Assembly: GCF_002727185.1 (NCBI RefSeq)
Contig: NZ_NIZW01000018.1
Location: forward strand, 62,001 to 126,000
From: Rhodopirellula bahusiensis
GTDB lineage: Bacteria > Planctomycetota > Planctomycetia > Pirellulales > Pirellulaceae
Length of the DNA: 64,000 bases
Direction of reading: 5' to 3'
In this document: in pieces, positions 1 to 64,000 of the stretch
How positions within the stretch are numbered: the first letter of the stretch is position 1
Layout: every line of letters begins with the position of its first letter
Program-made: the position numbers and the translations under genes
The notes under the pieces: model-generated
Database searches by the model: none
Told to the model about the DNA's origin: nothing
What the model saw: the letters and a program-made list of their open reading frames with translations, nothing else

Positions 1-874
1 AGTTCAATCCGGTGAAGGCTCGGAACTCAGCTGAGTAGCGGAAGCGATTGACGAACTTAAAGTACCGGAAACCCATTTGGATGGTGTACATCTCGTTTTG
101 AATTTCCTGGAGCTCTTCATCCAAGATTTCATATGCATCCGCGGAGACACCGAGGTCAGTGAAGTACGGTGCGGCTGAAGCAGAAGGTGCCGTGGTTGCA
201 TCCTTCGTTCGGCTGTAGTTCCGGTTGAACGCCGAGTCGTCCATCGTTACGAATCGAACGCCAAGCATGGGTTCAAGAATTCCGCCGTAGTGGTACGGCT
301 CCATTCGCCAAGTCTTGTTGATTTCGTAGCTGTCGTATTCGACGATGTTGGTCGAACGACCAATTTCGTAGAACCGAGTGTCGTAACCGAAGTTGTTGTT
401 GTCCGAAGTCAACACGTTCGTCCCGAACTGGCCGCCAGGAAACTCTGGCTCTCCGTCGAGTTGTTCGTCGTTCAGCCGATTGAGACGATCGAACCGAGTC
501 ACATCGGCTGCCGCGACGTCCAAGTCGGACCAACCGAACAGCCACCCGGTGTCTTTGCCCGGCGTCATGTAACCGAATTCGTATCGGTTGCCTTCGCCAA
601 AGTCCAGTTGATAACCGTCGCCGATTCCGCTTGCTTCGTCAGGGCGTTTGCCCCACAAGTGCAGCTTGTCGTAAGTTCCGAACCAGCCCGTATGAGCCCG
701 CTTCTTTGGCTTCGTGTCCACGATGTCAGCATCGTAGATCGGCTCGAACCATTGAAAATCTGGGTCAAACGCGAAGGGGTCCGCCAAAGCATGCTCCTGG
801 GCAGACACCGAAGCGCCACCAGCAAATACCGCCAGGGCTGCCAATAGTTTTGCAGTCAGCTTCCGTACCGACAT
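1..874 (-). CDS. Outer-membrane beta-barrel protein, BBP7-like (partial, 3' end beyond window)
   Basis: The frame is open from an ATG at 874 to the left edge, about 291 codons without a stop. The first 25 residues form a signal peptide (basic start, Ala/Leu-rich core, ASVSA before the cut), so the product is exported. The mature part is rich in aromatic and Asp/Gly residues and alternates short strands such as YEFGYM and FRYFKFVNRFRY, as in outer-membrane barrels. It resembles the planctomycete BBP7 family of surface barrel proteins; that family name is from memory and is a moderate call. The C-terminus is missing from the window. It is transcribed away from the HEAT-like gene at 1266. No ligand or function can be inferred. 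Confidence 0.65.
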   Translation of the reverse strand, partial: MSVRKLTAKLLAALAVFAGGASVSAQEHALADPFAFDPDFQWFEPIYDADIVDTKPKKRAHTGWFGTYDKLHLWGKRPDEASGIGDGYQLDFGEGNRYEFGYMTPGKDTGWLFGWSDLDVAAADVTRFDRLNRLNDEQLDGEPEFPGGQFGTNVLTSDNNNFGYDTRFYEIGRSTNIVEYDSYEINKTWRMEPYHYGGILEPMLGVRFVTMDDSAFNRNYSRTKDATTAPSASAAPYFTDLGVSADAYEILDEELQEIQNEMYTIQMGFRYFKFVNRFRYSAEFRAFTGLN

Positions 875-1265
875 CGTTGTTCCACCGTCATGCTAGGAGT
901 TGCCGTCACGTTCGATTGAGAACTCGCTCAACCAACGTCACTGCTGATCACTGTTAAGTCCCGCCGCCGCCCCACTTTTTGAGCAAACCGCATTGGGTTG
1001 TGCGGGTAGTATCGGTCCGCCGGATCGAAAAGGCTTAGCCAGATTCCCGGAGGAAACGGTAAATCCTTCAAAAACTGATCTACCCTACCTATCGAATCGA
1101 GAGGACTCCGTTGCGCAACCCGCGTATCTTTCCACCGAAATCACGACGCAATGAGCTGCCCGGAGCGAATCATGGCGAACGCTTGTAGTTCGTGTGTAGA
1201 AAGCAGAATGGCACGCTTTCGAATTGATCTTGTTGTCGGATGGCCTGGATCGGCACAATCCCCCC
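875..1265. other. Intergenic region between divergent genes, no gene seen
   Basis: About 390 bases separate the start of the barrel-protein gene (minus) from the HEAT-like gene (plus). Short ORFs here are not convincing. It must hold the promoters of both genes, but I see no clear promoter boxes or strong repeats. Confidence 0.5.
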
Positions 1266-2621
1266 ATGCCGACGCCCCCTTCCGAATCGCTTTCCGCGGC
1301 CGATACGCCGAACCCTTTTTCGATTGCTTTGCCTCCCGCCAGCGGAGCGAAGCAGCGGTTCGTGCACGCCCTTCAGTTCCTAGGAATTGCAGCGGCTATC
1401 ACCACGGTTTGGTTGTTGGTGACAGTCTACGGCAAACAGTATTTGTTGAACCAGCTCGTCCAAGAACTGCCCACGCTCAGCGTGTCGGACAAGAATGATC
1501 GATTGTTCCAGATTGCTGGTTTCGGGATCGACGCGATTGAACCGCTGGCCGCGACTTTGATCGACGAAGAAGACTCGGTCTCGGAAGTCGCTTTTGGGCT
1601 CCTGAATCAACTTCAAAATGACTGGACCACGCTCTCTCCGGAGATGGCCGCTCGGTCGCACCAACATCTGATCGCCGGTGTTCGCGAGAATCTGAAGGCG
1701 AAGCCATTCGCGGAATGGACGCCTCGCCAAACGGCTCGGACACGTTCGTTGCTTCGCCAGACGATGCTGGAATTTGCCGGCACCGAAACGCTGGGCGAGT
1801 CAGACATGAGCACTGAACTTCGAGAGCTGATTGCAGAAGTGTCGCAAAGCTCACGGGATACGCTGGCCCAACTCGATCAATCAACACGGACGCTCGCGAA
1901 AGCTCCGGTTGCGTCTGACGAAGCAAACCAATTGCCGAGTGCTGACACGGATTCGATGTGGACGGATTGGCCACCATCGCGTCCGGTCGCAATCATCCGC
2001 TCGGGAACATCCGAATCGCAGTCCGTCCAAGTTCAAGAAACAGCGACTCGTTTGCAGTCGCCGGGAACTTCTGATCCAGACAGCGGACAACTTGAGTCAG
2101 TCCCTGAAGGAGTCACGGTACCTTTGACTCAGGTTCCAGCCACCTCGGACACTCCGGTCCACCGCGTTCCTGAAATGCCTCGACTGGCAAAGTCCACCGA
2201 AGGACGAGTCGTTCGCGTCAACGCGGAGCTGACTCAGTCTCCATTCACTGCGATGGATGACGAAACGATTCTGCGGCACCTGGGCAACCCAGACGCTTCG
2301 CTGGCCGAACAAGCTCGAGCAGAACTGACCGAGCGTGGGTTCACGAAAGTTCAGTTGGAATTTGGCACCGCAATCGCGATCGCCGAACCCCGCGATCGGA
2401 TCACGCTGATCGACTCGATGCTGAAGTCCGGCGGCCTGAACGCTTGGCCGTGGCTATCAATGATGCTTGACGACAGCGACCGTCATGTTCGTTTGCACGT
2501 GCTTTCGATCTTGGCCCCGTCAAAGAACCGAACGGTCCAACAACGATTGCACGAACGACTGAAAGTCGAATCGGACCTTCACGTCGCCACGAAGATCCGC
2601 AAAGTTCTCGAACTTCGCTGA
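1266..2621 (+). CDS. Membrane-anchored protein with HEAT-like repeats, function unknown
   Basis: The 451-residue product has a short N-terminal region, one hydrophobic segment (around residues 35-58) and a large soluble remainder. The middle is Ser/Thr/Pro-rich and low in complexity. The last 120 residues show paired amphipathic helices (DETILRHLGNPDASLAEQAR, then WLSMMLDDSDRHVRLHVLSI), which look like HEAT repeats used for protein contacts. An in-frame TTG at 1224 would add 14 residues, but the ATG at 1266 gives a more natural start. It converges on the glycerophosphodiesterase gene with only 2 bases between stops. No catalytic motif is visible, so the role is unknown. Confidence 0.75.
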   Translation: MPTPPSESLSAADTPNPFSIALPPASGAKQRFVHALQFLGIAAAITTVWLLVTVYGKQYLLNQLVQELPTLSVSDKNDRLFQIAGFGIDAIEPLAATLIDEEDSVSEVAFGLLNQLQNDWTTLSPEMAARSHQHLIAGVRENLKAKPFAEWTPRQTARTRSLLRQTMLEFAGTETLGESDMSTELRELIAEVSQSSRDTLAQLDQSTRTLAKAPVASDEANQLPSADTDSMWTDWPPSRPVAIIRSGTSESQSVQVQETATRLQSPGTSDPDSGQLESVPEGVTVPLTQVPATSDTPVHRVPEMPRLAKSTEGRVVRVNAELTQSPFTAMDDETILRHLGNPDASLAEQARAELTERGFTKVQLEFGTAIAIAEPRDRITLIDSMLKSGGLNAWPWLSMMLDDSDRHVRLHVLSILAPSKNRTVQQRLHERLKVESDLHVATKIRKVLELR

Positions 2622-2623
2622 CT

Positions 2624-3517
2624 TCAATCAGCCAAAGCGTCTCGGATGTAGGCCGGGCGATTCGTCGTGATGCTAACGAACCCTAGTTCAACCAACTGCT
2701 TGGCAACCGCGGCATCATCGATCGTCCAACCGTGCATGCCACAGCCCGTGCCACGCACGGCGTCGCAGAATGCTTCGTTGAGAACCGAACCAACCAACCC
2801 GGCTTTGACCTGAGTCCCAAACCCGGTTGCATTAGTTGACTTCAATTGGTCGGTCACGCTGCTCACGCTCGGCTTCCAACCGCCGGTCAATTGCTTCTTG
2901 TACGAAGACAACCAATTGACCTCGTAAGGCATTGTCTGACGAGCCTGGCGAACGACTTCGGCATTGAAGCAAATGATCGTGATCTGCTCCGGTTTCAACG
3001 AGCATTCTTCCAATTGTTTCTTCAATGTTGGCAGGATCTCCGGCCCACATTTAATTTCGATGAAGATTCCCTTCCCATCGGGCACTGTCGCCATGACTTC
3101 CTTCAAAGTTGGGATGCTTTCGCCGGCATATCGCTCGTTCTTCCAAGTGCCCACATCCAGCTTGCGAAGCTGTGCAAATGACGCTTCGGAGACCTTCAGC
3201 GAGGGTGACCCCGGTGCGGTGCGAGCAGTTGTCTTGTCATGCAAGCAAACGATTTCGCCATCGGACGAAAGGTAGAAGTCACCTTCGATCGCGTCGGCGT
3301 TTTCTTCCCATGCCAGGTTGAACGCGGACAACGTGTTTTCCGGTGCGGAATGCGATGCCCCGCGATGCGCAACGATTAACGGCATCGTTTGTGGCCGCCC
3401 AGTGCTTTCGTTTCCGCTGGCGTCCTTAGGCGACGCGAAGCTGAAGCATGCGACAAAAGAAAACGCCGCCGCGAAACGAGCCGCGACGGCGAAGAGAGTT
3501 GTATCAGTCGATTTCAT
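2624..3517 (-). CDS. Glycerophosphodiester phosphodiesterase, secreted
   Basis: This enzyme class cleaves glycerophosphodiesters to glycerol-3-phosphate and an alcohol. The 297-residue product begins with a signal sequence (hydrophobic residues 8-28), so it probably acts in the periplasm or on the envelope; a Cys at about 24 could be a lipidation site, though the lipobox is imperfect. The family signature follows: [13 protein letters not shown] (catalytic His-Arg and PENT), the E-x-D pair in [15 protein letters not shown], and the second catalytic His in [19 protein letters not shown] segment supplies a further metal ligand. Length fits the periplasmic GlpQ/UgpQ class. The DUF1598-like gene ends 6 bases beyond the start codon side, so the two minus-strand genes probably form one transcript. 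Confidence 0.9.
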
Positions 3518-3523
3518 CTTGAA

Positions 3524-4942
3524 TCAGTCCCACCACCATTGGCCGGGTGCCAATTGATCTGGCCCCGAGGAATGTTTGACCTGCACATGCTGGCCTTCGG
3601 TGTCGATTGTGACGCGGTCCTTCTTCAGTGCAATCCGTGGCTGGACGTTGACGCCGCCACCCAACGGAGTCATCAAAGTGTTGCCTCTCCAGATCGCATT
3701 CACAGCGGTTTCGACCTTCTCTGGAGCCGTGTAAGTCTGCACGCTGACCTTGCCCTCATCGCCCAAAACGGGCATGTCCCAGTTGGCTTGGCCGTAGAAG
3801 TCTTGCTCGTGGATGTAGGCGGCTGCGATCGACAAATCGATCAACTGACGCAGCTCAGCGTAAACGCGAACGCGGTCAGCGATTTGGTTGTACTTCTCGG
3901 TGAACTCTTTCGTGAACGCTTGGCTGGCACGATTCACTCGGCCGGTCCCGACGCGAGCACCGTCGCCTTGAACACGCTCATTGGCACCAACCAATTGAAC
4001 GCCACGCTCATTGATTCGCATTGCCAGGTTGTCTTCGCTGACCGACACGCCGTCGTAGTTGGGTTGGAAGTACCAACGTTCCATTGAATTGGCTGAAACG
4101 GTGACGGGGTTGGTGCGAGAAACGTAGCTGCGAACGGGAACGGGCAGTTGTTCCAAACCAATGCCGATCAACTTCATTCGATAGTCGGCTTCCACCAACA
4201 CGCGAGCGAAGTGGCTGGCGGCTGGGATGCCTTCGATCGAAACCGTTTGCAGCCCGAGGTTTTCTTTCAGTCCACGAACGAGTTGCAGTGTGTCACCACG
4301 TCCGGCCCGGCCACCGACTCGCATCAGGAACTGCTGCATTCGCTGCAAACCCTCTGGGGTTGGATCGATCGACACCGAGATCACTCGGGCAGGCTTGCCT
4401 TGTGGAGGAAAGGCTCGCAGAGCAACGACGACATCTTCCAACAGAACGCTGGGACGTCCCGACTGCATGCCGACGAAACGTTCGGTTGCATCGGCGACGT
4501 AACCTTCGGCTGGACCAGCCAAAACGATGTCGTTGGAATCGGGATAGAAGAACACGTACTCAACCGAAGTCAGCCCGGCCATTGCCAGCATCTCACTTGG
4601 GAGCGGACGATCCGCTTCGACGTATTCAGAAATGGCTGCTTCCAAACGGTTCAGCGAGACTTTTCGCAGTTTGCTTGTTTCCATCGACTCGCCGGGAGTC
4701 GCATTGGCTCGCGACTGCATCCACTGCTGGCGAGCCAGACGCGGGTCGATTGTCCGAACTTTTAGGACGCCGGTCGCATCGACATCCACACCGGCGGGCT
4801 GGGTGCCGAAGTTATTTGTGACGTCTCCGCCGCCACCGCCGTCCTGGCCAAAGCTGGAGGGTGCCAGAGCAGTCGCCAACAACGCTGCGAACGCGAAACT
4901 GGCCAAGGTGCGAATTCGAGAGTGGCGATCGATCAGTCGCAT
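3524..4942 (-). CDS. Secreted DUF1598-like protein
   Basis: The product is 472 residues with an N-terminal signal (SFAFAALLATALAPSSFGQ, cut near residue 33) and a Gly-rich linker. The section beginning GVDVDATGVLKVRTIDPRLA and the long conserved body resemble the planctomycete DUF1598 proteins; this assignment is from memory and not proven. There are no transmembrane segments after the signal and no recognisable active site, so it is likely a periplasmic or surface protein. It lies just upstream of the glycerophosphodiesterase gene on the same strand with a 6-base gap, suggesting cotranscription. A 500-base region separates it from divergent gnd. Confidence 0.75.
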   Translation of the reverse strand: MRLIDRHSRIRTLASFAFAALLATALAPSSFGQDGGGGGDVTNNFGTQPAGVDVDATGVLKVRTIDPRLARQQWMQSRANATPGESMETSKLRKVSLNRLEAAISEYVEADRPLPSEMLAMAGLTSVEYVFFYPDSNDIVLAGPAEGYVADATERFVGMQSGRPSVLLEDVVVALRAFPPQGKPARVISVSIDPTPEGLQRMQQFLMRVGGRAGRGDTLQLVRGLKENLGLQTVSIEGIPAASHFARVLVEADYRMKLIGIGLEQLPVPVRSYVSRTNPVTVSANSMERWYFQPNYDGVSVSEDNLAMRINERGVQLVGANERVQGDGARVGTGRVNRASQAFTKEFTEKYNQIADRVRVYAELRQLIDLSIAAAYIHEQDFYGQANWDMPVLGDEGKVSVQTYTAPEKVETAVNAIWRGNTLMTPLGGGVNVQPRIALKKDRVTIDTEGQHVQVKHSSGPDQLAPGQWWWD

Positions 4943-5443
4943 CGGTGGATTCTTTTGCAGAGAAGAACGTCGAGGGTGAGAATGAGGGCCGACATCAATC
5001 GGATTCCGACCGGCAGCCGACGATCAGTCTAATAACGGACGCCGGAAACCTCAACGAAATTCCTGATTGGCTTTTCCTGTGTGATTCAATCGCCGGGTTT
5101 CGGAATCTCAGCCGCAGTGCGTTCGCAGCGTTTTCCACGATCCAACCGGGCCTGACGGCCAACGGCTGATGGGTGCAGTTTAGAAAGTGATTTGTCCCGG
5201 CTGGCTGCTCTCCGGGACGTCTGGTCAACGCGGGCGAGTGCCGAGAATGGGCGGGTTGCGACGGTTGAAACGCTTGAGAGCCAGAGTGTATGGAGCCAAA
5301 CGCGGGGTACAAACCTCGCATGGGCCTTTTCGCCGTGCCCCAGTCATTTACACTGCTGGCCCGCGTGAGCCGCTGCGGCACGCTTGGATTGCCGCACCCC
5401 GGGTTGTCACGTCCCCGTCAAACACACGAACAAAAGTACAGCT
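4943..5443. other. Divergent intergenic region upstream of gnd, with a small inverted repeat
   Basis: Five hundred bases lie between the start of the DUF1598-like gene (minus) and gnd (plus). ORFs here are short and overlap in conflicting frames, so I call no gene. A 7-base inverted repeat (GTCCCGG/CCGGGAC at 5194-5200 and 5212-5218, 11-base loop) sits midway. It has no T-run, so it is not an obvious terminator. Confidence 0.5.
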
Positions 5444-6922
5444 ATGAGTGGTGATTGTGATTTCGGCCTGATTGGTCTGGCCGTCATGGGCGAAAATTTG
5501 GCCTTGAACGTCGAGAGCCGCGGCTACAAAGTCGCCGTTTACAACCGCACCACCTCCAAAGTTGACGCTTTGATGGAAGGTCGTGCGAAGGGCAAGAACT
5601 TCGTCGGCTGTCACTCGATCGAAGAATTCGTCAAATCAGTCAAACGGCCTCGCAAATTGATGATGCTGGTCAAAGCCGGCCCCGCCGTCGACGCGTTGAT
5701 CGAGCAACTTTTGCCGCACTGCGAACCCGGCGACATCATCATCGACGGCGGCAACGAGTACTACGTTCACACCGAACGTCGCACCAAACAAGTCGAAGCT
5801 GCGGGATTGTTGTACGTCGGTTGCGGCGTCAGCGGTGGCGAAGAGGGTGCCCTGAAGGGTCCTTCGTTGATGCCCGGCGGCAGTGCCGACGCGTGGCCTC
5901 ACATCAAAGAAATGTTCCAATCGATCGCGGCGAAGGTCGGCCCGAACGACGACATCCCCTGCTGCGAATGGCTGGGTGCCGGCGGTGCGGGCAACTACGT
6001 CAAAATGGTTCACAACGGAATTGAATACGGCGACATGCAGTTGATCTGCGAAGCCTATCAATTGCTCAAAGAGCTCGGCGGTTTGTCCAACGACGAACTG
6101 TACGACGTCTTCGACGAATGGAATCGCGGTGACCTGCAAAGCTACTTGATCGAAATTTCACGCGACATCTTCAGCGTTAAAGACGACCAGGGCGGCGACG
6201 GCTACCTCGTCGACCAAATCATGGACGTCGCTGGTGCGAAGGGCACGGGCAAATGGATGAGCCAATTGGCTCTCGACCTCGGCGTTCCTAGCACGCTGGT
6301 CACAACCGCCGTGTTCGCTCGCGGATTGTCAGCACAGAAAGAAGCACGGACTCGTGCCAGCAAGACTCTCAACGGTCCTGCTGAATCGGCCAACCCAGAA
6401 ATGCGTGCGATCGCTCAATCGCTGGTCGGCGACCGAGCTGAATTCGTCGAAGCGGTTCGCCAAGCTCTCTACGCTTCGAAAATCGTTTCCTACGCACAAG
6501 GCTTCGTTCAGCTGCAAGCCGCATCGGCCGAGCACAACTGGGGCTTGGATTACGGTGCCGCTGCGTTGCTGTGGCGAGGTGGCTGCATCATCCGTGCACA
6601 ATTCCTCGATCGCATCAAAGAAGCATTCGATGCCGATCCAAACCTGGAAAACTTGCTGCTGGCAAAATACTTCGAAGATGCGGTCGAAAACGCACAAGAG
6701 AAGTGGCGAAAGGTTGTCGCGGTTGCGTCGATCATGGGCATTCCCGTCCCCGCGTTCAGCACCGCGCTTTGCTACTACGACGGATACCGCATGGAACGCT
6801 TGCCAGCCAACATGCTGCAGGCCCAACGCGATTACTTCGGTGCCCACACTTACCAGCGATTGGACAAGGAAGGCACCTTCCACAGCGAATGGATCCAGCT
6901 TCGCAAAGAGCCCAAGGCTTAG
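5444..6922 (+). CDS. gnd: 6-phosphogluconate dehydrogenase, decarboxylating
   Basis: It oxidises and decarboxylates 6-phosphogluconate to ribulose-5-phosphate with reduction of NADP, the third step of the oxidative pentose phosphate pathway, in the cytoplasm. The 492-residue product has the N-terminal dinucleotide-binding fold (GLAVMGENLA, then YNRT for the NADP phosphate), the substrate motif SGGEEGA, the catalytic Lys in VKMVHNGIEYGDMQ, and the family signature AGAKGTGKW. Length matches the full-length dimeric form. The ATG at 5444 starts the conserved fold; an upstream in-frame ATG at 5384 adds 20 residues with no homologous look. It stands alone rather than next to zwf (34 kb away). The stop overlaps the convergent gene by 4 bases. 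Confidence 0.97.
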   Translation: MSGDCDFGLIGLAVMGENLALNVESRGYKVAVYNRTTSKVDALMEGRAKGKNFVGCHSIEEFVKSVKRPRKLMMLVKAGPAVDALIEQLLPHCEPGDIIIDGGNEYYVHTERRTKQVEAAGLLYVGCGVSGGEEGALKGPSLMPGGSADAWPHIKEMFQSIAAKVGPNDDIPCCEWLGAGGAGNYVKMVHNGIEYGDMQLICEAYQLLKELGGLSNDELYDVFDEWNRGDLQSYLIEISRDIFSVKDDQGGDGYLVDQIMDVAGAKGTGKWMSQLALDLGVPSTLVTTAVFARGLSAQKEARTRASKTLNGPAESANPEMRAIAQSLVGDRAEFVEAVRQALYASKIVSYAQGFVQLQAASAEHNWGLDYGAAALLWRGGCIIRAQFLDRIKEAFDADPNLENLLLAKYFEDAVENAQEKWRKVVAVASIMGIPVPAFSTALCYYDGYRMERLPANMLQAQRDYFGAHTYQRLDKEGTFHSEWIQLRKEPKA

Positions 6923-8148
6923 TCTTTCGGCAAACTGACGCGAACGACTTGGTCACCCCAGACGACGTGCAAGTTGGCTTGATCGGCAATTGATTGAGCC
7001 AACTGCTCGAGGGTTTGTTTGGTCGCATCCAAACTCACGATCGTCTGGCTTCTCAGCTTGGCATCCTCGTCGATGGCCAGCTTCTTCGCCGCCGCGCCAG
7101 CGAATTGTTGCAACACTTCGTTGGCTGGTTTGTTGAGCAGCTTTAGATCGTAAGTGGCTTCGCGTCCGGAAGCCGCGATTTGGGCCGGTGCCGCAGCAGC
7201 ATTCCACTGAGCAGCGAGCGCCGCACGGTGCCCGGCCGGATTCGTGTGAACTCGCAACGACTTCTTGCGAGTCTTTGGATCGCGTCCCGAACGGAACGAC
7301 GCGGATGCATCCACCGCCTGAACGGCGCGGCGCACCTCGGCCTCGCTCTCTTCCGTTGGGTAGGTCATCAAAAACTTGGTGTCTCGCCAACTCGTGTCGC
7401 TGTCTTCAACCATTTCAACGCCATCGGGCAAGGACTCATCGCGCGAACGCAATCGCGCCAGTGGACTTCCTCGACGCGCTGCCATCTGAAATTCAGACAA
7501 GGCAAGCGAAGCCGCATGCCACGGATCGACTTGCTGCAAATGGATCTCTGGCCACACATCGTGAGGCAGCCATTGCAGTCCCATCGCTTGGCTAGATTCC
7601 GAGCGATCCAAATCCAGACGTCGGTTCTCGGCTTGGCCAACAATGGTGTTCAGCGTCGCCCTGGAAGACGTTCCTTGAGGCAGCTTCAAATCGATGGTTT
7701 GCTGCTTGGCGGAAGTCACCAAAGTACCGAGCGTCCGATCGATCCATTCGGGTCGCCCAACCAGCAAAATTCCCGGGATCGGAAAAGCTTCCCAGCCCAG
7801 CGGACCGGTCAGTTGGGTCATCGCCTCTGCCGCGGAGCCTCCGGCCAAATTCAGCGACACGATTTTGTTTGGGTCGACGCCGCCATCTCGCCACCAAGTC
7901 CACCTTCGGTCGGGGCTGCCGGAGCTGACCTGCGACACAATTTGGTTGATCGCCTCTTCCGCCGTTTGACCATCCAACGAAATCGTGATGACAGTCCGAG
8001 TGAACGCGGCCGCTTGTATTGGCGAATCCGCTGGCGGCTGACAAAACGCCGATAATGTCGAGCAAAAGGAAAACGTCACGCCCAACAAAGCGGCCAAAAA
8101 ATGTCTCACGCAAGGTTTCCAAACCGTCCGCATGGGCAACGCTTGCAT
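6919..8148 (-). CDS. Secreted protein with repeated STN-like modules, function unknown
   Basis: The 409-residue product starts with a signal sequence (hydrophobic stretch after RTVWKPCVRHF). The body contains at least three copies of a pattern like VITISLDGQTAEEAINQIV, IVSLNLAGGSAAEAMTQLTG and IVSLDATKQTLEQLAQSIA. Each is a strand followed by a helix, like the short N-terminal (STN) domain of secretins and TonB receptors, but there is no secretin or barrel domain after them. The frame stays open upstream to 8319; the Met at 8148 (or 8133) places the signal peptide at the N-terminus. It converges on gnd with a 4-base overlap. Function is unknown. Confidence 0.7.
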   Translation of the reverse strand: MQALPMRTVWKPCVRHFLAALLGVTFSFCSTLSAFCQPPADSPIQAAAFTRTVITISLDGQTAEEAINQIVSQVSSGSPDRRWTWWRDGGVDPNKIVSLNLAGGSAAEAMTQLTGPLGWEAFPIPGILLVGRPEWIDRTLGTLVTSAKQQTIDLKLPQGTSSRATLNTIVGQAENRRLDLDRSESSQAMGLQWLPHDVWPEIHLQQVDPWHAASLALSEFQMAARRGSPLARLRSRDESLPDGVEMVEDSDTSWRDTKFLMTYPTEESEAEVRRAVQAVDASASFRSGRDPKTRKKSLRVHTNPAGHRAALAAQWNAAAAPAQIAASGREATYDLKLLNKPANEVLQQFAGAAAKKLAIDEDAKLRSQTIVSLDATKQTLEQLAQSIADQANLHVVWGDQVVRVSLPKD

Positions 8149-8416
8149 GACCGATGGACAGCCTCTTGTCGCCTGAACCACCGTGTTTTCGCGGGGTCGA
8201 CACACGCTCGCGAGAGGAGAGCGAAGGTGGAAAAGCGGTTGGGATAGCATCCGACAATCCGTGCGTTGGAAAGTTCTTTTGGTGTGCCGTCTTGCCCGAC
8301 AGCTTGATCGGTCTAACATCGAGAAGTCAAACCGCAGCAGCCAAATTGCAAGTGAATCGTCGGCTCCAGGCCGTTTGACCCGCCCAATCCTCCCAGACCG
8401 TCCTGACTAGCCCAAG

Positions 8417-9097
8417 GTGGAATCGAACGTGACAGCTCCCATCGTCCACACGACTCGCCTGGTCGCTGCTTACCGGCGATACCTCGGCTCAGCGGACGCT
8501 CCCCGATTCGCTCACGACGTAGACGAACATTACACGTCGGCCACCCTGACCGCACTCCTTTCGCGTGGCGAAGTGGAACATCGACGAGCCGCGGCGTTGG
8601 CACTGGGAATGTTGGGCGATCGCCACTCGGTCGACTTCTTGGGACGAGCTCTCTCGGATTGCGATCGCGGAGTGCGTTTGGTTGCTGACGACTCATTCCA
8701 CTCAGTCATCGTTCGCGACGCGGCTCCGTTGCACCATCAAAAGCTCCTTCGAGTCATCCACCTGATCGATGGCGGCGAGTACGCCGCGGCATTGTCGCCC
8801 GCGATGGTGTTGATTGACCAAGCCCCGCTGTACGCCGAGGCTCATCATCAACTCGCGATTTGCTGGCACGGGCTGGAAGATTTTGAGAAAGCTGAAGCAG
8901 CCTATCAATCATGCTTGTGGCATTGCCGGTTTCACTACACGGCTTGGCAGAGCCTGGCCAAGGTTCGAGTTCTACTCGGCAAAGGCAACAAGGCACTCGA
9001 TGCTTTGAACCGTTGCCTGGACATCAATCCCGATGTCGAAACCGCTCGCATGCAACGTCGAGTCATCCGTCGCCGTCTGCGTCAAAGCGACGTCTGA
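8417..9097 (+). CDS. HEAT/TPR-repeat protein, function unknown
   Basis: The 226-residue soluble product has a first half with HEAT-like helices (TALLSRGEVEHRRAAALALGMLGD followed by VDFLGRALSDCDRGVRLVADD) and a second half with tetratricopeptide repeats (AEAHHQLAICWHGLEDFEKAEAAYQ and WQSLAKVRVLLGKGNKALDALNRCL). Both are protein-contact scaffolds. There is no signal peptide or enzyme motif. The start is a GTG; a second GTG at 8429 is possible. The small membrane-protein gene follows after 21 bases on the same strand, so they may share a transcript. Confidence 0.75.
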   Translation: MESNVTAPIVHTTRLVAAYRRYLGSADAPRFAHDVDEHYTSATLTALLSRGEVEHRRAAALALGMLGDRHSVDFLGRALSDCDRGVRLVADDSFHSVIVRDAAPLHHQKLLRVIHLIDGGEYAAALSPAMVLIDQAPLYAEAHHQLAICWHGLEDFEKAEAAYQSCLWHCRFHYTAWQSLAKVRVLLGKGNKALDALNRCLDINPDVETARMQRRVIRRRLRQSDV

Positions 9098-9118
9098 ACT
9101 CGAGTGTAGGAAGACGTT

Positions 9119-9376
9119 GTGATTCAAGATGACACCTTGGTTGGCGGCTTGGCTTTGATAGTCGCGGCCATCACGACCGCGATTGCGATCGGTCCATGGA
9201 CCGCCCCCTATCAAATTCGTTCGATCGCGGCGATTCAAAAGCACTACGGCCCGATGGTCGCTCGCGGTGCATGGCTGCTGATTGCATTCTTATCTGCCAT
9301 TTCTGGTGCAGCTATTTTGAATGGGATTCGACCGACCTACGCGTCGCCGCCCGCAACGCTGAACCAGAATCAGTGA
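9119..9376 (+). CDS. Small two-helix membrane protein, function unknown
   Basis: The 85-residue product has two hydrophobic segments, at residues 8-26 and 50-68, separated by a polar loop (WTAPYQIRSIAAIQKHYG). A good ribosome site, AGGAAG, lies 6 bases before the GTG start, and the reading frame fits between its neighbours, so I consider it real. It follows the HEAT/TPR gene by 21 bases. No family is recognised. Confidence 0.6.
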   Translation: MIQDDTLVGGLALIVAAITTAIAIGPWTAPYQIRSIAAIQKHYGPMVARGAWLLIAFLSAISGAAILNGIRPTYASPPATLNQNQ

Positions 9377-9590
9377 AGAGGTTTCTTCCGCTAGGGTTTT
9401 TCAACGGAACCACGTGCTCAATCACGCCGTAGAATCCTTGAAGCTGAATCTCACGCGGACACCATGTTGAACCGGCGGGGGCATCATGCACGCCAAAAGA
9501 TGTCTTGACTTTGGGTTCGCGGGCTACTAGTTGTGGATTTCAGGTCTTTCAATTGGCCCCCTTTCGCAGCCTGAACAAGGGGATGATGCA

Positions 9591-10124
9591 GTGGCAACTG
9601 AACACACACCTGAAAAACGATCAGCACTTGATCGCTTCCTAAGCGGCCTCAGTGAGTCGATCTTCCAAACCAAGTTGGGCGTCACGGACGTCCAGTTGAT
9701 CGGTTACGTCAGCGACCTGATGCTTCGATTTGTTCGCATCGATGCCGTTCACAAAATGCGTCGCAATGACGGGCGCCCAGCAACGGAAGTTTTCCAGTTG
9801 TTGTGCGAGGCTGAACGCCGAATCGGGATCGCCAAGCGAGAAGTGCATCGCCACATCGGCGACGTGACTTTGTTTTGGGCCGGGATGTTTCCTGAGTCCG
9901 TGCGTGGCGATGGCAAGGACTCACCGGATCAACTTCTGGACTATTTCCAACACGGTAAACGGTCCTACAAAATCGCATCGACAATTCAAGCCGATGAATC
10001 GCGACCACCATGCGAGTTGCTGGATCGGTTGAGCGACCAGTTTGAACTGTGTGCCTACGGTTTGCGTGAGATCCGCCGAGAGATCGACGACGCGGAACCC
10101 GGTCAGCAATTGCTGCTCTCGTGA
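9591..10124 (+). CDS. Hypothetical cytoplasmic protein
   Basis: The product is 177 residues, charged and mostly helical, with no signal, membrane segment or known motif. A run of conserved-looking helices (SESIFQTKLGVTDVQLIGYV, then LLCEAERRIGIAKREVHRHIGD) suggests a compact helical domain. I place the start at the GTG at 9591, which has AAGGGG about 7 bases upstream; a TTG at 9531 in the same frame would add 20 residues. The coding character is normal for the window. Function unknown. Confidence 0.65.
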   Translation: MATEHTPEKRSALDRFLSGLSESIFQTKLGVTDVQLIGYVSDLMLRFVRIDAVHKMRRNDGRPATEVFQLLCEAERRIGIAKREVHRHIGDVTLFWAGMFPESVRGDGKDSPDQLLDYFQHGKRSYKIASTIQADESRPPCELLDRLSDQFELCAYGLREIRREIDDAEPGQQLLLS

Positions 10125-10145
10125 GCCGTTGCCAAGACGATTGAC

Positions 10146-10171
10146 TGGCTCGATTCTGCAGAGCCAGAATC
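10146..10171 (+). other. Possible RNA pseudoknot or pair of competing hairpins
   Basis: TGGCTC (10146-10151) pairs with GAGCCA (10161-10166). GATTCTG, inside that loop (10152-10158), pairs with CAGAATC (10165-10171). The two stems interlock as an H-type pseudoknot or exclude one another. The element lies 22 bases after the stop of the hypothetical gene and next to the opposite-strand terminator. Confidence 0.35.
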
Positions 10172-10203
10172 AAAAAAGGGTCCGACGATTCTTCGCCGAA
10201 CCC
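10172..10203 (-). terminator. Rho-independent terminator of the AP2-like gene
   Basis: Read on the minus strand, GGGTTCGGCG and CGTCGGACCC form a 10-base stem (two G-U pairs) with a six-base loop, followed by six T residues. It lies about 127 bases past the stop of the AP2-like gene at 10331 and would end that transcript. Confidence 0.75.
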
Positions 10204-10330
10204 AGGTGACTCATTGTCAGAGTTTGAGCGTATCAGCCGATGTGCGTTAGCACCGGTTCCTGCAACGCAATTGGTCTAGCTGCAACGCTCAATCGGTACT
10301 GCTTGAAAAAGTGATCCGTCCTGTCACCAA

Positions 10331-10846
10331 CTATTTCCGGCGAGCTTTGGTTTTGCGACTCTTCCGTTTCAGTTGGCGTTCGCGAACTGCGATCACTTCT
10401 TCTCGGTCGACCGTCTCACGATCCCGAGCGATGCAGGCGAGTTCCCAGGCTTCGTCTTCGCCATATCGGTTGAACGCGAAGCTGATCTTCTGACGTCGTC
10501 CGTCCTCCGTTTTCCACGACGCACAATACGCTTGGTACTCGCAACCGGGATAGCGATTGTCGACTGAATGGGCCAAGTGCACCCCCACCTTGCCGGTGGT
10601 GTTTCGACTGGTCAATTTGTCTTTGGTGGAATTGTTCGCCGGGCCGAGAACCTCCAGCAACGCGGCATGGCTTTGCTTTGCCAACTGCAACGCTTTGCGT
10701 TTTCCGCCGCACATTTTGTCGGAGTAGTACTCGGAATTTCGCACGCCATCGCGACAAACGCGGACCACGTAGCCCTTCGAGTTGTTCTTTTCGACTCGGG
10801 TAATCCCGGGGGCAACCGTGGTTGCGGTGGTGGGTGTCGTTGCCAT
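10331..10846 (-). CDS. AP2/ERF-like DNA-binding protein
   Basis: The 171-residue product has two segments that resemble the AP2 fold, a three-stranded sheet packed on a helix. The first is about residues 14-65 (GITRVEKNNSKGYVVRVCRD, helix KRKALQLAKQSHAAL). The second is about 83-143 (GKVGVHLAHSVDNRYPGCEY, strands ending ISFAFNRYG, helix EDEAWELACIARDRE). The tail from 158 is strongly basic (RQLKRKSRKTKARRK), as expected for DNA contact. Bacterial AP2 domains usually sit in homing endonucleases or integrases; here no nuclease or recombinase motif is present, so it may be a stand-alone regulator or nucleoid protein. It has its own terminator. The family call is by pattern, with moderate confidence. 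Confidence 0.6.
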   Translation of the reverse strand: MATTPTTATTVAPGITRVEKNNSKGYVVRVCRDGVRNSEYYSDKMCGGKRKALQLAKQSHAALLEVLGPANNSTKDKLTSRNTTGKVGVHLAHSVDNRYPGCEYQAYCASWKTEDGRRQKISFAFNRYGEDEAWELACIARDRETVDREEVIAVRERQLKRKSRKTKARRK

Positions 10847-10962
10847 CTTGCTGTTGAATTGTTCTTCTTAGAGGTCATCGGATTGAACGATCATCAATTC
10901 TCACTACGAATTAACCACGTCCTGCGCCCAACTTAGTTCCCTTTTTCAATCTCGCAACTGTT

Positions 10963-11892
10963 TTGAACCAACACATCATTTTGGGACTCTGGCCCATCGC
11001 GGGCGTCACCACGATTGGCGTGACTCGCGAAAACGCGATCGCAACCATTCATGCGGCCATTGATGCTGGCATTCGCCAATTCGATACCGCCTACAGTTAC
11101 GGCCTGCAGGGGGAGGCGGACGAACGCCTGGGGGCGGTCCTAAAAGACCTCGACGGGCCAACTCGCGACGAGATTCAAATCATCGGAAAAGTCGGGCAGC
11201 GATACGGCGAGGATGGTGCCCGAGTGAACGACGGAAATCCCGAGACACTGGTCGTCGACGCGGAAAACTCTTTGCGACGCATCGGAATCAGGTGCTTTGA
11301 CACGTTGATGCTGCACTGCGTCGATGAGGAAGTTCCGATCGAAGCGAGTGCTTGGGCGCTGCAGCGTTTGATGCAACGCGGTATGGCGAAACGAGTGGGG
11401 GTCTGCAACGCCACCCCAGAGCAACGTGCGGCGTTTGCGAGCGTCGTTCCATGTTCCGCGATTCAGTGTCCGCTCAATGGCCTTCAGCAGGAGCCTCTTT
11501 CAAACGAAATCGCAGACGCGAAAGAGCATGACTGCGACGCTTGGGTTTATTGGACGCTGATGAAGGGTTTGCTGGCCGGCAAGATTGAGCGTGACCATGT
11601 CTTCGCCGAAGGTGACAGCCGACCCAACTATCCAATCTTTCAAGGCGCGGCCCGCGAACGAGCCCATGACATCGTCGATCAACTCAAAGTAATCGCAGCC
11701 GACACAGGTCGCTCGGTTGCGAATTTGTCGATCTCTTGGGCGGTCTCGCAACCCGGAGTCACGGCGGCCCTCGTGGGTGCTCATCGCCCCGAACAAATCG
11801 CCGACTTTGCATCCGCAGGCCCTCTGCCCAAAGCGGTGAGGCGGCAGGTCAACGAACTCTTTGCTACTTCCAGCGATTCGCAGGCGGAATGA
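10963..11892 (+). CDS. Aldo/keto reductase family oxidoreductase
   Basis: Members reduce aldehydes and ketones with NADPH in the cytoplasm. The 309-residue product has the family barrel: the Asp and Tyr of the active site in FDTAYSYGLQGEADERLG, the Lys in IIGKVGQRYG, the His in MLHCVDEE, and the C-terminal cofactor loop LVGAHRPEQI. Substrate cannot be told from sequence. The start is a TTG at 10963 with no strong ribosome site. Its last 29 bases overlap the convergent cytochrome gene. Confidence 0.88.
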   Translation: MNQHIILGLWPIAGVTTIGVTRENAIATIHAAIDAGIRQFDTAYSYGLQGEADERLGAVLKDLDGPTRDEIQIIGKVGQRYGEDGARVNDGNPETLVVDAENSLRRIGIRCFDTLMLHCVDEEVPIEASAWALQRLMQRGMAKRVGVCNATPEQRAAFASVVPCSAIQCPLNGLQQEPLSNEIADAKEHDCDAWVYWTLMKGLLAGKIERDHVFAEGDSRPNYPIFQGAARERAHDIVDQLKVIAADTGRSVANLSISWAVSQPGVTAALVGAHRPEQIADFASAGPLPKAVRRQVNELFATSSDSQAE

Positions 11893-13006
11893 AAGCGTCC
11901 AACGGCGCGAGCACGTGACCGTTTGTTTCGGCGGCAAAGCGGAAACCAATCTCGGCGATCGTATCGGCTGCCTGAACCAGTTGCTCACGATTGTTCAGTT
12001 TCAAAGTGACGCCGCTGTAGACCAGCAAAACATCTTCGATGTGTTTTGAAGTGATTTTCTGAGAAACGGATAACAGTCGTTTCGCTGCCCGGTCTGCTCG
12101 CTTTGCCGCGGTGACACCATACTTCGCTTTTTGGGTCGCTTCGGCAGTCGCTCGAAGACTGGCTTCCAAATCCGCGATCATGCCACTGACAAACATGACT
12201 CGCAAACGATCGCGACTGCTTTGGTCGTTGTTCTGACCATCGGAATCGATGAAGTTGTGGCGGATCGTGCCCTGGCTCCACGAAACGAATTCGAAGTCAA
12301 GGCTGCCCGTCGAATGGCCGCCGACGTTGACGAGTTCTTCGTCGGCCGTTGTGTGACAACGCAAGCAGCTTTGTGCAACAAGGTAAACGTTGACGGGATT
12401 TCGCATGCCGGCAGCAACACTTTGTGCCAAACGCAGTTGACGGTGCTCCGGAGTTTCCATCGCTCGTGTGACTTGTTCGCCACCATAGTCATGATGCAGG
12501 TCCAACCACTGCTTGGCGGATCCGTGACATGATTCGCAGCTGACTCCTTCGATCGCATGCACGTTGCCCGAAGCCGTATCAACCTGTTGAGTGTAGTGGC
12601 AATCGACGCACCGACCGTCGTACTTGATGGAACGGATGCCAAGCTTCGAAGCGATTGCTTTCGCTTCTGGACGACGGTGCAGTTCATCGAACGTGCGTTG
12701 GTGAGGCGTCGCCTTCCAAACCTTCACTTCGTTGGCATGGCACTTGACGCAAGTCTCACTGCCCATGGTCAAGTGCGGATCAACGGGCTTTGCCGCGGCA
12801 CCTTCGACACTGGGCGTGTTCACCACCGACGTGATCAACAGGCCTTCCTGGGCAGGCGCCAATTGCAATGGTTCACTCTCCGCTGCATCGTTCTCGGTTG
12901 CCGACATCGAAGAGCGAGGCATCTGCAACAAACCGATGGCGGTCATGGCGAGGACCAGCCCGGTGATCACGGACGCGACTGGAAAGCGATTGATGCAGAG
13001 TGACAT
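11864..13006 (-). CDS. Tetraheme cytochrome c, c554-like
   Basis: The 380-residue protein carries four CxxCH heme sites: CVKCH (C86), CVDCH (C133), CESCH (C157) and CLRCH (C214). Spacing and the intervening His residues (TPHQRTFDELH, HHDYGGEQV) resemble the cytochrome c554 type of multiheme electron carrier. A single N-terminal hydrophobic stretch (residues 10-28) is a signal or membrane anchor, so the hemes lie in the periplasm. I chose the Met at 13006 since the longer frame adds 21 non-signal-like residues. The C-terminal 150 residues have no heme site and look helical. No partner reductase gene is next to it. Confidence 0.85.
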   Translation of the reverse strand: MSLCINRFPVASVITGLVLAMTAIGLLQMPRSSMSATENDAAESEPLQLAPAQEGLLITSVVNTPSVEGAAAKPVDPHLTMGSETCVKCHANEVKVWKATPHQRTFDELHRRPEAKAIASKLGIRSIKYDGRCVDCHYTQQVDTASGNVHAIEGVSCESCHGSAKQWLDLHHDYGGEQVTRAMETPEHRQLRLAQSVAAGMRNPVNVYLVAQSCLRCHTTADEELVNVGGHSTGSLDFEFVSWSQGTIRHNFIDSDGQNNDQSSRDRLRVMFVSGMIADLEASLRATAEATQKAKYGVTAAKRADRAAKRLLSVSQKITSKHIEDVLLVYSGVTLKLNNREQLVQAADTIAEIGFRFAAETNGHVLAPLDAFIPPANRWK

Positions 13007-13358
13007 GCTGACACAATTGAAACAGCGGAAAAACAGTTTTAGCTGTTCAAATTTACGACACGATTGCACGCGGTCTCTTTCGCTTCGACTCGACAGACAT
13101 CATCGGTCAACTGGGGGATGCGATCATGCGGGCTAGCAGGTGTACACCTGATATTGCAGTTGACGCGATTGAAACGGATTGGCTATCGCCCAAGTTGGTT
13201 CTGCTATCGATTGATCGCTTGACGCTTCCGCCGCATGGCGATGCATTTCGTACAGATCGTGAAACAGAAAAGTGACTCGCGAGAGCCATTGGAACGCATC
13301 GAGAAAGATTCTCAGCGACCGCCAATGAGCTTGTGATACACGCGGCAAGGAGGCCGTG
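13007..13358. other. Divergent intergenic region with a short inverted repeat
   Basis: About 350 bases between the cytochrome gene (minus) and the EEP-family gene (plus). An inverted repeat AACAGC/GCTGTT (13021-13026 and 13042-13047) lies 15 bases upstream of the cytochrome start codon, a place where an operator could sit. No gene is supported here. The AAGGAGG at 13347-13353 is the ribosome site of the plus-strand gene. Confidence 0.4.
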
Positions 13359-14510
13359 GTGATCAAACTGTTATGGAAATTGATCTGGGGCGATAAATCC
13401 AAATCGCGGCGACGGTCTCGTCGATCCAGCGGTTCCATCCTGCGCTGGTTCACGCCTGGGATCTCGGTCACCGGAGTCATCGCACTGGTCATCGCTGCGT
13501 TGACCGGACAAGTCAACTTGCCGACCTTGGATTCGCTTCGAGGAAACGAAGAACCGGTCTACGAAGACCCATTGGCCGCATCTTTGACGCCCGAACAAAT
13601 GGCGTCCCGTGGCTACTCCGGGAGAGCACCCATTGGCGAGATTGCACCGGTTAGTTTGGTGACGCCCGTCAGCGGTCGGAATCAGAAGAACGACGCGTCC
13701 ATTCGGCTGGCGACTTTCAACATTCAAGTGTTTGGCAAAAGCAAGTCATCGAAGCCTGAAGTGATGCGTCATCTCGCTCAGGTTTGTTTGTTGTTCGATG
13801 TTGTCGCGATCCAAGAGATCAAAGGTGATCCAGCACTTCCTATCAATGGACTGCTGGACGAAATTGCCAGTTTGGGTGGTCGGTATGACGCGACCGTGAG
13901 CGCTCCCCAAGGCAGAACATCACAAACCGAACGATACGGGTACGTCTGGGACACCGATCGCATTGATCTGATCCCGGAATCTGACTACTTGGTGAGTGAC
14001 GAACTCGATCGGATGCATCGCGCACCGATGGTGGCTAGCTTTCAAACTCGCGTGACTCCCACAGCGACTCGCAAACCATTCCGATTCACATTGCTAAATG
14101 CACACACGGACCCAGACGAAGTCGGATCCCGCATGGGCGACACTCCGAAGAACGAAATGAACGTCTTGGACGATGTTTTTCACAGCGTTCGAATGTACGA
14201 ATACCAAAGCACCGGCGAAGAAGACTTCATCCTGATGGGCGACTTAAATGTCGACACGCAGTGGCTCTTGGAAACGGGACGCATCTCCAACGTGACATCA
14301 CTGGTCGGTGATAAACCCACCAACACATTGCAGACGAAGACCTACGATCACCTGCTGATTGATTCAGCGACGACTCGAGAATTCACCGGACGAGCGGGCG
14401 TGCTGGACCTAAAATCCGCACTTCGCATCACCGAAGAAGAAGCCTTGAAGGTCAGCGATCACATGCCGGTGTGGGCTGAGTTTGGAGTCTACGAAATCCC
14501 GCCTCGCTAA
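13359..14510 (+). CDS. Endonuclease/exonuclease/phosphatase (EEP) family protein, membrane-anchored
   Basis: The DNase I-like fold is shown by FNIQVFG (metal Asn), VAIQEIKGD (catalytic Glu), LLNAHTDPDE, LMGDLNVDTQ (Asp-Asn pair) and the terminal SDHMPVWAEF (catalytic Asp-His). These metal-dependent enzymes cut DNA, RNA or phosphoesters. Residues 1-30 are very basic and a hydrophobic helix follows (ISVTGVIALVIAALTG), so the catalytic domain is probably outside the cytoplasmic membrane. A perfect AAGGAGG lies upstream; its spacing favours the GTG at 13359 over the GTG at 13356. It is transcribed alone, convergent with the next gene. Confidence 0.88.
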   Translation: MIKLLWKLIWGDKSKSRRRSRRSSGSILRWFTPGISVTGVIALVIAALTGQVNLPTLDSLRGNEEPVYEDPLAASLTPEQMASRGYSGRAPIGEIAPVSLVTPVSGRNQKNDASIRLATFNIQVFGKSKSSKPEVMRHLAQVCLLFDVVAIQEIKGDPALPINGLLDEIASLGGRYDATVSAPQGRTSQTERYGYVWDTDRIDLIPESDYLVSDELDRMHRAPMVASFQTRVTPTATRKPFRFTLLNAHTDPDEVGSRMGDTPKNEMNVLDDVFHSVRMYEYQSTGEEDFILMGDLNVDTQWLLETGRISNVTSLVGDKPTNTLQTKTYDHLLIDSATTREFTGRAGVLDLKSALRITEEEALKVSDHMPVWAEFGVYEIPPR

Positions 14511-14550
14511 GTCGTTCGCGTTTTTCGATGGCTCGCTAGCTTGGATTGCC

Positions 14551-16329
14551 TCAGACGGGCGATGGTTCTTCAAACATCCGAACATCTTGGACCGGATAGG
14601 AAAAGCGACCATAGGTCATGTCGTAGATCTCCCACTTTTGATGCCCTTCGTCGTGCAAGACGGACTTGAGCACCCGTTCCGTTAGCAGAACGACATCACG
14701 CCACTCGTTGCTATCCAGTGTTACCAAACCTGAACTGCGTTTCTCAGCCAGATCGGCGGCGTTCTCCAAGTGCTTCGCGAGCAACTTCGGTGCTTTAACA
14801 GATTCATACATGGACAAGGTTGCCTGTTCGTTGGCACCACCGATTTGAAGGTCGGGATACGAGTCGTCGACACTCACCAAACAGTGCCCGTCCTCCAGCA
14901 CGCTGATCATCCGCAGACGAACTTGCCCGTCAAGCTCATCCGTCATGCCTAGAACCAGATTCTGACACCCGACCTGGATCGTAGCTTGGCATGCCGCATC
15001 GCCGCGACCAATTTCCACCAACAACGGTTCTTCGAAATCAGCTTTTTGCCAAAGCAGGTTGTGCTCCATCGCCTCGGGTGATGCTTGTGCGTTGGCAGGC
15101 ACGCTCAATCGAGGATCCAAATACTTGCGAGAATAGCTGGCGTTCTTATTCAGCGTTTCTTGCAACGCGTCTTGTCGAACTCCAGTCGTTGTGTACTGAT
15201 CCGCGTCGACATCCGTGCCGCTGGACTTCTTCGCTCGCTTTTGCTTTTTCGAAGGCTTTGCATTCTTCGCTCGACCTTTCTTTGGCAGGATTAAATCGTC
15301 CAGTGATCCTGGCGACAACACCATGCTGCGTTTGGTCTTTATGCTCCCGCGAATCCCCAACCAAGTGGCCATTCCGGCACAAGCCGCGATGAAACCGGCG
15401 GCCTGCATCGTCCACATCGATTGAGCTTGCCCCAATCCACCGAGAACAAATGCCAACCCGTATGCGGCGGCCAAACTGAATCCACCGACGAAGAACGCCA
15501 GCATCCATGTGACTCGGTTGCCACGACCGGACCGCAATGGAATCCCGAACACACCGACAATCGCGGCGACGGGACAGAATAGGATCCAAAGCCCCCAACC
15601 AGCCGAACTGCAAAGCAACCATCCGATGGTCATCGAAAAGGCGGACGCACCGATCCAAATGCTGGCGTTTGAAACGGATTCGGTTTGAGAGATGGGGTGC
15701 AAAGAGTACTGATCCATTTCAGCTGACTTCACAAACGGCTCTGGTAGTTCGACACCCAGGTAGTCACCTGATTTGGCAATCCACTTCGATGTTGGATCTT
15801 CCGTGACGAAAGCTGTCAACGTTCCGGTTGTTTTGACTTCTTCTAAAGCCAAGGCAGCTATGTCGCGACCGGGCGAGAGTTTGAGCGGTTGTGGCATTGA
15901 AGCGCCGACAAAGTCCCGCGGAATGACTTCGCCGCGCACCATCTGGTCAATTAGCTTCTTGGACCTTGGGTGCTTCAGTGTTTTCGAGATGGTCGACTTG
16001 GCCATCGCAACTTTGTCACCCGACATCCAAGCTCGCATCCCCGTGCCGACAGGCAACGCTTGAGCCGCATTGGGATCGGGTGCCAACATGGCGAAGTCCA
16101 TCTCTTCGGATGGCTCTGCAATTGTCGCGTCAGTCAGCCGAACGACCGACGACTCGCCAATTCCGTTTTGAACCAGCTCCGCACAAGTCATTTCGACGGG
16201 AGTTTGTTCCGACGACAATGCCCGATGAAGCTTGGGAACGGCGACAAGGGTTCCGCAAAAGAGACCGGCCGAAAACAAAACGCTGCCGACTGCTGCACGT
16301 CGAGTGTTACGTCGTTTTGAGGAGGGCAT
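14551..16329 (-). CDS. Polytopic membrane protein, function unknown
   Basis: The 592-residue product starts with a signal-like helix (residues 13-32), has a soluble domain to about 225, then a cluster of about four membrane helices (AFSMTIGWLLCSSAGWGLWI, LWILFCPVAAIVGVFGI, WMLAFFVGGFSLAAAYGLAF, MQAAGFIAACAGMATWLG), and a Lys-rich linker (KKGRAKNAKPSKKQKRAKK) before a cytoplasmic C-terminal domain. No family is recognised. The middle of the N-terminal domain mentions no catalytic motif. It ends 40 bases from the convergent EEP gene and starts opposite the symporter gene. Confidence 0.75.
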   Translation of the reverse strand: MPSSKRRNTRRAAVGSVLFSAGLFCGTLVAVPKLHRALSSEQTPVEMTCAELVQNGIGESSVVRLTDATIAEPSEEMDFAMLAPDPNAAQALPVGTGMRAWMSGDKVAMAKSTISKTLKHPRSKKLIDQMVRGEVIPRDFVGASMPQPLKLSPGRDIAALALEEVKTTGTLTAFVTEDPTSKWIAKSGDYLGVELPEPFVKSAEMDQYSLHPISQTESVSNASIWIGASAFSMTIGWLLCSSAGWGLWILFCPVAAIVGVFGIPLRSGRGNRVTWMLAFFVGGFSLAAAYGLAFVLGGLGQAQSMWTMQAAGFIAACAGMATWLGIRGSIKTKRSMVLSPGSLDDLILPKKGRAKNAKPSKKQKRAKKSSGTDVDADQYTTTGVRQDALQETLNKNASYSRKYLDPRLSVPANAQASPEAMEHNLLWQKADFEEPLLVEIGRGDAACQATIQVGCQNLVLGMTDELDGQVRLRMISVLEDGHCLVSVDDSYPDLQIGGANEQATLSMYESVKAPKLLAKHLENAADLAEKRSSGLVTLDSNEWRDVVLLTERVLKSVLHDEGHQKWEIYDMTYGRFSYPVQDVRMFEEPSPV

Positions 16330-16522
16330 CCGAGACTACTCGTTGATTGGGCTGAGGCGTGGCCAATGGCCAAAAGAAATACAGGAGGGTGGGGAACGAA
16401 CCATTCCATCCAAAACTTAGGTCGCTCTCATTGGCAGCGCCGTGCGAGCTCGGAAAGAAACCGCTATTTTGTGACGCTGTAGACAGCCAAACCCGCGTGA
16501 TGAACGCCCCCAAGGAACAAGC

Positions 16523-17794
16523 ATGACGGAATCACCCAAGCACAATCAGTCACTGACGTATTGGATTGCGGGTGCGATTGTGGCGGCGATCGCAGTTGCA
16601 CTGACTGCTCCGAATATCGCGGTGCACTTCGAAATCGGTGGCGAACTGTTCCTTCGGGCGCTCAAGATGATTGTGGTGCCCTTGGTGTTCACTTCCGTGT
16701 TGTGTGGAGTTTTGGGGTTGGGCGATGTCCGGCAACTAGGCCGTCCGGGCGCGACCGCGGTGGGGTACTACCTGTGCACGACCGTCTTGGCCGTGGTCAT
16801 TGGATTGGTCGTGGTCAATGTCATCCGCCCGGGAGTCGGAACGGTCGATCCTGCCGTTCTCGAAAAGTTTGCTGAGAGCGCCGAACTTCCAAACGGTCAA
16901 ACAGAGGCACCCGGCATGGGCGTTGTGCTCGAGAATCTTGCGTTGATGCTGATCACGGACAACTTGTTCGCTGCCGCAGCCGACACTCAGTTGTTGCCGA
17001 TCATCGTGTTCACAATCGCAATCGGGGCGCTGATGACAACCATGATGGATCGCGTTCGGTCGATCGCCACTTTGGTCACCGAAGCCAATGATTTGCTGCT
17101 GCGGTTTGTCATGGCTTTGATGAAGCTCGCACCGATCGGGATTTTCTGCCTGGTGGCTGCAAGATTCGGAAAAGCTCAAGCCGACGGTCGCTTCTTTGAA
17201 GAAATCAGCCAGATCGGTTGGTACTTCGCCGCGGTGGTGATCGGCTTGGCCATCCACGGCTTCGTTATCCTTCCGACAATTTACTATCTGGTTACCAAGA
17301 AAAATCCCTATCACTACATGGCGGCGATGAGTCAAGCGTTGCTGACAGCGTTCTCAACCGCCAGCTCATCGGCGACGTTGCCGGTCACACTGGAGTGCGC
17401 TGAATCCGCTGGCGTTTCAAAGCGTTCCACTGAATTCGTGATCCCATTGGGAGCGACGATCAACATGGATGGCACCGCGTTGTACGAAGCTGCCGCGGCC
17501 ATTTTTATCGCCCAAGCCATCGGCTTCGACCTGACACTTTCAGACCAATTGATCGTGGCGGTCACCGCGACGCTGGCCGCAATCGGAGCCGCGGGAATAC
17601 CGGAGGCGGGGCTGGTCACGATGCTGATTGTCCTGGGAGCTGTCGGATTGCCTTTGGAATACCTTGGCCTGATCCTCGCGGTGGATTGGTTGCTCGATCG
17701 ATTCCGAACCGCGGTCAACGTTTTGGGCGACAGCATCGGTGCGGCGGTCGTGGGCACGACGATCCCAGACCCCGAACCATCGAGAACTTCATAG
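16523..17794 (+). CDS. Dicarboxylate/amino acid:cation symporter (DAACS family)
   Basis: It takes up dicarboxylates or acidic amino acids with Na+ or H+ across the inner membrane. The 423-residue protein has about eight membrane helices and the family's two re-entrant signatures: the Ser-rich AFSTASSSATLPVTLECAE and the substrate/cation motif GATINMDGTALYE. Helix 1 begins at residue 11. Length equals GltP/DctA-type carriers. Substrate is undetermined. It starts about 190 bases from the divergent membrane-protein gene and stands on its own before the NfeD genes. Confidence 0.93.
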   Translation: MTESPKHNQSLTYWIAGAIVAAIAVALTAPNIAVHFEIGGELFLRALKMIVVPLVFTSVLCGVLGLGDVRQLGRPGATAVGYYLCTTVLAVVIGLVVVNVIRPGVGTVDPAVLEKFAESAELPNGQTEAPGMGVVLENLALMLITDNLFAAAADTQLLPIIVFTIAIGALMTTMMDRVRSIATLVTEANDLLLRFVMALMKLAPIGIFCLVAARFGKAQADGRFFEEISQIGWYFAAVVIGLAIHGFVILPTIYYLVTKKNPYHYMAAMSQALLTAFSTASSSATLPVTLECAESAGVSKRSTEFVIPLGATINMDGTALYEAAAAIFIAQAIGFDLTLSDQLIVAVTATLAAIGAAGIPEAGLVTMLIVLGAVGLPLEYLGLILAVDWLLDRFRTAVNVLGDSIGAAVVGTTIPDPEPSRTS

Positions 17795-17915
17795 AAAGCG
17801 ATCCGCCTTTGCTCGCGAGAGCACTGGAACATCGGATCTTCATCCTGGCCTCATAAACGCTGGCGAATTGGATCCGTCATGTTCTTTTGCCTTCCATCCG
17901 CCGTATAATCGTTGC

Positions 17916-20180
17916 ATGAGCGGTCAACGGTTTGTCTTGGTTGGTTTCCGGCACAGTGTGGTCCCCGGCTGGGGGCGATCACTTTGGTGCATGCTAGTCA
18001 TATTGCTTGGCCTGTTGCCCATTCATCTTGGACTGGCACAGACGGATACGTCGCCCAAAACGGGAGTGCTGATCGACGTCCCGTCTCCTCTGAACAGTCG
18101 CGACGTTGATCGGATCTTGGCTCGCTTGTCTCAGATCGCTGTCGCATCCAAACGCGGCGATGCATCTGACAGAGGCCGAACCACTGTGGTCCTGCGACTC
18201 GGAGAAACCGGCCGAGGTGGACAAGCGGATTCGGCCGCGCCAAGCAGCGAACAATCGACGCCTTCAGAGGCCAGGAATTCCGCTGGTGGAGCCACTGCAT
18301 TCGAGGACGCACTGAAGATCGCGCGAGCGGTTTCCAGTTCTGATCTCAAACGCGTCCGGGTGGTCGCCTGGGTCGATGGAGCCGTGTCCGGGCACGATGT
18401 GCTGCTACCGCTCGCTTCGGAAACGTTGCTGATTTCATCGTCTGGATCGATCGGTGACGCCGGTCGGTTTGAGCCACAGCTCGACGACACGATCGGAGTT
18501 TTGTATCAATCCATCGCCCGCCGCAGGGCTTTGATACCGCTGGAGTTGGTCGGTGGTTTGGTCGACTCCAGTCTCGAAGTTGCGAAGGTCAATTTGATCG
18601 ACGGTGAGTCAAGCTTTTTGTCCGGGAAATCGCTGCTGGACGCTCGCTCGGCTGGGCGGGTCGCTTCGGAAAACACCCTGGCCAATTCCGGCGAACCACT
18701 CGTCTTGGACGCCAATCAGCTCAGGCAAATTCGGGCCGCCGCGGCGATCGTCGATTCAGAAGAGACCGTTTCGGACTGGCTGGAACTGAGTGCACTGCAA
18801 AGCGACGATTCGCGATCAGTGGACGAAGCGGTCGGGCGATTGGTCCGAGTCACCGGCAATATCACCGGATCTCGCGTCCGTCGGTGGCAGAGCAATTTGG
18901 CCGCGACGATCGATTCGCCAGACGTGAACACGTGGTTGATTGCCATCGATTCACCAGGCGGCAATTTGAATCGAAGTGCATCGCTCGCTGCGACCCTGGC
19001 GGATCCCGGCATCGCCATTCAGGCGGTGGGAGGCTGCGTGACCGGCGAAGCTCGCGGGGATGCGGCGTTGATCGCGCTGGCCTGCCAACCACTAATCATG
19101 TTGCCGGATTCGACAATCGGCGGCAGTGGCGCCGACGCAATGTCACCCGCCGACGTGCAGCGTCAGTCAGAGCTGATCGACATGGTCGCGGACTCGACCG
19201 GCCGAAGCGTCGCGCTCATTCGCGGATTGCTGGATCCTTCCCTTTCAGTGCACCGATACGTTCACCGCCGCTCGGGACGAGTCCGCTACGCAACCTCGGA
19301 TCAAATCCGCCTGGACTCAAATGAAAACGAAACCAGCGATTGGCAGCGGATGGAAAAGATCGAACTCGCGTCGGGTCTCAACGCCTCCCAAGCCATGGAA
19401 CTCGGATTGGCCGATGGCACATCCGAATCTCTGCAAACAGCCTCCGCAGCAGTCGGCCTGAACGGCATCCCGCCAGAACTATCGGACCGCGGACTGGTTC
19501 GCTGGGTTGAACGACTCGGAGGCCAAACCGGACTCGCGATGTCGCTGTTGGTTGTCGGCTTCATGATGCTGTCGATCGAAGCAAGCGCCCCGGGACTCGG
19601 TTTTCCCGGGTTCATCGCTCTGGTTTGCTTCGCATTCTTCTTTTGGATCAAGTATCTCGCCGGGACCGCTGAGTGGGCAGAGCTCCTCGCCTTTGGACTT
19701 GGCCTGGCTTGCATCGGCATTGAGATATTTGTGCTGCCTGGCTTTGGAGTCTTCGGAGTCGGCGGCCTGATTTTGACAGCGATCGGCGTGATGCTCATGA
19801 GCCAAACGTTCGTCGTTCCACAGAACGCTTACCAGCTCGGTGAACTGACACGAGGCCTTTGGGTCACGCTTGGAGGACTAGGCGGCTGCGTTCTTGGCAT
19901 GATTTTGGTCCGGATGTATCTGCCACAAGCAGCTCTTGCGACTGGATTGTCGATGGGCGTCCCCGAAGCCAACCTGGATGAATCGGAACGCTTGGCTCAC
20001 TACGACAATCTGATGGGCCAAACCGGCGAAGCCACCACGCCGCTGCGGCCCAGCGGTAAGGCAAGGTTCGGTGAGACAATCGTTCCGGTCGTGAGCGACG
20101 CAACCGCGATCGATGCCGGTCAATCCATTCGTGTCATCCAAGTCCTCGGAAACCGAATCACCGTCGAGGCGGTGGATTGA
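17916..20180 (+). CDS. NfeD-family membrane protein with two SppA/ClpP-like protease modules
   Basis: The 754-residue product has a signal segment (residues 22-41), a first SppA/ClpP-like domain (about 50-190) holding VVAWVDGAVSGHD with a candidate nucleophile Ser158, and a second such domain (about 305-410) with AIDSPGG. In the second, the place of the usual serine block reads GEARGDAALIALA, so the nucleophile seems lost. Four or so membrane helices follow from about residue 530, then a C-terminal OB-like domain (ETIVPVVSDATAIDAGQSI). Usual long NfeD proteins are about 430-460 residues with one protease domain. They are thought to work with membrane-quality proteins such as stomatin. The next NfeD gene overlaps the stop by one base (TGATG), so they are cotranscribed. 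Confidence 0.8.
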   Translation: MSGQRFVLVGFRHSVVPGWGRSLWCMLVILLGLLPIHLGLAQTDTSPKTGVLIDVPSPLNSRDVDRILARLSQIAVASKRGDASDRGRTTVVLRLGETGRGGQADSAAPSSEQSTPSEARNSAGGATAFEDALKIARAVSSSDLKRVRVVAWVDGAVSGHDVLLPLASETLLISSSGSIGDAGRFEPQLDDTIGVLYQSIARRRALIPLELVGGLVDSSLEVAKVNLIDGESSFLSGKSLLDARSAGRVASENTLANSGEPLVLDANQLRQIRAAAAIVDSEETVSDWLELSALQSDDSRSVDEAVGRLVRVTGNITGSRVRRWQSNLAATIDSPDVNTWLIAIDSPGGNLNRSASLAATLADPGIAIQAVGGCVTGEARGDAALIALACQPLIMLPDSTIGGSGADAMSPADVQRQSELIDMVADSTGRSVALIRGLLDPSLSVHRYVHRRSGRVRYATSDQIRLDSNENETSDWQRMEKIELASGLNASQAMELGLADGTSESLQTASAAVGLNGIPPELSDRGLVRWVERLGGQTGLAMSLLVVGFMMLSIEASAPGLGFPGFIALVCFAFFFWIKYLAGTAEWAELLAFGLGLACIGIEIFVLPGFGVFGVGGLILTAIGVMLMSQTFVVPQNAYQLGELTRGLWVTLGGLGGCVLGMILVRMYLPQAALATGLSMGVPEANLDESERLAHYDNLMGQTGEATTPLRPSGKARFGETIVPVVSDATAIDAGQSIRVIQVLGNRITVEAVD

Positions 20181-20821
20181 TGCCGGTTCTCTACACGATC
20201 GGCTTGTTGGTACTCTTCCTGACTTTGGTGATTGCCGAGATCATCGTACCCAGTGGCGGCCTGCTTGGATTATTCGCGGTCGCCGCAGCGATCACCGCGG
20301 TTCTGATCGCATTCACCGTCAGCCTGAATTTCGGTCTGGCGATCGTCTTGGCCCTGCTCGTACTGACGCCGATCCTGCTCAGCATCGTCTTGAGATTCTG
20401 GCCGCAAACCGCGATCGGCAAAGAGATCTTGAACCGTCGTTCCAACGGAACAGAAAGCTCCGCTCCCGTCGCAACCACCCCCGACGGCACCCCGCTGGTC
20501 GACCTAATCGGCCGCTACGGAGTCGCCGCATCCGATTTACTACCAGCAGGCCGAGTCATCATCGACGGCCACAAAGTCGACGCAGTAAGCACCGGAATGC
20601 CAATTGACAGCGGAGATCCAATCAAAGTCGTCCGAGTCCAAGCCGGAAAACTGCAGGTTCGATCAGCAACCGCAGAAGAATCCCAAACGGACATGCCTGC
20701 CGAATCAGCAGAATCAATAGAGCTATATAACAATACTGACTCAGCCAAAACCCTCGACGAAGTCAACCTGGATGACCTAGACATCGAATCCAGCCCGGCA
20801 AGTTCAATACGCTATCCATGA
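20180..20821 (+). CDS. Short NfeD-family membrane protein
   Basis: The 213-residue product has three to four N-terminal membrane helices (residues 1-75: TIGLLVLFLTLVIAEIIVPSG, LLGLFAVAAAITAVLIAFTV, LAIVLALLVLTPILLSIVL). A soluble OB-like domain follows, with the NfeD pattern GRYGVAASDLLPAGRVIIDG and AVSTGMPIDSGDPIKVV. The last 50 residues are acidic and low in complexity. The ATG overlaps the previous stop (TGATG), so its translation is coupled to the long NfeD protein, and the pair probably form one membrane complex. Confidence 0.85.
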   Translation: MPVLYTIGLLVLFLTLVIAEIIVPSGGLLGLFAVAAAITAVLIAFTVSLNFGLAIVLALLVLTPILLSIVLRFWPQTAIGKEILNRRSNGTESSAPVATTPDGTPLVDLIGRYGVAASDLLPAGRVIIDGHKVDAVSTGMPIDSGDPIKVVRVQAGKLQVRSATAEESQTDMPAESAESIELYNNTDSAKTLDEVNLDDLDIESSPASSIRYP

Positions 20822-20860
20822 AAATGTATGGCCGCAGTAACCACCCCCCCAAACAGCAAG

Positions 20861-21493
20861 TCAGCTCGCAGCAGTCGGTATCAGTCTACGTCGTCGCGCG
20901 ATAGCCGCACATGCACCGATGCCAAGCAGGGCGAAAGCAGAAGGTTCAGGTACTGCAGAAGCGCCAAAGGTCTCGAACGTATAATCGAAGTTTGGGAATG
21001 CCATATAACCAGTATTCGCAAACGTATTGCCACGTGAATACGGATCATTAACTGATCCAGATAGAGCCAAGGTGTCGTTAGTGCTAGTAAATACGAGATA
21101 GAGCGTTTGATCGGGCACAACAGAAACACTCCCAAAATCAACTACTGCATATTGTCCTGGGCTAACGCTATTAGACGTACCTGAACCCAACATTACCCCC
21201 GAATCATTAGGCAGAGCACTAAAAAGCTCGATCGTAATGTTGCCGCTGCCGATACCAGCATCGCTGCCGCCCCAAAGATGCACCCTGGCGCCGGTAATAT
21301 TGTCTAGAGTTGGGCGAAACGATTGAGCAAGGTCGTTTTGAGAAAACTCGGCGATACGTGACAGGCTCCCTGCTGTTCCACTTGGCGCCCCAGCCAGTTG
21401 GCTCTGATCAACGATTACGGCTGCATCTGCGAGAGTTAACGTCGCCAATTGCAGAGTGAGCAATATCGCACCAAAAACAATGATTCGAAACAA
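20861..21493 (-). CDS. PEP-CTERM sorting-domain protein
   Basis: The C-terminus carries a full PEP-CTERM sorting tag: the PEP motif in AVPEPSAFALLG, a hydrophobic helix (LLGIGACAAIA) and a basic cluster (RRRR). Exosortase would cut and anchor it to the surface. A signal peptide (MFRIIVFGAILLTLQLATLTLADA) starts at the TTG at 21493, which has GGAGA 8 bases upstream; the frame stays open to a GTG at 21577 without a ribosome site. The body (IVDQSQLAGAP, FSQNDLAQSFRPTLDNITGARVHL, NITIELFSALP) resembles secreted beta-sandwich proteins. No exosortase gene is in the window. Codon use is more AT-rich than in its neighbours. Confidence 0.85.
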   Translation of the reverse strand: MFRIIVFGAILLTLQLATLTLADAAVIVDQSQLAGAPSGTAGSLSRIAEFSQNDLAQSFRPTLDNITGARVHLWGGSDAGIGSGNITIELFSALPNDSGVMLGSGTSNSVSPGQYAVVDFGSVSVVPDQTLYLVFTSTNDTLALSGSVNDPYSRGNTFANTGYMAFPNFDYTFETFGASAVPEPSAFALLGIGACAAIARRRRLIPTAAS

Positions 21494-21938
21494 GTTATTT
21501 CTCCGGCACCGTGAGTCTGATTGAGCTAGGAATTGACCTAACAAGTCCACCACCGGAAGTATAACTAGCCGATCCACGCGGGGGGCGAAAGGAAACCGCT
21601 GAAATTAAAGAATTCCCGTCGCCGTTTGTTGGTGACCTCTACGCAATGGCTGATGAACCAACCAGGGTCTTCCCGCCAGCCATTAGTGCCGCGTCATATG
21701 CGACTGACGCTGGCTTTCACCCAAGATTGTCCGCTGAAGCAACACTCGGCGATAGCCGCAAAAGCATTGTGGCGAACATCTGCGATAGGAAACGCTTGGA
21801 AGTCCTGATCGCTCAGGTCAGACAAAACGCTCCAAAGCAGCGATACAATACAGCTTCTATCCGATTCCGAAGAATGGCACCCAAAACGAGTGCCATTCGC
21901 ACCAAATCACTTCAAAGGACGCAGCAACGAAGCTCTAA
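21494..21938. other. Intergenic stretch between two minus-strand genes, with a perfect hairpin
   Basis: About 445 bases. A plus-strand frame at 21646-21942 (98 codons) shows no recognisable family and ends inside the next gene, so I do not call it. A perfect 9-base hairpin, GAATGGCAC/GTGCCATTC with a 9-base loop, spans 21872-21898, some 40 bases past the stop of the DUF1559 gene; it lacks a T-run but may protect or end that transcript. Confidence 0.4.
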
Positions 21939-23195
21939 TTAAAACGCCTCTGTGTCTAGTACATACTCAGGCCAAGGCACATGACTGCTCTTTCCACGGG
22001 GAGTCAGCAGGGCTTGGTAGATTCGATAGTCGATAGAATCGGGGATAAACCGAGTACCGCCGTCAGCCATCGCCGCGTTAACTCCGTCGTTGTGTGCCGA
22101 GGAAGGCCGTGCTAGCTGGGGCGAATTTGCCGCGGTCATTTGCAGATTGAAGATTTCATCCGAAACCGAGGTCCCTCCGCCATTGATACGTAGTTTTGTG
22201 AAGTTAGCCGTGTCCATCGGCACTGAACCAACTTTACTATTCCAAGGAAACGAACTCCCTTTCGAGGCGTCAGGATCGGCGTAGTGCCAAGCCATTCCGT
22301 TGGAGAACCGAGCAGCGAAAATAGCAGGAGAACTCGTGTCGGAGTTGTTGAATGTCACAGTTTCATCGGCTGGCAAGTTCCCTGCATCAATAAAGCCAGC
22401 GCGATGCCAAGGCATCGCTTGAACGTTCTCTGAGAACAACATCGTATTACCAGCGCCATCTTTAAAATCGTCGAGTCGAACCTTTGGACCCTCGTATTGG
22501 TGTTTCCCGCCGATAATATTGTATTTGCAGTTGAATACTCCGTTAGCTCGACTTTGAGATTCCTCGAAAGCTTGATCCGCGCTCATCGAAGTTACGCTTC
22601 CTCCGATAGGTAGAGGTGTACCAACGGCTCCGCCTGTAGTGCTAAAAAAGTGGGCCAACCCTGTATTTGCAATGTAGCTGTTCTTCCCGCTTTCACCTTG
22701 CGCAACAGGATTACTTGGGCACTGCATGATTGCCAGGTTTGGCGCAGCGAGCGAGTGAAAATCATTGCCGGATGCACCACTCGTTGGCTCATGCTCTGTG
22801 TCCGCGGCTCCTAGGTGAACGATCGGGTAGCGATCTTCACTCCAGTGCTCGTATGTAGGCTGTGCGTCGAGCCATGGAAGCAACGCTACCGTCCACGTCC
22901 CAATTTTCATGTGTGCGGGCAGGCTTCCGTTCAACGGGTCGGATGGGTCAGATCCGCCAGCAAATCGGCCAAAACTCTGGATATATCCAGGCAGTTCGCC
23001 TTTCGAGTTTTCATACTGGATCGCCGCCAAGGACAGGTTCTTGATCTGCGTGCTGCATTGGTTGCGGCGGGCTGTTTCTCGAGCTGAGTTGACAGCTGGA
23101 ATGAGCAGCCCCATCAAAATGCCGATGATGGTGATCACCACCAGCAATTCAACGAGAGTGAAACCGGATGGTTTGGTTTTCATGGCGGTGTCCAT
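21939..23195 (-). CDS. DUF1559 prepilin-like protein
   Basis: The 418-residue product starts MDTAMK, then the type IV prepilin signal: cleavage after the Gly of SGFTLVELLVVITIIG with Glu at position +5. The helix continues to about residue 30, after which a globular secreted domain follows. The C-terminus has SAHNDGVNAAMADGGTRFI, a DUF1559 hallmark. Planctomycetes encode dozens of these, used as pseudopilins or surface proteins. I chose the Met at 23195; the Met at 23183 is equally good, whereas the frame extending to 23444 is not signal-like. No pilus assembly gene is adjacent. Confidence 0.9.
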   Translation of the reverse strand: MDTAMKTKPSGFTLVELLVVITIIGILMGLLIPAVNSARETARRNQCSTQIKNLSLAAIQYENSKGELPGYIQSFGRFAGGSDPSDPLNGSLPAHMKIGTWTVALLPWLDAQPTYEHWSEDRYPIVHLGAADTEHEPTSGASGNDFHSLAAPNLAIMQCPSNPVAQGESGKNSYIANTGLAHFFSTTGGAVGTPLPIGGSVTSMSADQAFEESQSRANGVFNCKYNIIGGKHQYEGPKVRLDDFKDGAGNTMLFSENVQAMPWHRAGFIDAGNLPADETVTFNNSDTSSPAIFAARFSNGMAWHYADPDASKGSSFPWNSKVGSVPMDTANFTKLRINGGGTSVSDEIFNLQMTAANSPQLARPSSAHNDGVNAAMADGGTRFIPDSIDYRIYQALLTPRGKSSHVPWPEYVLDTEAF

Positions 23196-23625
23196 AGGCG
23201 AAGAGATAAGAGACGACGCGATCCGGCAGTCGCCGGTCTGTTCGATCGCTAGCGACCCCATTATTCCAAGCCACGGCGGGAATTGCAACTCAGAACCCCC
23301 TTCCCGTCGCTCGTATGGGGTAGTAACGCACCGTCTCGTGCGTCCTAGCTTGACCCTGCGGGCATCCGCAGTCGGCCTGAGTGCCTTTCTGGCAGCCTGG
23401 CGGGCAAACAAGCAACGATTTGCGTGTCTTCCATCACCCCCCAAATGAGAAGCGTTCTCAAATCGATGGCTTGGAACGCATCACAAAAACCGAATTCGTC
23501 CTGTGGCGATAAAAAGATTTGCTGAAGAAAACACTATCCAGCCCCGTTCCAGCGATTTGGATTGCAAGCAATACCGAACTGGACATTTTGGCGCACGGTC
23601 AATAGCAGCGTACGTACGAGCGAAC

Positions 23626-24384
23626 TTAATATCCGCCTTGCTCGATAGCTGCCCTCAGTTCCCGCTTTAAAATCTCGTCGATCGGCTTACGCTCAAAGAA
23701 CTGATCCTCCAGATCGTCGCGGTCGCCAATCAACTTTGCTCGTTGAACCACGTCGCGAATGTCGTCTTCGACGAGAGGCTGTTTCAACACGCGACCAAGC
23801 GGATGCGTGGTATCGACCTGGGTTGTCGGTAGCAAAACATCATTGACGTCGATCACCGTCGCCTTGCCTCGCTCGATCGCACGCCGAAGTCGCGAAATCT
23901 GTTTCAGAGCGTTGTCGCGTTCATCGTCATCGAAATTCTCTTTGACGAACGAATCAATCACGTCGAGTTCGCCGTATTGTGGGATCGGCAATCGCACCAA
24001 TCGTTGCATCACCGCAGAGGCCTGCTCCTGCGGGTAGTCGTCCGCCTGCATTTGCTTGATCGTTGTTTCCAACTGATCGATGACCGACTTCTTTTCGTCC
24101 GGTGGCAACAGGCTCTGCTCGATGACGTCGACGTAGCCGACCAATGTTCGGACGGCAACTTCCGTTCGTTTTTGGAACAACACCCAAGTCGTAACGCCAC
24201 AGAACACGAACGACACGATGCCCATCAGCAACGTGCATGCAACCACAATCGGCATGCACCCCGGTTCTTGTTGCGCCGAGGTGCTGGCCTCTTGACCAGG
24301 TGGACTGGTCGAAGAAGTTTCAGAATCCGAACCAGCCTCGGAATCATCCAAAGCCGGTTCTTTGTCATCGTTGGTCGAACTCAC
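23626..24384 (-). CDS. Membrane-anchored protein cotranscribed with greA
   Basis: The 252-residue product has an acidic, Ser-rich cytoplasmic N-terminus (residues 1-43), one membrane helix ([20 protein letters not shown]) and a helical C-terminal domain of about 180 residues with many Asp/Glu. No family is recognised. The start codon overlaps the greA stop by 4 bases (ATGA on the minus strand), so translation is coupled to greA. Why an elongation factor should share a transcript with a membrane protein is not evident. Confidence 0.75.
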
Positions 24385-24860
24385 AGATCGAATTCAATTT
24401 TCAGGATTTTGAACTTCAATTTTCCTGCGGGCACATCGACCTCAGCCGTTTCGCCAACCTTCTTGCCAACCAACCCCTGACCAAACGGACTGGTGACAAG
24501 AATCTTGCCGCTGTCGTAGTCTTCATCGCCAGCACCGACCAAGGTGAACTGTTCTTCGTCGCCGTAGGCAACGTCTTCCACCGTCACGGTGCAGCCAAAC
24601 ACGACCTCATCTTTGGGAAGCGACGACACGTCGATGATGGACGCGCGAGCGATCTTGTCCCGCAGCTCGTTGATCTTCGCCATCAACATGCCTTGGTTCT
24701 CACGCTGGGCGTGATATTCCGCGTTCTCTTTCAAGTCGCCTTCTTCACGAGCTTCCGCGATTTTCTGAACGATCACGGGCATCTCTTCGTTTTCCATGCG
24801 ATTGATCTCGGCCTTGATCTTGTTGTAGCCCTCTCGGGTCATTGGCACCGATTCGACCAT
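24381..24860 (-). CDS. greA: Transcription elongation factor GreA
   Basis: GreA reactivates stalled RNA polymerase by helping it cleave the backtracked transcript. The 159-residue product has the full N-terminal coiled coil with the signature [20 protein letters not shown], whose Asp and Glu tip residues reach the polymerase active site, and the C-terminal FKBP-like domain ([20 protein letters not shown]). The start at 24860 ([12 protein letters not shown]) matches other GreA proteins; the longer frame is not conserved in type. It is followed by a membrane-protein gene in a 4-base overlap and preceded by a terminator of the yacG transcript. Confidence 0.96.
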
Positions 24861-24894
24861 TGTCGCGATCCTACGTGTGTTTGGCTGGAGACAT

Positions 24895-24926
24895 AAAAAA
24901 AGAAACCTTCCCCAAGGGAAAGGTTC
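24895..24926 (-). terminator. Rho-independent terminator between yacG and greA
   Basis: On the minus strand AACCTTTCCC and GGGGAAGGTT form a 10-base stem (one G-U), directly followed by TC and seven T residues. It lies 160 bases past the yacG stop and 35 bases before the greA start codon, so it separates the two transcripts or acts as an attenuator of greA. Confidence 0.75.
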
Positions 24927-25086
24927 GTTCGCAATCCTGAATTGTCGACCAGTCCGATTGAAAAGTCCAGTCCCAGGACCCACCCGATTTGCAACGCCGT
25001 GCTCTGAAGCCACCCCAGCTGGCCAATCGATTCAATTCATTCAACGGCAATCAAACCGCGCAATTATGAACTGCCGACCCACGATA

Positions 25087-25335
25087 CTAGCCGTCAAATC
25101 GATGAGCACTCTGGTTGTGCCGCTCAGGAGTCGGCTGAGACAGATCGCGATCATCCAAGTACTCAACGGGCGTGTCGCCGGGATCGCCTTCGTGAGGCAA
25201 ACCGATCTCCTCGTTCATCCAACGCCCCAAATCGATCAGCTGGCAACGCTTGGAACAAAACGGCATCGCTGGCGTCTCATCCGATAGAAAACGGCGGCTG
25301 CAGGTTGGGCAATTGAGTCTGACAGGCGGTTCCAT
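25087..25335 (-). CDS. yacG: YacG-like zinc protein, DNA gyrase inhibitor family
   Basis: The 82-residue product has four zinc-binding cysteines in the YacG order: CPTC (C9, C12) and PFCSKRC (C27, C31), followed by the family's IDLGRWMNEEIGLP. In E. coli YacG binds the GyrB C-terminal domain and inhibits gyrase. The C-terminal tail is charged and unstructured. Length is close to the usual 60-70 residues. It is transcribed alone, away from the retropepsin gene, with hairpins on both sides. Confidence 0.88.
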   Translation of the reverse strand: MEPPVRLNCPTCSRRFLSDETPAMPFCSKRCQLIDLGRWMNEEIGLPHEGDPGDTPVEYLDDRDLSQPTPERHNQSAHRFDG

Positions 25336-25407
25336 GATGGGCTCCTCAATCGGTTCACTTGGTCAATCGTCGTCGGCATTATTCGGATGCAGGTTCGTCC
25401 TTGACCG

Positions 25408-25434
25408 AAAAAGGCCTCCTCCCACAGGAGGGCT
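25408..25434 (-). terminator. Terminator-like hairpin in the yacG leader
   Basis: On the minus strand CCTCCT and AGGAGG form a 6-base stem with a 5-base loop, followed by CC and five T residues, about 70 bases before the yacG start. No minus-strand gene lies upstream, so it may be an attenuator rather than a true end. Confidence 0.45.
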
Positions 25435-25592
25435 CGGCTACAATCATTCAGTGTTGCACTCGGTGAAGCTTTCAATCACGAAACTCGCCCCACTCGGTTG
25501 ATCCCAAAAGGATTGGATCGAGTCAACCTTTCGGCCGCAACGCCTTCGTCAATCAAACTGGCTTTCCCACGTCCTTTCGTCAAGCTCGACCG

Positions 25593-26804
25593 ATGCAATC
25601 CAAATGCCATCGCCGCCTCCCGCCGGGCTATCGAACCAACCAACCGTCACACCCGGTGAACTCGGTCGTAGTTTGGAGCCACCGATCCTCGGCCGGCCAA
25701 TACTTGGTCATCGCAGCCTTGTTGCTCGCGACCCTGGGCATCACTGCCCCAACGACGGGCGAAGACGAAGCAACTGAACAGCCCGCCGGCAAAACCCAGG
25801 TGACTCGTTATTCCGCAAGCGTCGAAGCCAAGGCGGAAAAAATCTTGCAAGACGCTGGCCTGCGACGCAGCGGAAAATCCTTGGTCGCGAATGAGTCCGC
25901 TGACATCGCCCGATCGATGACTGCTCTGATCAAGCAGCGACGCGAACTGATCTTGGAACAGAAAGAGCTCGACGCATTGCTGGCCCAGGTCCAGCAGATC
26001 AACGAACAAATACGAGTGTCGGAGAATCAAGACGGAGAACTGAACCTGCAATTGGCCCGCGTCGCGGGAAACGATGTCGGCGCGAACAACCGAATTGTGG
26101 CTTTGATCAATGCCAACCGAACTCGCGTCGGCCAGTTGCGATCACAACGAACCAAGACTCAAGAGCTTGCCAACGAGCAAAGATCAGAGCTCAATTCAAA
26201 GCAAGCCGACTACGCTGAATCCGTGTTTCAAATCCGCAAGGACTTGGACGCGTTGCGAGATTCGATCGGGAAGATTTTGGAAGACGCCAAAGTCAAAATT
26301 GCAATCCAGGTCATGAATGCAAATCAGGGTGTTCCGTCCTCGATATCAGCCGAAGACATCCTGCACACAATTGAACTGCGCCTGGCAAAGATCGAACAGG
26401 AAGTCTTTTCGGAATCAATCCCACTCGAGATCGAACGCAATGGTTCGCTTTACGTGACCGCCAGCGTCAACAACCAACCTGTTCGCATGGTCGTCGACAG
26501 CGGGGCGACGCTGGTGACGTTGACCGCCGAAGCCGCGAAAGAATTGAAGATTGAAGTCCCCACCGACGCGCCGCTGTTGCGTCTGGTAATGGCGAACGGC
26601 GACGAAATCTCGGCCAAACGAGTCAACCTGGACTCCGTTCGCGTGGGCCCGTTCGAAGCGAAAGATGTCTCCTGTGCGATCTTGGATCCGGTCGCCTCGC
26701 GAGCCGATCCCATGCTAGGGATGAGCTACCTCGGTGAATTCAAATTCGAGATCGATGCGGCGCAGAAAAGCCTCAGCATGCTGCGGGTCGAGACGTCACC
26801 CTGA
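25593..26804 (+). CDS. Retropepsin-like aspartic protease with coiled-coil domain
   Basis: The 403-residue product has a signal or anchor helix (residues 36-52), a coiled-coil region from about 65 to 260 rich in Gln, Glu and Arg, and a C-terminal retropepsin-like domain. The catalytic motif is VVDSGATLVTLT (Asp302) and the partner segment LGMSYLGEFKFEID fits the family's C-terminal psi loop. Such single-domain proteases work as dimers, and the coiled coil may drive dimerisation. The protein is probably periplasmic. Substrate unknown. A possible leader hairpin region of divergent yacG lies upstream. Confidence 0.85.
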   Translation: MQSKCHRRLPPGYRTNQPSHPVNSVVVWSHRSSAGQYLVIAALLLATLGITAPTTGEDEATEQPAGKTQVTRYSASVEAKAEKILQDAGLRRSGKSLVANESADIARSMTALIKQRRELILEQKELDALLAQVQQINEQIRVSENQDGELNLQLARVAGNDVGANNRIVALINANRTRVGQLRSQRTKTQELANEQRSELNSKQADYAESVFQIRKDLDALRDSIGKILEDAKVKIAIQVMNANQGVPSSISAEDILHTIELRLAKIEQEVFSESIPLEIERNGSLYVTASVNNQPVRMVVDSGATLVTLTAEAAKELKIEVPTDAPLLRLVMANGDEISAKRVNLDSVRVGPFEAKDVSCAILDPVASRADPMLGMSYLGEFKFEIDAAQKSLSMLRVETSP

Positions 26805-26930
26805 GAAACTTGCATCGGCCCTCTCCAGCGGTGACAATAAACGTCCCGCCACGAGTTCCCTCGCCGCTCCCGCCCCACCTCCCAAAGCAATCGTGTTGTG
26901 ATCGCGATTGTTTTTGCTCGCCGAGTGCTT

Positions 26931-29459
26931 ATGCCAACCAGGCTCGCCTTCTTGCTTCACGCAGTGCTGCTTGCGTCATTCGTGTTTCTCTGCGCAATAT
27001 CCGATTGTCAGCTGTGTTTCGGCGAAGATTCCAAAGCAGACAACACGTCAGCGATCCCAACACCTGTCTCGCAAACCTCTTTCGAAGACCACATTCGCCC
27101 ATTGCTTGCGACCTACTGCGGCGATTGCCACGCACCCGACGACGAGGATGACCCGGTCGGCTTCCTGAAGTCAACAACCACCGAAGAGATTCAACTTCGC
27201 CGCGAAGTCTGGTCGAGCGCAGCCGAACAACTGCACAACCGCACGATGCCGCCAGCGGATTCGGACCAACCAACCGAAGCCGAACGTTTGCAACTGAGTC
27301 AATGGATTGAAGATCACTTGAAGGCGACCGCGTGTGCCGGCGGCGAGTTCGCGGGGCGTCCCTTGCCTCGACGCCTCAACCGAGACCAGTACACGCACGC
27401 GATCAATGACCTGACAGGTCTGAACTTTGACTTCGTCGAAACCTTTCCGGCGGATGGCGGTGGCGGCGAAGGTTTCAACAACAACGGCGAAACGCTGTTC
27501 ATGCCGCCGTTGTTGATGGAGCGATACTTGGAAGTCGCCGCCAAAGTCATCGACCAAGCGATTGTACTGAAGCCGCTCATCGTTGAATTTGAATCGGAAG
27601 ACAACACCAATGATCCGGCAAGCAACGTCTTTCATACGTTGCTGTGCAGCACCGACGAAACATACGGGCTCTCCATCCGACTCCCTGAAGCCGTTCGGAA
27701 TGACGCGCGGGTTCGAGTGAAAGTGGATGGCATCGTTGCTGCAACACGAGATGCCGGCGACCAACAACATGGCCAGCATTGGATGACGCTCTCGCTGCCC
27801 AAAGGCCAACATCACATTTCCGTCCAAGCGGAACCAACGACCGATTCAAACGGCACGCCGTCGCCCCGAATCGAACAAGTCCGTCTGTTTCAATTGCCAC
27901 GAATTGAGTATCGCAAAGGCCAGCAGATCGAACGCGACCGCAAGAAGATGTCGAAAGTCGTTCAAGAGTTTGCGACAGAAAACGCGGAAGTCCCGATCGA
28001 TCAACTGGAACCCAAATTCCATCGAGGATTCAGAGAATACGGGCGTGAGTCGTTGGCGAAACGCTTGGCCGCAACCGCGAAATTACTTGGGCTATCCTCG
28101 GACGACGATGCGTTGACGCATCGATTGTCTCGAGAGGAGGCGAAGTTGGCGCTGGTGCGTTTTGCCCGACGAGCCTGGCGTCGCCCGGTTGAGCAAGCAA
28201 CCATCGGTCGATGGATGTCACTGTTCGACCATGTCGTTGATCGTGGCGAGTCACCTCGCGCGGCGTTGCAGTTGGCTCTGCAAGCCGTTTTGACTTCACC
28301 GCATTTTCTTTACATCAGCGAAGCCGACCAAGACGAACCCGGCATCCATCCGATCACGGACCTGGAACTCGCGACGCGATTGTCATTCTTCCTTTGGTAT
28401 TCGATTCCCGACGAACGCTTGCTGCAATTGGCTGAGCGGAACGAGTTGAGCGATTCCGGAACGCTTCGCAAGGAAGTCGACCGGATGCTCGCCGACCCTC
28501 GCTCGAAACGCTTCGCGGACGTTTTCGCGAGCCAGTGGCTGGGAACCGCCGCGGTTGGCAACACAGTCATCCCGGACACAAACTTTTTCAAACCGGCCTA
28601 CTCCGATGAATTGGTCATCGACCTTCGTGAACAAGTCGGCCAGACGATGGCCTGGATGATTCGCGAAAATCGACCGGTCACGGACTGGATCGATTCCGAC
28701 ACGGTTGTGATCAACCACCGACTAGCCAAACACTACGGCATGGTCTCGGCCGCGAAAAAGTTGGAGGGCAACGAAGAAGGATTCGTGGCGATCCAAAGGA
28801 CGGACGATTTCGAGGCGTCGCGACGGACCGGAGCGTTGGGGTTGGGCGCGGTTCACATGTTAACCAGCTATTCACGAAGAACCAGTCCGGTGCTTCGGGG
28901 AGCGTGGGTGTTGGAAACGATCTTCGGAACACGAGTCCCCGCACCACCGCCAGATGTGCCTTCTTTGCCCGGCGGCGAAAAAGAAAGCGGCAAGAAGACG
29001 GTCCGCCAACGACTCGAGCAACACCGTGACAATGCGACCTGCGCGGCATGCCACGACTTGATCGACCCCATCGGATTCGCACTCGAAAACTTTGATGTGA
29101 TCGGCCGATGGCGTGATCATGAACGCGGACCGGCGAGCGAAGAGGACTGGCAAAAGAAAGTCAAACGCGAACCCGAGAAAGTCGCGAAACTTCCGAAGAT
29201 CGACAGTTCAGGACGCCTGCCCAGCGGAGAAACATTCGACGGGGTCGATGAACTGCGAGCTGTTTTGGTCGCTCGCCAAGACGCTTTCCTGGACGAGTAC
29301 ATTCGACGCATGCTCGGATTCGCGTTGGCAAGAAGTCTCGAAGAAGCCGACGCATGCACGATCGATTCGATCCGCAAGCATTTGCAGGACAACAACCTGC
29401 AAACTCGCGAATTAATCCATGCGATCATCCAAAGCACTCCCTTTCAAAACCGAGGCTAA
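26931..29459 (+). CDS. Secreted DUF1592-type protein with cytochrome-like heme sites
   Basis: The 842-residue product has a signal sequence (residues 4-32), then a heme site CGDCH after HIRPLLATYCG, typical of the planctomycete cytochrome-like module. The remainder follows the DUF1587, DUF1595, DUF1592, DUF1588 and DUF1585 order, as shown by LPRRLNRDQYTHAINDLTGL, the ARRAWRRPV segment, LTSPHFLYI, and near the C-terminus a second CxxCH (CAACH) in ATCAACHDLIDPIGFALENF. These proteins are exported and of unknown function. The start at 26931 puts the signal at the N-terminus; a GTG at 26898 is also possible. The DUF1552 gene follows 3 bases after the stop, so they form one operon. Confidence 0.9.
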   Translation: MPTRLAFLLHAVLLASFVFLCAISDCQLCFGEDSKADNTSAIPTPVSQTSFEDHIRPLLATYCGDCHAPDDEDDPVGFLKSTTTEEIQLRREVWSSAAEQLHNRTMPPADSDQPTEAERLQLSQWIEDHLKATACAGGEFAGRPLPRRLNRDQYTHAINDLTGLNFDFVETFPADGGGGEGFNNNGETLFMPPLLMERYLEVAAKVIDQAIVLKPLIVEFESEDNTNDPASNVFHTLLCSTDETYGLSIRLPEAVRNDARVRVKVDGIVAATRDAGDQQHGQHWMTLSLPKGQHHISVQAEPTTDSNGTPSPRIEQVRLFQLPRIEYRKGQQIERDRKKMSKVVQEFATENAEVPIDQLEPKFHRGFREYGRESLAKRLAATAKLLGLSSDDDALTHRLSREEAKLALVRFARRAWRRPVEQATIGRWMSLFDHVVDRGESPRAALQLALQAVLTSPHFLYISEADQDEPGIHPITDLELATRLSFFLWYSIPDERLLQLAERNELSDSGTLRKEVDRMLADPRSKRFADVFASQWLGTAAVGNTVIPDTNFFKPAYSDELVIDLREQVGQTMAWMIRENRPVTDWIDSDTVVINHRLAKHYGMVSAAKKLEGNEEGFVAIQRTDDFEASRRTGALGLGAVHMLTSYSRRTSPVLRGAWVLETIFGTRVPAPPPDVPSLPGGEKESGKKTVRQRLEQHRDNATCAACHDLIDPIGFALENFDVIGRWRDHERGPASEEDWQKKVKREPEKVAKLPKIDSSGRLPSGETFDGVDELRAVLVARQDAFLDEYIRRMLGFALARSLEEADACTIDSIRKHLQDNNLQTRELIHAIIQSTPFQNRG

Positions 29460-29462
29460 ACG

Positions 29463-30902
29463 ATGCTGTTTCGAAACAAGCAAGCTCGCCTGTCACGACG
29501 CCGGTTGCTTCGCGGACTCTCCCAGGGTTCCGCGGTGGGGATGAGCCTGCCTTGGCTGCATGCGATGGCGGGTGAATCGCCTGACGACACGCCTCCGGTC
29601 GTGGACGAGAACGGCAGAGTCAAACCGCTCGACCGCCCGCCAGTCCGCACCGCGTTCTTGTTCATGCCCAACGGCGTGAACCCACCGAACTGGACGCCTC
29701 CAGAGATCGCCGAAAGCGACCAATTTGAGCTGACGCCGATGCTGCAACCTTTGGCTGACGTTCGGGAGGAAGTGGTGCTGCTTGAGAACCTGCATCACCC
29801 CAATGTGAACATGCGAAACGGTCACTGGCCCAAGGTGCCCGCGTTTTTATCCGGCGGATTCGTTTTGCGAACATCGGGCCGCGACATGGACACCGGCAGC
29901 ATGTCAGCCGACCAATTCATCGCGTCGAAGATCGGATCGCATACGCCATTGCCAAGCCTAGAACTCGGCGTCGATTCCGCGTACACCGGAGTCGACAATG
30001 TCGGTGGCGGATTCACTCGGATCTATGGCTCGCACATCGCTTGGCGAGACCGTCACACGCCATTGCCCAACGAGATCGTTCCACAACTCGCATTCGATCG
30101 ACTGTTCCGAGGCGGTGCCGCTTCGCCTCCGGTATCCGGATTGAATTTGCATGACCCGCAAGTCGCCAAGTCGCTGCAACGAGACACGACCAGCGTTCTA
30201 GATGTCGTGTTGGAAGACGCTCGTGGTTTGTCGCGACAACTCGGCAGCGAGGATCGTGCGAAGCTGGATGAATACTTGCAAAGCGTCCGAAGCGTCGAAC
30301 AACGCATCGAAGCATCGATGAAGCCTCAAAGACGCTGGATCAACGAAGGCAAGATCGACGTGCCGCGACCGGGACCGGGTTTGCCTGAGCAACACATCGA
30401 GCATGTTCGTCTGATGATGGACATCATGATCCTGGCGTTTTGGACCGACTCAACACGCGTCGCGACGTTCATGATGGGCAATGCCCAAACCGGTCGAAAC
30501 TTCTCGTTCATCGACGGCGTGAAGAGTTCGTTTCACGGGATCTCGCATCACCGGAATGAGCCCGATCGCATTGCGGAGTACGAACGCATTGGGACTTGGC
30601 ACATCGAACAATACGCCTACCTGATCGACCGAATGCGATCATTGAAAGAAGGCGACTCGACGTTGCTGGACAACTCGATGGTCATGTTCGGTTCAACGAT
30701 CCGAGATGGCAACAAACACGACATCGAGAACCTGCCGCTGCTGCTGGCTGGTCGAGGTGGCGGCGCCATTCGAACTGGACGACGCCTGGTTGCACCCGAG
30801 AAATCCCGACTGTGCAACCTGTATGTCTCGATGTTCAACGCGATGGGAATCGAAGCGGAACAATTCGGAACCAGCGACGGCAAAGTCGATCTCGTCGCTT
30901 AG
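29463..30902 (+). CDS. DUF1552 protein with Tat-type signal
   Basis: The 479-residue product begins with a twin-arginine signal: LSRRRLLRGLSQGSAVGMSL followed by a short hydrophobic stretch and an AMAG site. Such folded export suggests a bound cofactor or metal. The body (FMPNGVNPPNWTPPEIAESD, DQFIASKIGSHTPLPSLELG, TFMMGNAQTGRNFSFIDGV, HGISHHRNEPDRI) is characteristic of DUF1552. It pairs with the DUF1592 gene in the same order in many planctomycetes, suggesting the two exported proteins work together on extracellular material. Its tail overlaps the convergent OmpA gene by 4 bases. Confidence 0.88.
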   Translation: MLFRNKQARLSRRRLLRGLSQGSAVGMSLPWLHAMAGESPDDTPPVVDENGRVKPLDRPPVRTAFLFMPNGVNPPNWTPPEIAESDQFELTPMLQPLADVREEVVLLENLHHPNVNMRNGHWPKVPAFLSGGFVLRTSGRDMDTGSMSADQFIASKIGSHTPLPSLELGVDSAYTGVDNVGGGFTRIYGSHIAWRDRHTPLPNEIVPQLAFDRLFRGGAASPPVSGLNLHDPQVAKSLQRDTTSVLDVVLEDARGLSRQLGSEDRAKLDEYLQSVRSVEQRIEASMKPQRRWINEGKIDVPRPGPGLPEQHIEHVRLMMDIMILAFWTDSTRVATFMMGNAQTGRNFSFIDGVKSSFHGISHHRNEPDRIAEYERIGTWHIEQYAYLIDRMRSLKEGDSTLLDNSMVMFGSTIRDGNKHDIENLPLLLAGRGGGAIRTGRRLVAPEKSRLCNLYVSMFNAMGIEAEQFGTSDGKVDLVA

Positions 30903-31747
30903 AACGACTCGGGATAAATCACCAGCTCGACGCGGCGATTCGCGGCGCGTCCGGCGGGAGTCGTGTTGTCTTGGCGAGGGTTGTTCGATCCCTGTGCGAC
31001 CGTGAACAATTGCTGTGCTGGCATGCCGCTTCGGCGAGTCAACCAATCCAACACCGCGCCCGTTTGAGCGGACGTGAGTTGATGAGCGCTGCCGGCCGCT
31101 CCTCCATACATGGGAGCGTTGTCGGTGTAGCCTTCGATGCCAATTCGCTGACGAGGGAACACCGAACGAAGTTGAGCAGCGGTCGGATCCAAAATCGAAC
31201 CCGCGGAAGGCTGCAGTTGTCCGGTGCCTTGCGCGAACAATTGATCGCTCGGCAAGATGACTCGCAGCACCTCACCGTCTTGTTCGACTTTCAAGCCGCC
31301 CAAGTTCAGACGACCGGCCATTTGATTGAGGTTTGTGTTGGCTCGAATCGTCGCACCGCCACGCATTTGTGCGGACGCTTGAAAACTGCGTGCCTGACTC
31401 TGAGCGTCTTGTGCGACAATCCGAGCGGACTCGTATTGCTGAGTCGTGTCCGACAACTGTTTGCGGACCAAGTTCAATTCGTCGCGATAAACTTGCGACT
31501 GTTGCTCGCTTTGGGCCAACTGCGTTGTCAGCTGACGATTGTTGTCGTCCAGCAATTGAACCCGACGGTTCAGCTCAGCGACCTGGGCCTGGATGCCATT
31601 GACCGCGGTGGTGCTCGGTGGCGGTTGCCACACGGAAGTTCCGCCGCCCGCCAAGTACGGGTTTTGTGAACAGCCCACTGCAACGCAGGTCCACACAAGT
31701 GCGACCGCGAGGAAAGCCATATCGGAGCGTTGACGAAAAACGTTCAT
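30899..31747 (-). CDS. OmpA-family lipoprotein
   Basis: The 282-residue product has a lipoprotein signal (hydrophobic core AFLAVALVWTCVAV, lipobox VAVGC). A coiled coil rich in Gln follows (residues about 50-150, QVAELNRRVQLLDDNNRQLTTQ). The C-terminal OmpA domain binds peptidoglycan: IGIEGYTDNAPMYGG, then SAQTGAVLDWLTRRSG, NNPRQDNTTPAGRAANRRVEL. It likely tethers the outer membrane to the cell wall or scaffolds an envelope complex. The Met at 31747 gives a proper signal; the longer frame adds 10 residues. Confidence 0.88.
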   Translation of the reverse strand: MNVFRQRSDMAFLAVALVWTCVAVGCSQNPYLAGGGTSVWQPPPSTTAVNGIQAQVAELNRRVQLLDDNNRQLTTQLAQSEQQSQVYRDELNLVRKQLSDTTQQYESARIVAQDAQSQARSFQASAQMRGGATIRANTNLNQMAGRLNLGGLKVEQDGEVLRVILPSDQLFAQGTGQLQPSAGSILDPTAAQLRSVFPRQRIGIEGYTDNAPMYGGAAGSAHQLTSAQTGAVLDWLTRRSGMPAQQLFTVAQGSNNPRQDNTTPAGRAANRRVELVIYPESF

Positions 31748-31909
31748 GGCAGGGACGTTACGAAACGAATCGGGCAAGTCACAACACCGATTCGAATCGA
31801 CTTTTGAAAAAACGAGTGGATTTGCTCAAGAATCTCCGACCGACCGCCGGCTGGTTCGCCAGAACGCGGTCCACAGCCGTGAAACGAAAAGTGCGAAAAG
31901 ATGGCTCCG

Positions 31910-32599
31910 TCAGTCCGATAGAAGCTCGTCATCGACCAAGAATCGCACCACTCGATCGGTGTCCGACAAGTCGTCCAGCAACAACGTCGGTTTGGCCGGC
32001 GCCAATTGATCTCGAGAGAATTCGCCGGTGGTGACCGCCAACGTCTTCGCTCCGATCGCTCGGCCGCACAACACATCCGCGGGGGTGTCGCCGATCACGA
32101 TGGTTTCTTGGTGAGAATCGCCATGACGCCGCGCCACAACGCTGGCGGCTCGCCGAGCCATGTCGTCACGGTGCACGTCCAGATCGCCTCCGATGATCCA
32201 GCGAACCCACCGGCGGATCTCGAAATGCTCCAGTTTTTTCGTTGCCGTCTCGGGGAAATTCCCGGTCATAACTGCAACGTCCAGATTAGGAATCCCGTCC
32301 AAGGCTTCGAATAACGGCACGATCCCCGGCAGAAGGGTGCCGCCCGATCGCCGCAGTTCGGCTCCGAACAGGCCTCCGTACCGCCGTCGCAATCGACCGC
32401 AGTTGGCTTCCGTCGGCGAAACCTTGTTCCGTTGCAACAATTCGACCATCAGACTTCTGTCTGTTCGGCCGGAAAACGAAATTCGCGTGTCCGGATCCTC
32501 GACCGAAAATTCCTCTTCAATCGCCTGCCGAAGCGCCCGATTCCCACCACCGGCGGTCGTCAAAAGCGTCCCGTCGATGTCAAATAGCAACACTCGCAC
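31910..32599 (-). CDS. HAD-family phosphatase
   Basis: The 229-residue product has the haloacid dehalogenase motifs: [11 protein letters not shown] (two Asp); [10 protein letters not shown] (Thr); III, a Lys in the RKHFEIRRW-like region ([13 protein letters not shown]); [13 protein letters not shown] (Asp). The cap inserted after motif I is helical ([21 protein letters not shown]), as in phosphoglycolate phosphatase-like enzymes. Substrate not assignable. It faces the menaquinone operon, divergently. Confidence 0.88.
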
Positions 32600-32643
32600 C
32601 TAACCACTGCCCCTTCCATCTCGTTGTCTTCCTAAGTTGTCAC

Positions 32644-33519
32644 ATGAGTGTCCCAAACGTTGACCCGTCCCACCAGTCCAATGCTTCGGCGGATGAGTCG
32701 GCGAGTCCCGCACCGTCGAACGAGGGGTTGGACAAGAGCGGTGAGCGAGTTCGCGAAATGTTCCGGCAAATCGCGCCGCGATACGACGTGATGAATCACC
32801 TGTTGTCACTGAACATCGACAAGTGGTGGCGACGCAAAGCCGTTCAAACGTTGAACATCGATGGGGATGCTCCGATTCTGGACCTGTGTTGCGGAACGGG
32901 TGACTTAGCGATCGCGATCGCCGATTCGGCGGGAGCAGACGTCCAAGTCGTCGGCAGCGATTTCTGCCACGCGATGCTGGAAATCGCTCGAGACAAAGAG
33001 TCGAAACGAACGCGAGATGCGGCGGGTGGATCCGGACGACACACGATCCCGTTCTTGGAAGCCGATTCGATGGCGCTGCCGTTCGACGATGATTCCTTCC
33101 AGTGCGTGACCGTCGCGTTTGGCTTGCGAAATATCGCCGACACCGATCAGGGCTTGTCCGAGATGGCTCGCGTTTGCAAACCAGGCGGCCAAGTCCTCGT
33201 GCTCGAGTTCTCACAACCAACGCTGCCGGTTTTGAAACAGGCCTACAACTTTTACTTCCGGCACGTCCTGCCTCGCATTGGCCAGTGGATGGCTCGCAAC
33301 GACAAATCCGCGTACGAGTACTTGCCTGAATCCGTCGGCAAATTTCCCTGCGGCGACGCCCTGGCCAATCGAATGCGGAACATCGGTCTGGAACACGTCA
33401 CTTTCCGTCCGCTGACGCTGGGTGTCGCGACGATCTACGTGGGCGAAAAGCCCGGTGGCAAAACCAACCACGCGGAGATGGCGGCTCATCGCGAACGTGA
33501 AGCCTTGGTGGCGACATGA
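32644..33519 (+). CDS. menG: Demethylmenaquinone methyltransferase (UbiE/MenG)
   Basis: It transfers a methyl group from S-adenosylmethionine to demethylmenaquinone, the last step of menaquinone synthesis. The 291-residue product has an N-terminal 35-residue low-complexity extension, then the UbiE signatures: [20 protein letters not shown], the SAM motif [29 protein letters not shown] and the C-terminal [11 protein letters not shown]. It heads a cluster with ubiX, ubiA and mqnE; the next gene overlaps its stop by 4 bases (ATGA). It is called MenG rather than UbiE because of this menaquinone cluster. Confidence 0.92.
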
Positions 33520-34184
33520 GTGACGATTCCAAACGTCGCCGCCGAATTGTGCTGGCGATCACGGGAGCCTCGGGCGCTCCGATCGCGGTCCGTTTACTGC
33601 AAGTGATGCGGCGGGACACCAACGTGGAGGTTCATCTGACGATCAGCCCCAGTGGTGCGGCGGTGCTGCAACAAGAGATGGGCCTGCAACTGGATCTGCG
33701 ATCACCTGACCTCAACGCGTTGCTCGCTTGCGTGCCGGCTTGGGCCAGTGAACCTGCTCCGCAATTCGATACGATCGACTCCGCGGGCGACGATCGCTTG
33801 CACTATCACCAACACGACGATTACATGACTCCCATCGCCAGCGGTTCGTTCCTGACCGACGCGATGGTGCTTTGCCCGTGCAGCGGAAGCACGCTGTCGG
33901 GCGTCGCTCGTTCGGCTGCATCGAACCTGGTTCAACGAGCCGCTGAAGTGCACCTGAAGGAACACCGCAAACTGGTCATCGTGCCTCGCGAAACACCGAT
34001 GAGCGTTCTGCAAATCGAGAACATGCACCGACTCGCCGCAGCCGGGGCCGTGATGCTGCCCGCGATGCCGGGTTGGTACCACGACGTCCAACGCATCGAG
34101 GACCTGGTCAACTTTGTCGTTGCCAGGATCATGGACCAAATTGGTTTGGACAATGGATTGATCCAGCGATGGAAGGACGCGTGA
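33516..34184 (+). CDS. ubiX: Flavin prenyltransferase UbiX
   Basis: UbiX makes prenylated FMN, the cofactor of UbiD-type decarboxylases; in the futalosine pathway such a decarboxylase follows menaquinone ring formation. The 222-residue product shows the family motifs: [17 protein letters not shown] near the N-terminus, [59 protein letters not shown] (only key parts meaningful), with PAMPGWYHD near the end. An insertion of about 25 residues around residue 75 makes it slightly longer than usual. Its ATG overlaps the menG stop (ATGA). Confidence 0.92.
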
Positions 34185-34197
34185 GAATTTGACCACG

Positions 34198-35115
34198 ATG
34201 GCAAAACTGAACGACTGGCTCGGCCTGATTCGCTTTTCGCACACCATTTTCGCGTTGCCTTTCGCGATTCTGGCTGCGTTTCTGGCGTGGTCGACGCCGA
34301 TGCCGGGAACCTCACCGCCGACTTATCCCACCGTCCGGTTGCAGGATATCGTCGGCATTCTGCTGTGCATGGTTCTGGCACGCAGCGCCGCGATGGCATT
34401 CAACCGCTGGGTCGACCGGCGAATTGACGCCGCGAATCCACGTACCGCGACTCGGCACATTCCGGCGGGAAAGCTGTCTGCTCCGGCGGTGCTCGGCTTC
34501 ACCGTTGTGTGCGGCCTCGGTTTCATTGCCGCGACACTGCTTTTTCTTCCCAACCGACTGCCGCTTTTTGCTTCCATCCCGGTGCTGCTCTTCCTCTGCG
34601 GCTACTCACTGGCAAAACGCTTCACCTCGTCGGCGCACCTGTGGCTGGGGATCGCGCTCAGCCTATCGCCGATCTGCGTTTGGGCGGCGATTCGCGGCGA
34701 GGTTGTGCTTCAACACCCCGGCGATTTCTGGGTTCCTGGATGGCTGGCCGTCGCGGTCGCGTTCTGGGTCGCGGGTTTCGACATCATCTATTCGTGCCAA
34801 GATGCCGAGTTCGATTCCGCGGAGGGATTGCACAGCGTCCCGTCTCGACGAGGCGTTTCCGGTGCCCTGCGGGTTGCGGCGATCTCGCATGTCGCGATGA
34901 TTTTAGCACTGGGGCTGCTGGCCTGGACCGGAAGTGCGTCCGGCCTGGGGTTTTTGTTTTTGATTGCCGTGTTGCTGACCGCCGCTTTGGTCATTTACCA
35001 ACACCGCTTGGTTTCGCCGAGCGACCTGTCTCGCGTCAACCAAGCCTTTTTTCATACCAATGCGATTGTCAGCGTGATCCTGATGACCGCCGGAGTGATC
35101 GACTGCTTCGTTTAG
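34198..35115 (+). CDS. UbiA-family prenyltransferase, probably menaquinone branch (MqnP-like)
   Basis: It attaches an isoprenoid chain to an aromatic precursor in the membrane. The 305-residue product has about eight membrane helices and both Asp-rich pyrophosphate-binding motifs: NRWVDRRIDAANPRTATR and DIIYSCQDAEFDSAEGLHSVPSR. Both are of the type in 4-hydroxybenzoate and futalosine-pathway enzymes. Because it lies between ubiX and mqnE, prenylation of a futalosine-pathway intermediate is more likely than ubiquinone synthesis. The ATG at 34198 is chosen; a TTG 9 bases earlier is possible. The gap to ubiX is 13 bases. Confidence 0.88.
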   Translation: MAKLNDWLGLIRFSHTIFALPFAILAAFLAWSTPMPGTSPPTYPTVRLQDIVGILLCMVLARSAAMAFNRWVDRRIDAANPRTATRHIPAGKLSAPAVLGFTVVCGLGFIAATLLFLPNRLPLFASIPVLLFLCGYSLAKRFTSSAHLWLGIALSLSPICVWAAIRGEVVLQHPGDFWVPGWLAVAVAFWVAGFDIIYSCQDAEFDSAEGLHSVPSRRGVSGALRVAAISHVAMILALGLLAWTGSASGLGFLFLIAVLLTAALVIYQHRLVSPSDLSRVNQAFFHTNAIVSVILMTAGVIDCFV

Positions 35116-35175
35116 CGGTTAAGAACGAGCCAGCCGACTCCTCCTACGATTTGCCTTTCCACTCGAATCATCACC

Positions 35176-36339
35176 ATGCAAGCCAACGAACGAGACGCCC
35201 GTTTTCGCGAAATTCGTGACAAGGTCGAATCAGAACAACGCCTGTCGATGGAAGACGGTTTGTTTCTCTACGAACCGGAAGTGTCGATTCAGCAGATCGG
35301 TGAACTGGCAAACTTCGTTCGCGAGCGAAAGAACGGCAACGTCGGCTATTACAACATCAACACGCACCTCAACCCGACCAACGTGTGCGTGTATCGATGC
35401 CGGTTTTGTGCCTTTCGGAAAGACTTGCGGGACGAAAACGGTTACGCGATGTCGGATGAGCAGATCCTGCATCGAGGTGCCGAGGCAACGGCCAACGGTT
35501 GCACCGAAATGCACATCGTTGGCGGATTGCACCACCAAAGAAAGTACGAGTGGTACCGCGATATCATCTCGATGCTGAAAGAGAACTACCCGAAGATTCA
35601 CCTGAAAGCCTGGACCGCTGTCGAGATCGATTGGTTCCGCTTTCAAACCAAGAAGTCCTTCGAATGGGTCCTCGATGACATGCGGTCCGCGGGTCTGGGC
35701 AGCATGCCCGGCGGCGGTGCCGAGATCTTCCATCCCGAAGTTCGCGACCAACTGTGTGAACACAAAGCCAACACGCCCGCGTGGCTCGAAATCCACCGAA
35801 CGGCCCATCAAATTGGTTTGAAGACCAATTGCACGATGCTGTACGGGCACGTCGAAAAAGCCTACCACCGCATCGATCACCTGATGCGACTGCGTGAACT
35901 GCAAGACAAAACCAACGGGTTCCAAGTCTTCATCCCGCTCGCCTTCCACCCCGACAACACCAAGCTTTCCGATCTAAAAAAGCCATCGGGCTTGATGGAT
36001 CTGCGAACGATGGCGATCAGCCGTTTGATGCTGGACAACGTCCAACACATCAAGGCGTACTGGATCATGTTGGGGATCGAAACCGCTCAGACTGCCTTGG
36101 CTTACGGTGCCGACGACATCGACGGAACGGTCCGCCATGAGTTGATTTATCACGACGCTGGAGCAAAGACCCCCGAGTTCATGTCCGTCGATCAAATCAA
36201 GGACCTGATTCGCGAAGCAGGCCGCGATCCGATCGAACGCGACACGACCTACAACCGAGTGATTCGCGACGAGAACGATTTCACCATCTGGCACTCAGGC
36301 GAAAGCGTCGACGCCAAAGCTCAACTAGCAGGTGCGTAA
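35176..36339 (+). CDS. mqnE: Aminofutalosine synthase (radical SAM)
   Basis: MqnE joins a SAM-derived adenosyl radical to 3-(1-carboxyvinyl)oxybenzoate to form aminofutalosine, committing chorismate to the futalosine menaquinone route. The 387-residue product has the radical SAM cluster motif CVYRCRFC (C71, C75, C78), then TEMHIVGGLH, IHLKAWTAVEIDW, GAEIFHPEVRDQ, TMLYGHVEKAYHRIDHL and PLAFHPDNT, all typical of MqnE rather than the related MqnC. It ends the plus-strand cluster with 60 bases after ubiA. The other futalosine genes (mqnA, B/D, C) are not in this window. Confidence 0.93.
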   Translation: MQANERDARFREIRDKVESEQRLSMEDGLFLYEPEVSIQQIGELANFVRERKNGNVGYYNINTHLNPTNVCVYRCRFCAFRKDLRDENGYAMSDEQILHRGAEATANGCTEMHIVGGLHHQRKYEWYRDIISMLKENYPKIHLKAWTAVEIDWFRFQTKKSFEWVLDDMRSAGLGSMPGGGAEIFHPEVRDQLCEHKANTPAWLEIHRTAHQIGLKTNCTMLYGHVEKAYHRIDHLMRLRELQDKTNGFQVFIPLAFHPDNTKLSDLKKPSGLMDLRTMAISRLMLDNVQHIKAYWIMLGIETAQTALAYGADDIDGTVRHELIYHDAGAKTPEFMSVDQIKDLIREAGRDPIERDTTYNRVIRDENDFTIWHSGESVDAKAQLAGA

Positions 36340-36618
36340 CCCAATCTCCGCTTGAGTGATATCAGACTCGGCACGCCCCCCTTCTCGCCACTGTCCTAAC
36401 CAGCCGTCGACGGTGCCTATACGTAGGCCAGGTTTCAACCTGGCGCCCCAACCGATGCTTTGGAACAAAGCGAGGCGTCCCCCGCCAACCCAATGCCGGC
36501 AGTTGGCCACTCAATCGCCAAACCCCAACGCCAGCCGAACACCCCACAAGCGCAAAAAAATGCGGCATCCCAAAGACGCCGCATTCTTCAGCTTCAGTGA
36601 TTCCGATTTACCAAACGC
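36340..36618. other. Intergenic region with a palindrome and the dapA terminator
   Basis: Between convergent mqnE and dapA. It holds GCCAGGTT-TC-AACCTGGC at 36427-36444, an 8-base-arm palindrome of a type common in planctomycete intergenic DNA, and the terminator at 36554-36585. ORFs are not convincing. Confidence 0.5.
36554..36585 (-). terminator. Rho-independent terminator of dapA
   Basis: On the minus strand AATGCGGC and GCCGCATT form an 8-base perfect stem with an 11-base loop, followed by seven T residues in all. It lies 34 bases past the dapA stop codon. Confidence 0.9.
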
Positions 36619-37545
36619 TTAAGCACCGCTGGTTTGCAACTGACCGGTGATCGCCGATTCCAGGCCGAACTTCGTCAGCGTTTCTTGCAAGATCGCTCGG
36701 TCAGCATCGTCCAGTGGAACCATTGGCAAACGCATCTCACCGGTGTCGCGACCAACCATTTGCATTGCCGCTTTGACCGGGATTGGATTGGTCGCGAGGC
36801 CCAGCATTTTGCTGCAAAGCGAGTACAAACGATGGTGCAGTTCAGCCGCTTTGGTGTAATCGCCGGCTGCCGCGGTTTGAACCATTTCCAACAAGACCGA
36901 TGGGACCAAGTTGGCAGCGACCGAGATCACGCCTTCGGCTCCGACGCTCATCATTGGCAAGGTCAACGAGTCGTCGCCCGACAACACGGTTAGGTTCGTG
37001 GCACCCAAGACGGCGGTGCACTGGTCCAACGATCCGGTGGCTTCCTTCACCATCGTGATGTTTGGCAATTCCGCCAATCGCACGATCGTGTCGACTTCGA
37101 TGTTCTTCGCCGAGCGTCCGGGAATGTTGTAAACGCAAACTGGAATGTCAACGGCTTCTGCAACGGCACTGAAGTGCTGGTACATGCCCTCTTGGGTTGG
37201 CTTGTTGTAGTACGGAGCAACCTGCAAAGTCGCATCGGCACCTTCGGAAGCGGCACGACGAGTTAACCTCAACGCTTCCGCCGTGCTGTTGCTGCCCGTG
37301 CCCGCCATGACTTTGACACGCCCGGCGACGTGCTGAATCGTCAGCGAGATCACGCGTTCGTGTTCGTCGTGTGTCAGCGTCGGCGACTCTCCGGTGGTTC
37401 CGCACGGGACAAGACATGTCACGCCAGCATCGATTTGAAAATCGATTTGTTCAGCCAAACGTTTCTCGTCGACTTGTCCATCACGAAACGGGGTCACAAT
37501 GGCGGTGGACAGACCAGCGAAATCGCTGCCTTTTCTAGGAGACAT
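36619..37545 (-). CDS. dapA: 4-hydroxy-tetrahydrodipicolinate synthase
   Basis: It condenses pyruvate and aspartate semialdehyde in lysine and diaminopimelate synthesis, in the cytoplasm. The 308-residue product has the family motifs [26 protein letters not shown], the substrate Tyr in [11 protein letters not shown] and the Schiff-base Lys in MVKEATGS. Length is typical. The Met at 37545 (MSPRKGSD) is chosen; a Met six residues earlier is possible. No other lysine genes are adjacent. Its end is marked by a strong terminator. Confidence 0.95.
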
Positions 37546-37859
37546 CAAGTACGTCCGGAACAAAAGTCAAAAAAGAGGGTCATGGAACGAGCGAGCAGTT
37601 TAACGTTTTCTCAAAACATTTCACGGGCCAAAATCCGTTCGAAACGAACAGTCTGAGTGGCCAGGCAGTCTGAGCAGCAAGTGGTTTGCAAACTCTGCGG
37701 GACGAGGAATCATTCGACTCGTCCAATGCCAGACACGTCCGCAGAAAAGAAGTTCGGCAACCGCGTGAATGCGTTGCCAAAGTGCGAGACGTCAATTTCA
37801 TTCTCCGATCGCCGCAATCATGGCGAGAGGGCGACCGGTATCGACAAACTTTTAAAAGA
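37546..37859. other. Intergenic region upstream of dapA
   Basis: About 314 bases between two minus-strand genes. A direct repeat of CAGTCTGAG occurs at 37649-37657 and 37666-37674, 17 bases apart start to start. I see no gene or clear promoter. Confidence 0.4.
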
Positions 37860-38492
37860 TCAGACCAAGTTCTTGCGAACGGCCCATACAGCAGCTTGAG
37901 TTCGATCCGAAACGCCGAGCTTACGCAGGATGTGCTGCACGTGCTCTTTGACGGTCTCGTAGCTGATGCCGAGCATCTTGGCGATTTCTTTGTTGGTCAA
38001 ACCCAAAGCCATTTGACGCAGGACTTCGCTTTCACGTTGAGTCAACGGAACGTCGATGTCTTGGTTCATGCGAGGAGTCGCCAAGGCACCGGTGACTCGG
38101 CGAAGTTCTTCGCGGGTCCACGACTGCTGACCATCGAAAGCCAAGTTCAAGGCTTCGATCAGACGCGAAACGGGCGCCGTCTTCAGGATGTAACCACAGG
38201 CACCCAGTGCAACTGCACGAGCGACGTAGGTTGGGTTGTCATAACCCGAGAACAATAGGATCGGCAGGTCTGGGTGATCGAGCTTGATACGGCCCAAAGT
38301 GTTCAGGCCATCTCCGCCTTCCATCCGGATATCGAGCAAGACAGCATCGAGTGGAGTGTTCGAAACAATCTCCAGAGCGTCGGCTGCTTTGTCAGCTTGC
38401 GCGACCACATCAATTCCGGTCCCTTCAAGGGCGGATAGTGTCCCCAAGCGGGAGACTTCGTGATCGTCGACGATCAGTAGGCGTTTTGACAT
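37860..38492 (-). CDS. LuxR-type response regulator (NarL/FixJ family)
   Basis: The 210-residue product has a receiver domain (residues 1-118: IVDDHE acidic pocket, phosphate acceptor Asp54 in LLDIRMEGG, switch Lys in GYILKTAPVSRL) and a C-terminal LuxR helix-turn-helix (LTQRESEVLRQMALGLTNKEIAKMLGIS, then VKEHVQHILRKLGV). It would switch genes on or off when phosphorylated. No sensor kinase is next to it, so it may be an orphan. Met at 38492 is chosen; an upstream Met at 38504 adds four residues. A 1-kb gene-free region lies upstream. Confidence 0.93.
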   Translation of the reverse strand: MSKRLLIVDDHEVSRLGTLSALEGTGIDVVAQADKAADALEIVSNTPLDAVLLDIRMEGGDGLNTLGRIKLDHPDLPILLFSGYDNPTYVARAVALGACGYILKTAPVSRLIEALNLAFDGQQSWTREELRRVTGALATPRMNQDIDVPLTQRESEVLRQMALGLTNKEIAKMLGISYETVKEHVQHILRKLGVSDRTQAAVWAVRKNLV

Positions 38493-39567
38493 CAGTTTTT
38501 CCATTCAGAGAAGAGGTATGAGCGGGAGCCGTGGAGGGCTGCTGGGCAATCAAGGGGTAAATAGCGGGTTGTAACTCAAGCAACTAATAACGAAAACCGG
38601 TTTAGTTGACATGTGACGCATCTAACCATCGACGTCGCACCGCACGATCCTTTGCACATCAAATCTTAGCTTATTAACGCCAAGAGGCCAGGAACGATCC
38701 GGTCATCCGAGCGATGAGTGACCTATCCCCCCCATGCAAATCACGTGGAAAAACACGCAATGCAAGCAAAAAGGGATGTTTCCAACTATCCCCTCTAGCG
38801 AGAGAGACATTTAGAAAATCAAACAACGCTCAACTTTACCCCCCTGCAGTAGCTGAAACTACATCACTACAAGGGTGTTTTCAATCGATTTATGTCACAC
38901 GACTGGTAAACGTAATCATCTGGAAACCCCTTCAAAAAGTTTCCATCAATCATGAATGCCTGTACCGATTTAACATCCGCCGATGAAAGGGCAGGCCTCC
39001 CCTCCACCCCCGGCCAATTGCCACTGGATCTTTTCTACGACCGGCCATCGCATTCGGATCACTAAACACTGCACTTTGCAGGTTCGAAGGTGAAGCAGAC
39101 CAACCATTGCCTTCTCAGGAATGTCTGCATCCAACGCGCAAGTTTAGCGCAAAATCCGCAGAGAGGGTACCCAGGTTGGGCGGCATGCCATCGCCTTTCA
39201 CATGAAAAATTTTGCGCCCTATCACCAAACGCATTAACAGGAAAAGATCTTACAACCGTTACGTGTGCCGAAGTGGAGAGACGCTCCACTCAAGTAAAAT
39301 TGTGAAGCCCGAATACACAATTGACTCAACATTGCCGCCAGGGGGCCCACGCCTTTAGAATGAACACCCTAGGGCGAACAACACGCCATAAAAGTGCGCG
39401 GTCACGTTTGCGTCAGAGTAGGCTCAACGCTTCAAACCGCGCCTTTTCCCCCTGATCGCAGACGACCAACACGCTTCATTCCCTCCGCGCGTGCGGGGGT
39501 CGTGAGACTGGTGCAATGCGGGTAAACTTCGCGGTTTGAACCCAACCGGACACGGAGAATTGGATTG
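38493..39567. other. 1-kb gene-free region between divergent genes
   Basis: This is the longest stretch without a supported gene. It is more AT-rich than the coding DNA around it, and its few ORFs (for example 90 codons at 38714, 75 codons at 39062) have no family look or ribosome site. A 9-base inverted repeat GCGCAAAAT/ATTTTGCGC lies at 39147-39155 and 39209-39217. It must contain the promoters for the response regulator and the DUF4261-like gene, and could hold a small RNA or replication-related site. Confidence 0.45.
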
Positions 39568-40677
39568 ATGGCGAAAGGATTGTTCACCCAGGGCATGTGC
39601 GTGCTATTGCGCCGTCCGCTCGAGATGGACGAAATCCAGTCGCGTTTGAGCCAATTTCAGTTGGCGGGTCGCCAGGAGTCACTCGAAGATGAAGACTCGC
39701 CAGAAACCCTGATTTTTGATTTCCGACCAGAAGTCGGCGGCCATCTGCTGGTGACTCCCGCCTCGATTCCCTGGCCCGATGACATGGGTGATCCAGACGA
39801 ATCGCCCGAGCGTTTTGTCGCTTGGTCGCTGGGCCAATTCGGTCCGCTTGCGTTCCCCGGCTGCCTTTCCCGAGCCTGCGACCAAACCCGGCACTGGGAT
39901 GACATGCCGGACATCCAATCCGAACACACCAGCCACATTCGCTTGCTGATCAGCTACGTCTTGGGCACGGAAGAAGAGGACGACGAGGATGAAGACGACC
40001 TGCCGCTCGTCCCTGATGACTACGAAGCCATCGATGAGCTGCACTTTTTGACAAAAGCGGTCGCAGCGATCCTCGAGTCACCCGATGCGATTTGCTACTT
40101 CAATCCTGGCGGCGAAATTCTGTGCGATGAAAACGTCCTGCGCCAAGGACTCAATCACGCTTGGAATTTGGAACTGCCGCCACTGGACATGTGGACCAAC
40201 GTCCGCGTCTATGTCGACGACAACCGATTCGCGATCATGGACACGGTCGGCAACGGCCAATTCGATTTGCCCGACATGGAAGCTGTCTTCCCACTCGCGG
40301 AATATGTGGCCGAAGACGTGGAACGTTTCCTTCGACACGCTTCGCTGTACCTGCTGGCTGGTGATGAAGAGGTGACGACGGGCGACACCGCCGACGGCCC
40401 CGGAGGTCAAACTTGGCTGGCGATGGAATGCGACCAGTCACTGTCTGATCCACCTCGCCCGACCATCCGCTGGATCCCCGAAGACGGCCGCAACATCCCT
40501 GAACACCTTTTGGATCCCGGCACGATCGACGATGATCTCGCATCGTTCGATGATGACGTCGACGAAGCCTTCCTGGACGATCATGAATTTGGCTCGAGCG
40601 AGTTTGACCCCAGTGGCACAGAGTACCTCGACCCGGAATCCTTCGACCCCGACAAGCCGGACGATGAAGATGACTGA
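39568..40677 (+). CDS. Acidic DUF4261-like protein, function unknown
   Basis: The 369-residue product has no signal or membrane segment. The region around AVAAILESPDAICYFNPGGEILCDENVLRQG, MWTNVRVY and FAIMDTVGNGQFDLPDMEAVF resembles DUF4261 proteins, an assignment from memory and moderate. It has two very acidic patches (EEEDDEDEDD at about 133-142, and a Asp/Glu tail after 320). GGAG lies about 12 bases before the ATG at 39568. It is a single gene between the gene-free region and zwf. Confidence 0.65.
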   Translation: MAKGLFTQGMCVLLRRPLEMDEIQSRLSQFQLAGRQESLEDEDSPETLIFDFRPEVGGHLLVTPASIPWPDDMGDPDESPERFVAWSLGQFGPLAFPGCLSRACDQTRHWDDMPDIQSEHTSHIRLLISYVLGTEEEDDEDEDDLPLVPDDYEAIDELHFLTKAVAAILESPDAICYFNPGGEILCDENVLRQGLNHAWNLELPPLDMWTNVRVYVDDNRFAIMDTVGNGQFDLPDMEAVFPLAEYVAEDVERFLRHASLYLLAGDEEVTTGDTADGPGGQTWLAMECDQSLSDPPRPTIRWIPEDGRNIPEHLLDPGTIDDDLASFDDDVDEAFLDDHEFGSSEFDPSGTEYLDPESFDPDKPDDEDD

Positions 40678-40805
40678 GCCTCGGCGATGCGATTTGCGAC
40701 CTCACGGCAAAGCTCTCTGCGGCGAACTTCGGTTCCGACCAATCAACGCACATCTCTTTTCTGTTTCCGTTTGATCGCGATTCCTTTTGACCCGCAGCGC
40801 AGACC

Positions 40806-42260
40806 ATGTCTCATACAATTGTCATCTTTGGTGCCAGTGGCGACCTGACCAGCCGCAAATTGGTGCCGGCGCTCTTCCGACTTTTTTCTCGCGGCCGTCT
40901 GCCTGAATCGACTCGCATCGTCGGTGTCTCGCGAAGCCCCTACGAACACTCTGAATGGCGAAAATCTCTTCGCGAAACGACCGAGAAATTCGTCGGTAAA
41001 TCGTTCAGCGCCGAAGCATGGGACTCGTTCGCTCCCAACATCTATTACCAAGCCGGCGACATCAAAGACGCCGATTCGTTTCAGTCTCTCGCGAAGTTCC
41101 TGGACGAAATCGAAGAAGGCAAATCAACCGGGCGAGTCTACTACTTGTCGACGATGCCACAGTTGTACGAAGAAGCGATCCAACAACTTGGTGCCGCGGG
41201 TCTCGCGTGCGACAAGACCGGACCGCGACGTGTCATCATCGAAAAACCGTTTGGCACCGATCTTAAAACAGCACAACGCCTCAACGAATCGATCCACCAC
41301 GTTTTCCGAGAAGACCAGATCTATCGGATCGATCACTACCTCGGCAAAGAAACCGTGCAAAACATCTTTGCATTGCGGTTTGCCAACAGCATCTTTGAAC
41401 CGCTGTGGAATCGAAACTACATTGACCACGTGCAGATCACGGTGGCAGAAGAAGTCGTCATCGGTCGCCGAGCAGGCTACTACGACAACAGTGGCATTCT
41501 CCGTGACATGTTCCAAAATCACATCTTGCAATTGATGATGATCACGGCGATGGAACCGCCCGCGAAATTCGATGCCGCGTTGGTTCGCGACGAAAAGGTC
41601 AAGGTGCTGCACAGCGTTCGCAAAATGACCGGCGGCGACTTCGCTGCCCAAACCGTTCGCGGTCAATACGCCGGCTACCTGCAAGAAGAAGGTGTGCCAG
41701 CGAACAGTCAAACCGAAACCTTCGCCGCACTGAAACTCTACTGCGACAACTGGCGATGGCAGGGCGTTCCGTTCTTCTTGCGAAGCGGCAAGGGGATGTC
41801 ATGCCGAACGACTCAAATCGTGATTCAGTTCAAAAACGTTCCTCACCAACTGTTTGGTGGATCGAAGTCGAAGACCAAACTCGGCAACCGCTTGGTCATC
41901 CAAGTCCAACCGGCCGAGGGCATCCAGCTGCACTTCGAAACCAAAGTTGCCGACGCCGGAATGAAGACCCGAACCAATCACTTGGACTTCAACTTCCAAG
42001 ACTCGATTGGCGGCGAAGAGATGCCCGACGCCTACCAACGATTGTTGCTCGACGCGGTTCAAGGTGACGCCAGTCTCTTTGCCCGCGGCGATGAAGTCGA
42101 ACTCGCTTGGAGCATCATCGATCCGATCATCGAAGCATGGCGCAGCCCAGCCGCACCGCCACTGCACACGTATCCGACCGGCCTGTGGGGCCCGGAAGAA
42201 TGCTCGCAGTGGCTGTTTGATCAAAAACGCGAATGGTTCGACGTCTGCCCAGTGATCTAG
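40806..42260 (+). CDS. zwf: Glucose-6-phosphate dehydrogenase
   Basis: It oxidises glucose-6-phosphate to 6-phosphogluconolactone with NADP, the first step of the oxidative pentose phosphate pathway. The 484-residue product has the coenzyme motif FGASGDLTSRKLVPAL, the conserved EKPFGTDL, and the active-site signature RIDHYLGKETVQN with its catalytic His region. Length matches bacterial enzymes. Neighbouring genes are unrelated; gnd is 34 kb away and no 6-phosphogluconolactonase gene is next to it. It is followed by an intergenic repeat block. Confidence 0.97.
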   Translation: MSHTIVIFGASGDLTSRKLVPALFRLFSRGRLPESTRIVGVSRSPYEHSEWRKSLRETTEKFVGKSFSAEAWDSFAPNIYYQAGDIKDADSFQSLAKFLDEIEEGKSTGRVYYLSTMPQLYEEAIQQLGAAGLACDKTGPRRVIIEKPFGTDLKTAQRLNESIHHVFREDQIYRIDHYLGKETVQNIFALRFANSIFEPLWNRNYIDHVQITVAEEVVIGRRAGYYDNSGILRDMFQNHILQLMMITAMEPPAKFDAALVRDEKVKVLHSVRKMTGGDFAAQTVRGQYAGYLQEEGVPANSQTETFAALKLYCDNWRWQGVPFFLRSGKGMSCRTTQIVIQFKNVPHQLFGGSKSKTKLGNRLVIQVQPAEGIQLHFETKVADAGMKTRTNHLDFNFQDSIGGEEMPDAYQRLLLDAVQGDASLFARGDEVELAWSIIDPIIEAWRSPAAPPLHTYPTGLWGPEECSQWLFDQKREWFDVCPVI

Positions 42261-42280
42261 GCAAGCTGCCATCGACCAAC

Positions 42281-42439
42281 CTGGCCGCAGTCGATCGATC
42301 CGCCTGTAAACGACCGATCCTTCTTCCACCGGCCGACCTGGCTGTAGTCGACCGATCCGCCTGCCGCCCACCGTTCTGGCTGTAGTCGACCGAGGCCTCT
42401 CGGTCGACCCGCGAGTAAGCGATCGGGGCCCCCGATCGC
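42281..42439. repeat. Intergenic repeat block: degenerate direct repeats and two perfect inverted repeats
   Basis: Three related copies of CTGGCTGTAGTCGACCGATC begin at 42281, 42338 and 42376; the first has four changes and the last is cut short. Two perfect inverted repeats follow: GTCGACCGAG/CTCGGTCGAC at 42385-42408 and GCGATCGGGG/CCCCGATCGC at 42419-42439. The block fills the gap between convergent zwf and a sulfatase. Arms can form strong hairpins but no T-run follows. Confidence 0.7.
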
Positions 42440-42448
42440 CAACATACC

Positions 42449-43885
42449 TTACCTGTCGGTTCCAACCCCGAACCGATGCTCACCACGTTTGGCTGCCCGC
42501 AAGGACTCCGTGGTATCTTGCGCCGCGCCCGGGTCGCCCTGCGACTCCATCCATCGATCCAGCTCTTGCCCCAGTTCCTCGCGAACTCCGGCCAAACTTG
42601 CATCGTCGATCAAGTTGGTCATCTCGTACGGGTCGTTCGTCAAGTCATAGAGTTCTTCACTGGGACGCAGTTGGTACCGCTGAATCAGTCGTAGAATTTC
42701 CGGCTGTTCAAAGCTCTGAAACACCCAAGTCTGCCAGTACTTGTTGTTCAGCTCACCCCTGCCCTTGATGCCCATCAAGTGCTTTTCAATGTACAGGTTC
42801 TCGTTCTTCAGATTGCGGATGTAGTGGTAACGTCCATCGGTGATGGACCGAATTGGGTACGACGGTCCCTCGGGAACATTGTTGTGCGTCCCATAGGCAT
42901 ACTCGCGATGGGCGTCGCTCTCGCCGCGAAGCACGCTTGCGAAGGTGGATCCATCAAAGGTATCGGTCTGCGACTTCGCACCAACCACATCCATCAAAGT
43001 CGGCAACACATCGGCGTATTGAACCAAGGCATCGGTCCTGGTTCCTGGCTTCACCACTCCGGGCCACTTCACGATCAAACCCGTGTGGACTCCCGTGTTG
43101 TAGTTCGTCCATTTGTTGCCTGGGAACTGCGAGCCCTGCTCGGACGTGAACAGAACGAGCGTGTCTTCCGACTTCCCAACCGCATTCAGCTCTCGGACGA
43201 TTTGGCCGAACTGGTCGTCCATGTAAGTGATCTCGGCCAAGTAGCGACCAAACGCCGATCGAGTCTCGGGCGTGTCACCAATGTTGGGTGGCAACTTCAA
43301 CTTGCGAGGCGGATACGCACTGGCGTCACCCATCACCCAAGGCACATGCGGCTCGACCAAAGCGACCACCAAACAAAAGGGCTGGTCTTCATCGCGAGCC
43401 ATGAATTCACGGATGGAATCCAACTCCATCTCTCGAGTCGGATTGCGAACGCAGTTTTTGTCGCAACCATCCACCTTTTCAAACGGGAACGCGGAGTCCG
43501 GCGAGACGTGAACCTTGCCTGCCAAACCGACTCGATAGCCTGCTCTCGAAATATGCTGCGGCATGCTCTCGATGTCGCCGCGACTGGCGGAATGATTCCA
43601 ATTGCAACCGTTCCGCATCGGGTACAGCCCCGAATACAATTCGGCGCGACAGGGCTGGCAAATCGCTTCGGCGAGGAATGCTCGGTCGAAAGTCATGCCT
43701 TCTTTCGCAAGCCGATCCAAGTTCGGCGTTTTCGCGTTTTGGCCCCCGTACATCGGCAGATCGTTGTACGTGCAATCGTCCGCCATGACGATCAGGACGT
43801 TGGGCGATTTCGTCTCAGCGTGCGTGAGAGCGGGCACCATGACAACCGCGAAAACGGTGGCAATGGTTCTAAGAATGAGTTTCAT
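42449..43885 (-). CDS. Type I sulfatase, secreted
   Basis: It removes sulfate esters, likely from marine polysaccharides. The 478-residue product has a signal peptide (residues 1-23), the metal pocket VLIVMADDCTYNDL and the formylglycine motif C76-Q-P-C-R80, where the first Cys must be oxidised by a separate enzyme. Further metal ligands are in SEQGSQFPGNKW. The Met at 43885 sets the signal. It is in the same direction as the response regulator upstream, separated by 234 bases with an inverted repeat. Substrate is not predictable. Confidence 0.93.
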   Translation of the reverse strand: MKLILRTIATVFAVVMVPALTHAETKSPNVLIVMADDCTYNDLPMYGGQNAKTPNLDRLAKEGMTFDRAFLAEAICQPCRAELYSGLYPMRNGCNWNHSASRGDIESMPQHISRAGYRVGLAGKVHVSPDSAFPFEKVDGCDKNCVRNPTREMELDSIREFMARDEDQPFCLVVALVEPHVPWVMGDASAYPPRKLKLPPNIGDTPETRSAFGRYLAEITYMDDQFGQIVRELNAVGKSEDTLVLFTSEQGSQFPGNKWTNYNTGVHTGLIVKWPGVVKPGTRTDALVQYADVLPTLMDVVGAKSQTDTFDGSTFASVLRGESDAHREYAYGTHNNVPEGPSYPIRSITDGRYHYIRNLKNENLYIEKHLMGIKGRGELNNKYWQTWVFQSFEQPEILRLIQRYQLRPSEELYDLTNDPYEMTNLIDDASLAGVREELGQELDRWMESQGDPGAAQDTTESLRAAKRGEHRFGVGTDR

Positions 43886-44025
43886 GAAAACCGGGCGGGA
43901 TGGGGATACTTGCGTGTGGGTGCCCACAATTCAAAATTGAGGCGGCGCAAATATCTTACCCCCAAACACCCGAGTCAACCAAATCCCGACAAATAGACGA
44001 GCCAGCCATCGGCCAATTCCTAGTA

Positions 44026-44083
44026 CGATGGACTTCCAAGTCCGTCGGGGGCAAAGACTTTCGACGGACTTGGAAGTCCATCG
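44026..44083. repeat. Perfect 22-base inverted repeat, possible mobile or terminator-like element
   Basis: CGATGGACTTCCAAGTCCGTCG at 44026-44047 is exactly mirrored by CGACGGACTTGGAAGTCCATCG at 44062-44083 around a 14-base loop. It lies 36 bases past the stop of the sigma-54 activator and would form a very stable hairpin in RNA of either strand. No transposase is near. Confidence 0.8.
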
Positions 44084-44119
44084 CACGGATGTTGATTCAA
44101 CGATCGCGTGACGCAAGAG

Positions 44120-45505
44120 CTAGGCCGCTTCAGCTGCTTCGGATGCCGCGTTCAGCTTGTTGTAGAGCGTCTTCAGCGACACCCCGAGCTCTTCCGCCAC
44201 GGCCTTCTTGTTGCCGTTGTGCCGAGTCATCGATCGCTCGATCGCCCGCTGTTCAATCTCTCGCATTGTCATCGGAGCGGAATCAGCCAAGTCCGCACGA
44301 AGCTGCCGACGTGCGAAATGCTGTGGCAAGTGCTCCAGATCGATCGGCAACGAATCACATAGCACCGAAGCGTGCTCGATCACGTTGGCCAACTCACGAA
44401 CGTTGCCGGGCCACTGGTGCGATTGCAACTCAGCCATCGCGGCTTCCGTGAACAGCTGACCGTCGGCACCATCCGCACGATGGCGACGCAGCAAGTGTTC
44501 GGCGAGTGCTGGCAGATCATCAATGCGATCACGCAGGGCCGGCAATCGAAGTTCAAACGTGTTGATGCGGAACATCAAGTCTTCGCGGAACGTGCCTTCC
44601 GTCACCATCTTTTCCAAATCGCGGTGCGTCGCACAAACGACTCGCACGTCCACTTTGATACTCTGGTTATCACCAAGCCGACGAATGTCACCAGTTTCCA
44701 AAACGCGAAGCAACTTGGCTTGAACCGCCAAAGGAAGCTCGCCGACTTCGTCCAAGAACAAGGTGCCGCCGCTTGCGACTTCGAACAGCCCCATGCGTCC
44801 CGAGTCAGCTCCCGTGAAAGCACCCTTGATGTGACCGAACAGTTCGCTCTCGATCAATGTTTCCGGAAGAGCACCACAGTTGATCGCGACAAAGGGCTGC
44901 TCGTTGCGAAGGCTTTCGTCAGCGATTGCTCGAGCGACCAACTCCTTGCCGCAGCCGGTCTCGCCGCGAATCAAGACGGTCGACTCGGTGGGGGCCACTT
45001 TCGCGATCAGCTTCCGCACTGCGTTCATCGATTGGTTCTCACCAATCAAATCAGAGTCGCCTTCAGCTCGCTGCAAGCGATGGCGAAGAGCGGCGACCAA
45101 ACGGTTCCATTCCCGGCGTTCGCTGACTCGCCCCATCAAAGCGGAGATATCCGCCAGACGACAAGGCTTCATCAAGTAGTCAAACGTGCCGTGACGCAGA
45201 GCCTCGATCGCGGTTTCTTGACTGGGTTTTCCTGTCATCACTACCGCTTCGATTTCCGGCCGGATTTCGCGTGCACGAGCGATGACATCAATGCCGCTCA
45301 TCCCGGGCATATCGAGGTCAACCAACAGACAATCGATTGATTCCTTTGACAGGACATCGACCGCGGTTTCGCCATCCGGGCACACCGTGACTCGGTATCC
45401 CATTCGCGGCAATTCGGTGCCCATCAGTTTTTGCAACTGAGGTTCATCGTCCGCGAAAAGAATGTGCATGCCGTCGGCTTTAGGCTGCTTGGGTTTGCTG
45501 GGCAT
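44120..45505 (-). CDS. NtrC-family sigma-54-dependent response regulator
   Basis: The 461-residue product has a receiver domain (phosphate acceptor Asp63 in [11 protein letters not shown]), an AAA+ domain (Walker [15 protein letters not shown] loop, Walker [13 protein letters not shown], Arg finger region) and a C-terminal Fis-type helix-turn-helix ([19 protein letters not shown]). When phosphorylated it activates sigma-54 polymerase at distant sites. It starts inside the sensor kinase gene: the Met at 45505 overlaps the kinase stop by 26 bases (other Mets at 45526 and 45469), so the two are coupled. Target genes are unknown. Confidence 0.94.
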
Positions 45506-47486
45506 CTTGGAATTTCCAACTTTCATACGCGGGAGAGGTGACTTCTTCTGTGATGGCAGCGATTGGCAATCGCAATTCAAATTCGCTGCCGCGGTTCTCG
45601 CCTTCACTGCGAGCACTCAACTGGCCGCCATGCTGGCAAACAATTCGGTGGGAAATGCTGAGCCCCAATCCGGTGCCGGTGCCATCACGACGTCGCGTGA
45701 AGAAAGGCTCGAACAAGTGGGCCTGGACTTCAGCGGACATGCCGCAACCGGTGTCCTTGACACGAATCGTCGACGTCTTGGGACCTTGATTGATGTAGAT
45801 GTTCACGTTGCCATCGCAGTCAACACTTTCCAGCGCGTTGGTCACCAAATTCAAAATGACCTGTCGGATCTCTTGATCATTGGCATAGACGGTCGCCGAA
45901 TCCGCGCCGAACAACTGGACTGATTGGCACTTGTATTTGCCAAGCGTCCCAACCATTTCGATCACATCGTTGACCAACGGCACGATGTCAAAGGATGTTT
46001 TCTCGACTTGGCCCATGCGGCTGAACAGCAGCATTTTTTCGATGATTGATTTGCAACGGAACGCTTCGCCTTCGATGCGCTGCAAGTTCTCTCGCCAGTT
46101 CTCGGTCATCTCACTGTCGAGCAAACGCTCGTCGTCAGGCAACATCATCAAGTCATTCATTCGCGACTCGATCGCTTCAGCGCTCCAAGCGATCGCGGCC
46201 ATCGGATTGTTGATCTCATGAGCGAACCCTGCGGCCAAGAATCCAACGCCGGCAAGCTGTTCGTTGCGGATGACTTCTTGAGAACGCACCTTCACTTCTT
46301 GATCCAATTCGTCGCACATCTTTTCGATGTGAGCCATGCTGTTTTGGAAGCGATCGGTCATCTCGTTCAAGATGATGGCCAACTCACCGAGTTCGTCCCC
46401 GGTGCCAAGATCGATGCGGTGCCCAAACTGACCTCGCGAAACGAGGCGAGCACCGATGACCAAATTATTGAAGGGCGCCAGCACGCTGGTTTGAAACACC
46501 CACACCATCACGGCGGCGATCAGCATCGCGGCAGCAAAGGCGACCCAGGCGACAACGATTCCGAGTCGATATCGACTTTTGACGTGGTCACTGAACGCCG
46601 CCATTTGGCTGTGAATCAGCACCAAGTGATCGCGAGTTTGACCGACCAACTCATCCAGCTTTTCGCCAAGCTTGTTGCGACTGGACCTTCGATCAATGAC
46701 CAAATAGTCCAGGTTGTTTTGATTGCTTTGAATGTTGTTCAGGATGCTTCGGATGGTGTCCAACGAAGCGAGCTGCGTTTCGGGATTGATCAGCGTCGAA
46801 CCGGCCTCGACTTCTTTTGGTTGCTCGATCTTCGCCGTCACCATGGTCGAGTAACGACTGAGCGCTGAATCCAATTCATTGATCGTGGTTTGGAATTCGT
46901 CATTCTCCATTTGCAGATTGGAGTGCGGCATTCCAAAAGGATCGATCATCGTGGCTTGCGCACGCATCTGGCACAGCCGCGTGTTGCTGTCACGAGCCTT
47001 CGCAGCCGCTTGAGCGATTTGCGTCGCCATCGGCAATTCCTTGGCTCGCGAACTGATCGCGTCCGCCAAGTTTCGGTACTGATACAGACCGATGATTCCA
47101 ACGCCGCCAAGCGTGATCACCAAAGCGACCAGAACCAGAGTCCCGGTCAGTAATTTGACTTGGATTGAACCAATCTTTGGGAATTTCCCCTGCGGCGATA
47201 AACGCCAGACTCGGGAATCGGTTCGCAATCGAGGAATGCGACTGGACCACTTCGCCTCGGTCTTCTCAGACGATTCTTGCTGACCGTTGGTGCCGGAACC
47301 GTCCGCGGGGGTCGCAGAGGAAGAAAACAAAGAATCAGCGGCTTCGTCCGATGCCGATTCGTTGATTGACACCATCGAAATCGATGGCTCGCCAGCAGCT
47401 GGCTGGTTCGAATCGGAGCCAAAGAGCGACGCCGACGGATGCGTTGCTGAGAGGCTTCCTGCCTCATGGGGTCCATTTTTTCGCAT
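45480..47486 (-). CDS. Sensor histidine kinase with HAMP domain
   Basis: The 668-residue product has a 100-residue cytoplasmic lead, a membrane helix (VKLLTGTLVLVALVITLGGVG), a periplasmic sensor region of about 180 residues, a second helix (IVVAWVAFAAAMLIAAVMVW), a HAMP linker, the H box AAGFAHEINNP (phospho-His423), and the ATP-binding domain (N box LNLVTNALESV, DTGCGMS, GTGLGLSISHRIV). It probably phosphorylates the NtrC-type regulator encoded right after it. The N-terminal 90 residues are Ser-rich and polar and may be an extension; a shorter start is possible. It diverges from lpxB. Confidence 0.93.
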   Translation of the reverse strand: MRKNGPHEAGSLSATHPSASLFGSDSNQPAAGEPSISMVSINESASDEAADSLFSSSATPADGSGTNGQQESSEKTEAKWSSRIPRLRTDSRVWRLSPQGKFPKIGSIQVKLLTGTLVLVALVITLGGVGIIGLYQYRNLADAISSRAKELPMATQIAQAAAKARDSNTRLCQMRAQATMIDPFGMPHSNLQMENDEFQTTINELDSALSRYSTMVTAKIEQPKEVEAGSTLINPETQLASLDTIRSILNNIQSNQNNLDYLVIDRRSSRNKLGEKLDELVGQTRDHLVLIHSQMAAFSDHVKSRYRLGIVVAWVAFAAAMLIAAVMVWVFQTSVLAPFNNLVIGARLVSRGQFGHRIDLGTGDELGELAIILNEMTDRFQNSMAHIEKMCDELDQEVKVRSQEVIRNEQLAGVGFLAAGFAHEINNPMAAIAWSAEAIESRMNDLMMLPDDERLLDSEMTENWRENLQRIEGEAFRCKSIIEKMLLFSRMGQVEKTSFDIVPLVNDVIEMVGTLGKYKCQSVQLFGADSATVYANDQEIRQVILNLVTNALESVDCDGNVNIYINQGPKTSTIRVKDTGCGMSAEVQAHLFEPFFTRRRDGTGTGLGLSISHRIVCQHGGQLSARSEGENRGSEFELRLPIAAITEEVTSPAYESWKFQDAQQTQAA

Positions 47487-47655
47487 CCGAATCGGCCTCC
47501 TTGACCATCACGGTGTGAAACATCCTGTTCAACATTTCGAAGCGTATCGCGGGTTTGGTGGAGTGGCAAGAGCGGATCGAACTTGCGTTCCCGAAGGGCG
47601 GTTTTCTATATCACTACGCTGAACTTTGCTCCACGATCGCCGGGGACCGTCACAC

Positions 47656-48909
47656 GTGACCAAGACCATCTTTTTTTCCGTCGGGGAACCCAGCGGTGAC
47701 CAACACGCCGCTCGATTGATTCGTCAGTTGGCGAATCCCGGCGGCTTGGCGATGCGAAACGACGAACGAATTGTTTGCCGTGGATTCGGTGGCCCATCGA
47801 TGCTCGCGGCCGGATGTCGCGTCGATTTGGACCTCACCCGCCACGCCGTCGTCGGGATCGTGGAAGTCCTGCCCAAAATCCGCGAATTCTTTCGTTTCGC
47901 GGACCAAGCCGAAGACATTTTTCGATCCGGATCAGTCGATTCGGTCGTGCTGGTGGATTTCCCCGGGTTCAACTGGCACATCGCGAAACGAGCCAAGAAG
48001 TACGGCATTCCTGTTCACTACTATTGCCCGCCGCAATTGTGGGCCTGGGGTGCGTGGCGAGCCCGCAAGATGAAACGCAGCGTGGACCACGTGATCGCCG
48101 TGCTGCCGGTCGAGAAGACTTTCTTCAACCAGCATCAAATCCCCGTCAGCCTGGTCGGGCACCCGTTCTTCGACGCCGTCGCCGAACAACAACTCGACAC
48201 CGCGGTGATGCGTCGCTTTCACTCCCAACAATCAACCGGTGAACGAATCGTCGCGGTTCTGCCCGGATCACGCGATCACGAAGTCCGTTCGAACTTTCCG
48301 ATCCAGTTGGAAACAATCCGGCGATTGCATCGCGAATTGGGTGAGTCAGGCGACAACGTGCGATTCGCGGTAGCGGCCTACCGAGACAAACAGTGCCTTT
48401 GGTGCCGCGAACAGTTGTCGGAACAAGACAAAAGCCTGCCGATCGATTTCTACGTCGATTGCACGTCCGAGATCATCGAAGCCGCTCACAGCGCGATGAT
48501 GGTCAGCGGCAGCGTCAGCCTGGAACTACTGGCCCGGGGAACTCCCGCAGCAGTCATCTACCGCGTCGGCCGAGTCTTGCACGCCGTCGGCAAACGCGTT
48601 TTGAAAATCGACAGCGTGACGCTTCCGAACTTGATGGCCGGCCGCAAACTTTTCCCCGAGTTCATTTCCGTAGGCGACCCGGCACCCGCGGTCGATTTCC
48701 TGACCGAAACCATGCGAGCGATGCTGCAAGACAGCTTCTACTACGCCAAAATTCGTCGCGATCTGCAAAAGCTGCGAGATGAGCATGCGAGCCCGGGTGC
48801 GTCCCAACGAGCCGCCGAATTGCTGCGTTCTCGGCTCTTCGGCGTCGATGAAACGCTCTCCGAAAAGAATTCTCTCCGCATGCAAACCGAAATGCGGGAA
48901 GCTGCGTAA
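47656..48909 (+). CDS. lpxB: Lipid-A-disaccharide synthase
   Basis: LpxB joins UDP-diacylglucosamine and lipid X to form the lipid A disaccharide at the inner face of the membrane. The 417-residue product has FFSVGEPSGDQHAARLIRQL, FGGPSMLAAGC, VDFPGFNWHIAKRAK, YCPPQLWAWGAWRARKM and VGHPFFD, all characteristic, and the late motif VLPGSRDHEV. The GTG at 47656 begins the conserved sequence; a TTG at 47626 would add ten residues. Neighbours are not other lipid A genes. Its presence argues that this organism makes at least a lipid A core. Confidence 0.95.
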   Translation: MTKTIFFSVGEPSGDQHAARLIRQLANPGGLAMRNDERIVCRGFGGPSMLAAGCRVDLDLTRHAVVGIVEVLPKIREFFRFADQAEDIFRSGSVDSVVLVDFPGFNWHIAKRAKKYGIPVHYYCPPQLWAWGAWRARKMKRSVDHVIAVLPVEKTFFNQHQIPVSLVGHPFFDAVAEQQLDTAVMRRFHSQQSTGERIVAVLPGSRDHEVRSNFPIQLETIRRLHRELGESGDNVRFAVAAYRDKQCLWCREQLSEQDKSLPIDFYVDCTSEIIEAAHSAMMVSGSVSLELLARGTPAAVIYRVGRVLHAVGKRVLKIDSVTLPNLMAGRKLFPEFISVGDPAPAVDFLTETMRAMLQDSFYYAKIRRDLQKLRDEHASPGASQRAAELLRSRLFGVDETLSEKNSLRMQTEMREAA

Positions 48910-48960
48910 GAGCCCAGGTCCATCTTTCCCCGCGGTCCTCTTTTCGTACACCTCGCCGAA

Positions 48961-49761
48961 ATGAACCAGCCTGAATCATCCAAGTCGTTGTTTTTGGGCG
49001 GCGCCGCCAAGGCCACCGCCGCCAATCGCGAACGGGATGTTCCCCGCATGGGAGCGGAGTCGGGTTACGAAGCGGTCGTGGTCGACGACGTCGCACCAGT
49101 ACGCATCAGTGCCTTCATCGGCTTTCTGATTTCGCTGACCAGCTTCACCGCCGCCGTCGCCAAGCCGATGCTGGTTCTGCCCGCTTTGGCGTTCGTCATT
49201 TGCTTGTTTGCACTGCGAAAACACGACGGCAAAGCAAAACCGGTCGGAACCATGGTCGCTCGAATCGGCTTGGTGCTGGCCTGCTTGTTCGGATCGACGG
49301 GATTCTTCGTCCACTACCTGAAATACCGAACGCTGGGCGACCAGGCGAGCTACTTCGCTCAGCAGTACCTGGAACTAGCGGCCAACGGCGAAGAAGCCCT
49401 GGCGTTGGAGCTGCAGAAATCGGCCCCCAACCGCCAGGTTTCCACCATGAAGTTGGACGCCGCCTACGAGATGGACCAATCGGCCCAAGAGCAACTTGAG
49501 AATTTTCGCAGCGGTGCCTACGCCGACGTCAAACGTGTCGGACCGGATGTCGAATGGGAACTCGATCGTCGACCACGGGTCTTCCAGAAATACGGTCGCG
49601 AAAAAGTTGACACGTATTGGCGAGATCCGACCGGGCAATTCAAGGGCGTGATCCAAATCGAACTGCAATGGACTCCTTCACGCGATGAGGACGAGTCGGA
49701 TTGGCAGGTTTCGTTGTTCCAAGTCGAACGCGAATTGATCGTCGCACCTGTGGTTCTGTAG
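48961..49761 (+). CDS. Membrane protein downstream of lpxB, function unknown
   Basis: The 266-residue product has a cytoplasmic N-terminus (about 45 residues), two close membrane helices (AFIGFLISLTSFTAAVA and LVLPALAFVICLFALR), a third helix (MVARIGLVLACLFGSTGFFVHYL) and a soluble C-terminal domain of about 160 residues rich in charged residues. No family is recognised. It follows lpxB by 51 bases on the same strand and may be in its transcript. Confidence 0.7.
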   Translation: MNQPESSKSLFLGGAAKATAANRERDVPRMGAESGYEAVVVDDVAPVRISAFIGFLISLTSFTAAVAKPMLVLPALAFVICLFALRKHDGKAKPVGTMVARIGLVLACLFGSTGFFVHYLKYRTLGDQASYFAQQYLELAANGEEALALELQKSAPNRQVSTMKLDAAYEMDQSAQEQLENFRSGAYADVKRVGPDVEWELDRRPRVFQKYGREKVDTYWRDPTGQFKGVIQIELQWTPSRDEDESDWQVSLFQVERELIVAPVVL

Positions 49762-49911
49762 CGGCGAAGCCGAACATCAGGCCAAGCGTTCGATCTGAAT
49801 TTCGCACGCATTTTGCGAACGGGTTCGGATTGGGGTGGCGTCGAAATGCTGGCAGTGCTTACGACCAAGTTTCCGGTCGTCTTTCCTGCCGCTTGCCCTT
49901 TGACGTTCAAC

Positions 49912-50577
49912 ATGCCAGCTCGATCCACCGCTCTCATTTGCACCGTTTCGTCGTTGCTGATTTCTGGTTTGCTTTTGACAACTCAAACCGGTTGCCTGGG
50001 TTTGATGTCCAACCTGATGCACGCCGTGGGTGCTGACCAAGTCCCTGCGGAATGTGAACTGCTGAAGGATTCGAAGGTCGCCATCGTGACCTTCACCGAC
50101 CGCAGCCAATACAGCGAAGACATTGCTGCTCGAACTTTGTCGCGAAAAGTCAGCGACATCATGCTCAACAAAATCAAAGACATTCGCCTCGTTCGCGAAG
50201 ATGAGATCCAAGAGTTCCGCGACACCCACGGCTGGGAAAACTCAGACTTCCTGGACATCGGCAAGGGTGTGGACGCAGAGAAGGTTTTGGCAATCGAACT
50301 CACGGGCATGAAGCTTCGTGAAGGAGCCACGCTGTATCGCGGGTCCGCCGCTGTGATGCTGACTGTTCTGGACGTGGAAACCGAAACCGTGGTCTTCCGA
50401 AAAGAAATCGACGAATTCATGTACCCGGCAACCGCTGGCCAATACACCAGCGAAACGACCGAGTCGAAGTTCCGCAAGCTCTACTTGCAGATGCTGGCTG
50501 AACGCATCGGCCGAGTCTTCCACCCGTACGACTTTGCCGACACCATCGCGATGGACGGCGCAATCGCCAGCCAGTGA
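49912..50577 (+). CDS. Secreted lipoprotein-like protein, function unknown
   Basis: The 221-residue product begins with a signal sequence ending in QTGC, a weak lipobox. The mature part has alternating strands and helices (KVAIVTFTDRSQYSEDIAA, KIKDIRLVREDEIQEF, KVLAIELTGMKL, VMLTVLDVETETVVFRKEID), like small envelope lipoproteins that sit near LPS or transport machinery. No named family is assigned. A Met 33 residues earlier would keep the frame but spoil the signal. It lies 150 bases after the preceding membrane-protein gene. Confidence 0.7.
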   Translation: MPARSTALICTVSSLLISGLLLTTQTGCLGLMSNLMHAVGADQVPAECELLKDSKVAIVTFTDRSQYSEDIAARTLSRKVSDIMLNKIKDIRLVREDEIQEFRDTHGWENSDFLDIGKGVDAEKVLAIELTGMKLREGATLYRGSAAVMLTVLDVETETVVFRKEIDEFMYPATAGQYTSETTESKFRKLYLQMLAERIGRVFHPYDFADTIAMDGAIASQ

Positions 50578-50896
50578 GCCACTCCGAAGGCCACCGGAAT
50601 TCGCAACGCTGGCTCACTCGAGTCTGCAGCTTGCTCTCCACACCTGACGCCTACGGCACGCTTTCACGTGTGAGTCGGCGTCTGTTCTCGCTCGCGACCG
50701 CGGGCTGACGCGGCGAAAGCGACTATGGAATCGCCCGCCGTCTATGGAATCGCCCGCCGTCCTTTGGCGATCGTTCTGCGTCGCAAAGTCCCTGTCTCGG
50801 CAAAGCAACCGCGCTCCGGTCGACAAACCGCTTCGCGTATCTGACAATTCATCCTGATTTGCAACGATTCTCGCCACGCACTCGATCTCAATTGCT
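50578..50896. other. Intergenic region with a 19-base tandem duplication
   Basis: About 320 bases before lpdA. The 19-base unit TATGGAATCGCCCGCCGTC is present twice with no gap (50724-50742 and 50743-50761). ORFs in the region are short and unsupported. It should hold the promoter of the lpdA-phosphatase operon. Confidence 0.5.
50724..50761. repeat. 19-base perfect tandem repeat
   Basis: Two identical adjacent copies of TATGGAATCGCCCGCCGTC, about 135 bases upstream of the lpdA start codon. Confidence 0.8.
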
Positions 50897-52321
50897 ATGA
50901 AAACGGCTCGTCACGAACTCGTCATTTTGGGCGGTGGCCCAGCCGGATACGTCGCCGCCATCCGCGCCGCTCAACTGGGAATTGACGTCGCCTGCATCGA
51001 CGACAACCCTCGCTATGGCGGGACGTGTGTTCGAGTCGGATGCATTCCCAGTAAGGCGCTTTTGGAATCCAGCCACTTGTACGAAGAGGCTCAGCACAAA
51101 TTTGCTGACCATGGGCTGAACGTCGGCAACGTCGAAGTGGACCTCGACGTGATGATGAAACGCAAAGAGAAGATCGTCGAATCGCTGACCGGCGGAATCG
51201 ACATGCTGTTCGATCGCCGCGGTGTGACTGCCTATCACGGTCGCGGCAAACTTCGCGATGTGGAAACGATCGAGATCACGCCCAGCGAAGGCGCTGCCGA
51301 CGACCAACCGACCTTGGTCTCCGCTGATCAGATCATGCTGTGCCCCGGCAGCGTCCCAGCAAAACTGCCCTTCGTCGAAGAAGACGGCGAACGAATCGGA
51401 AACAGCACCACGGCCCTCTCCTTCCCAGAAGTCCCTGAAGAACTGGTTGTCATCGGCGGCGGCTACATCGGCATGGAACTGGGCAGCGTCTGGAACCGAC
51501 TCGGCAGCCACGTTGTTGTTTTGGAAGCCTTTGACCGCATCATGCCGGGTCTCGACAAAGAGATGGCCAACCTGGCTCATCGAAGCTACAAGAAACAGGG
51601 CATCGAAACTCGAACCGGAACCTTTGTCGCATCTGCCAAAGTCGATCCCAACCCAGGTGACAAGAAACCTTGCGTCGTCGAAATCAAAGATGGCGATCCC
51701 ATCCGTTGCGATCGAGTGCTCCTGGCGACCGGACGTGCTCCGGCAACCAAAGGCATGGGACTCGAGGAGGCCGGCGTCAAACTCGACGAACGCGGTTTCA
51801 TCCAAGTCAACCATCAGTTCGAAACCTCCGTGCCGGGCATCTATGCGGTGGGTGACTGCATCGGCGGCGCGATGTTGGCTCACAAAGCCATGGAGGAAGG
51901 CGTCGTTTGCGTCGAACTGATGGCCGGCATCGCGTCGGAAATGAATTACGAAGTCATCCCAGCAATCGTCTTCACCCATCCCGAAATCGCGATGGTTGGC
52001 AAGACCGAAGAAGAACTGAAGGAAGCCGGCATCGAATACAAGAAGGGCGTTTGCCCGCTTGGTGCCAACGGACGAGCCCGCACTTTGGGCGACATCGATG
52101 GTCGCGTCAAGATTCTCGCCGATGCGGCGACGGATCGTGTTCTGGGAGTCCACATCATCGGCCCGCGAGCCGGTGACATGATCGCGGAAGCCGCCGCCGC
52201 AATGGAATTCGGAGCCAGCAGCGAAGACATCGCTCGAACCTGTCACGCTCACCCGACGCTTTCGGAAGCGGTTCACGAAGCCGCGATGGCGGTTGACGAT
52301 CGGGCGATCCACACGGCGTGA
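50897..52321 (+). CDS. lpdA: Dihydrolipoyl dehydrogenase
   Basis: It reoxidises dihydrolipoamide of 2-oxoacid dehydrogenase or glycine cleavage complexes, passing electrons to NAD via FAD. The 474-residue product has FAD-binding ILGGGPAGYVAA, the redox disulfide GGTCVRVGCIPSKALL (C44, C49; the usual Asn in CVNVGC is Arg), the NAD-binding VIGGGYIGMELGS, and C-terminal HAHPTLSEAVHEA with the catalytic His. Partner E1 and E2 genes are not in the window, so it is an orphan E3. The phosphatase gene overlaps its stop by 4 bases (GTGA). Confidence 0.95.
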   Translation: MKTARHELVILGGGPAGYVAAIRAAQLGIDVACIDDNPRYGGTCVRVGCIPSKALLESSHLYEEAQHKFADHGLNVGNVEVDLDVMMKRKEKIVESLTGGIDMLFDRRGVTAYHGRGKLRDVETIEITPSEGAADDQPTLVSADQIMLCPGSVPAKLPFVEEDGERIGNSTTALSFPEVPEELVVIGGGYIGMELGSVWNRLGSHVVVLEAFDRIMPGLDKEMANLAHRSYKKQGIETRTGTFVASAKVDPNPGDKKPCVVEIKDGDPIRCDRVLLATGRAPATKGMGLEEAGVKLDERGFIQVNHQFETSVPGIYAVGDCIGGAMLAHKAMEEGVVCVELMAGIASEMNYEVIPAIVFTHPEIAMVGKTEEELKEAGIEYKKGVCPLGANGRARTLGDIDGRVKILADAATDRVLGVHIIGPRAGDMIAEAAAAMEFGASSEDIARTCHAHPTLSEAVHEAAMAVDDRAIHTA

Positions 52322-52875
52322 GTGGCCCTACCGAATCTGGCTGGCTGAGGCGCCTGTACGCCCGCGTCGTGTTCCTACCAACGTTGTGGTGGAACATGCT
52401 GCTCGGACGCGTCTTGAAAGTTCGCAATTGGTTCGACTGGATCGATCCTTTGGTGATCGTCGGTGCTCGACCATTTGCACGCGACGTCGAGGGATTGGCC
52501 AAGCTCAACGTCGGCGGTGTCGTCAACACCTGCGAAGAATACTGCGGCCCAGTCGATGAGTATGCCAAGCATGACATAGAGCAACTGCACCTTCCGATCA
52601 CCGACTTCACCCACCCCAGTCTGCAAGACGTCACGACGGGAGTCGCGTTCATTCAGCGACACGTCGAAAGCGGCAAAGCGGTCTACATCCACTGCAAAGC
52701 CGGCCGTGCTCGCAGCGCCACGATCGCAATCTGCTGGCTGATCGCTCACAAAGGCATGACGCCCGACGAAGCCCAAGCGTGGCTGCTTGAGAAGCGACCG
52801 CACATCAACCCGCGTCTGACCCAGCGACCAGTTGTCCAACGGTTCGCTCGCGAGTTCCAACCGTCACCCGAATGA
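52318..52875 (+). CDS. Dual-specificity protein phosphatase, PTPMT1-like
   Basis: The 185-residue product has the active-site loop YIHCKAGRARSAT (Cys as nucleophile, Arg binding phosphate), the general acid Asp in LPITDFTHP, and the helix WLIAHKGMTPDEAQAWLLEKRP. It resembles the PTPMT1/dual-specificity class, which acts on phosphoproteins or phosphatidylglycerophosphate. The N-terminal part has a hydrophobic helix (LYARVVFLPTLWWNMLLGRVL), possibly membrane-associated. The GTG start overlaps the lpdA stop, so the two are translated together. Confidence 0.9.
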   Translation: MSGPTESGWLRRLYARVVFLPTLWWNMLLGRVLKVRNWFDWIDPLVIVGARPFARDVEGLAKLNVGGVVNTCEEYCGPVDEYAKHDIEQLHLPITDFTHPSLQDVTTGVAFIQRHVESGKAVYIHCKAGRARSATIAICWLIAHKGMTPDEAQAWLLEKRPHINPRLTQRPVVQRFAREFQPSPE

Positions 52876-53276
52876 CCCTAGCACGGGCTTTCAAGCCGGT
52901 AGACGAAATGCAACCTCGCTTCAAAACGTTCGTCTCGAAAGCGGTCTAGCCAAAGTCCATCTTCATTCTCGGGGCCTCCACCCCGAGCTATTGAAGACGG
53001 CCCCTCTGGGGCGATGTCGGCGCATCTCGTCCGCGAAGCGATCCAAGTCCCTGCACCAGAGCAGGACAGTTGTCCTTAACTGCTCCGTCGGGCATCTCTC
53101 AACGGCCAAGCCACGTCGCAACCCAGCTCACTCCACACCATTCGCGTCACGCTGCACGACATCAAACCATCCACGCAAGCATAGCGAGAGATCTCAAGCC
53201 ATTTCGAAACACCTCCCTCTGTCACATCATAGAATGACGGCCCCCTTCTGATTCACAACAATCAACGGAGTCCAAC
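52876..53276. other. Intergenic region with a hairpin
   Basis: About 400 bases between the phosphatase and SIMPL genes. A hairpin CTCGGGG/CCCCGAG with a 6-base loop spans 52968-52987, of the type seen widely in planctomycete intergenic DNA. Short ORFs give no recognisable proteins. Confidence 0.45.
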
Positions 53277-54146
53277 ATGTCGAAACGCACCGCCTACCAA
53301 TCGAGCCTGCTTGTTGCTGCCATCACTGCATCCATGCTGTCAGCCCCGGCGTCGTCCAACGCCGCCGACGGGGTTGACACTCGGTCCAAATTGACCGTGC
53401 AAGCAACGGCTGACTCCAAGGTCGCCCCCGACAGCGTCACGCTTCGTTTCGCGATCGAATCACGTGAAGAAAAGGTCACCGAAGCGGCTCGAAAGACCTC
53501 CGAGCAAGTCACTCGCGTCGTGCAGTTTCTGAAGGGCCAAGGGATCGAAGCCAAAGACATTCGGACGGAATCGGTCGTCCTTTCACCGATCTACCGTCAA
53601 GGTCAAAAGGGGCAGTATGCAAAGCAACGTTCGTCGATGTCAGCCTCGCAAGGATTCGGCGATCTGTTTGATAGCGTGCCACAGCAACAAGCCACTCAAA
53701 CCGAAGCTCCCCAGCCGAGTGTTCGCGATGAGTTGCAGCAGAACCAACCCATCGGATATTCCGCCAGTCGCCAACTGACCGTTTTGGTTCGCGACATCAA
53801 AAAGTTCCAAACGGTCTACGCCGGTGTCCTGGAACGCGGTGTCAACTCCATCGCTGGGATCCAGTGGATGAACTCCGATCAAGTCCAACATCGCCGCGCC
53901 GCTCGCATCAAAGCGATTGCTGCAGCTCGCGAAAAGGCCAGCGACATGGCCGGGGCCCTCGATGCGAAGGTCGCACGTGTGATCAGTGTCCAAGAAACTT
54001 CGCGACGTTCTGACCCATTCAGCAACAGCGTGCAACTGTTTGGCGGAGAATCAGAAGGAAGTTCCATTCAAGCCGGCATGATGACGCTCTCCGCATCGGT
54101 GCAAGTGGTCTTCGAACTCAGCGACACCGAGTTCGAAAACGAGTGA
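53277..54146 (+). CDS. Periplasmic SIMPL-domain protein
   Basis: The 289-residue product has a signal peptide (residues 1-29, ending SNAAD). The following SIMPL (DUF541) domain shows KLTVQATADSKVAPDSVTLRFAIES, GIEAKDIRTESVVLSPIY, IGYSASRQLTVLVRDIKKF, and ARIKAIAAAREKASDMAGALD. A Gln- and Ser-rich insert of about 40 residues splits the middle. SIMPL proteins are envelope proteins of unclear function, sometimes linked to oxidative stress. It is followed by the convergent cytochrome-like gene with 44 bases between stops. Confidence 0.88.
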   Translation: MSKRTAYQSSLLVAAITASMLSAPASSNAADGVDTRSKLTVQATADSKVAPDSVTLRFAIESREEKVTEAARKTSEQVTRVVQFLKGQGIEAKDIRTESVVLSPIYRQGQKGQYAKQRSSMSASQGFGDLFDSVPQQQATQTEAPQPSVRDELQQNQPIGYSASRQLTVLVRDIKKFQTVYAGVLERGVNSIAGIQWMNSDQVQHRRAARIKAIAAAREKASDMAGALDAKVARVISVQETSRRSDPFSNSVQLFGGESEGSSIQAGMMTLSASVQVVFELSDTEFENE

Positions 54147-54190
54147 TCTGGAAAACCGAAAGTCTTGACGACTTCCGCTACGACGGGAAC

Positions 54191-57100
54191 CTACTTCTCC
54201 GCCGGCAATGCCACCTGCGTCGGACTTTGCAGGTAGCCGATCAAATCAACCACTTGCTGCTCGGTCATTGGCTGCAGCAACCCACTCGGCATTGGCGATT
54301 GCTCGGTCACGCTTTCCAATTCAATGTCATCGTTGGCCAGTACCCAAGTCTGATCCGCCGCGACAATCGTCGTGGTCTGACGCGTTCGCTGGGTCACCAA
54401 ACCGACCAACAACCTGCCATCCGCGGTCACGATTTTGGTTGCCCGGTAGTCGGCACCGACCACCGAATCAGGGTCAATGATGTTGTGCAACAGATAACCA
54501 AGATCACTGCGCTGCGATCCAGTCAAATCCGGCCCCACCTTGCCACCGGTCCCAAACAGTTGGTGACAGTTCGCGCACGCGGTTTGAAACAAAGCCCGCC
54601 CCGACGACAAATCCGCATGGCTCAATTGTTCACGCGTCAATGATTTCGTCCAGCGTTGAATTTCCTCTTTCCGATCATCCGGCGTGTCACGAATTCGCCC
54701 CCAAACGTTCTCGACTCGCTCGGTCAACTCATCGTTTTCAAGCGTCAGGATTGTCCGCACATGGGACGCCGTCAGAATGTCCTTGGGACGCTTCTTCTGC
54801 TCAATCGCCGTCAACAACACGTCGGCGAAAACGGCTCGGGAACACAACAGCCCCACCACACCAGAACGACGCGGGGCTCGGAAACGATTCAAGTTGTCGA
54901 GCAACAGACTTCCCACCGCCGGCATCTCAATCGTCGACAACGCCGGAGCCAACTTCGCGTTGACTCGCGGATCTCGAATCAACGGCGTCGCCAACTGAAC
55001 GATCTTCGAATCGTCCAGCGCTTCGTCTGTCCCTCTTGATTCGATCAGCCCCCGAACTGCGGCCAAGCGTTCCAGCACATCGGCCTTTCCATCGCCCGCA
55101 ACCACCGCCATCTCAGCAACGCTCTGGCCATCACCAAACAAAGTGTTCAGTTTGCGAAGCGTTTCCGCGTGCTTGGTTTGCAAGTCCCTATGAGCGGACA
55201 AGACCGCTTGGAAGTCGTCCCAGTCTTCCGGACGCTCCGCCTTTCGGATTCCGATAATTCCCGCTGACACACCTTCCAAGAAAGCATCCGCGCATTCCAC
55301 GTTGGGCTTTCCATCCAGGTCTTGATCGCCGTGCAAACGCCGGGTCACGGAAGTCACCAAACGAGCGAACTCCTTCGGGTGCTGGTCGACTCGTTCGGCC
55401 AAGGCTCGCGAAATCAGTCGCGTGGTCGTTGGAATCTGGCATTGCTCACCGCCAAAGAGCAACTCGTCGGGATGATCTTCCGCACTCGACATCAGCCCGT
55501 ACCAAATCATCAGCCCTTGGTTGTGATCGTCAGCGTCCTCGATGCCAGACTTTAGCTCGGTCAAGAAATCCGCCATCTCGCCTCGCAAACCCAATGGCAA
55601 TCGCTGCAGGATCGACGCGAGCGTTAAACGCACCGACGCGACATCGGCCTCCGCGTGAGTAAGGAAATCGCTCGAGTAAGCACGGTACTCGTCACTCACT
55701 TTCTCGCCCGCTGCCTTGCCCGCCGCTGTCGGCCCGAACACATCGTCGATCGGCCAATGTTGAGTCATCAAGCGAAAGCACCATGAACGGACATGCGGCG
55801 ACGGATCAGCGATACCTTCAAACAAAACCTTGCGAGACAAACCACCTGAAACGTTCAGCGTCCATAGCATTCGCAAGCGTTGTTGCGGATCGGTTCCCTC
55901 GACATCTTTGAATTGTTTCAACAACGCCGCGTTCAGTTCGCTGGCGTCGGCACCTCCGGCAACGGCCTCTGCCACCTGCAAACGAGACTGATGCGAGAAC
56001 CAACGATCACCCGCCAGTTGGAACGCGATCGTTTGCTCGACGTTGATCCCAGGTTCGTTCAGCTTTGCCAGTCGATCAGCCACGTCATCCGGCGTTCCCG
56101 CCTCGTAGCGGATTTGAAAAACGCGGCCACTCGACCGGTGAACTCCCGAGTGTTCATGGCACTCGCCCAAGTCCGCCCAGTCCAAAACGATCACGTTGCC
56201 ATCCGGACCGGCAGACAGTTCCATCCCACGGAACCACACGTCGTCGCTGAGGAACAGGTCTTTCTCGTGCTTGCCGACATAACCGGTTCCTTGAGGTTCC
56301 AATCGTTCGCGATTCACGCGACGCCCGTGGAAATTCAACGTGTACAAGTCTTCTTGGTATTCCGTCGGCCACGTCGACTCTTGATAGATCATCATGCCAA
56401 CGTGAGCGTGCCCGCCGCCGTAGTCGTTGGCGGCTCCGTCACGTGAGTCTTGCCATTTGCCGGACGTGTCGAAGTGATAGTGATCGGCGTGCTGATCAAT
56501 CAACTCATAAGCGTTCGGGTTCGGGTCCAAAGTGAACGGTCGGTGAAGGTGAGCCCCGTGAATGCCATGCCACAAATGTCCGTTGACGGTGTTAATGAAA
56601 AACAGCTCGCCATTGCGATCAAAATCGTGCCCCCACGGGTTCGTCGTCCCATGACACAGCACTTCGACGTGACGCGTGTCCACGTTGTATCGCCAAATGC
56701 CGCCCTCCAGAGCAGTTCGATCCGCATCAGGAGTCCCCGGCAAACCAATCCGTCCCGGACACGATCCGCCGCAACGCCCGTACAGCCAACCGTCCGGGCC
56801 GAACCGCAATCCATTGGCCAGGTTGTGATAGTTCTGCTCCGCGATCGTGAACCCGTCCAAGATGACTTTAGGAGCCGAATCAGGAACCGCATCCCCGTCC
56901 GCATCCGGCACAAAAAGCAGTTGCGGCGGGCACATCAGCCACACGCCACCGCGACCAACTTCAACACTGGTCAGATGCTGAACCGAGTCCATGAACACGG
57001 TCCGTGACTCAGCGACTCCGTCGAGATTTTCATCGTTGAAGACCAGCACTCGATCGCGTTGGTCATCCCGCCAGGACACGCCGCGTTGACCGTAGGTGTA

Positions 57101-57487
57101 ATTTTCCGCGACCCACAGTCGCCCTTTTCTATCCCAAGCCAAATCGATCGGGTTCTGAACCTCTGGCTCGCTTGCGAAAACGGTTGTGGTGAATCCCGGT
57201 GGCATCTCGATCGCGGCGGCCGCATCTTCGGGCGACAACAACGGAGGCCCGGCGAGCTTGCCGTCGGCGTTCAATTCTGCGAGAGGTTCTGTGTTGATCG
57301 GCTTCGGAAACTCATCGGCGGTCGCTTGCGCCCCGAGAAACACGCTCGCCAGCAAGCAAACGGCCCACGCTCCACCGCGAGTTTGGCGGCAGAAAACGGG
57401 TGTCTGCGATCCTTCGCGTCGCGTCCCCACCCGTGCAATTTTCGCGAGATCAACGTAGAACATGGATGTCATTTTCGTTTCGAACAA
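54191..57487 (-). CDS. PVC-type membrane-bound dehydrogenase-like protein with C-terminal heme site
   Basis: The 1098-residue product opens with a signal segment (WAVCLLASVFLGAQATA), followed by a beta-propeller-like dehydrogenase domain (PPGFTTTVFASEPEVQNPIDLAWD, RLWVAENYTYGQRG, GLRFGPDGWLYGRCG, GHDFDRNGELFFIN). A long helical, HEAT-like middle region follows, then a C-terminal cytochrome domain with the heme site ACANCHQLFGTGG and KVGPDLTGSQRSDLGYLL. This layout is found mainly in Planctomycetes and Verrucomicrobia. It probably oxidises a sugar outside the cytoplasm. The first start may be too early: a GTG at 57427 or Met at 57463 gives a better signal and room from the divergent rhomboid. 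Confidence 0.92.
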   Translation of the reverse strand: MFETKMTSMFYVDLAKIARVGTRREGSQTPVFCRQTRGGAWAVCLLASVFLGAQATADEFPKPINTEPLAELNADGKLAGPPLLSPEDAAAAIEMPPGFTTTVFASEPEVQNPIDLAWDRKGRLWVAENYTYGQRGVSWRDDQRDRVLVFNDENLDGVAESRTVFMDSVQHLTSVEVGRGGVWLMCPPQLLFVPDADGDAVPDSAPKVILDGFTIAEQNYHNLANGLRFGPDGWLYGRCGGSCPGRIGLPGTPDADRTALEGGIWRYNVDTRHVEVLCHGTTNPWGHDFDRNGELFFINTVNGHLWHGIHGAHLHRPFTLDPNPNAYELIDQHADHYHFDTSGKWQDSRDGAANDYGGGHAHVGMMIYQESTWPTEYQEDLYTLNFHGRRVNRERLEPQGTGYVGKHEKDLFLSDDVWFRGMELSAGPDGNVIVLDWADLGECHEHSGVHRSSGRVFQIRYEAGTPDDVADRLAKLNEPGINVEQTIAFQLAGDRWFSHQSRLQVAEAVAGGADASELNAALLKQFKDVEGTDPQQRLRMLWTLNVSGGLSRKVLFEGIADPSPHVRSWCFRLMTQHWPIDDVFGPTAAGKAAGEKVSDEYRAYSSDFLTHAEADVASVRLTLASILQRLPLGLRGEMADFLTELKSGIEDADDHNQGLMIWYGLMSSAEDHPDELLFGGEQCQIPTTTRLISRALAERVDQHPKEFARLVTSVTRRLHGDQDLDGKPNVECADAFLEGVSAGIIGIRKAERPEDWDDFQAVLSAHRDLQTKHAETLRKLNTLFGDGQSVAEMAVVAGDGKADVLERLAAVRGLIESRGTDEALDDSKIVQLATPLIRDPRVNAKLAPALSTIEMPAVGSLLLDNLNRFRAPRRSGVVGLLCSRAVFADVLLTAIEQKKRPKDILTASHVRTILTLENDELTERVENVWGRIRDTPDDRKEEIQRWTKSLTREQLSHADLSSGRALFQTACANCHQLFGTGGKVGPDLTGSQRSDLGYLLHNIIDPDSVVGADYRATKIVTADGRLLVGLVTQRTRQTTTIVAADQTWVLANDDIELESVTEQSPMPSGLLQPMTEQQVVDLIGYLQSPTQVALPAEK

Positions 57488-57498
57488 GAAAGATTGAT

Positions 57499-58488
57499 AT
57501 GCGGCGAATCGGCACTTTTTCCGATCCCAAATTGGCTGACCAATTCAGCGACTACCTGCAGACTCTGAGAATCCCTGCGAAAGTCGACCACGACGAAAAC
57601 TCCCATGATATCTGGATTCGTGACGAGAAAGATGTCGCGATGGCTCGAGAAGCCATGGAAGAGTTCAAACAGTCACCGGGAGCCGCCAAGTTTGACGTGA
57701 CCGCCGAAGCCGCGCGATTGCGAAAAGTAGCCGAAGCTGAAAAGAAACGCAAGCTGGCGTTGCAGAACAAAGCTCAGAAGAAGCTGCGTGGCGGTTCAGG
57801 AGCTTTTAGTGGACGATCCGCAAGGACCGGCAATATTCCGGTCGTCATTGGCATGATCGCCATCTGCGGAATCATCGGCTACGTCACCAATTTCGCTGAT
57901 CCCAAGCCTCGCCGCGATCTGCCCGAAGTGATCACGCTCGAACAATTGGAGCGAGGGGACTATCTCTCGACGGCGCAAAAACTTTTCTCTGCGTTGGCCC
58001 TCGCCGACCCCATCGAGTACCAGAAATCAGATGACCCTTGGGTATCAATCAAAAAGGGCGAAGTCTGGCGACTGGTCACACCGGCGTTTCTTCACGGTTC
58101 GCCAATGCACTTGGTGTTCAACATGATGGCTTTGTTCACATTGGGAAGCGTTGTTGAACGATTGCACGGGTCGTGGTTCATCGCGGTACTTTTACTGGTT
58201 TCGCACGTCGTTGGAATGATCGTCCAAGTCGTGCTGCCTGATTGGATGGAAAGCCCTATGGCGATCGGCGCATCAGGAGCGGTGTTCGGAGTCTTCGGGT
58301 ACATCTGGATTCGACCTCGCTTCCAACCGTCCTATCCAGTTGGAATTCCACCGTTCAATGTCTACCTCATGCTCGGGTTCATGTTCGCTTGCATGACGCC
58401 GCTGATCCAAGGAATCGCCAATGGCGCTCACGTGGGCGGCCTTGTGACTGGAATGGCCATCGCTGCACTGGCACCGAAAAGCATCTGA
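57499..58488 (+). CDS. Rhomboid-family intramembrane protease
   Basis: The 329-residue product has an N-terminal cytoplasmic domain (residues 1-75, RIGTFSDPKLADQFSDYLQ, a Rhomboid_N type fold), a basic linker, and then six or so membrane helices. The catalytic Ser is in IGASGAVFGVFGYIW and the catalytic His in NGAHVGGLVTGMAI, with HGSPMHLVFNMMALFTLG upstream carrying the conserved loop. It cuts membrane proteins within the bilayer. The Met at 57499 has AAGAAAG before it; upstream in-frame starts would overlap the divergent gene. A hairpin at 58595-58622 follows. Confidence 0.92.
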   Translation: MRRIGTFSDPKLADQFSDYLQTLRIPAKVDHDENSHDIWIRDEKDVAMAREAMEEFKQSPGAAKFDVTAEAARLRKVAEAEKKRKLALQNKAQKKLRGGSGAFSGRSARTGNIPVVIGMIAICGIIGYVTNFADPKPRRDLPEVITLEQLERGDYLSTAQKLFSALALADPIEYQKSDDPWVSIKKGEVWRLVTPAFLHGSPMHLVFNMMALFTLGSVVERLHGSWFIAVLLLVSHVVGMIVQVVLPDWMESPMAIGASGAVFGVFGYIWIRPRFQPSYPVGIPPFNVYLMLGFMFACMTPLIQGIANGAHVGGLVTGMAIAALAPKSI

Positions 58489-58594
58489 CGAACCGTTTTC
58501 ACAACCAGCGATCATTCAGGTTGGCCGAATCAAACCGCTTCGGCGCCGCTCCGGCAGTCAAACTCCGACTGTCGAACGGTTCAGCTAAACTTGT

Positions 58595-58622
58595 GAGCAA
58601 ACTCCATGCTCCAAGTTTGCTC
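58595..58622. repeat. Perfect 9-base inverted repeat between rhomboid and sulfatase genes
   Basis: GAGCAAACT and AGTTTGCTC flank a 10-base loop, 15 bases before the sulfatase start. A stem here could hide the sulfatase ribosome site or end the rhomboid transcript, though no T-run is present. Confidence 0.5.
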
Positions 58623-58637
58623 CCCGATTGACTCCAG

Positions 58638-60137
58638 GTGACCAGGTTGTTGTCGCTCCCACCGAAGATCGCTTTCAATCACATCGCCGCGACTTGCCGA
58701 TGGTTCGGTTCGCTCGCCATCGCCGTGCTGTTCCTCCGGCCATCACTAGGCCATGATCGCCCCAACGTTCTGCTGATCGTCGCCGATGACCTGAACTGTG
58801 CGATCGGGTCCTATGGTGATCCCAACGCGATCACGCCGAACCTGGACGCCCTCGCTGAACGCGGATTGGTGTTCGATCGAGCCTATTGCCAACAAGCGGT
58901 CTGCAATCCCTCGCGGTCCTCATTCTTGACCGGCCTGCGTCCAAACACGGTGGGCGTCGATGACCTCCGCAAAGGTTTTCGCGAGACCGCCCCCAACGGC
59001 GCCTCGCTGGTCACGTTGCCTCAGCACTTCAAGAATCATGGCTACTACTGCCAAGACATCGGCAAGATCTTCCACAACATGGGCGACACGCAAGACCGCC
59101 AGTCATGGTCGATGGACGAAGTCTTCCACGCAGGAACGCACGCCGCCGACACAGTGCACTCCAACACACCCGTCGCCTTGCGTGCTCGCAAGATCAAGAA
59201 GGCACCGGTGACCGAAACACTGGACGTGCCCGACACCGCCTATCGCGATGGCCAGATCTCGCGTCTGGCTGCGTCCGTGATTCGCGACTACCCCCGCGAC
59301 TCTGCCCCGTTCTTCTTGGGCGTCGGATTCTGGCGTCCTCATTTGCCCTTCGTTGCACCAAAGAAGTACTGGGACCTCTACGATCCGAATCAGATTTCGG
59401 GCCCAGCCTTGAAAGCCAAACCAATCGACGTGCCAGAAATCGCGATGCACATTTCGAAAGAGGTGCACAGCTACGACGGAATCCCCAAGCAAGCCGATTT
59501 GCCCCCCGAAATCCAGCAACATCTTCGTCACGGGTACTACGCTTCGATCAGCTTCCTCGACGCTCAAGTCGGTTTGATCCTCCGCGCCCTCGAAGGGAGC
59601 GGCCACCAAGACAACACGATCGTCGCGTTTGTGTCCGACCATGGTTTTCACATCGGCGAAAAAACGCTGTGGGGCAAAACCAGCAACTTCGAACTCGACG
59701 CACGAGTCCCCCTCATCATCGCCGATCCACGCACCGACCAGACGGGCCAGCGAACCAATTGCCTGACGGAATTGGTTGATCTCTACCCCACCCTTGCATC
59801 CCTCGCGGGCATCGCTGACGACCTGCCTGACAACTTAGAAGGAACGAACGTCGCATCGCTGCTCAAGGATCCCGACCAAACACTCAAACAAGCCGCCTTC
59901 ACCCAGCACCAGCATCCGTTTTACGCGCCTCGGAAGAGCTGGATCGCCTGGGGCTACTCCGTCCGCACGGCCGATTGGCGATACACCCAGTGGCGATCCA
60001 TTTCGGACAACGCACTCATCGCCGAAGAGCTCTACGACCACCGTTCCGACTCAACCGAAAAACAAAACGTATTCGATCAATATCCGGACGTTGTCAAACG
60101 ACTTTCGCCAATCCTGACCAGTCACTTCCAACTGTAG
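58638..60137 (+). CDS. Type I sulfatase, iduronate-2-sulfatase-like
   Basis: The 499-residue product has a signal peptide (hydrophobic at 24-38, ending LGHD), the metal pocket VLLIVADDLNCAIGSYG, the formylglycine motif C89-N-P-S-R93, and GFWRPHLPFVAPKKYWDLYD plus VSDHGFHIGEKTLWGKTSN, all like iduronate-2-sulfatases. It would desulfate sulfated polysaccharide outside the cell. A GTG start is used, close to a stem at 58595-58622. The next gene cluster runs in the opposite direction. Confidence 0.94.
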   Translation: MTRLLSLPPKIAFNHIAATCRWFGSLAIAVLFLRPSLGHDRPNVLLIVADDLNCAIGSYGDPNAITPNLDALAERGLVFDRAYCQQAVCNPSRSSFLTGLRPNTVGVDDLRKGFRETAPNGASLVTLPQHFKNHGYYCQDIGKIFHNMGDTQDRQSWSMDEVFHAGTHAADTVHSNTPVALRARKIKKAPVTETLDVPDTAYRDGQISRLAASVIRDYPRDSAPFFLGVGFWRPHLPFVAPKKYWDLYDPNQISGPALKAKPIDVPEIAMHISKEVHSYDGIPKQADLPPEIQQHLRHGYYASISFLDAQVGLILRALEGSGHQDNTIVAFVSDHGFHIGEKTLWGKTSNFELDARVPLIIADPRTDQTGQRTNCLTELVDLYPTLASLAGIADDLPDNLEGTNVASLLKDPDQTLKQAAFTQHQHPFYAPRKSWIAWGYSVRTADWRYTQWRSISDNALIAEELYDHRSDSTEKQNVFDQYPDVVKRLSPILTSHFQL

Positions 60138-60176
60138 CCGACGCCAGGCGACTGCTACGTGTCGTAATCCCATCTT

Positions 60177-60653
60177 CTACTTCTTCGCCGCTAACCCTGC
60201 AGGAATACGTTTTCCATCGACGCCAATATCACCCAGAATCAGCACAATGATCGCGATGAATCCAAATGGAATCCCGAGAACCACGAGAGGCGATAACCTT
60301 GGAATCAAACAAAGAATCGCAGCGACATACGAAAACGCCCTCAATTGTCCGGCGAACATGCAACGTGCTCCGTACCACTGAACCAAATGCATCATGATCG
60401 CCGAAATGTAGGCCACATATGGATTCAGTCTCCACGGGTAAGAACTGAAAAACTGTGCCGTCGGCGCACCACTCAAACTAAGAATGAGAGCGATCGTTGA
60501 CAGCACCAAGAGCGGCACCGCCACGCTTCGTTCTCGCTCGAACATGCCAAGTTCAGCATCAGAATCCGCGACAACTTCGAGCTCGAGTTCCGACGGGCTC
60601 TGATACGGATTGGAGTAGTCGCCTTCTACCATGCGTTCGATTTTGCTACTCAT
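60177..60653 (-). CDS. Small polytopic membrane protein, function unknown
   Basis: The 158-residue product has a polar N-terminus with a NPYQSPSE motif and four hydrophobic segments (VPLLVLSTIALILSLSG, YVAYISAIMMHLVQWYG, FSYVAAILCLIP, VVLGIPFGFIAIIVLILGDIG). Such NPYxSP sequences recur at the start of planctomycete membrane proteins. The start overlaps the stop of the preceding gene by 8 bases. No function is known. Confidence 0.65.
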   Translation of the reverse strand: MSSKIERMVEGDYSNPYQSPSELELEVVADSDAELGMFERERSVAVPLLVLSTIALILSLSGAPTAQFFSSYPWRLNPYVAYISAIMMHLVQWYGARCMFAGQLRAFSYVAAILCLIPRLSPLVVLGIPFGFIAIIVLILGDIGVDGKRIPAGLAAKK

Positions 60654-61164
60654 CGCCCGTTTGACAATTCAAATCTGACTCGACGGTATTCAAATTCGCG
60701 ATCAGATCTTTGAAAGCCTTTTGCGCCGTGTCAATCAACATGCCCATTTGAAGTTGAGCAGATTTCATGCGTTTAAGACGCTCCAAGTTCTGGACGTCGC
60801 GGCCTGTCCGAATGCCCTGAAGCAAACCCGCCACCATTGACTGCCACCGACTCGCGATCACGCTGAATTCATTCTTCAATTGATGGACCTGATCCAAAGC
60901 AGCCCGCGGGCGGCCCTGCTGGTCTTCCTTCTCAGCTTCAGCAAGCCGACTGGCGAACTGATGAAACCCCTTCAAGCCACTGACGACACGGCCATTGGGC
61001 AAGCCGCGAATTTCGCCGCCGGGAAGCGATTGCGTTCGTCGCACCGTCGCCAAGACAAGAGCAAACTGCCCACGTCTTTCGCAATTGATGTCCATTTCGC
61101 CACTCAAATTCGAAGTTGCGTGCTGCGGATCTGAGAAAAAACCTGTCGCACCGGAAACAACCAT
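60646..61164 (-). CDS. Hypothetical helical protein
   Basis: The 172-residue product has a beta-rich start (INCERRGQFALVLATVRRTQS, PGGEIRGLPNGRVVSGLKG) and a long helical C-terminal half with coiled-coil character (HQFASRLAEAEKEDQQG, LKRMKSAQLQMGMLIDTAQKAFKD). No family is recognised. The Met at 61164 or 61095 could be the start. It overlaps the next gene by 8 bases, which indicates cotranscription with the membrane protein. Confidence 0.6.
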   Translation of the reverse strand: MVVSGATGFFSDPQHATSNLSGEMDINCERRGQFALVLATVRRTQSLPGGEIRGLPNGRVVSGLKGFHQFASRLAEAEKEDQQGRPRAALDQVHQLKNEFSVIASRWQSMVAGLLQGIRTGRDVQNLERLKRMKSAQLQMGMLIDTAQKAFKDLIANLNTVESDLNCQTGDE

Positions 61165-61212
61165 ACCATTAAAGAGAACGTCAAATGGGAACCACTGAGT
61201 GATTTGCCTTCG

Positions 61213-61971
61213 CTAGAACGATTCGTCATCGTCGAGCAGTTGCGTTTCCTTCGCTTCCAGCACTTCTGCCATGGCTCTGGAATTTCGTTCTCGTGGAGTT
61301 TCTACTTGACCAAACCTTGGGTCGAAACCGAGTGCCGTTTTCTCTTCGTCGGTTGGCTCGCGATGATGCAGCTTCAAGAACTCCATCAAGGCCTCGCAAT
61401 AGTCCGCCTTCGCTGCTACCAACCGATACTCATCGCTGACTTTCGCGGTTGCTCCCTGAGACAACAACAAAGCAGATAGTTCTGGAGACCAATACGCGGA
61501 GTGGAGTGGCGACTCGCGTTTCCAGAACTCTCGGGTTGCCCAAGTGTTCACGTTTTGGCGATACAACAAAATCAAGTTGGCGAGTTCAACCTCTCGATTT
61601 CGAATGGCTGTGTGCAATGCGGTGGCACCGGTCCGATCGTTCGCATCGAGATCGCAATTGTTTGAAATCAGAACGCGCAAGATGGCAGCCCGTTTGTATC
61701 GCACGGCATCACTTTGCGGATCCGAAGGATCACGCCCGTTGGGAGAATGAACAAGAGCCAAAAGCGGCGTCCATTCCTTCGGGTAGGCTCCCACTCGACG
61801 ACTCTCGCCGAACGTTGTGTTGACGTCGACGCCGTCACGCAGCAACTTCACAACACGAAATTGATTCAGTCGATAGCAAGCGTCGACCAATTGCTGACCC
61901 GGGGACAGATCATCGGCGACGGCCGATTCCGTTGCAAAGACAACGATGCATACCAAGACCAAATTTCGCAT
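61213..61971 (-). CDS. Ankyrin-repeat protein, secreted
   Basis: The 252-residue product has a signal peptide (residues 1-19, ending SAVAD) and about three to four ankyrin-like repeats: ACYRLNQFRVVKLLRDGVDV, AILRVLISNNCDLDANDRTG with ATALHTAIRNREVELANLIL, and PLHSAYWSPELSALLLSQGA. These mediate protein contacts in the periplasm. A charged C-terminus follows. It ends 48 bases before the next minus-strand gene and starts just after the small membrane protein gene. Confidence 0.82.
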   Translation of the reverse strand: MRNLVLVCIVVFATESAVADDLSPGQQLVDACYRLNQFRVVKLLRDGVDVNTTFGESRRVGAYPKEWTPLLALVHSPNGRDPSDPQSDAVRYKRAAILRVLISNNCDLDANDRTGATALHTAIRNREVELANLILLYRQNVNTWATREFWKRESPLHSAYWSPELSALLLSQGATAKVSDEYRLVAAKADYCEALMEFLKLHHREPTDEEKTALGFDPRFGQVETPRERNSRAMAEVLEAKETQLLDDDESF

Positions 61972-61972
61972 T

Positions 61973-62254
61973 TCATCCGCCGCGACTGAGCATCAGGATC
62001 ACCACCGAAAAAGCAAATCCACAGACGACAAAGAACAACGGTAGAACAAGACACCCGAGTGTCATTCGGTTCCGAGCTGAATCTCGGCGAGACGCGATCC
62101 CCGGTGATAGAACGCAACCCAGGAAAACGAAAACCGTGACAATGGGAGTCAACATCTCCGGCTGACGCACCAAAAATCGAACGAGCCCGAAGAATGCAGC
62201 GACGCCCGTCACCAAGCAAAACAGCGCATACAGCGTGAAACGGTAACGAGACAA
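61973..62254 (-). CDS. Small membrane protein, function unknown
   Basis: The 93-residue product has three hydrophobic helices (LYALFCLVTGVAAFFGLVRF, MLTPIVTVFVFLGCVLSPG, LGCLVLPLFFVVCGFAFSVVILML) and basic ends. It lies next to the ankyrin gene on the same strand, with one base between its stop and that gene's start, so the two are probably coexpressed. No family is recognised. Confidence 0.65.
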   Translation of the reverse strand: MSRYRFTLYALFCLVTGVAAFFGLVRFLVRQPEMLTPIVTVFVFLGCVLSPGIASRRDSARNRMTLGCLVLPLFFVVCGFAFSVVILMLSRGG

Positions 62255-62390
62255 TCTCTCTATCCTCGATCGAGAATCGAAACAAATCCTTCATGTCGAT
62301 CATGAACCGTACCAATGTCGTTCCGGATCAGACACCCGGTCGGTGAGTACTTGGAAGCGAGAAGAGAATGACGATCAAAGCAGTTGATCG

Positions 62391-62897
62391 TTAGCCGAGA
62401 AGGCTTTTGTGCATGACGTAGACATCGACGTAGCCATTTTCCGGGTGATCAAACGCTTCGGGAAGGGTCCCGACAATTTCGAACCCCAATTTCTGCCAAA
62501 GCCGGACGGCTCCCGTGTTCGTCGACACCACAAAATTGAATTGCATGGATCGGTAACCTTCCTGCAAAGCTTCCCGCTGAGAATGCTCACACATCTTCGA
62601 AGCGATGCCCATCCCTCGGGCCGCACTTGAAACGATGTAAGCGCAATTGCAGACGTGCGATCCTCGCCCCGGTTGATTCGGTTTCAAGTAGTACGTCCCG
62701 AGAATTCCGCCGGACTCATCTTCGGCCACATACGCTTTGGCCGACCCCGCGGCCCATATTTCGTAGCCTGCCTCCGACGTGATGTCCTGCGGATGCGGGA
62801 AAGTCGTTCCAGATCGAAATGCGGGTTCGATCACGGCCCAAGTCGCCGGCCAGTCAGCATTGAAGAGTTCACGAATCTGAAACGTGGATGAAAGCAT
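62391..62897 (-). CDS. GNAT-family N-acetyltransferase
   Basis: The 168-residue product has the acetyl-CoA motif: CAYIVSSAARGMGIASKMCEH, followed by QFNFVVSTNTGAVRLWQKLGFE, the C-terminal part of the GNAT fold. It transfers an acetyl group from acetyl-CoA to an amine on a small molecule or protein. Substrate unknown. I use the Met at 62897 in place of one ten residues earlier, since the fold starts soon after it. It is divergent from the last sulfatase. Confidence 0.88.
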   Translation of the reverse strand: MLSSTFQIRELFNADWPATWAVIEPAFRSGTTFPHPQDITSEAGYEIWAAGSAKAYVAEDESGGILGTYYLKPNQPGRGSHVCNCAYIVSSAARGMGIASKMCEHSQREALQEGYRSMQFNFVVSTNTGAVRLWQKLGFEIVGTLPEAFDHPENGYVDVYVMHKSLLG

Positions 62898-63045
62898 GAT
62901 TTTTGATTCTCGAAGGGGATAAACCACGTCTGATTCTACGCTGTGACAGACCGGATGGTTTCACCACGCAAATGGCGGCGACAGCGGATAAGATGTCGTG
63001 ACATCCCCACTGTTTGCACACCCTGTTTTGAATGCTACTTCGATC

Positions 63046-64000
63046 ATGACGCTTGGATTGATTCGCTGGAAGACGTTGGCTTGGTCACTGACGATTTGTT
63101 GCTTCGTGCACTGGGCGACGCCGATCAGATCAACCACTGCCGCCAAGCCAAACGTGGTGATGATTTTGACGGACGACCAAGCCCCGTGGGCTTTTGCAGA
63201 AGCCGTTCGTTCAGGACAGTTCGACGACGTGCCGGTTCCATCGACGCCAAACATGGATCGATTGGCAGCAGAAGGAGCCGTGTTTCGCAACTTCTTCTGC
63301 ACCACTCCGGTCTGCAGTCCGGCTCGGGCGACCTTGATGACAGGCCGCTACGCCAGCGAATTGGGGATCACCGATTTCATCCCACAACCGGGACACAAAC
63401 TCTACGATCCCGAAGCTCCCGTTTTCCTCGATCCCGATACCACAACGACCTTCGCAGAAGTCTTGCAGCGTCAGGGCTATCGCACCGGTCTGGTCGGCAA
63501 ATGGCACCTCGGTGACTGGACGGCATCGGAGGACGGCGACAAACACCCGACTCAACACGGATTCGATTCGTTCATGGGGCTGACAGGAGGCGGGACGTCG
63601 CCGGACAACCCCGAACTGGAACTCGACGGCAAAGTCCACACCTTCGAGGGACTGACAACAGACATCCTGACGGATCATGCCATCGAGTTCGTGGAACACA
63701 ACGCGGACCGTCCGTTCTTTCTGTGCCTGTCAACTCGAGCACCTCATGGGCGCTGGTTGCCGGTCGCGCCGGAGGACTGGGAACCGTATGACACGATGGA
63801 TCCAACCATCCCAGATTACCCAGGACTGGATACGACGCGGGTTCGCAAAATGATGAAGGAGTATTTGGCCAGCACGACTGGCGTGGACCGCAACCTCGGG
63901 CGATTGCTGCGAACGCTCGACGACCGAGGTTTGAGTTCCAACACGATTGTGATCTTCACGTCGGATCACGGATTCAACATGGGCCACAATGGAATCTGGC
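63046..64000 (+). CDS. Type I sulfatase, secreted (partial, 3' end beyond window)
   Basis: The frame is open from the ATG at 63046 to the right edge, about 318 codons. It has a signal peptide (hydrophobic at 11-24), the metal pocket VVMILTDDQAPW, the formylglycine motif C90-S-P-A-R94 and the active-site segments GKWHLGDW and IFTSDHGFNMG. It is a third sulfatase, not closely like the other two in sequence. An in-frame TTG at 63028 is an alternative start. The C-terminal domain is outside the window. Confidence 0.93.
   Translation, partial: MTLGLIRWKTLAWSLTICCFVHWATPIRSTTAAKPNVVMILTDDQAPWAFAEAVRSGQFDDVPVPSTPNMDRLAAEGAVFRNFFCTTPVCSPARATLMTGRYASELGITDFIPQPGHKLYDPEAPVFLDPDTTTTFAEVLQRQGYRTGLVGKWHLGDWTASEDGDKHPTQHGFDSFMGLTGGGTSPDNPELELDGKVHTFEGLTTDILTDHAIEFVEHNADRPFFLCLSTRAPHGRWLPVAPEDWEPYDTMDPTIPDYPGLDTTRVRKMMKEYLASTTGVDRNLGRLLRTLDDRGLSSNTIVIFTSDHGFNMGHNGIW

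Follow-up and report, generated by a model that had tools for sequence, protein, structure and literature searches.

A long NfeD protein of Rhodopirellula bahusiensis with two predicted ClpP-fold domains in tandem and no recognizable Ser–Lys dyad

The polypeptide of tetrameric Escherichia coli SppA (S49) consists of two ClpP-fold halves in tandem, the lysine of its active site coming from the N-terminal half and the serine from the C-terminal half, whilst ClpR of ClpP–ClpR complexes has the ClpP fold without the catalytic residues. Closest to the protein described here is NfeD1b (PH1510 type; YqeZ), with which it shares a ClpP-type N-terminal domain, membrane domain and C-terminal NfeD domain. 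The dyad of PH1510-N consists of Ser97 and Lys138, deletion of its L2 loop abolishes cleavage, and each PH1510-N dimer accommodates a single peptide, lying across the two-fold axis (PMC3795559). A pairing of NfeD1b with the membrane-organizing flotillin FloA is known from yqeZ–yqfA of Bacillus subtilis (PMC2636767). NfeD is likewise the FloA partner in Staphylococcus aureus, where the OB-like domain of NfeD binds FloA and the FloA–NfeD complex stabilizes unfolded protein without ATP (PMC11222466). At 26 kDa, that NfeD probably has no room for a comparable protease domain. Our search of the openly licensed literature, judged by title and abstract, returned no description of a two-domain NfeD, and a literature search for NfeD in planctomycetes found nothing.

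The window, by which we mean the whole 64,000 nt stretch of R. bahusiensis DNA analysed, lies on contig C18, in an assembly of 7.78 Mb, and contains adjoining genes for a long and a short NfeD, with the following features:

17916..20180, plus strand, long NfeD with two ClpP-fold domains, 754 aa (ORF, Pfam, AlphaFold2 model)
18051..18815, plus strand, first ClpP-fold domain, residues 46–300 (hhalign, AlphaFold2, VIA-align)
18822..19481, plus strand, second ClpP-fold domain, residues 303–522 (hhalign, VIA-align, alignment columns)
19482..19928, plus strand, membrane domain with five predicted long helices, 538–671 (Pfam, model)
20004..20168, plus strand, C-terminal NfeD partner-binding domain, residues 697–751 (Pfam PF01957, 46.3 bits, above cut-off)
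20180..20821, plus strand, short NfeD, 213 aa (ORF; Pfam PF01957 at residues 108–161)

Both reading frames between 17916 and 20821, as well as their TGATG overlap, had been called in a first-pass annotation made from the letters of the DNA, and both were borne out; the overlap is of one base, at 20180, where the A of the short NfeD ATG is also the A of the long NfeD TGA. An in-frame GTG at 17739 would extend the long NfeD to 813 aa, although the ATG at 17916 is preferred because the predicted N-terminal helix, residues 19–32, comes after it. Pfam placed NfeD_membrane (PF24961, 80.2 bits, above cut-off) at residues 541–665, and NfeD1b_N matched the second half only, where its 26.6 bits fall short of the cut-off of 40. 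Among named relatives, the nearest is a protein of Rhodopirellula europaea (87 % identity). A search with P0001 against PDB sequences gave no match at E 0.1, and one against plasmids gave a single distant match. At the locus, a promoter scan found no complete promoter, and terminator-like sites numbered 3 against 2.6 expected. A TATAAT at 17904–17909, a few bases 5′ of the long NfeD ATG, would fit a leaderless message. Elsewhere in the window, a 592 aa frame on the minus strand (14551–16329) specifies a probable membrane protein with no Pfam match.

Profile comparison and structure prediction agree that the long NfeD is, as far as such methods can place it, a protein with two complete NfeD1b/ClpP-fold domains in tandem. 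When aligned with single-domain NfeD1b by hhalign, the first half scored a probability of 99.8 (E 1.7e-28) and the second a probability of 100 (E 1.4e-47), each over 211 columns. AlphaFold2 modelled the whole protein from 80 sequences with a mean pLDDT of 86.3 and a pTM of 0.61, the latter leaving the relative position of the two domains uncertain; residues 46–300 alone, from 76 sequences, gave a pLDDT of 90.5 and a pTM of 0.87. Using VIA-align against the PDB, PH1510-N was the best match both for residues 302–525 (6m4b; Z 18.7, rmsd 3.0, 174 aligned) and for the first half alone (Z 18.4, rmsd 2.4, 173 aligned). Foldseek, when run over both halves, placed E. coli SppA at the top of its list, a match that spans the two halves with an rmsd of 19, and ClpP and crotonase-fold chains led the list for the first half alone. 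The domain duplication read from the sequence by the earlier annotation is thus supported, and comparison of the model with SppA and NfeD structures returned two protease-fold domains rather than one; the two tandem segments proved larger (∼46–300 and 303–522) than the ∼50–190 and 305–410 first assigned to them. That long NfeD proteins usually have one such domain and are shorter also holds within this genome, in which a third NfeD, of 527 aa on contig C20, has one clear NfeD1b_N domain (98.8 bits).

The residues at the positions of the catalytic dyad are Gly159 (nucleophile) and Gln188 (lysine) in the first half, by the hhalign register, and Gly381 and Asp413 in the second, by the family alignment. 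The claim that the first half alone keeps a candidate nucleophile, Ser158, did not survive this comparison, as Ser158 precedes the nucleophile position by one residue, in the same register in three first-half profile–profile alignments with active-type domains. Position 159, the nucleophile column, is Gly in 158 of 170 proteins. A shift of the register by one would seat Ser158 on the nucleophile, yet only 22 of the 170 have Ser at position 158, most of the others having Thr, Arg, Glu, Gln or Lys there. The first half furthermore lacks a DSPGG and has an 11-residue deletion before Gln188. In the second half the DSPGG is present at 345–349, as had been noted, and the loop ahead of Asp413 is nine residues shorter; the segment before the lysine is of 20 residues in 108 of the 121 second halves from the order of the window versus 28–30 in all 25 single-domain proteins, and the loop so shortened is the one whose deletion abolished cleavage in PH1510-N (PMC3795559). 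The GG of the DSPGG is kept in 117 of the 121 order proteins, which would also suit a surviving catalytic pocket. The second-half nucleophile column is Ser in 26 of these 121, none of which has Lys in the lysine column and two of which have a Lys no more than four residues away from that column. Lys occurs at the first-half lysine column in three of the 121 and at the second-half column in one. As the frequency of Lys among the order's proteins peaks at 31 % over the columns of residues 46–522, there is no conserved lysine that one half could lend the other. The reading of the second half as degenerate is therefore upheld for the window protein, where alignment found no dyad in that half, whereas the suggestion of a split site like that of SppA is not. 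Taken together, a dead active site in both halves is well supported by these alignments and, because the dyad is absent from both, we file the long NfeD as a non-peptidase homologue and not as an NfeD1b protease.

This layout was sought in other planctomycetes and found more widely than chance would give: the full two-domain protein is present in 38 of 40 related genomes, the exceptions being G013, with a single-domain protein only, and G020, with no match. In a sample of the class, 295 of 297 genomes had some match, mostly full-length among the matches listed; exceptions in f17 were G362 and G449, with the membrane and NfeD parts only, and G539, with a weak match only. Outside the class (a phylum sample of 292 genomes) we found mainly single-domain proteins, G090 and G066 being two-domain exceptions. 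For these counts, rows identical over their last 400–500 residues were removed, the truncated L172 was left out of both alignment A3 and the two-domain set, alignment A4 was A3 minus four rows (L132, L134, L137 and L176), and removal of the truncated copies L247 and L271 brought the single-domain set to 25. The second-half Ser and Lys are found together in none of the 121 proteins of the window's order, nor in any of the 38 from the 40 nearest genomes. In f18, f19 and f95–f98, which we take to be other orders of Planctomycetia, the second-half dyad is present in 21/22 (f18), 0/5 (f19), 0/14 (f95), 0/2 (f96), 1/1 (f97) and 0/3 (f98), and it is present in both two-domain phylum outgroups. Given this retention in f18 and elsewhere against its absence from the order, it would be the second half, whose active site looks ancestral, and not the first, that kept its site longest. 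The half-degenerate state envisaged by the first-pass annotation thus does exist, in f18 rather than in the window protein and with the halves reversed, the first half being without a nucleophile and the second having Ser and Lys.

Trees were built from 40 of 60 diverse order rows, 44 others and 21 single-domain rows. On the tree built from the second half together with the membrane and NfeD domains, all 40 proteins sampled from the order form one group, and the dyad state changes at least four times (quick LG+G4 search, dyad columns masked). The single-domain paralogue and f18 cluster together on this tree with a support of 99, a grouping that is less firm (support 87) without the second half. 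f18 may either have retained both domains or have arisen when a first half joined the other copy. The phylum proteins L193 and L194 sit on long branches in their first halves, which they could have acquired separately.

Pairing with the short NfeD, as proposed in the first-pass annotation, is supported. Gene order was counted at the 61 named order loci with ≥ 2.5 kb downstream, shorter ones being left out: the short NfeD and FloA both follow the long NfeD in 31, the short NfeD only in 23, FloA only in one and neither in six. The short NfeD therefore lies downstream on the same strand in 54 of 61 loci, and FloA downstream in 32. The spacing from long to short NfeD is −3 to 4 bases in 34 of the 67 named loci that have a short NfeD. 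FloA was identified by Pfam at one locus (484 bits), and the order long NfeD, short NfeD, FloA also occurs in all eight single-domain loci looked at in the phylum outgroup. In the window genome itself, the FloA genes L054 and L055 are on contig C10 of G000 (130525–131487 and 195497–196387), 65 kb apart, and, unlike in related genera, neither copy adjoins an NfeD gene; the FloA partnership of the window's long NfeD is therefore carried over from its relatives. In one f19 locus FloA is directly downstream, and nine f18 loci (L195–L201, L211 and L212) had no same-strand FloA or short NfeD in the stretch examined. In seven neighbourhoods (L065, 4835–5545, and relatives) a conserved gene of ∼230 residues with no Pfam match comes after FloA, and adjoining it is a putative 3-hydroxyisobutyrate-dehydrogenase-like frame, named from its sequence.

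The 527 aa single-domain paralogue aligns with PH1510-N and has a dyad of Ser138 and Lys178, which is invariant in 13/13 single-domain proteins and in 25/25 of the larger set. Of the 40 related genomes, 22 gave a strong single-domain match, in 21 cases alongside the two-domain protein; such a match was absent from 17 of the 38 two-domain genomes. The two-domain protein is therefore kept where no dyad-bearing NfeD1b was found, and this count led us to reject a strict division of labour between the two proteins. Among 17 single-domain loci, including one duplicate, the short flanks (at most ∼1.5 kb) contained neither FloA nor a short NfeD.

These observations bear on four other explanations of the long NfeD. 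That it is a regulatory partner of the active paralogue, much as ClpR is for ClpP, would suit the intact dyad of the latter and the 21 genomes in which the two occur together; this is nonetheless unlikely, in view of the 17 two-domain genomes without a strong single-domain match, and of a paralogue gene that is unlinked to the long NfeD, neither FloA nor a short NfeD being found in the short flanks of the 17 single-domain loci. The protein also differs from ClpR in being membrane-bound and tandem, and its gene cluster contains no catalytic partner. Since several kinds of enzyme are built on the ClpP/crotonase fold, the first half could have turned to other chemistry, for example around His160, which is present in 114 of the 121 order proteins and in 18 of 24 proteins that represent other families in the class; two enoyl-CoA hydratase/isomerase chains are, moreover, among the top Foldseek matches of this half. 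We regard this as improbable, as His160 is found in only one of 23 proteins of the f18/f19 set, no second conserved residue of catalytic type was identified, and VIA-align ranks PH1510-N first for the first half.

The tandem halves and the leading place of SppA in the Foldseek list are what would favour an SppA-like protease in which the halves give different catalytic residues, with Ser158 as the nucleophile. That list aside, each half scores its highest Z with PH1510-N, neither residue of the split dyad is present (positions being transferred via the NfeD1b alignment and not from the SppA sequence), and the long NfeD has NfeD membrane and NfeD domains in addition. With Ser158 variable and out of register, and with lysine at either lysine column as rare as given above, such an enzyme is very improbable, the split dyad and catalysis by Ser158 being already contradicted by the family alignment. 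The architecture described in the first-pass annotation is thus real and its catalytic assignment wrong, and a half-active protease of the SppA type is not supported here. Loss of both dyads might be expected of a decaying gene, which is hardly credible for a frame that is open over its full length in 38 of 40 related genomes and has low dN/dS; conservation already contradicts decay. Compared with five near relatives, the window gene gave a dN/dS of 0.062–0.118 (0.042–0.107 for the first-half core and 0.039–0.112 for the second half), ratios that are rough because whole-gene dS exceeds 1 in all five comparisons. From these values, the gene appears to bear the signature of purifying selection.

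We consider it reasonably probable that the long NfeD is an NfeD1b-type partner of FloA in which a tandem pseudoprotease, with both sites lost, forms the non-cutting head of a FloA–NfeD complex. As for the SPFH-family neighbour of NfeD1b, FloA lies beside the long NfeD in many relatives and not in the window genome; the differences from NfeD1b are the two protease-fold domains, the missing Ser–Lys dyad and the shortened loop. The layout is therefore best seen as a planctomycete form of the NfeD1b–FloA pair with an extra ClpP-fold domain in front and the site lost; compared with FloA–NfeD of S. aureus, two non-catalytic ClpP-fold domains are added (PMC11222466). As five predicted membrane helices follow the N-terminal hydrophobic helix, the model would put the double domain on the outer side of the cytoplasmic membrane and the NfeD domain in the cytoplasm. 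The two halves may be arranged face to face, as the subunits of the PH1510-N homodimer are, but within a single chain, and by analogy the fused pair could form a PH1510-N-like groove that binds segments of membrane or exported proteins without cutting them, whilst the C-terminal domains of the long and short NfeD would face the cytoplasm and bind FloA. From the single peptide held by the PH1510-N dimer and the stabilization of unfolded protein by S. aureus FloA–NfeD, we infer a holding or scaffolding role for the long NfeD, and the whole complex would act as such a device. More tentatively, it is possible that in the class of the window the fusion of a second ClpP-fold domain turned NfeD–FloA into a non-cutting device, the site being lost several times in the two-domain protein and kept in every single-domain protein examined.

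These findings bear on what the protease domain of long NfeD does for flotillin-like proteins. An entire order keeps the fold twice, seemingly under purifying selection and often beside FloA, with no dyad, and the fold would therefore be useful apart from cutting. Ready comparisons exist in f18, which has the same layout with a second-half dyad, and in the dyad-bearing single-domain paralogue type. If the favoured reading is true, the fused pair would be a dedicated protein-holding groove outside the membrane, and planctomycetes would constitute a natural test that NfeD–FloA function needs no proteolysis.
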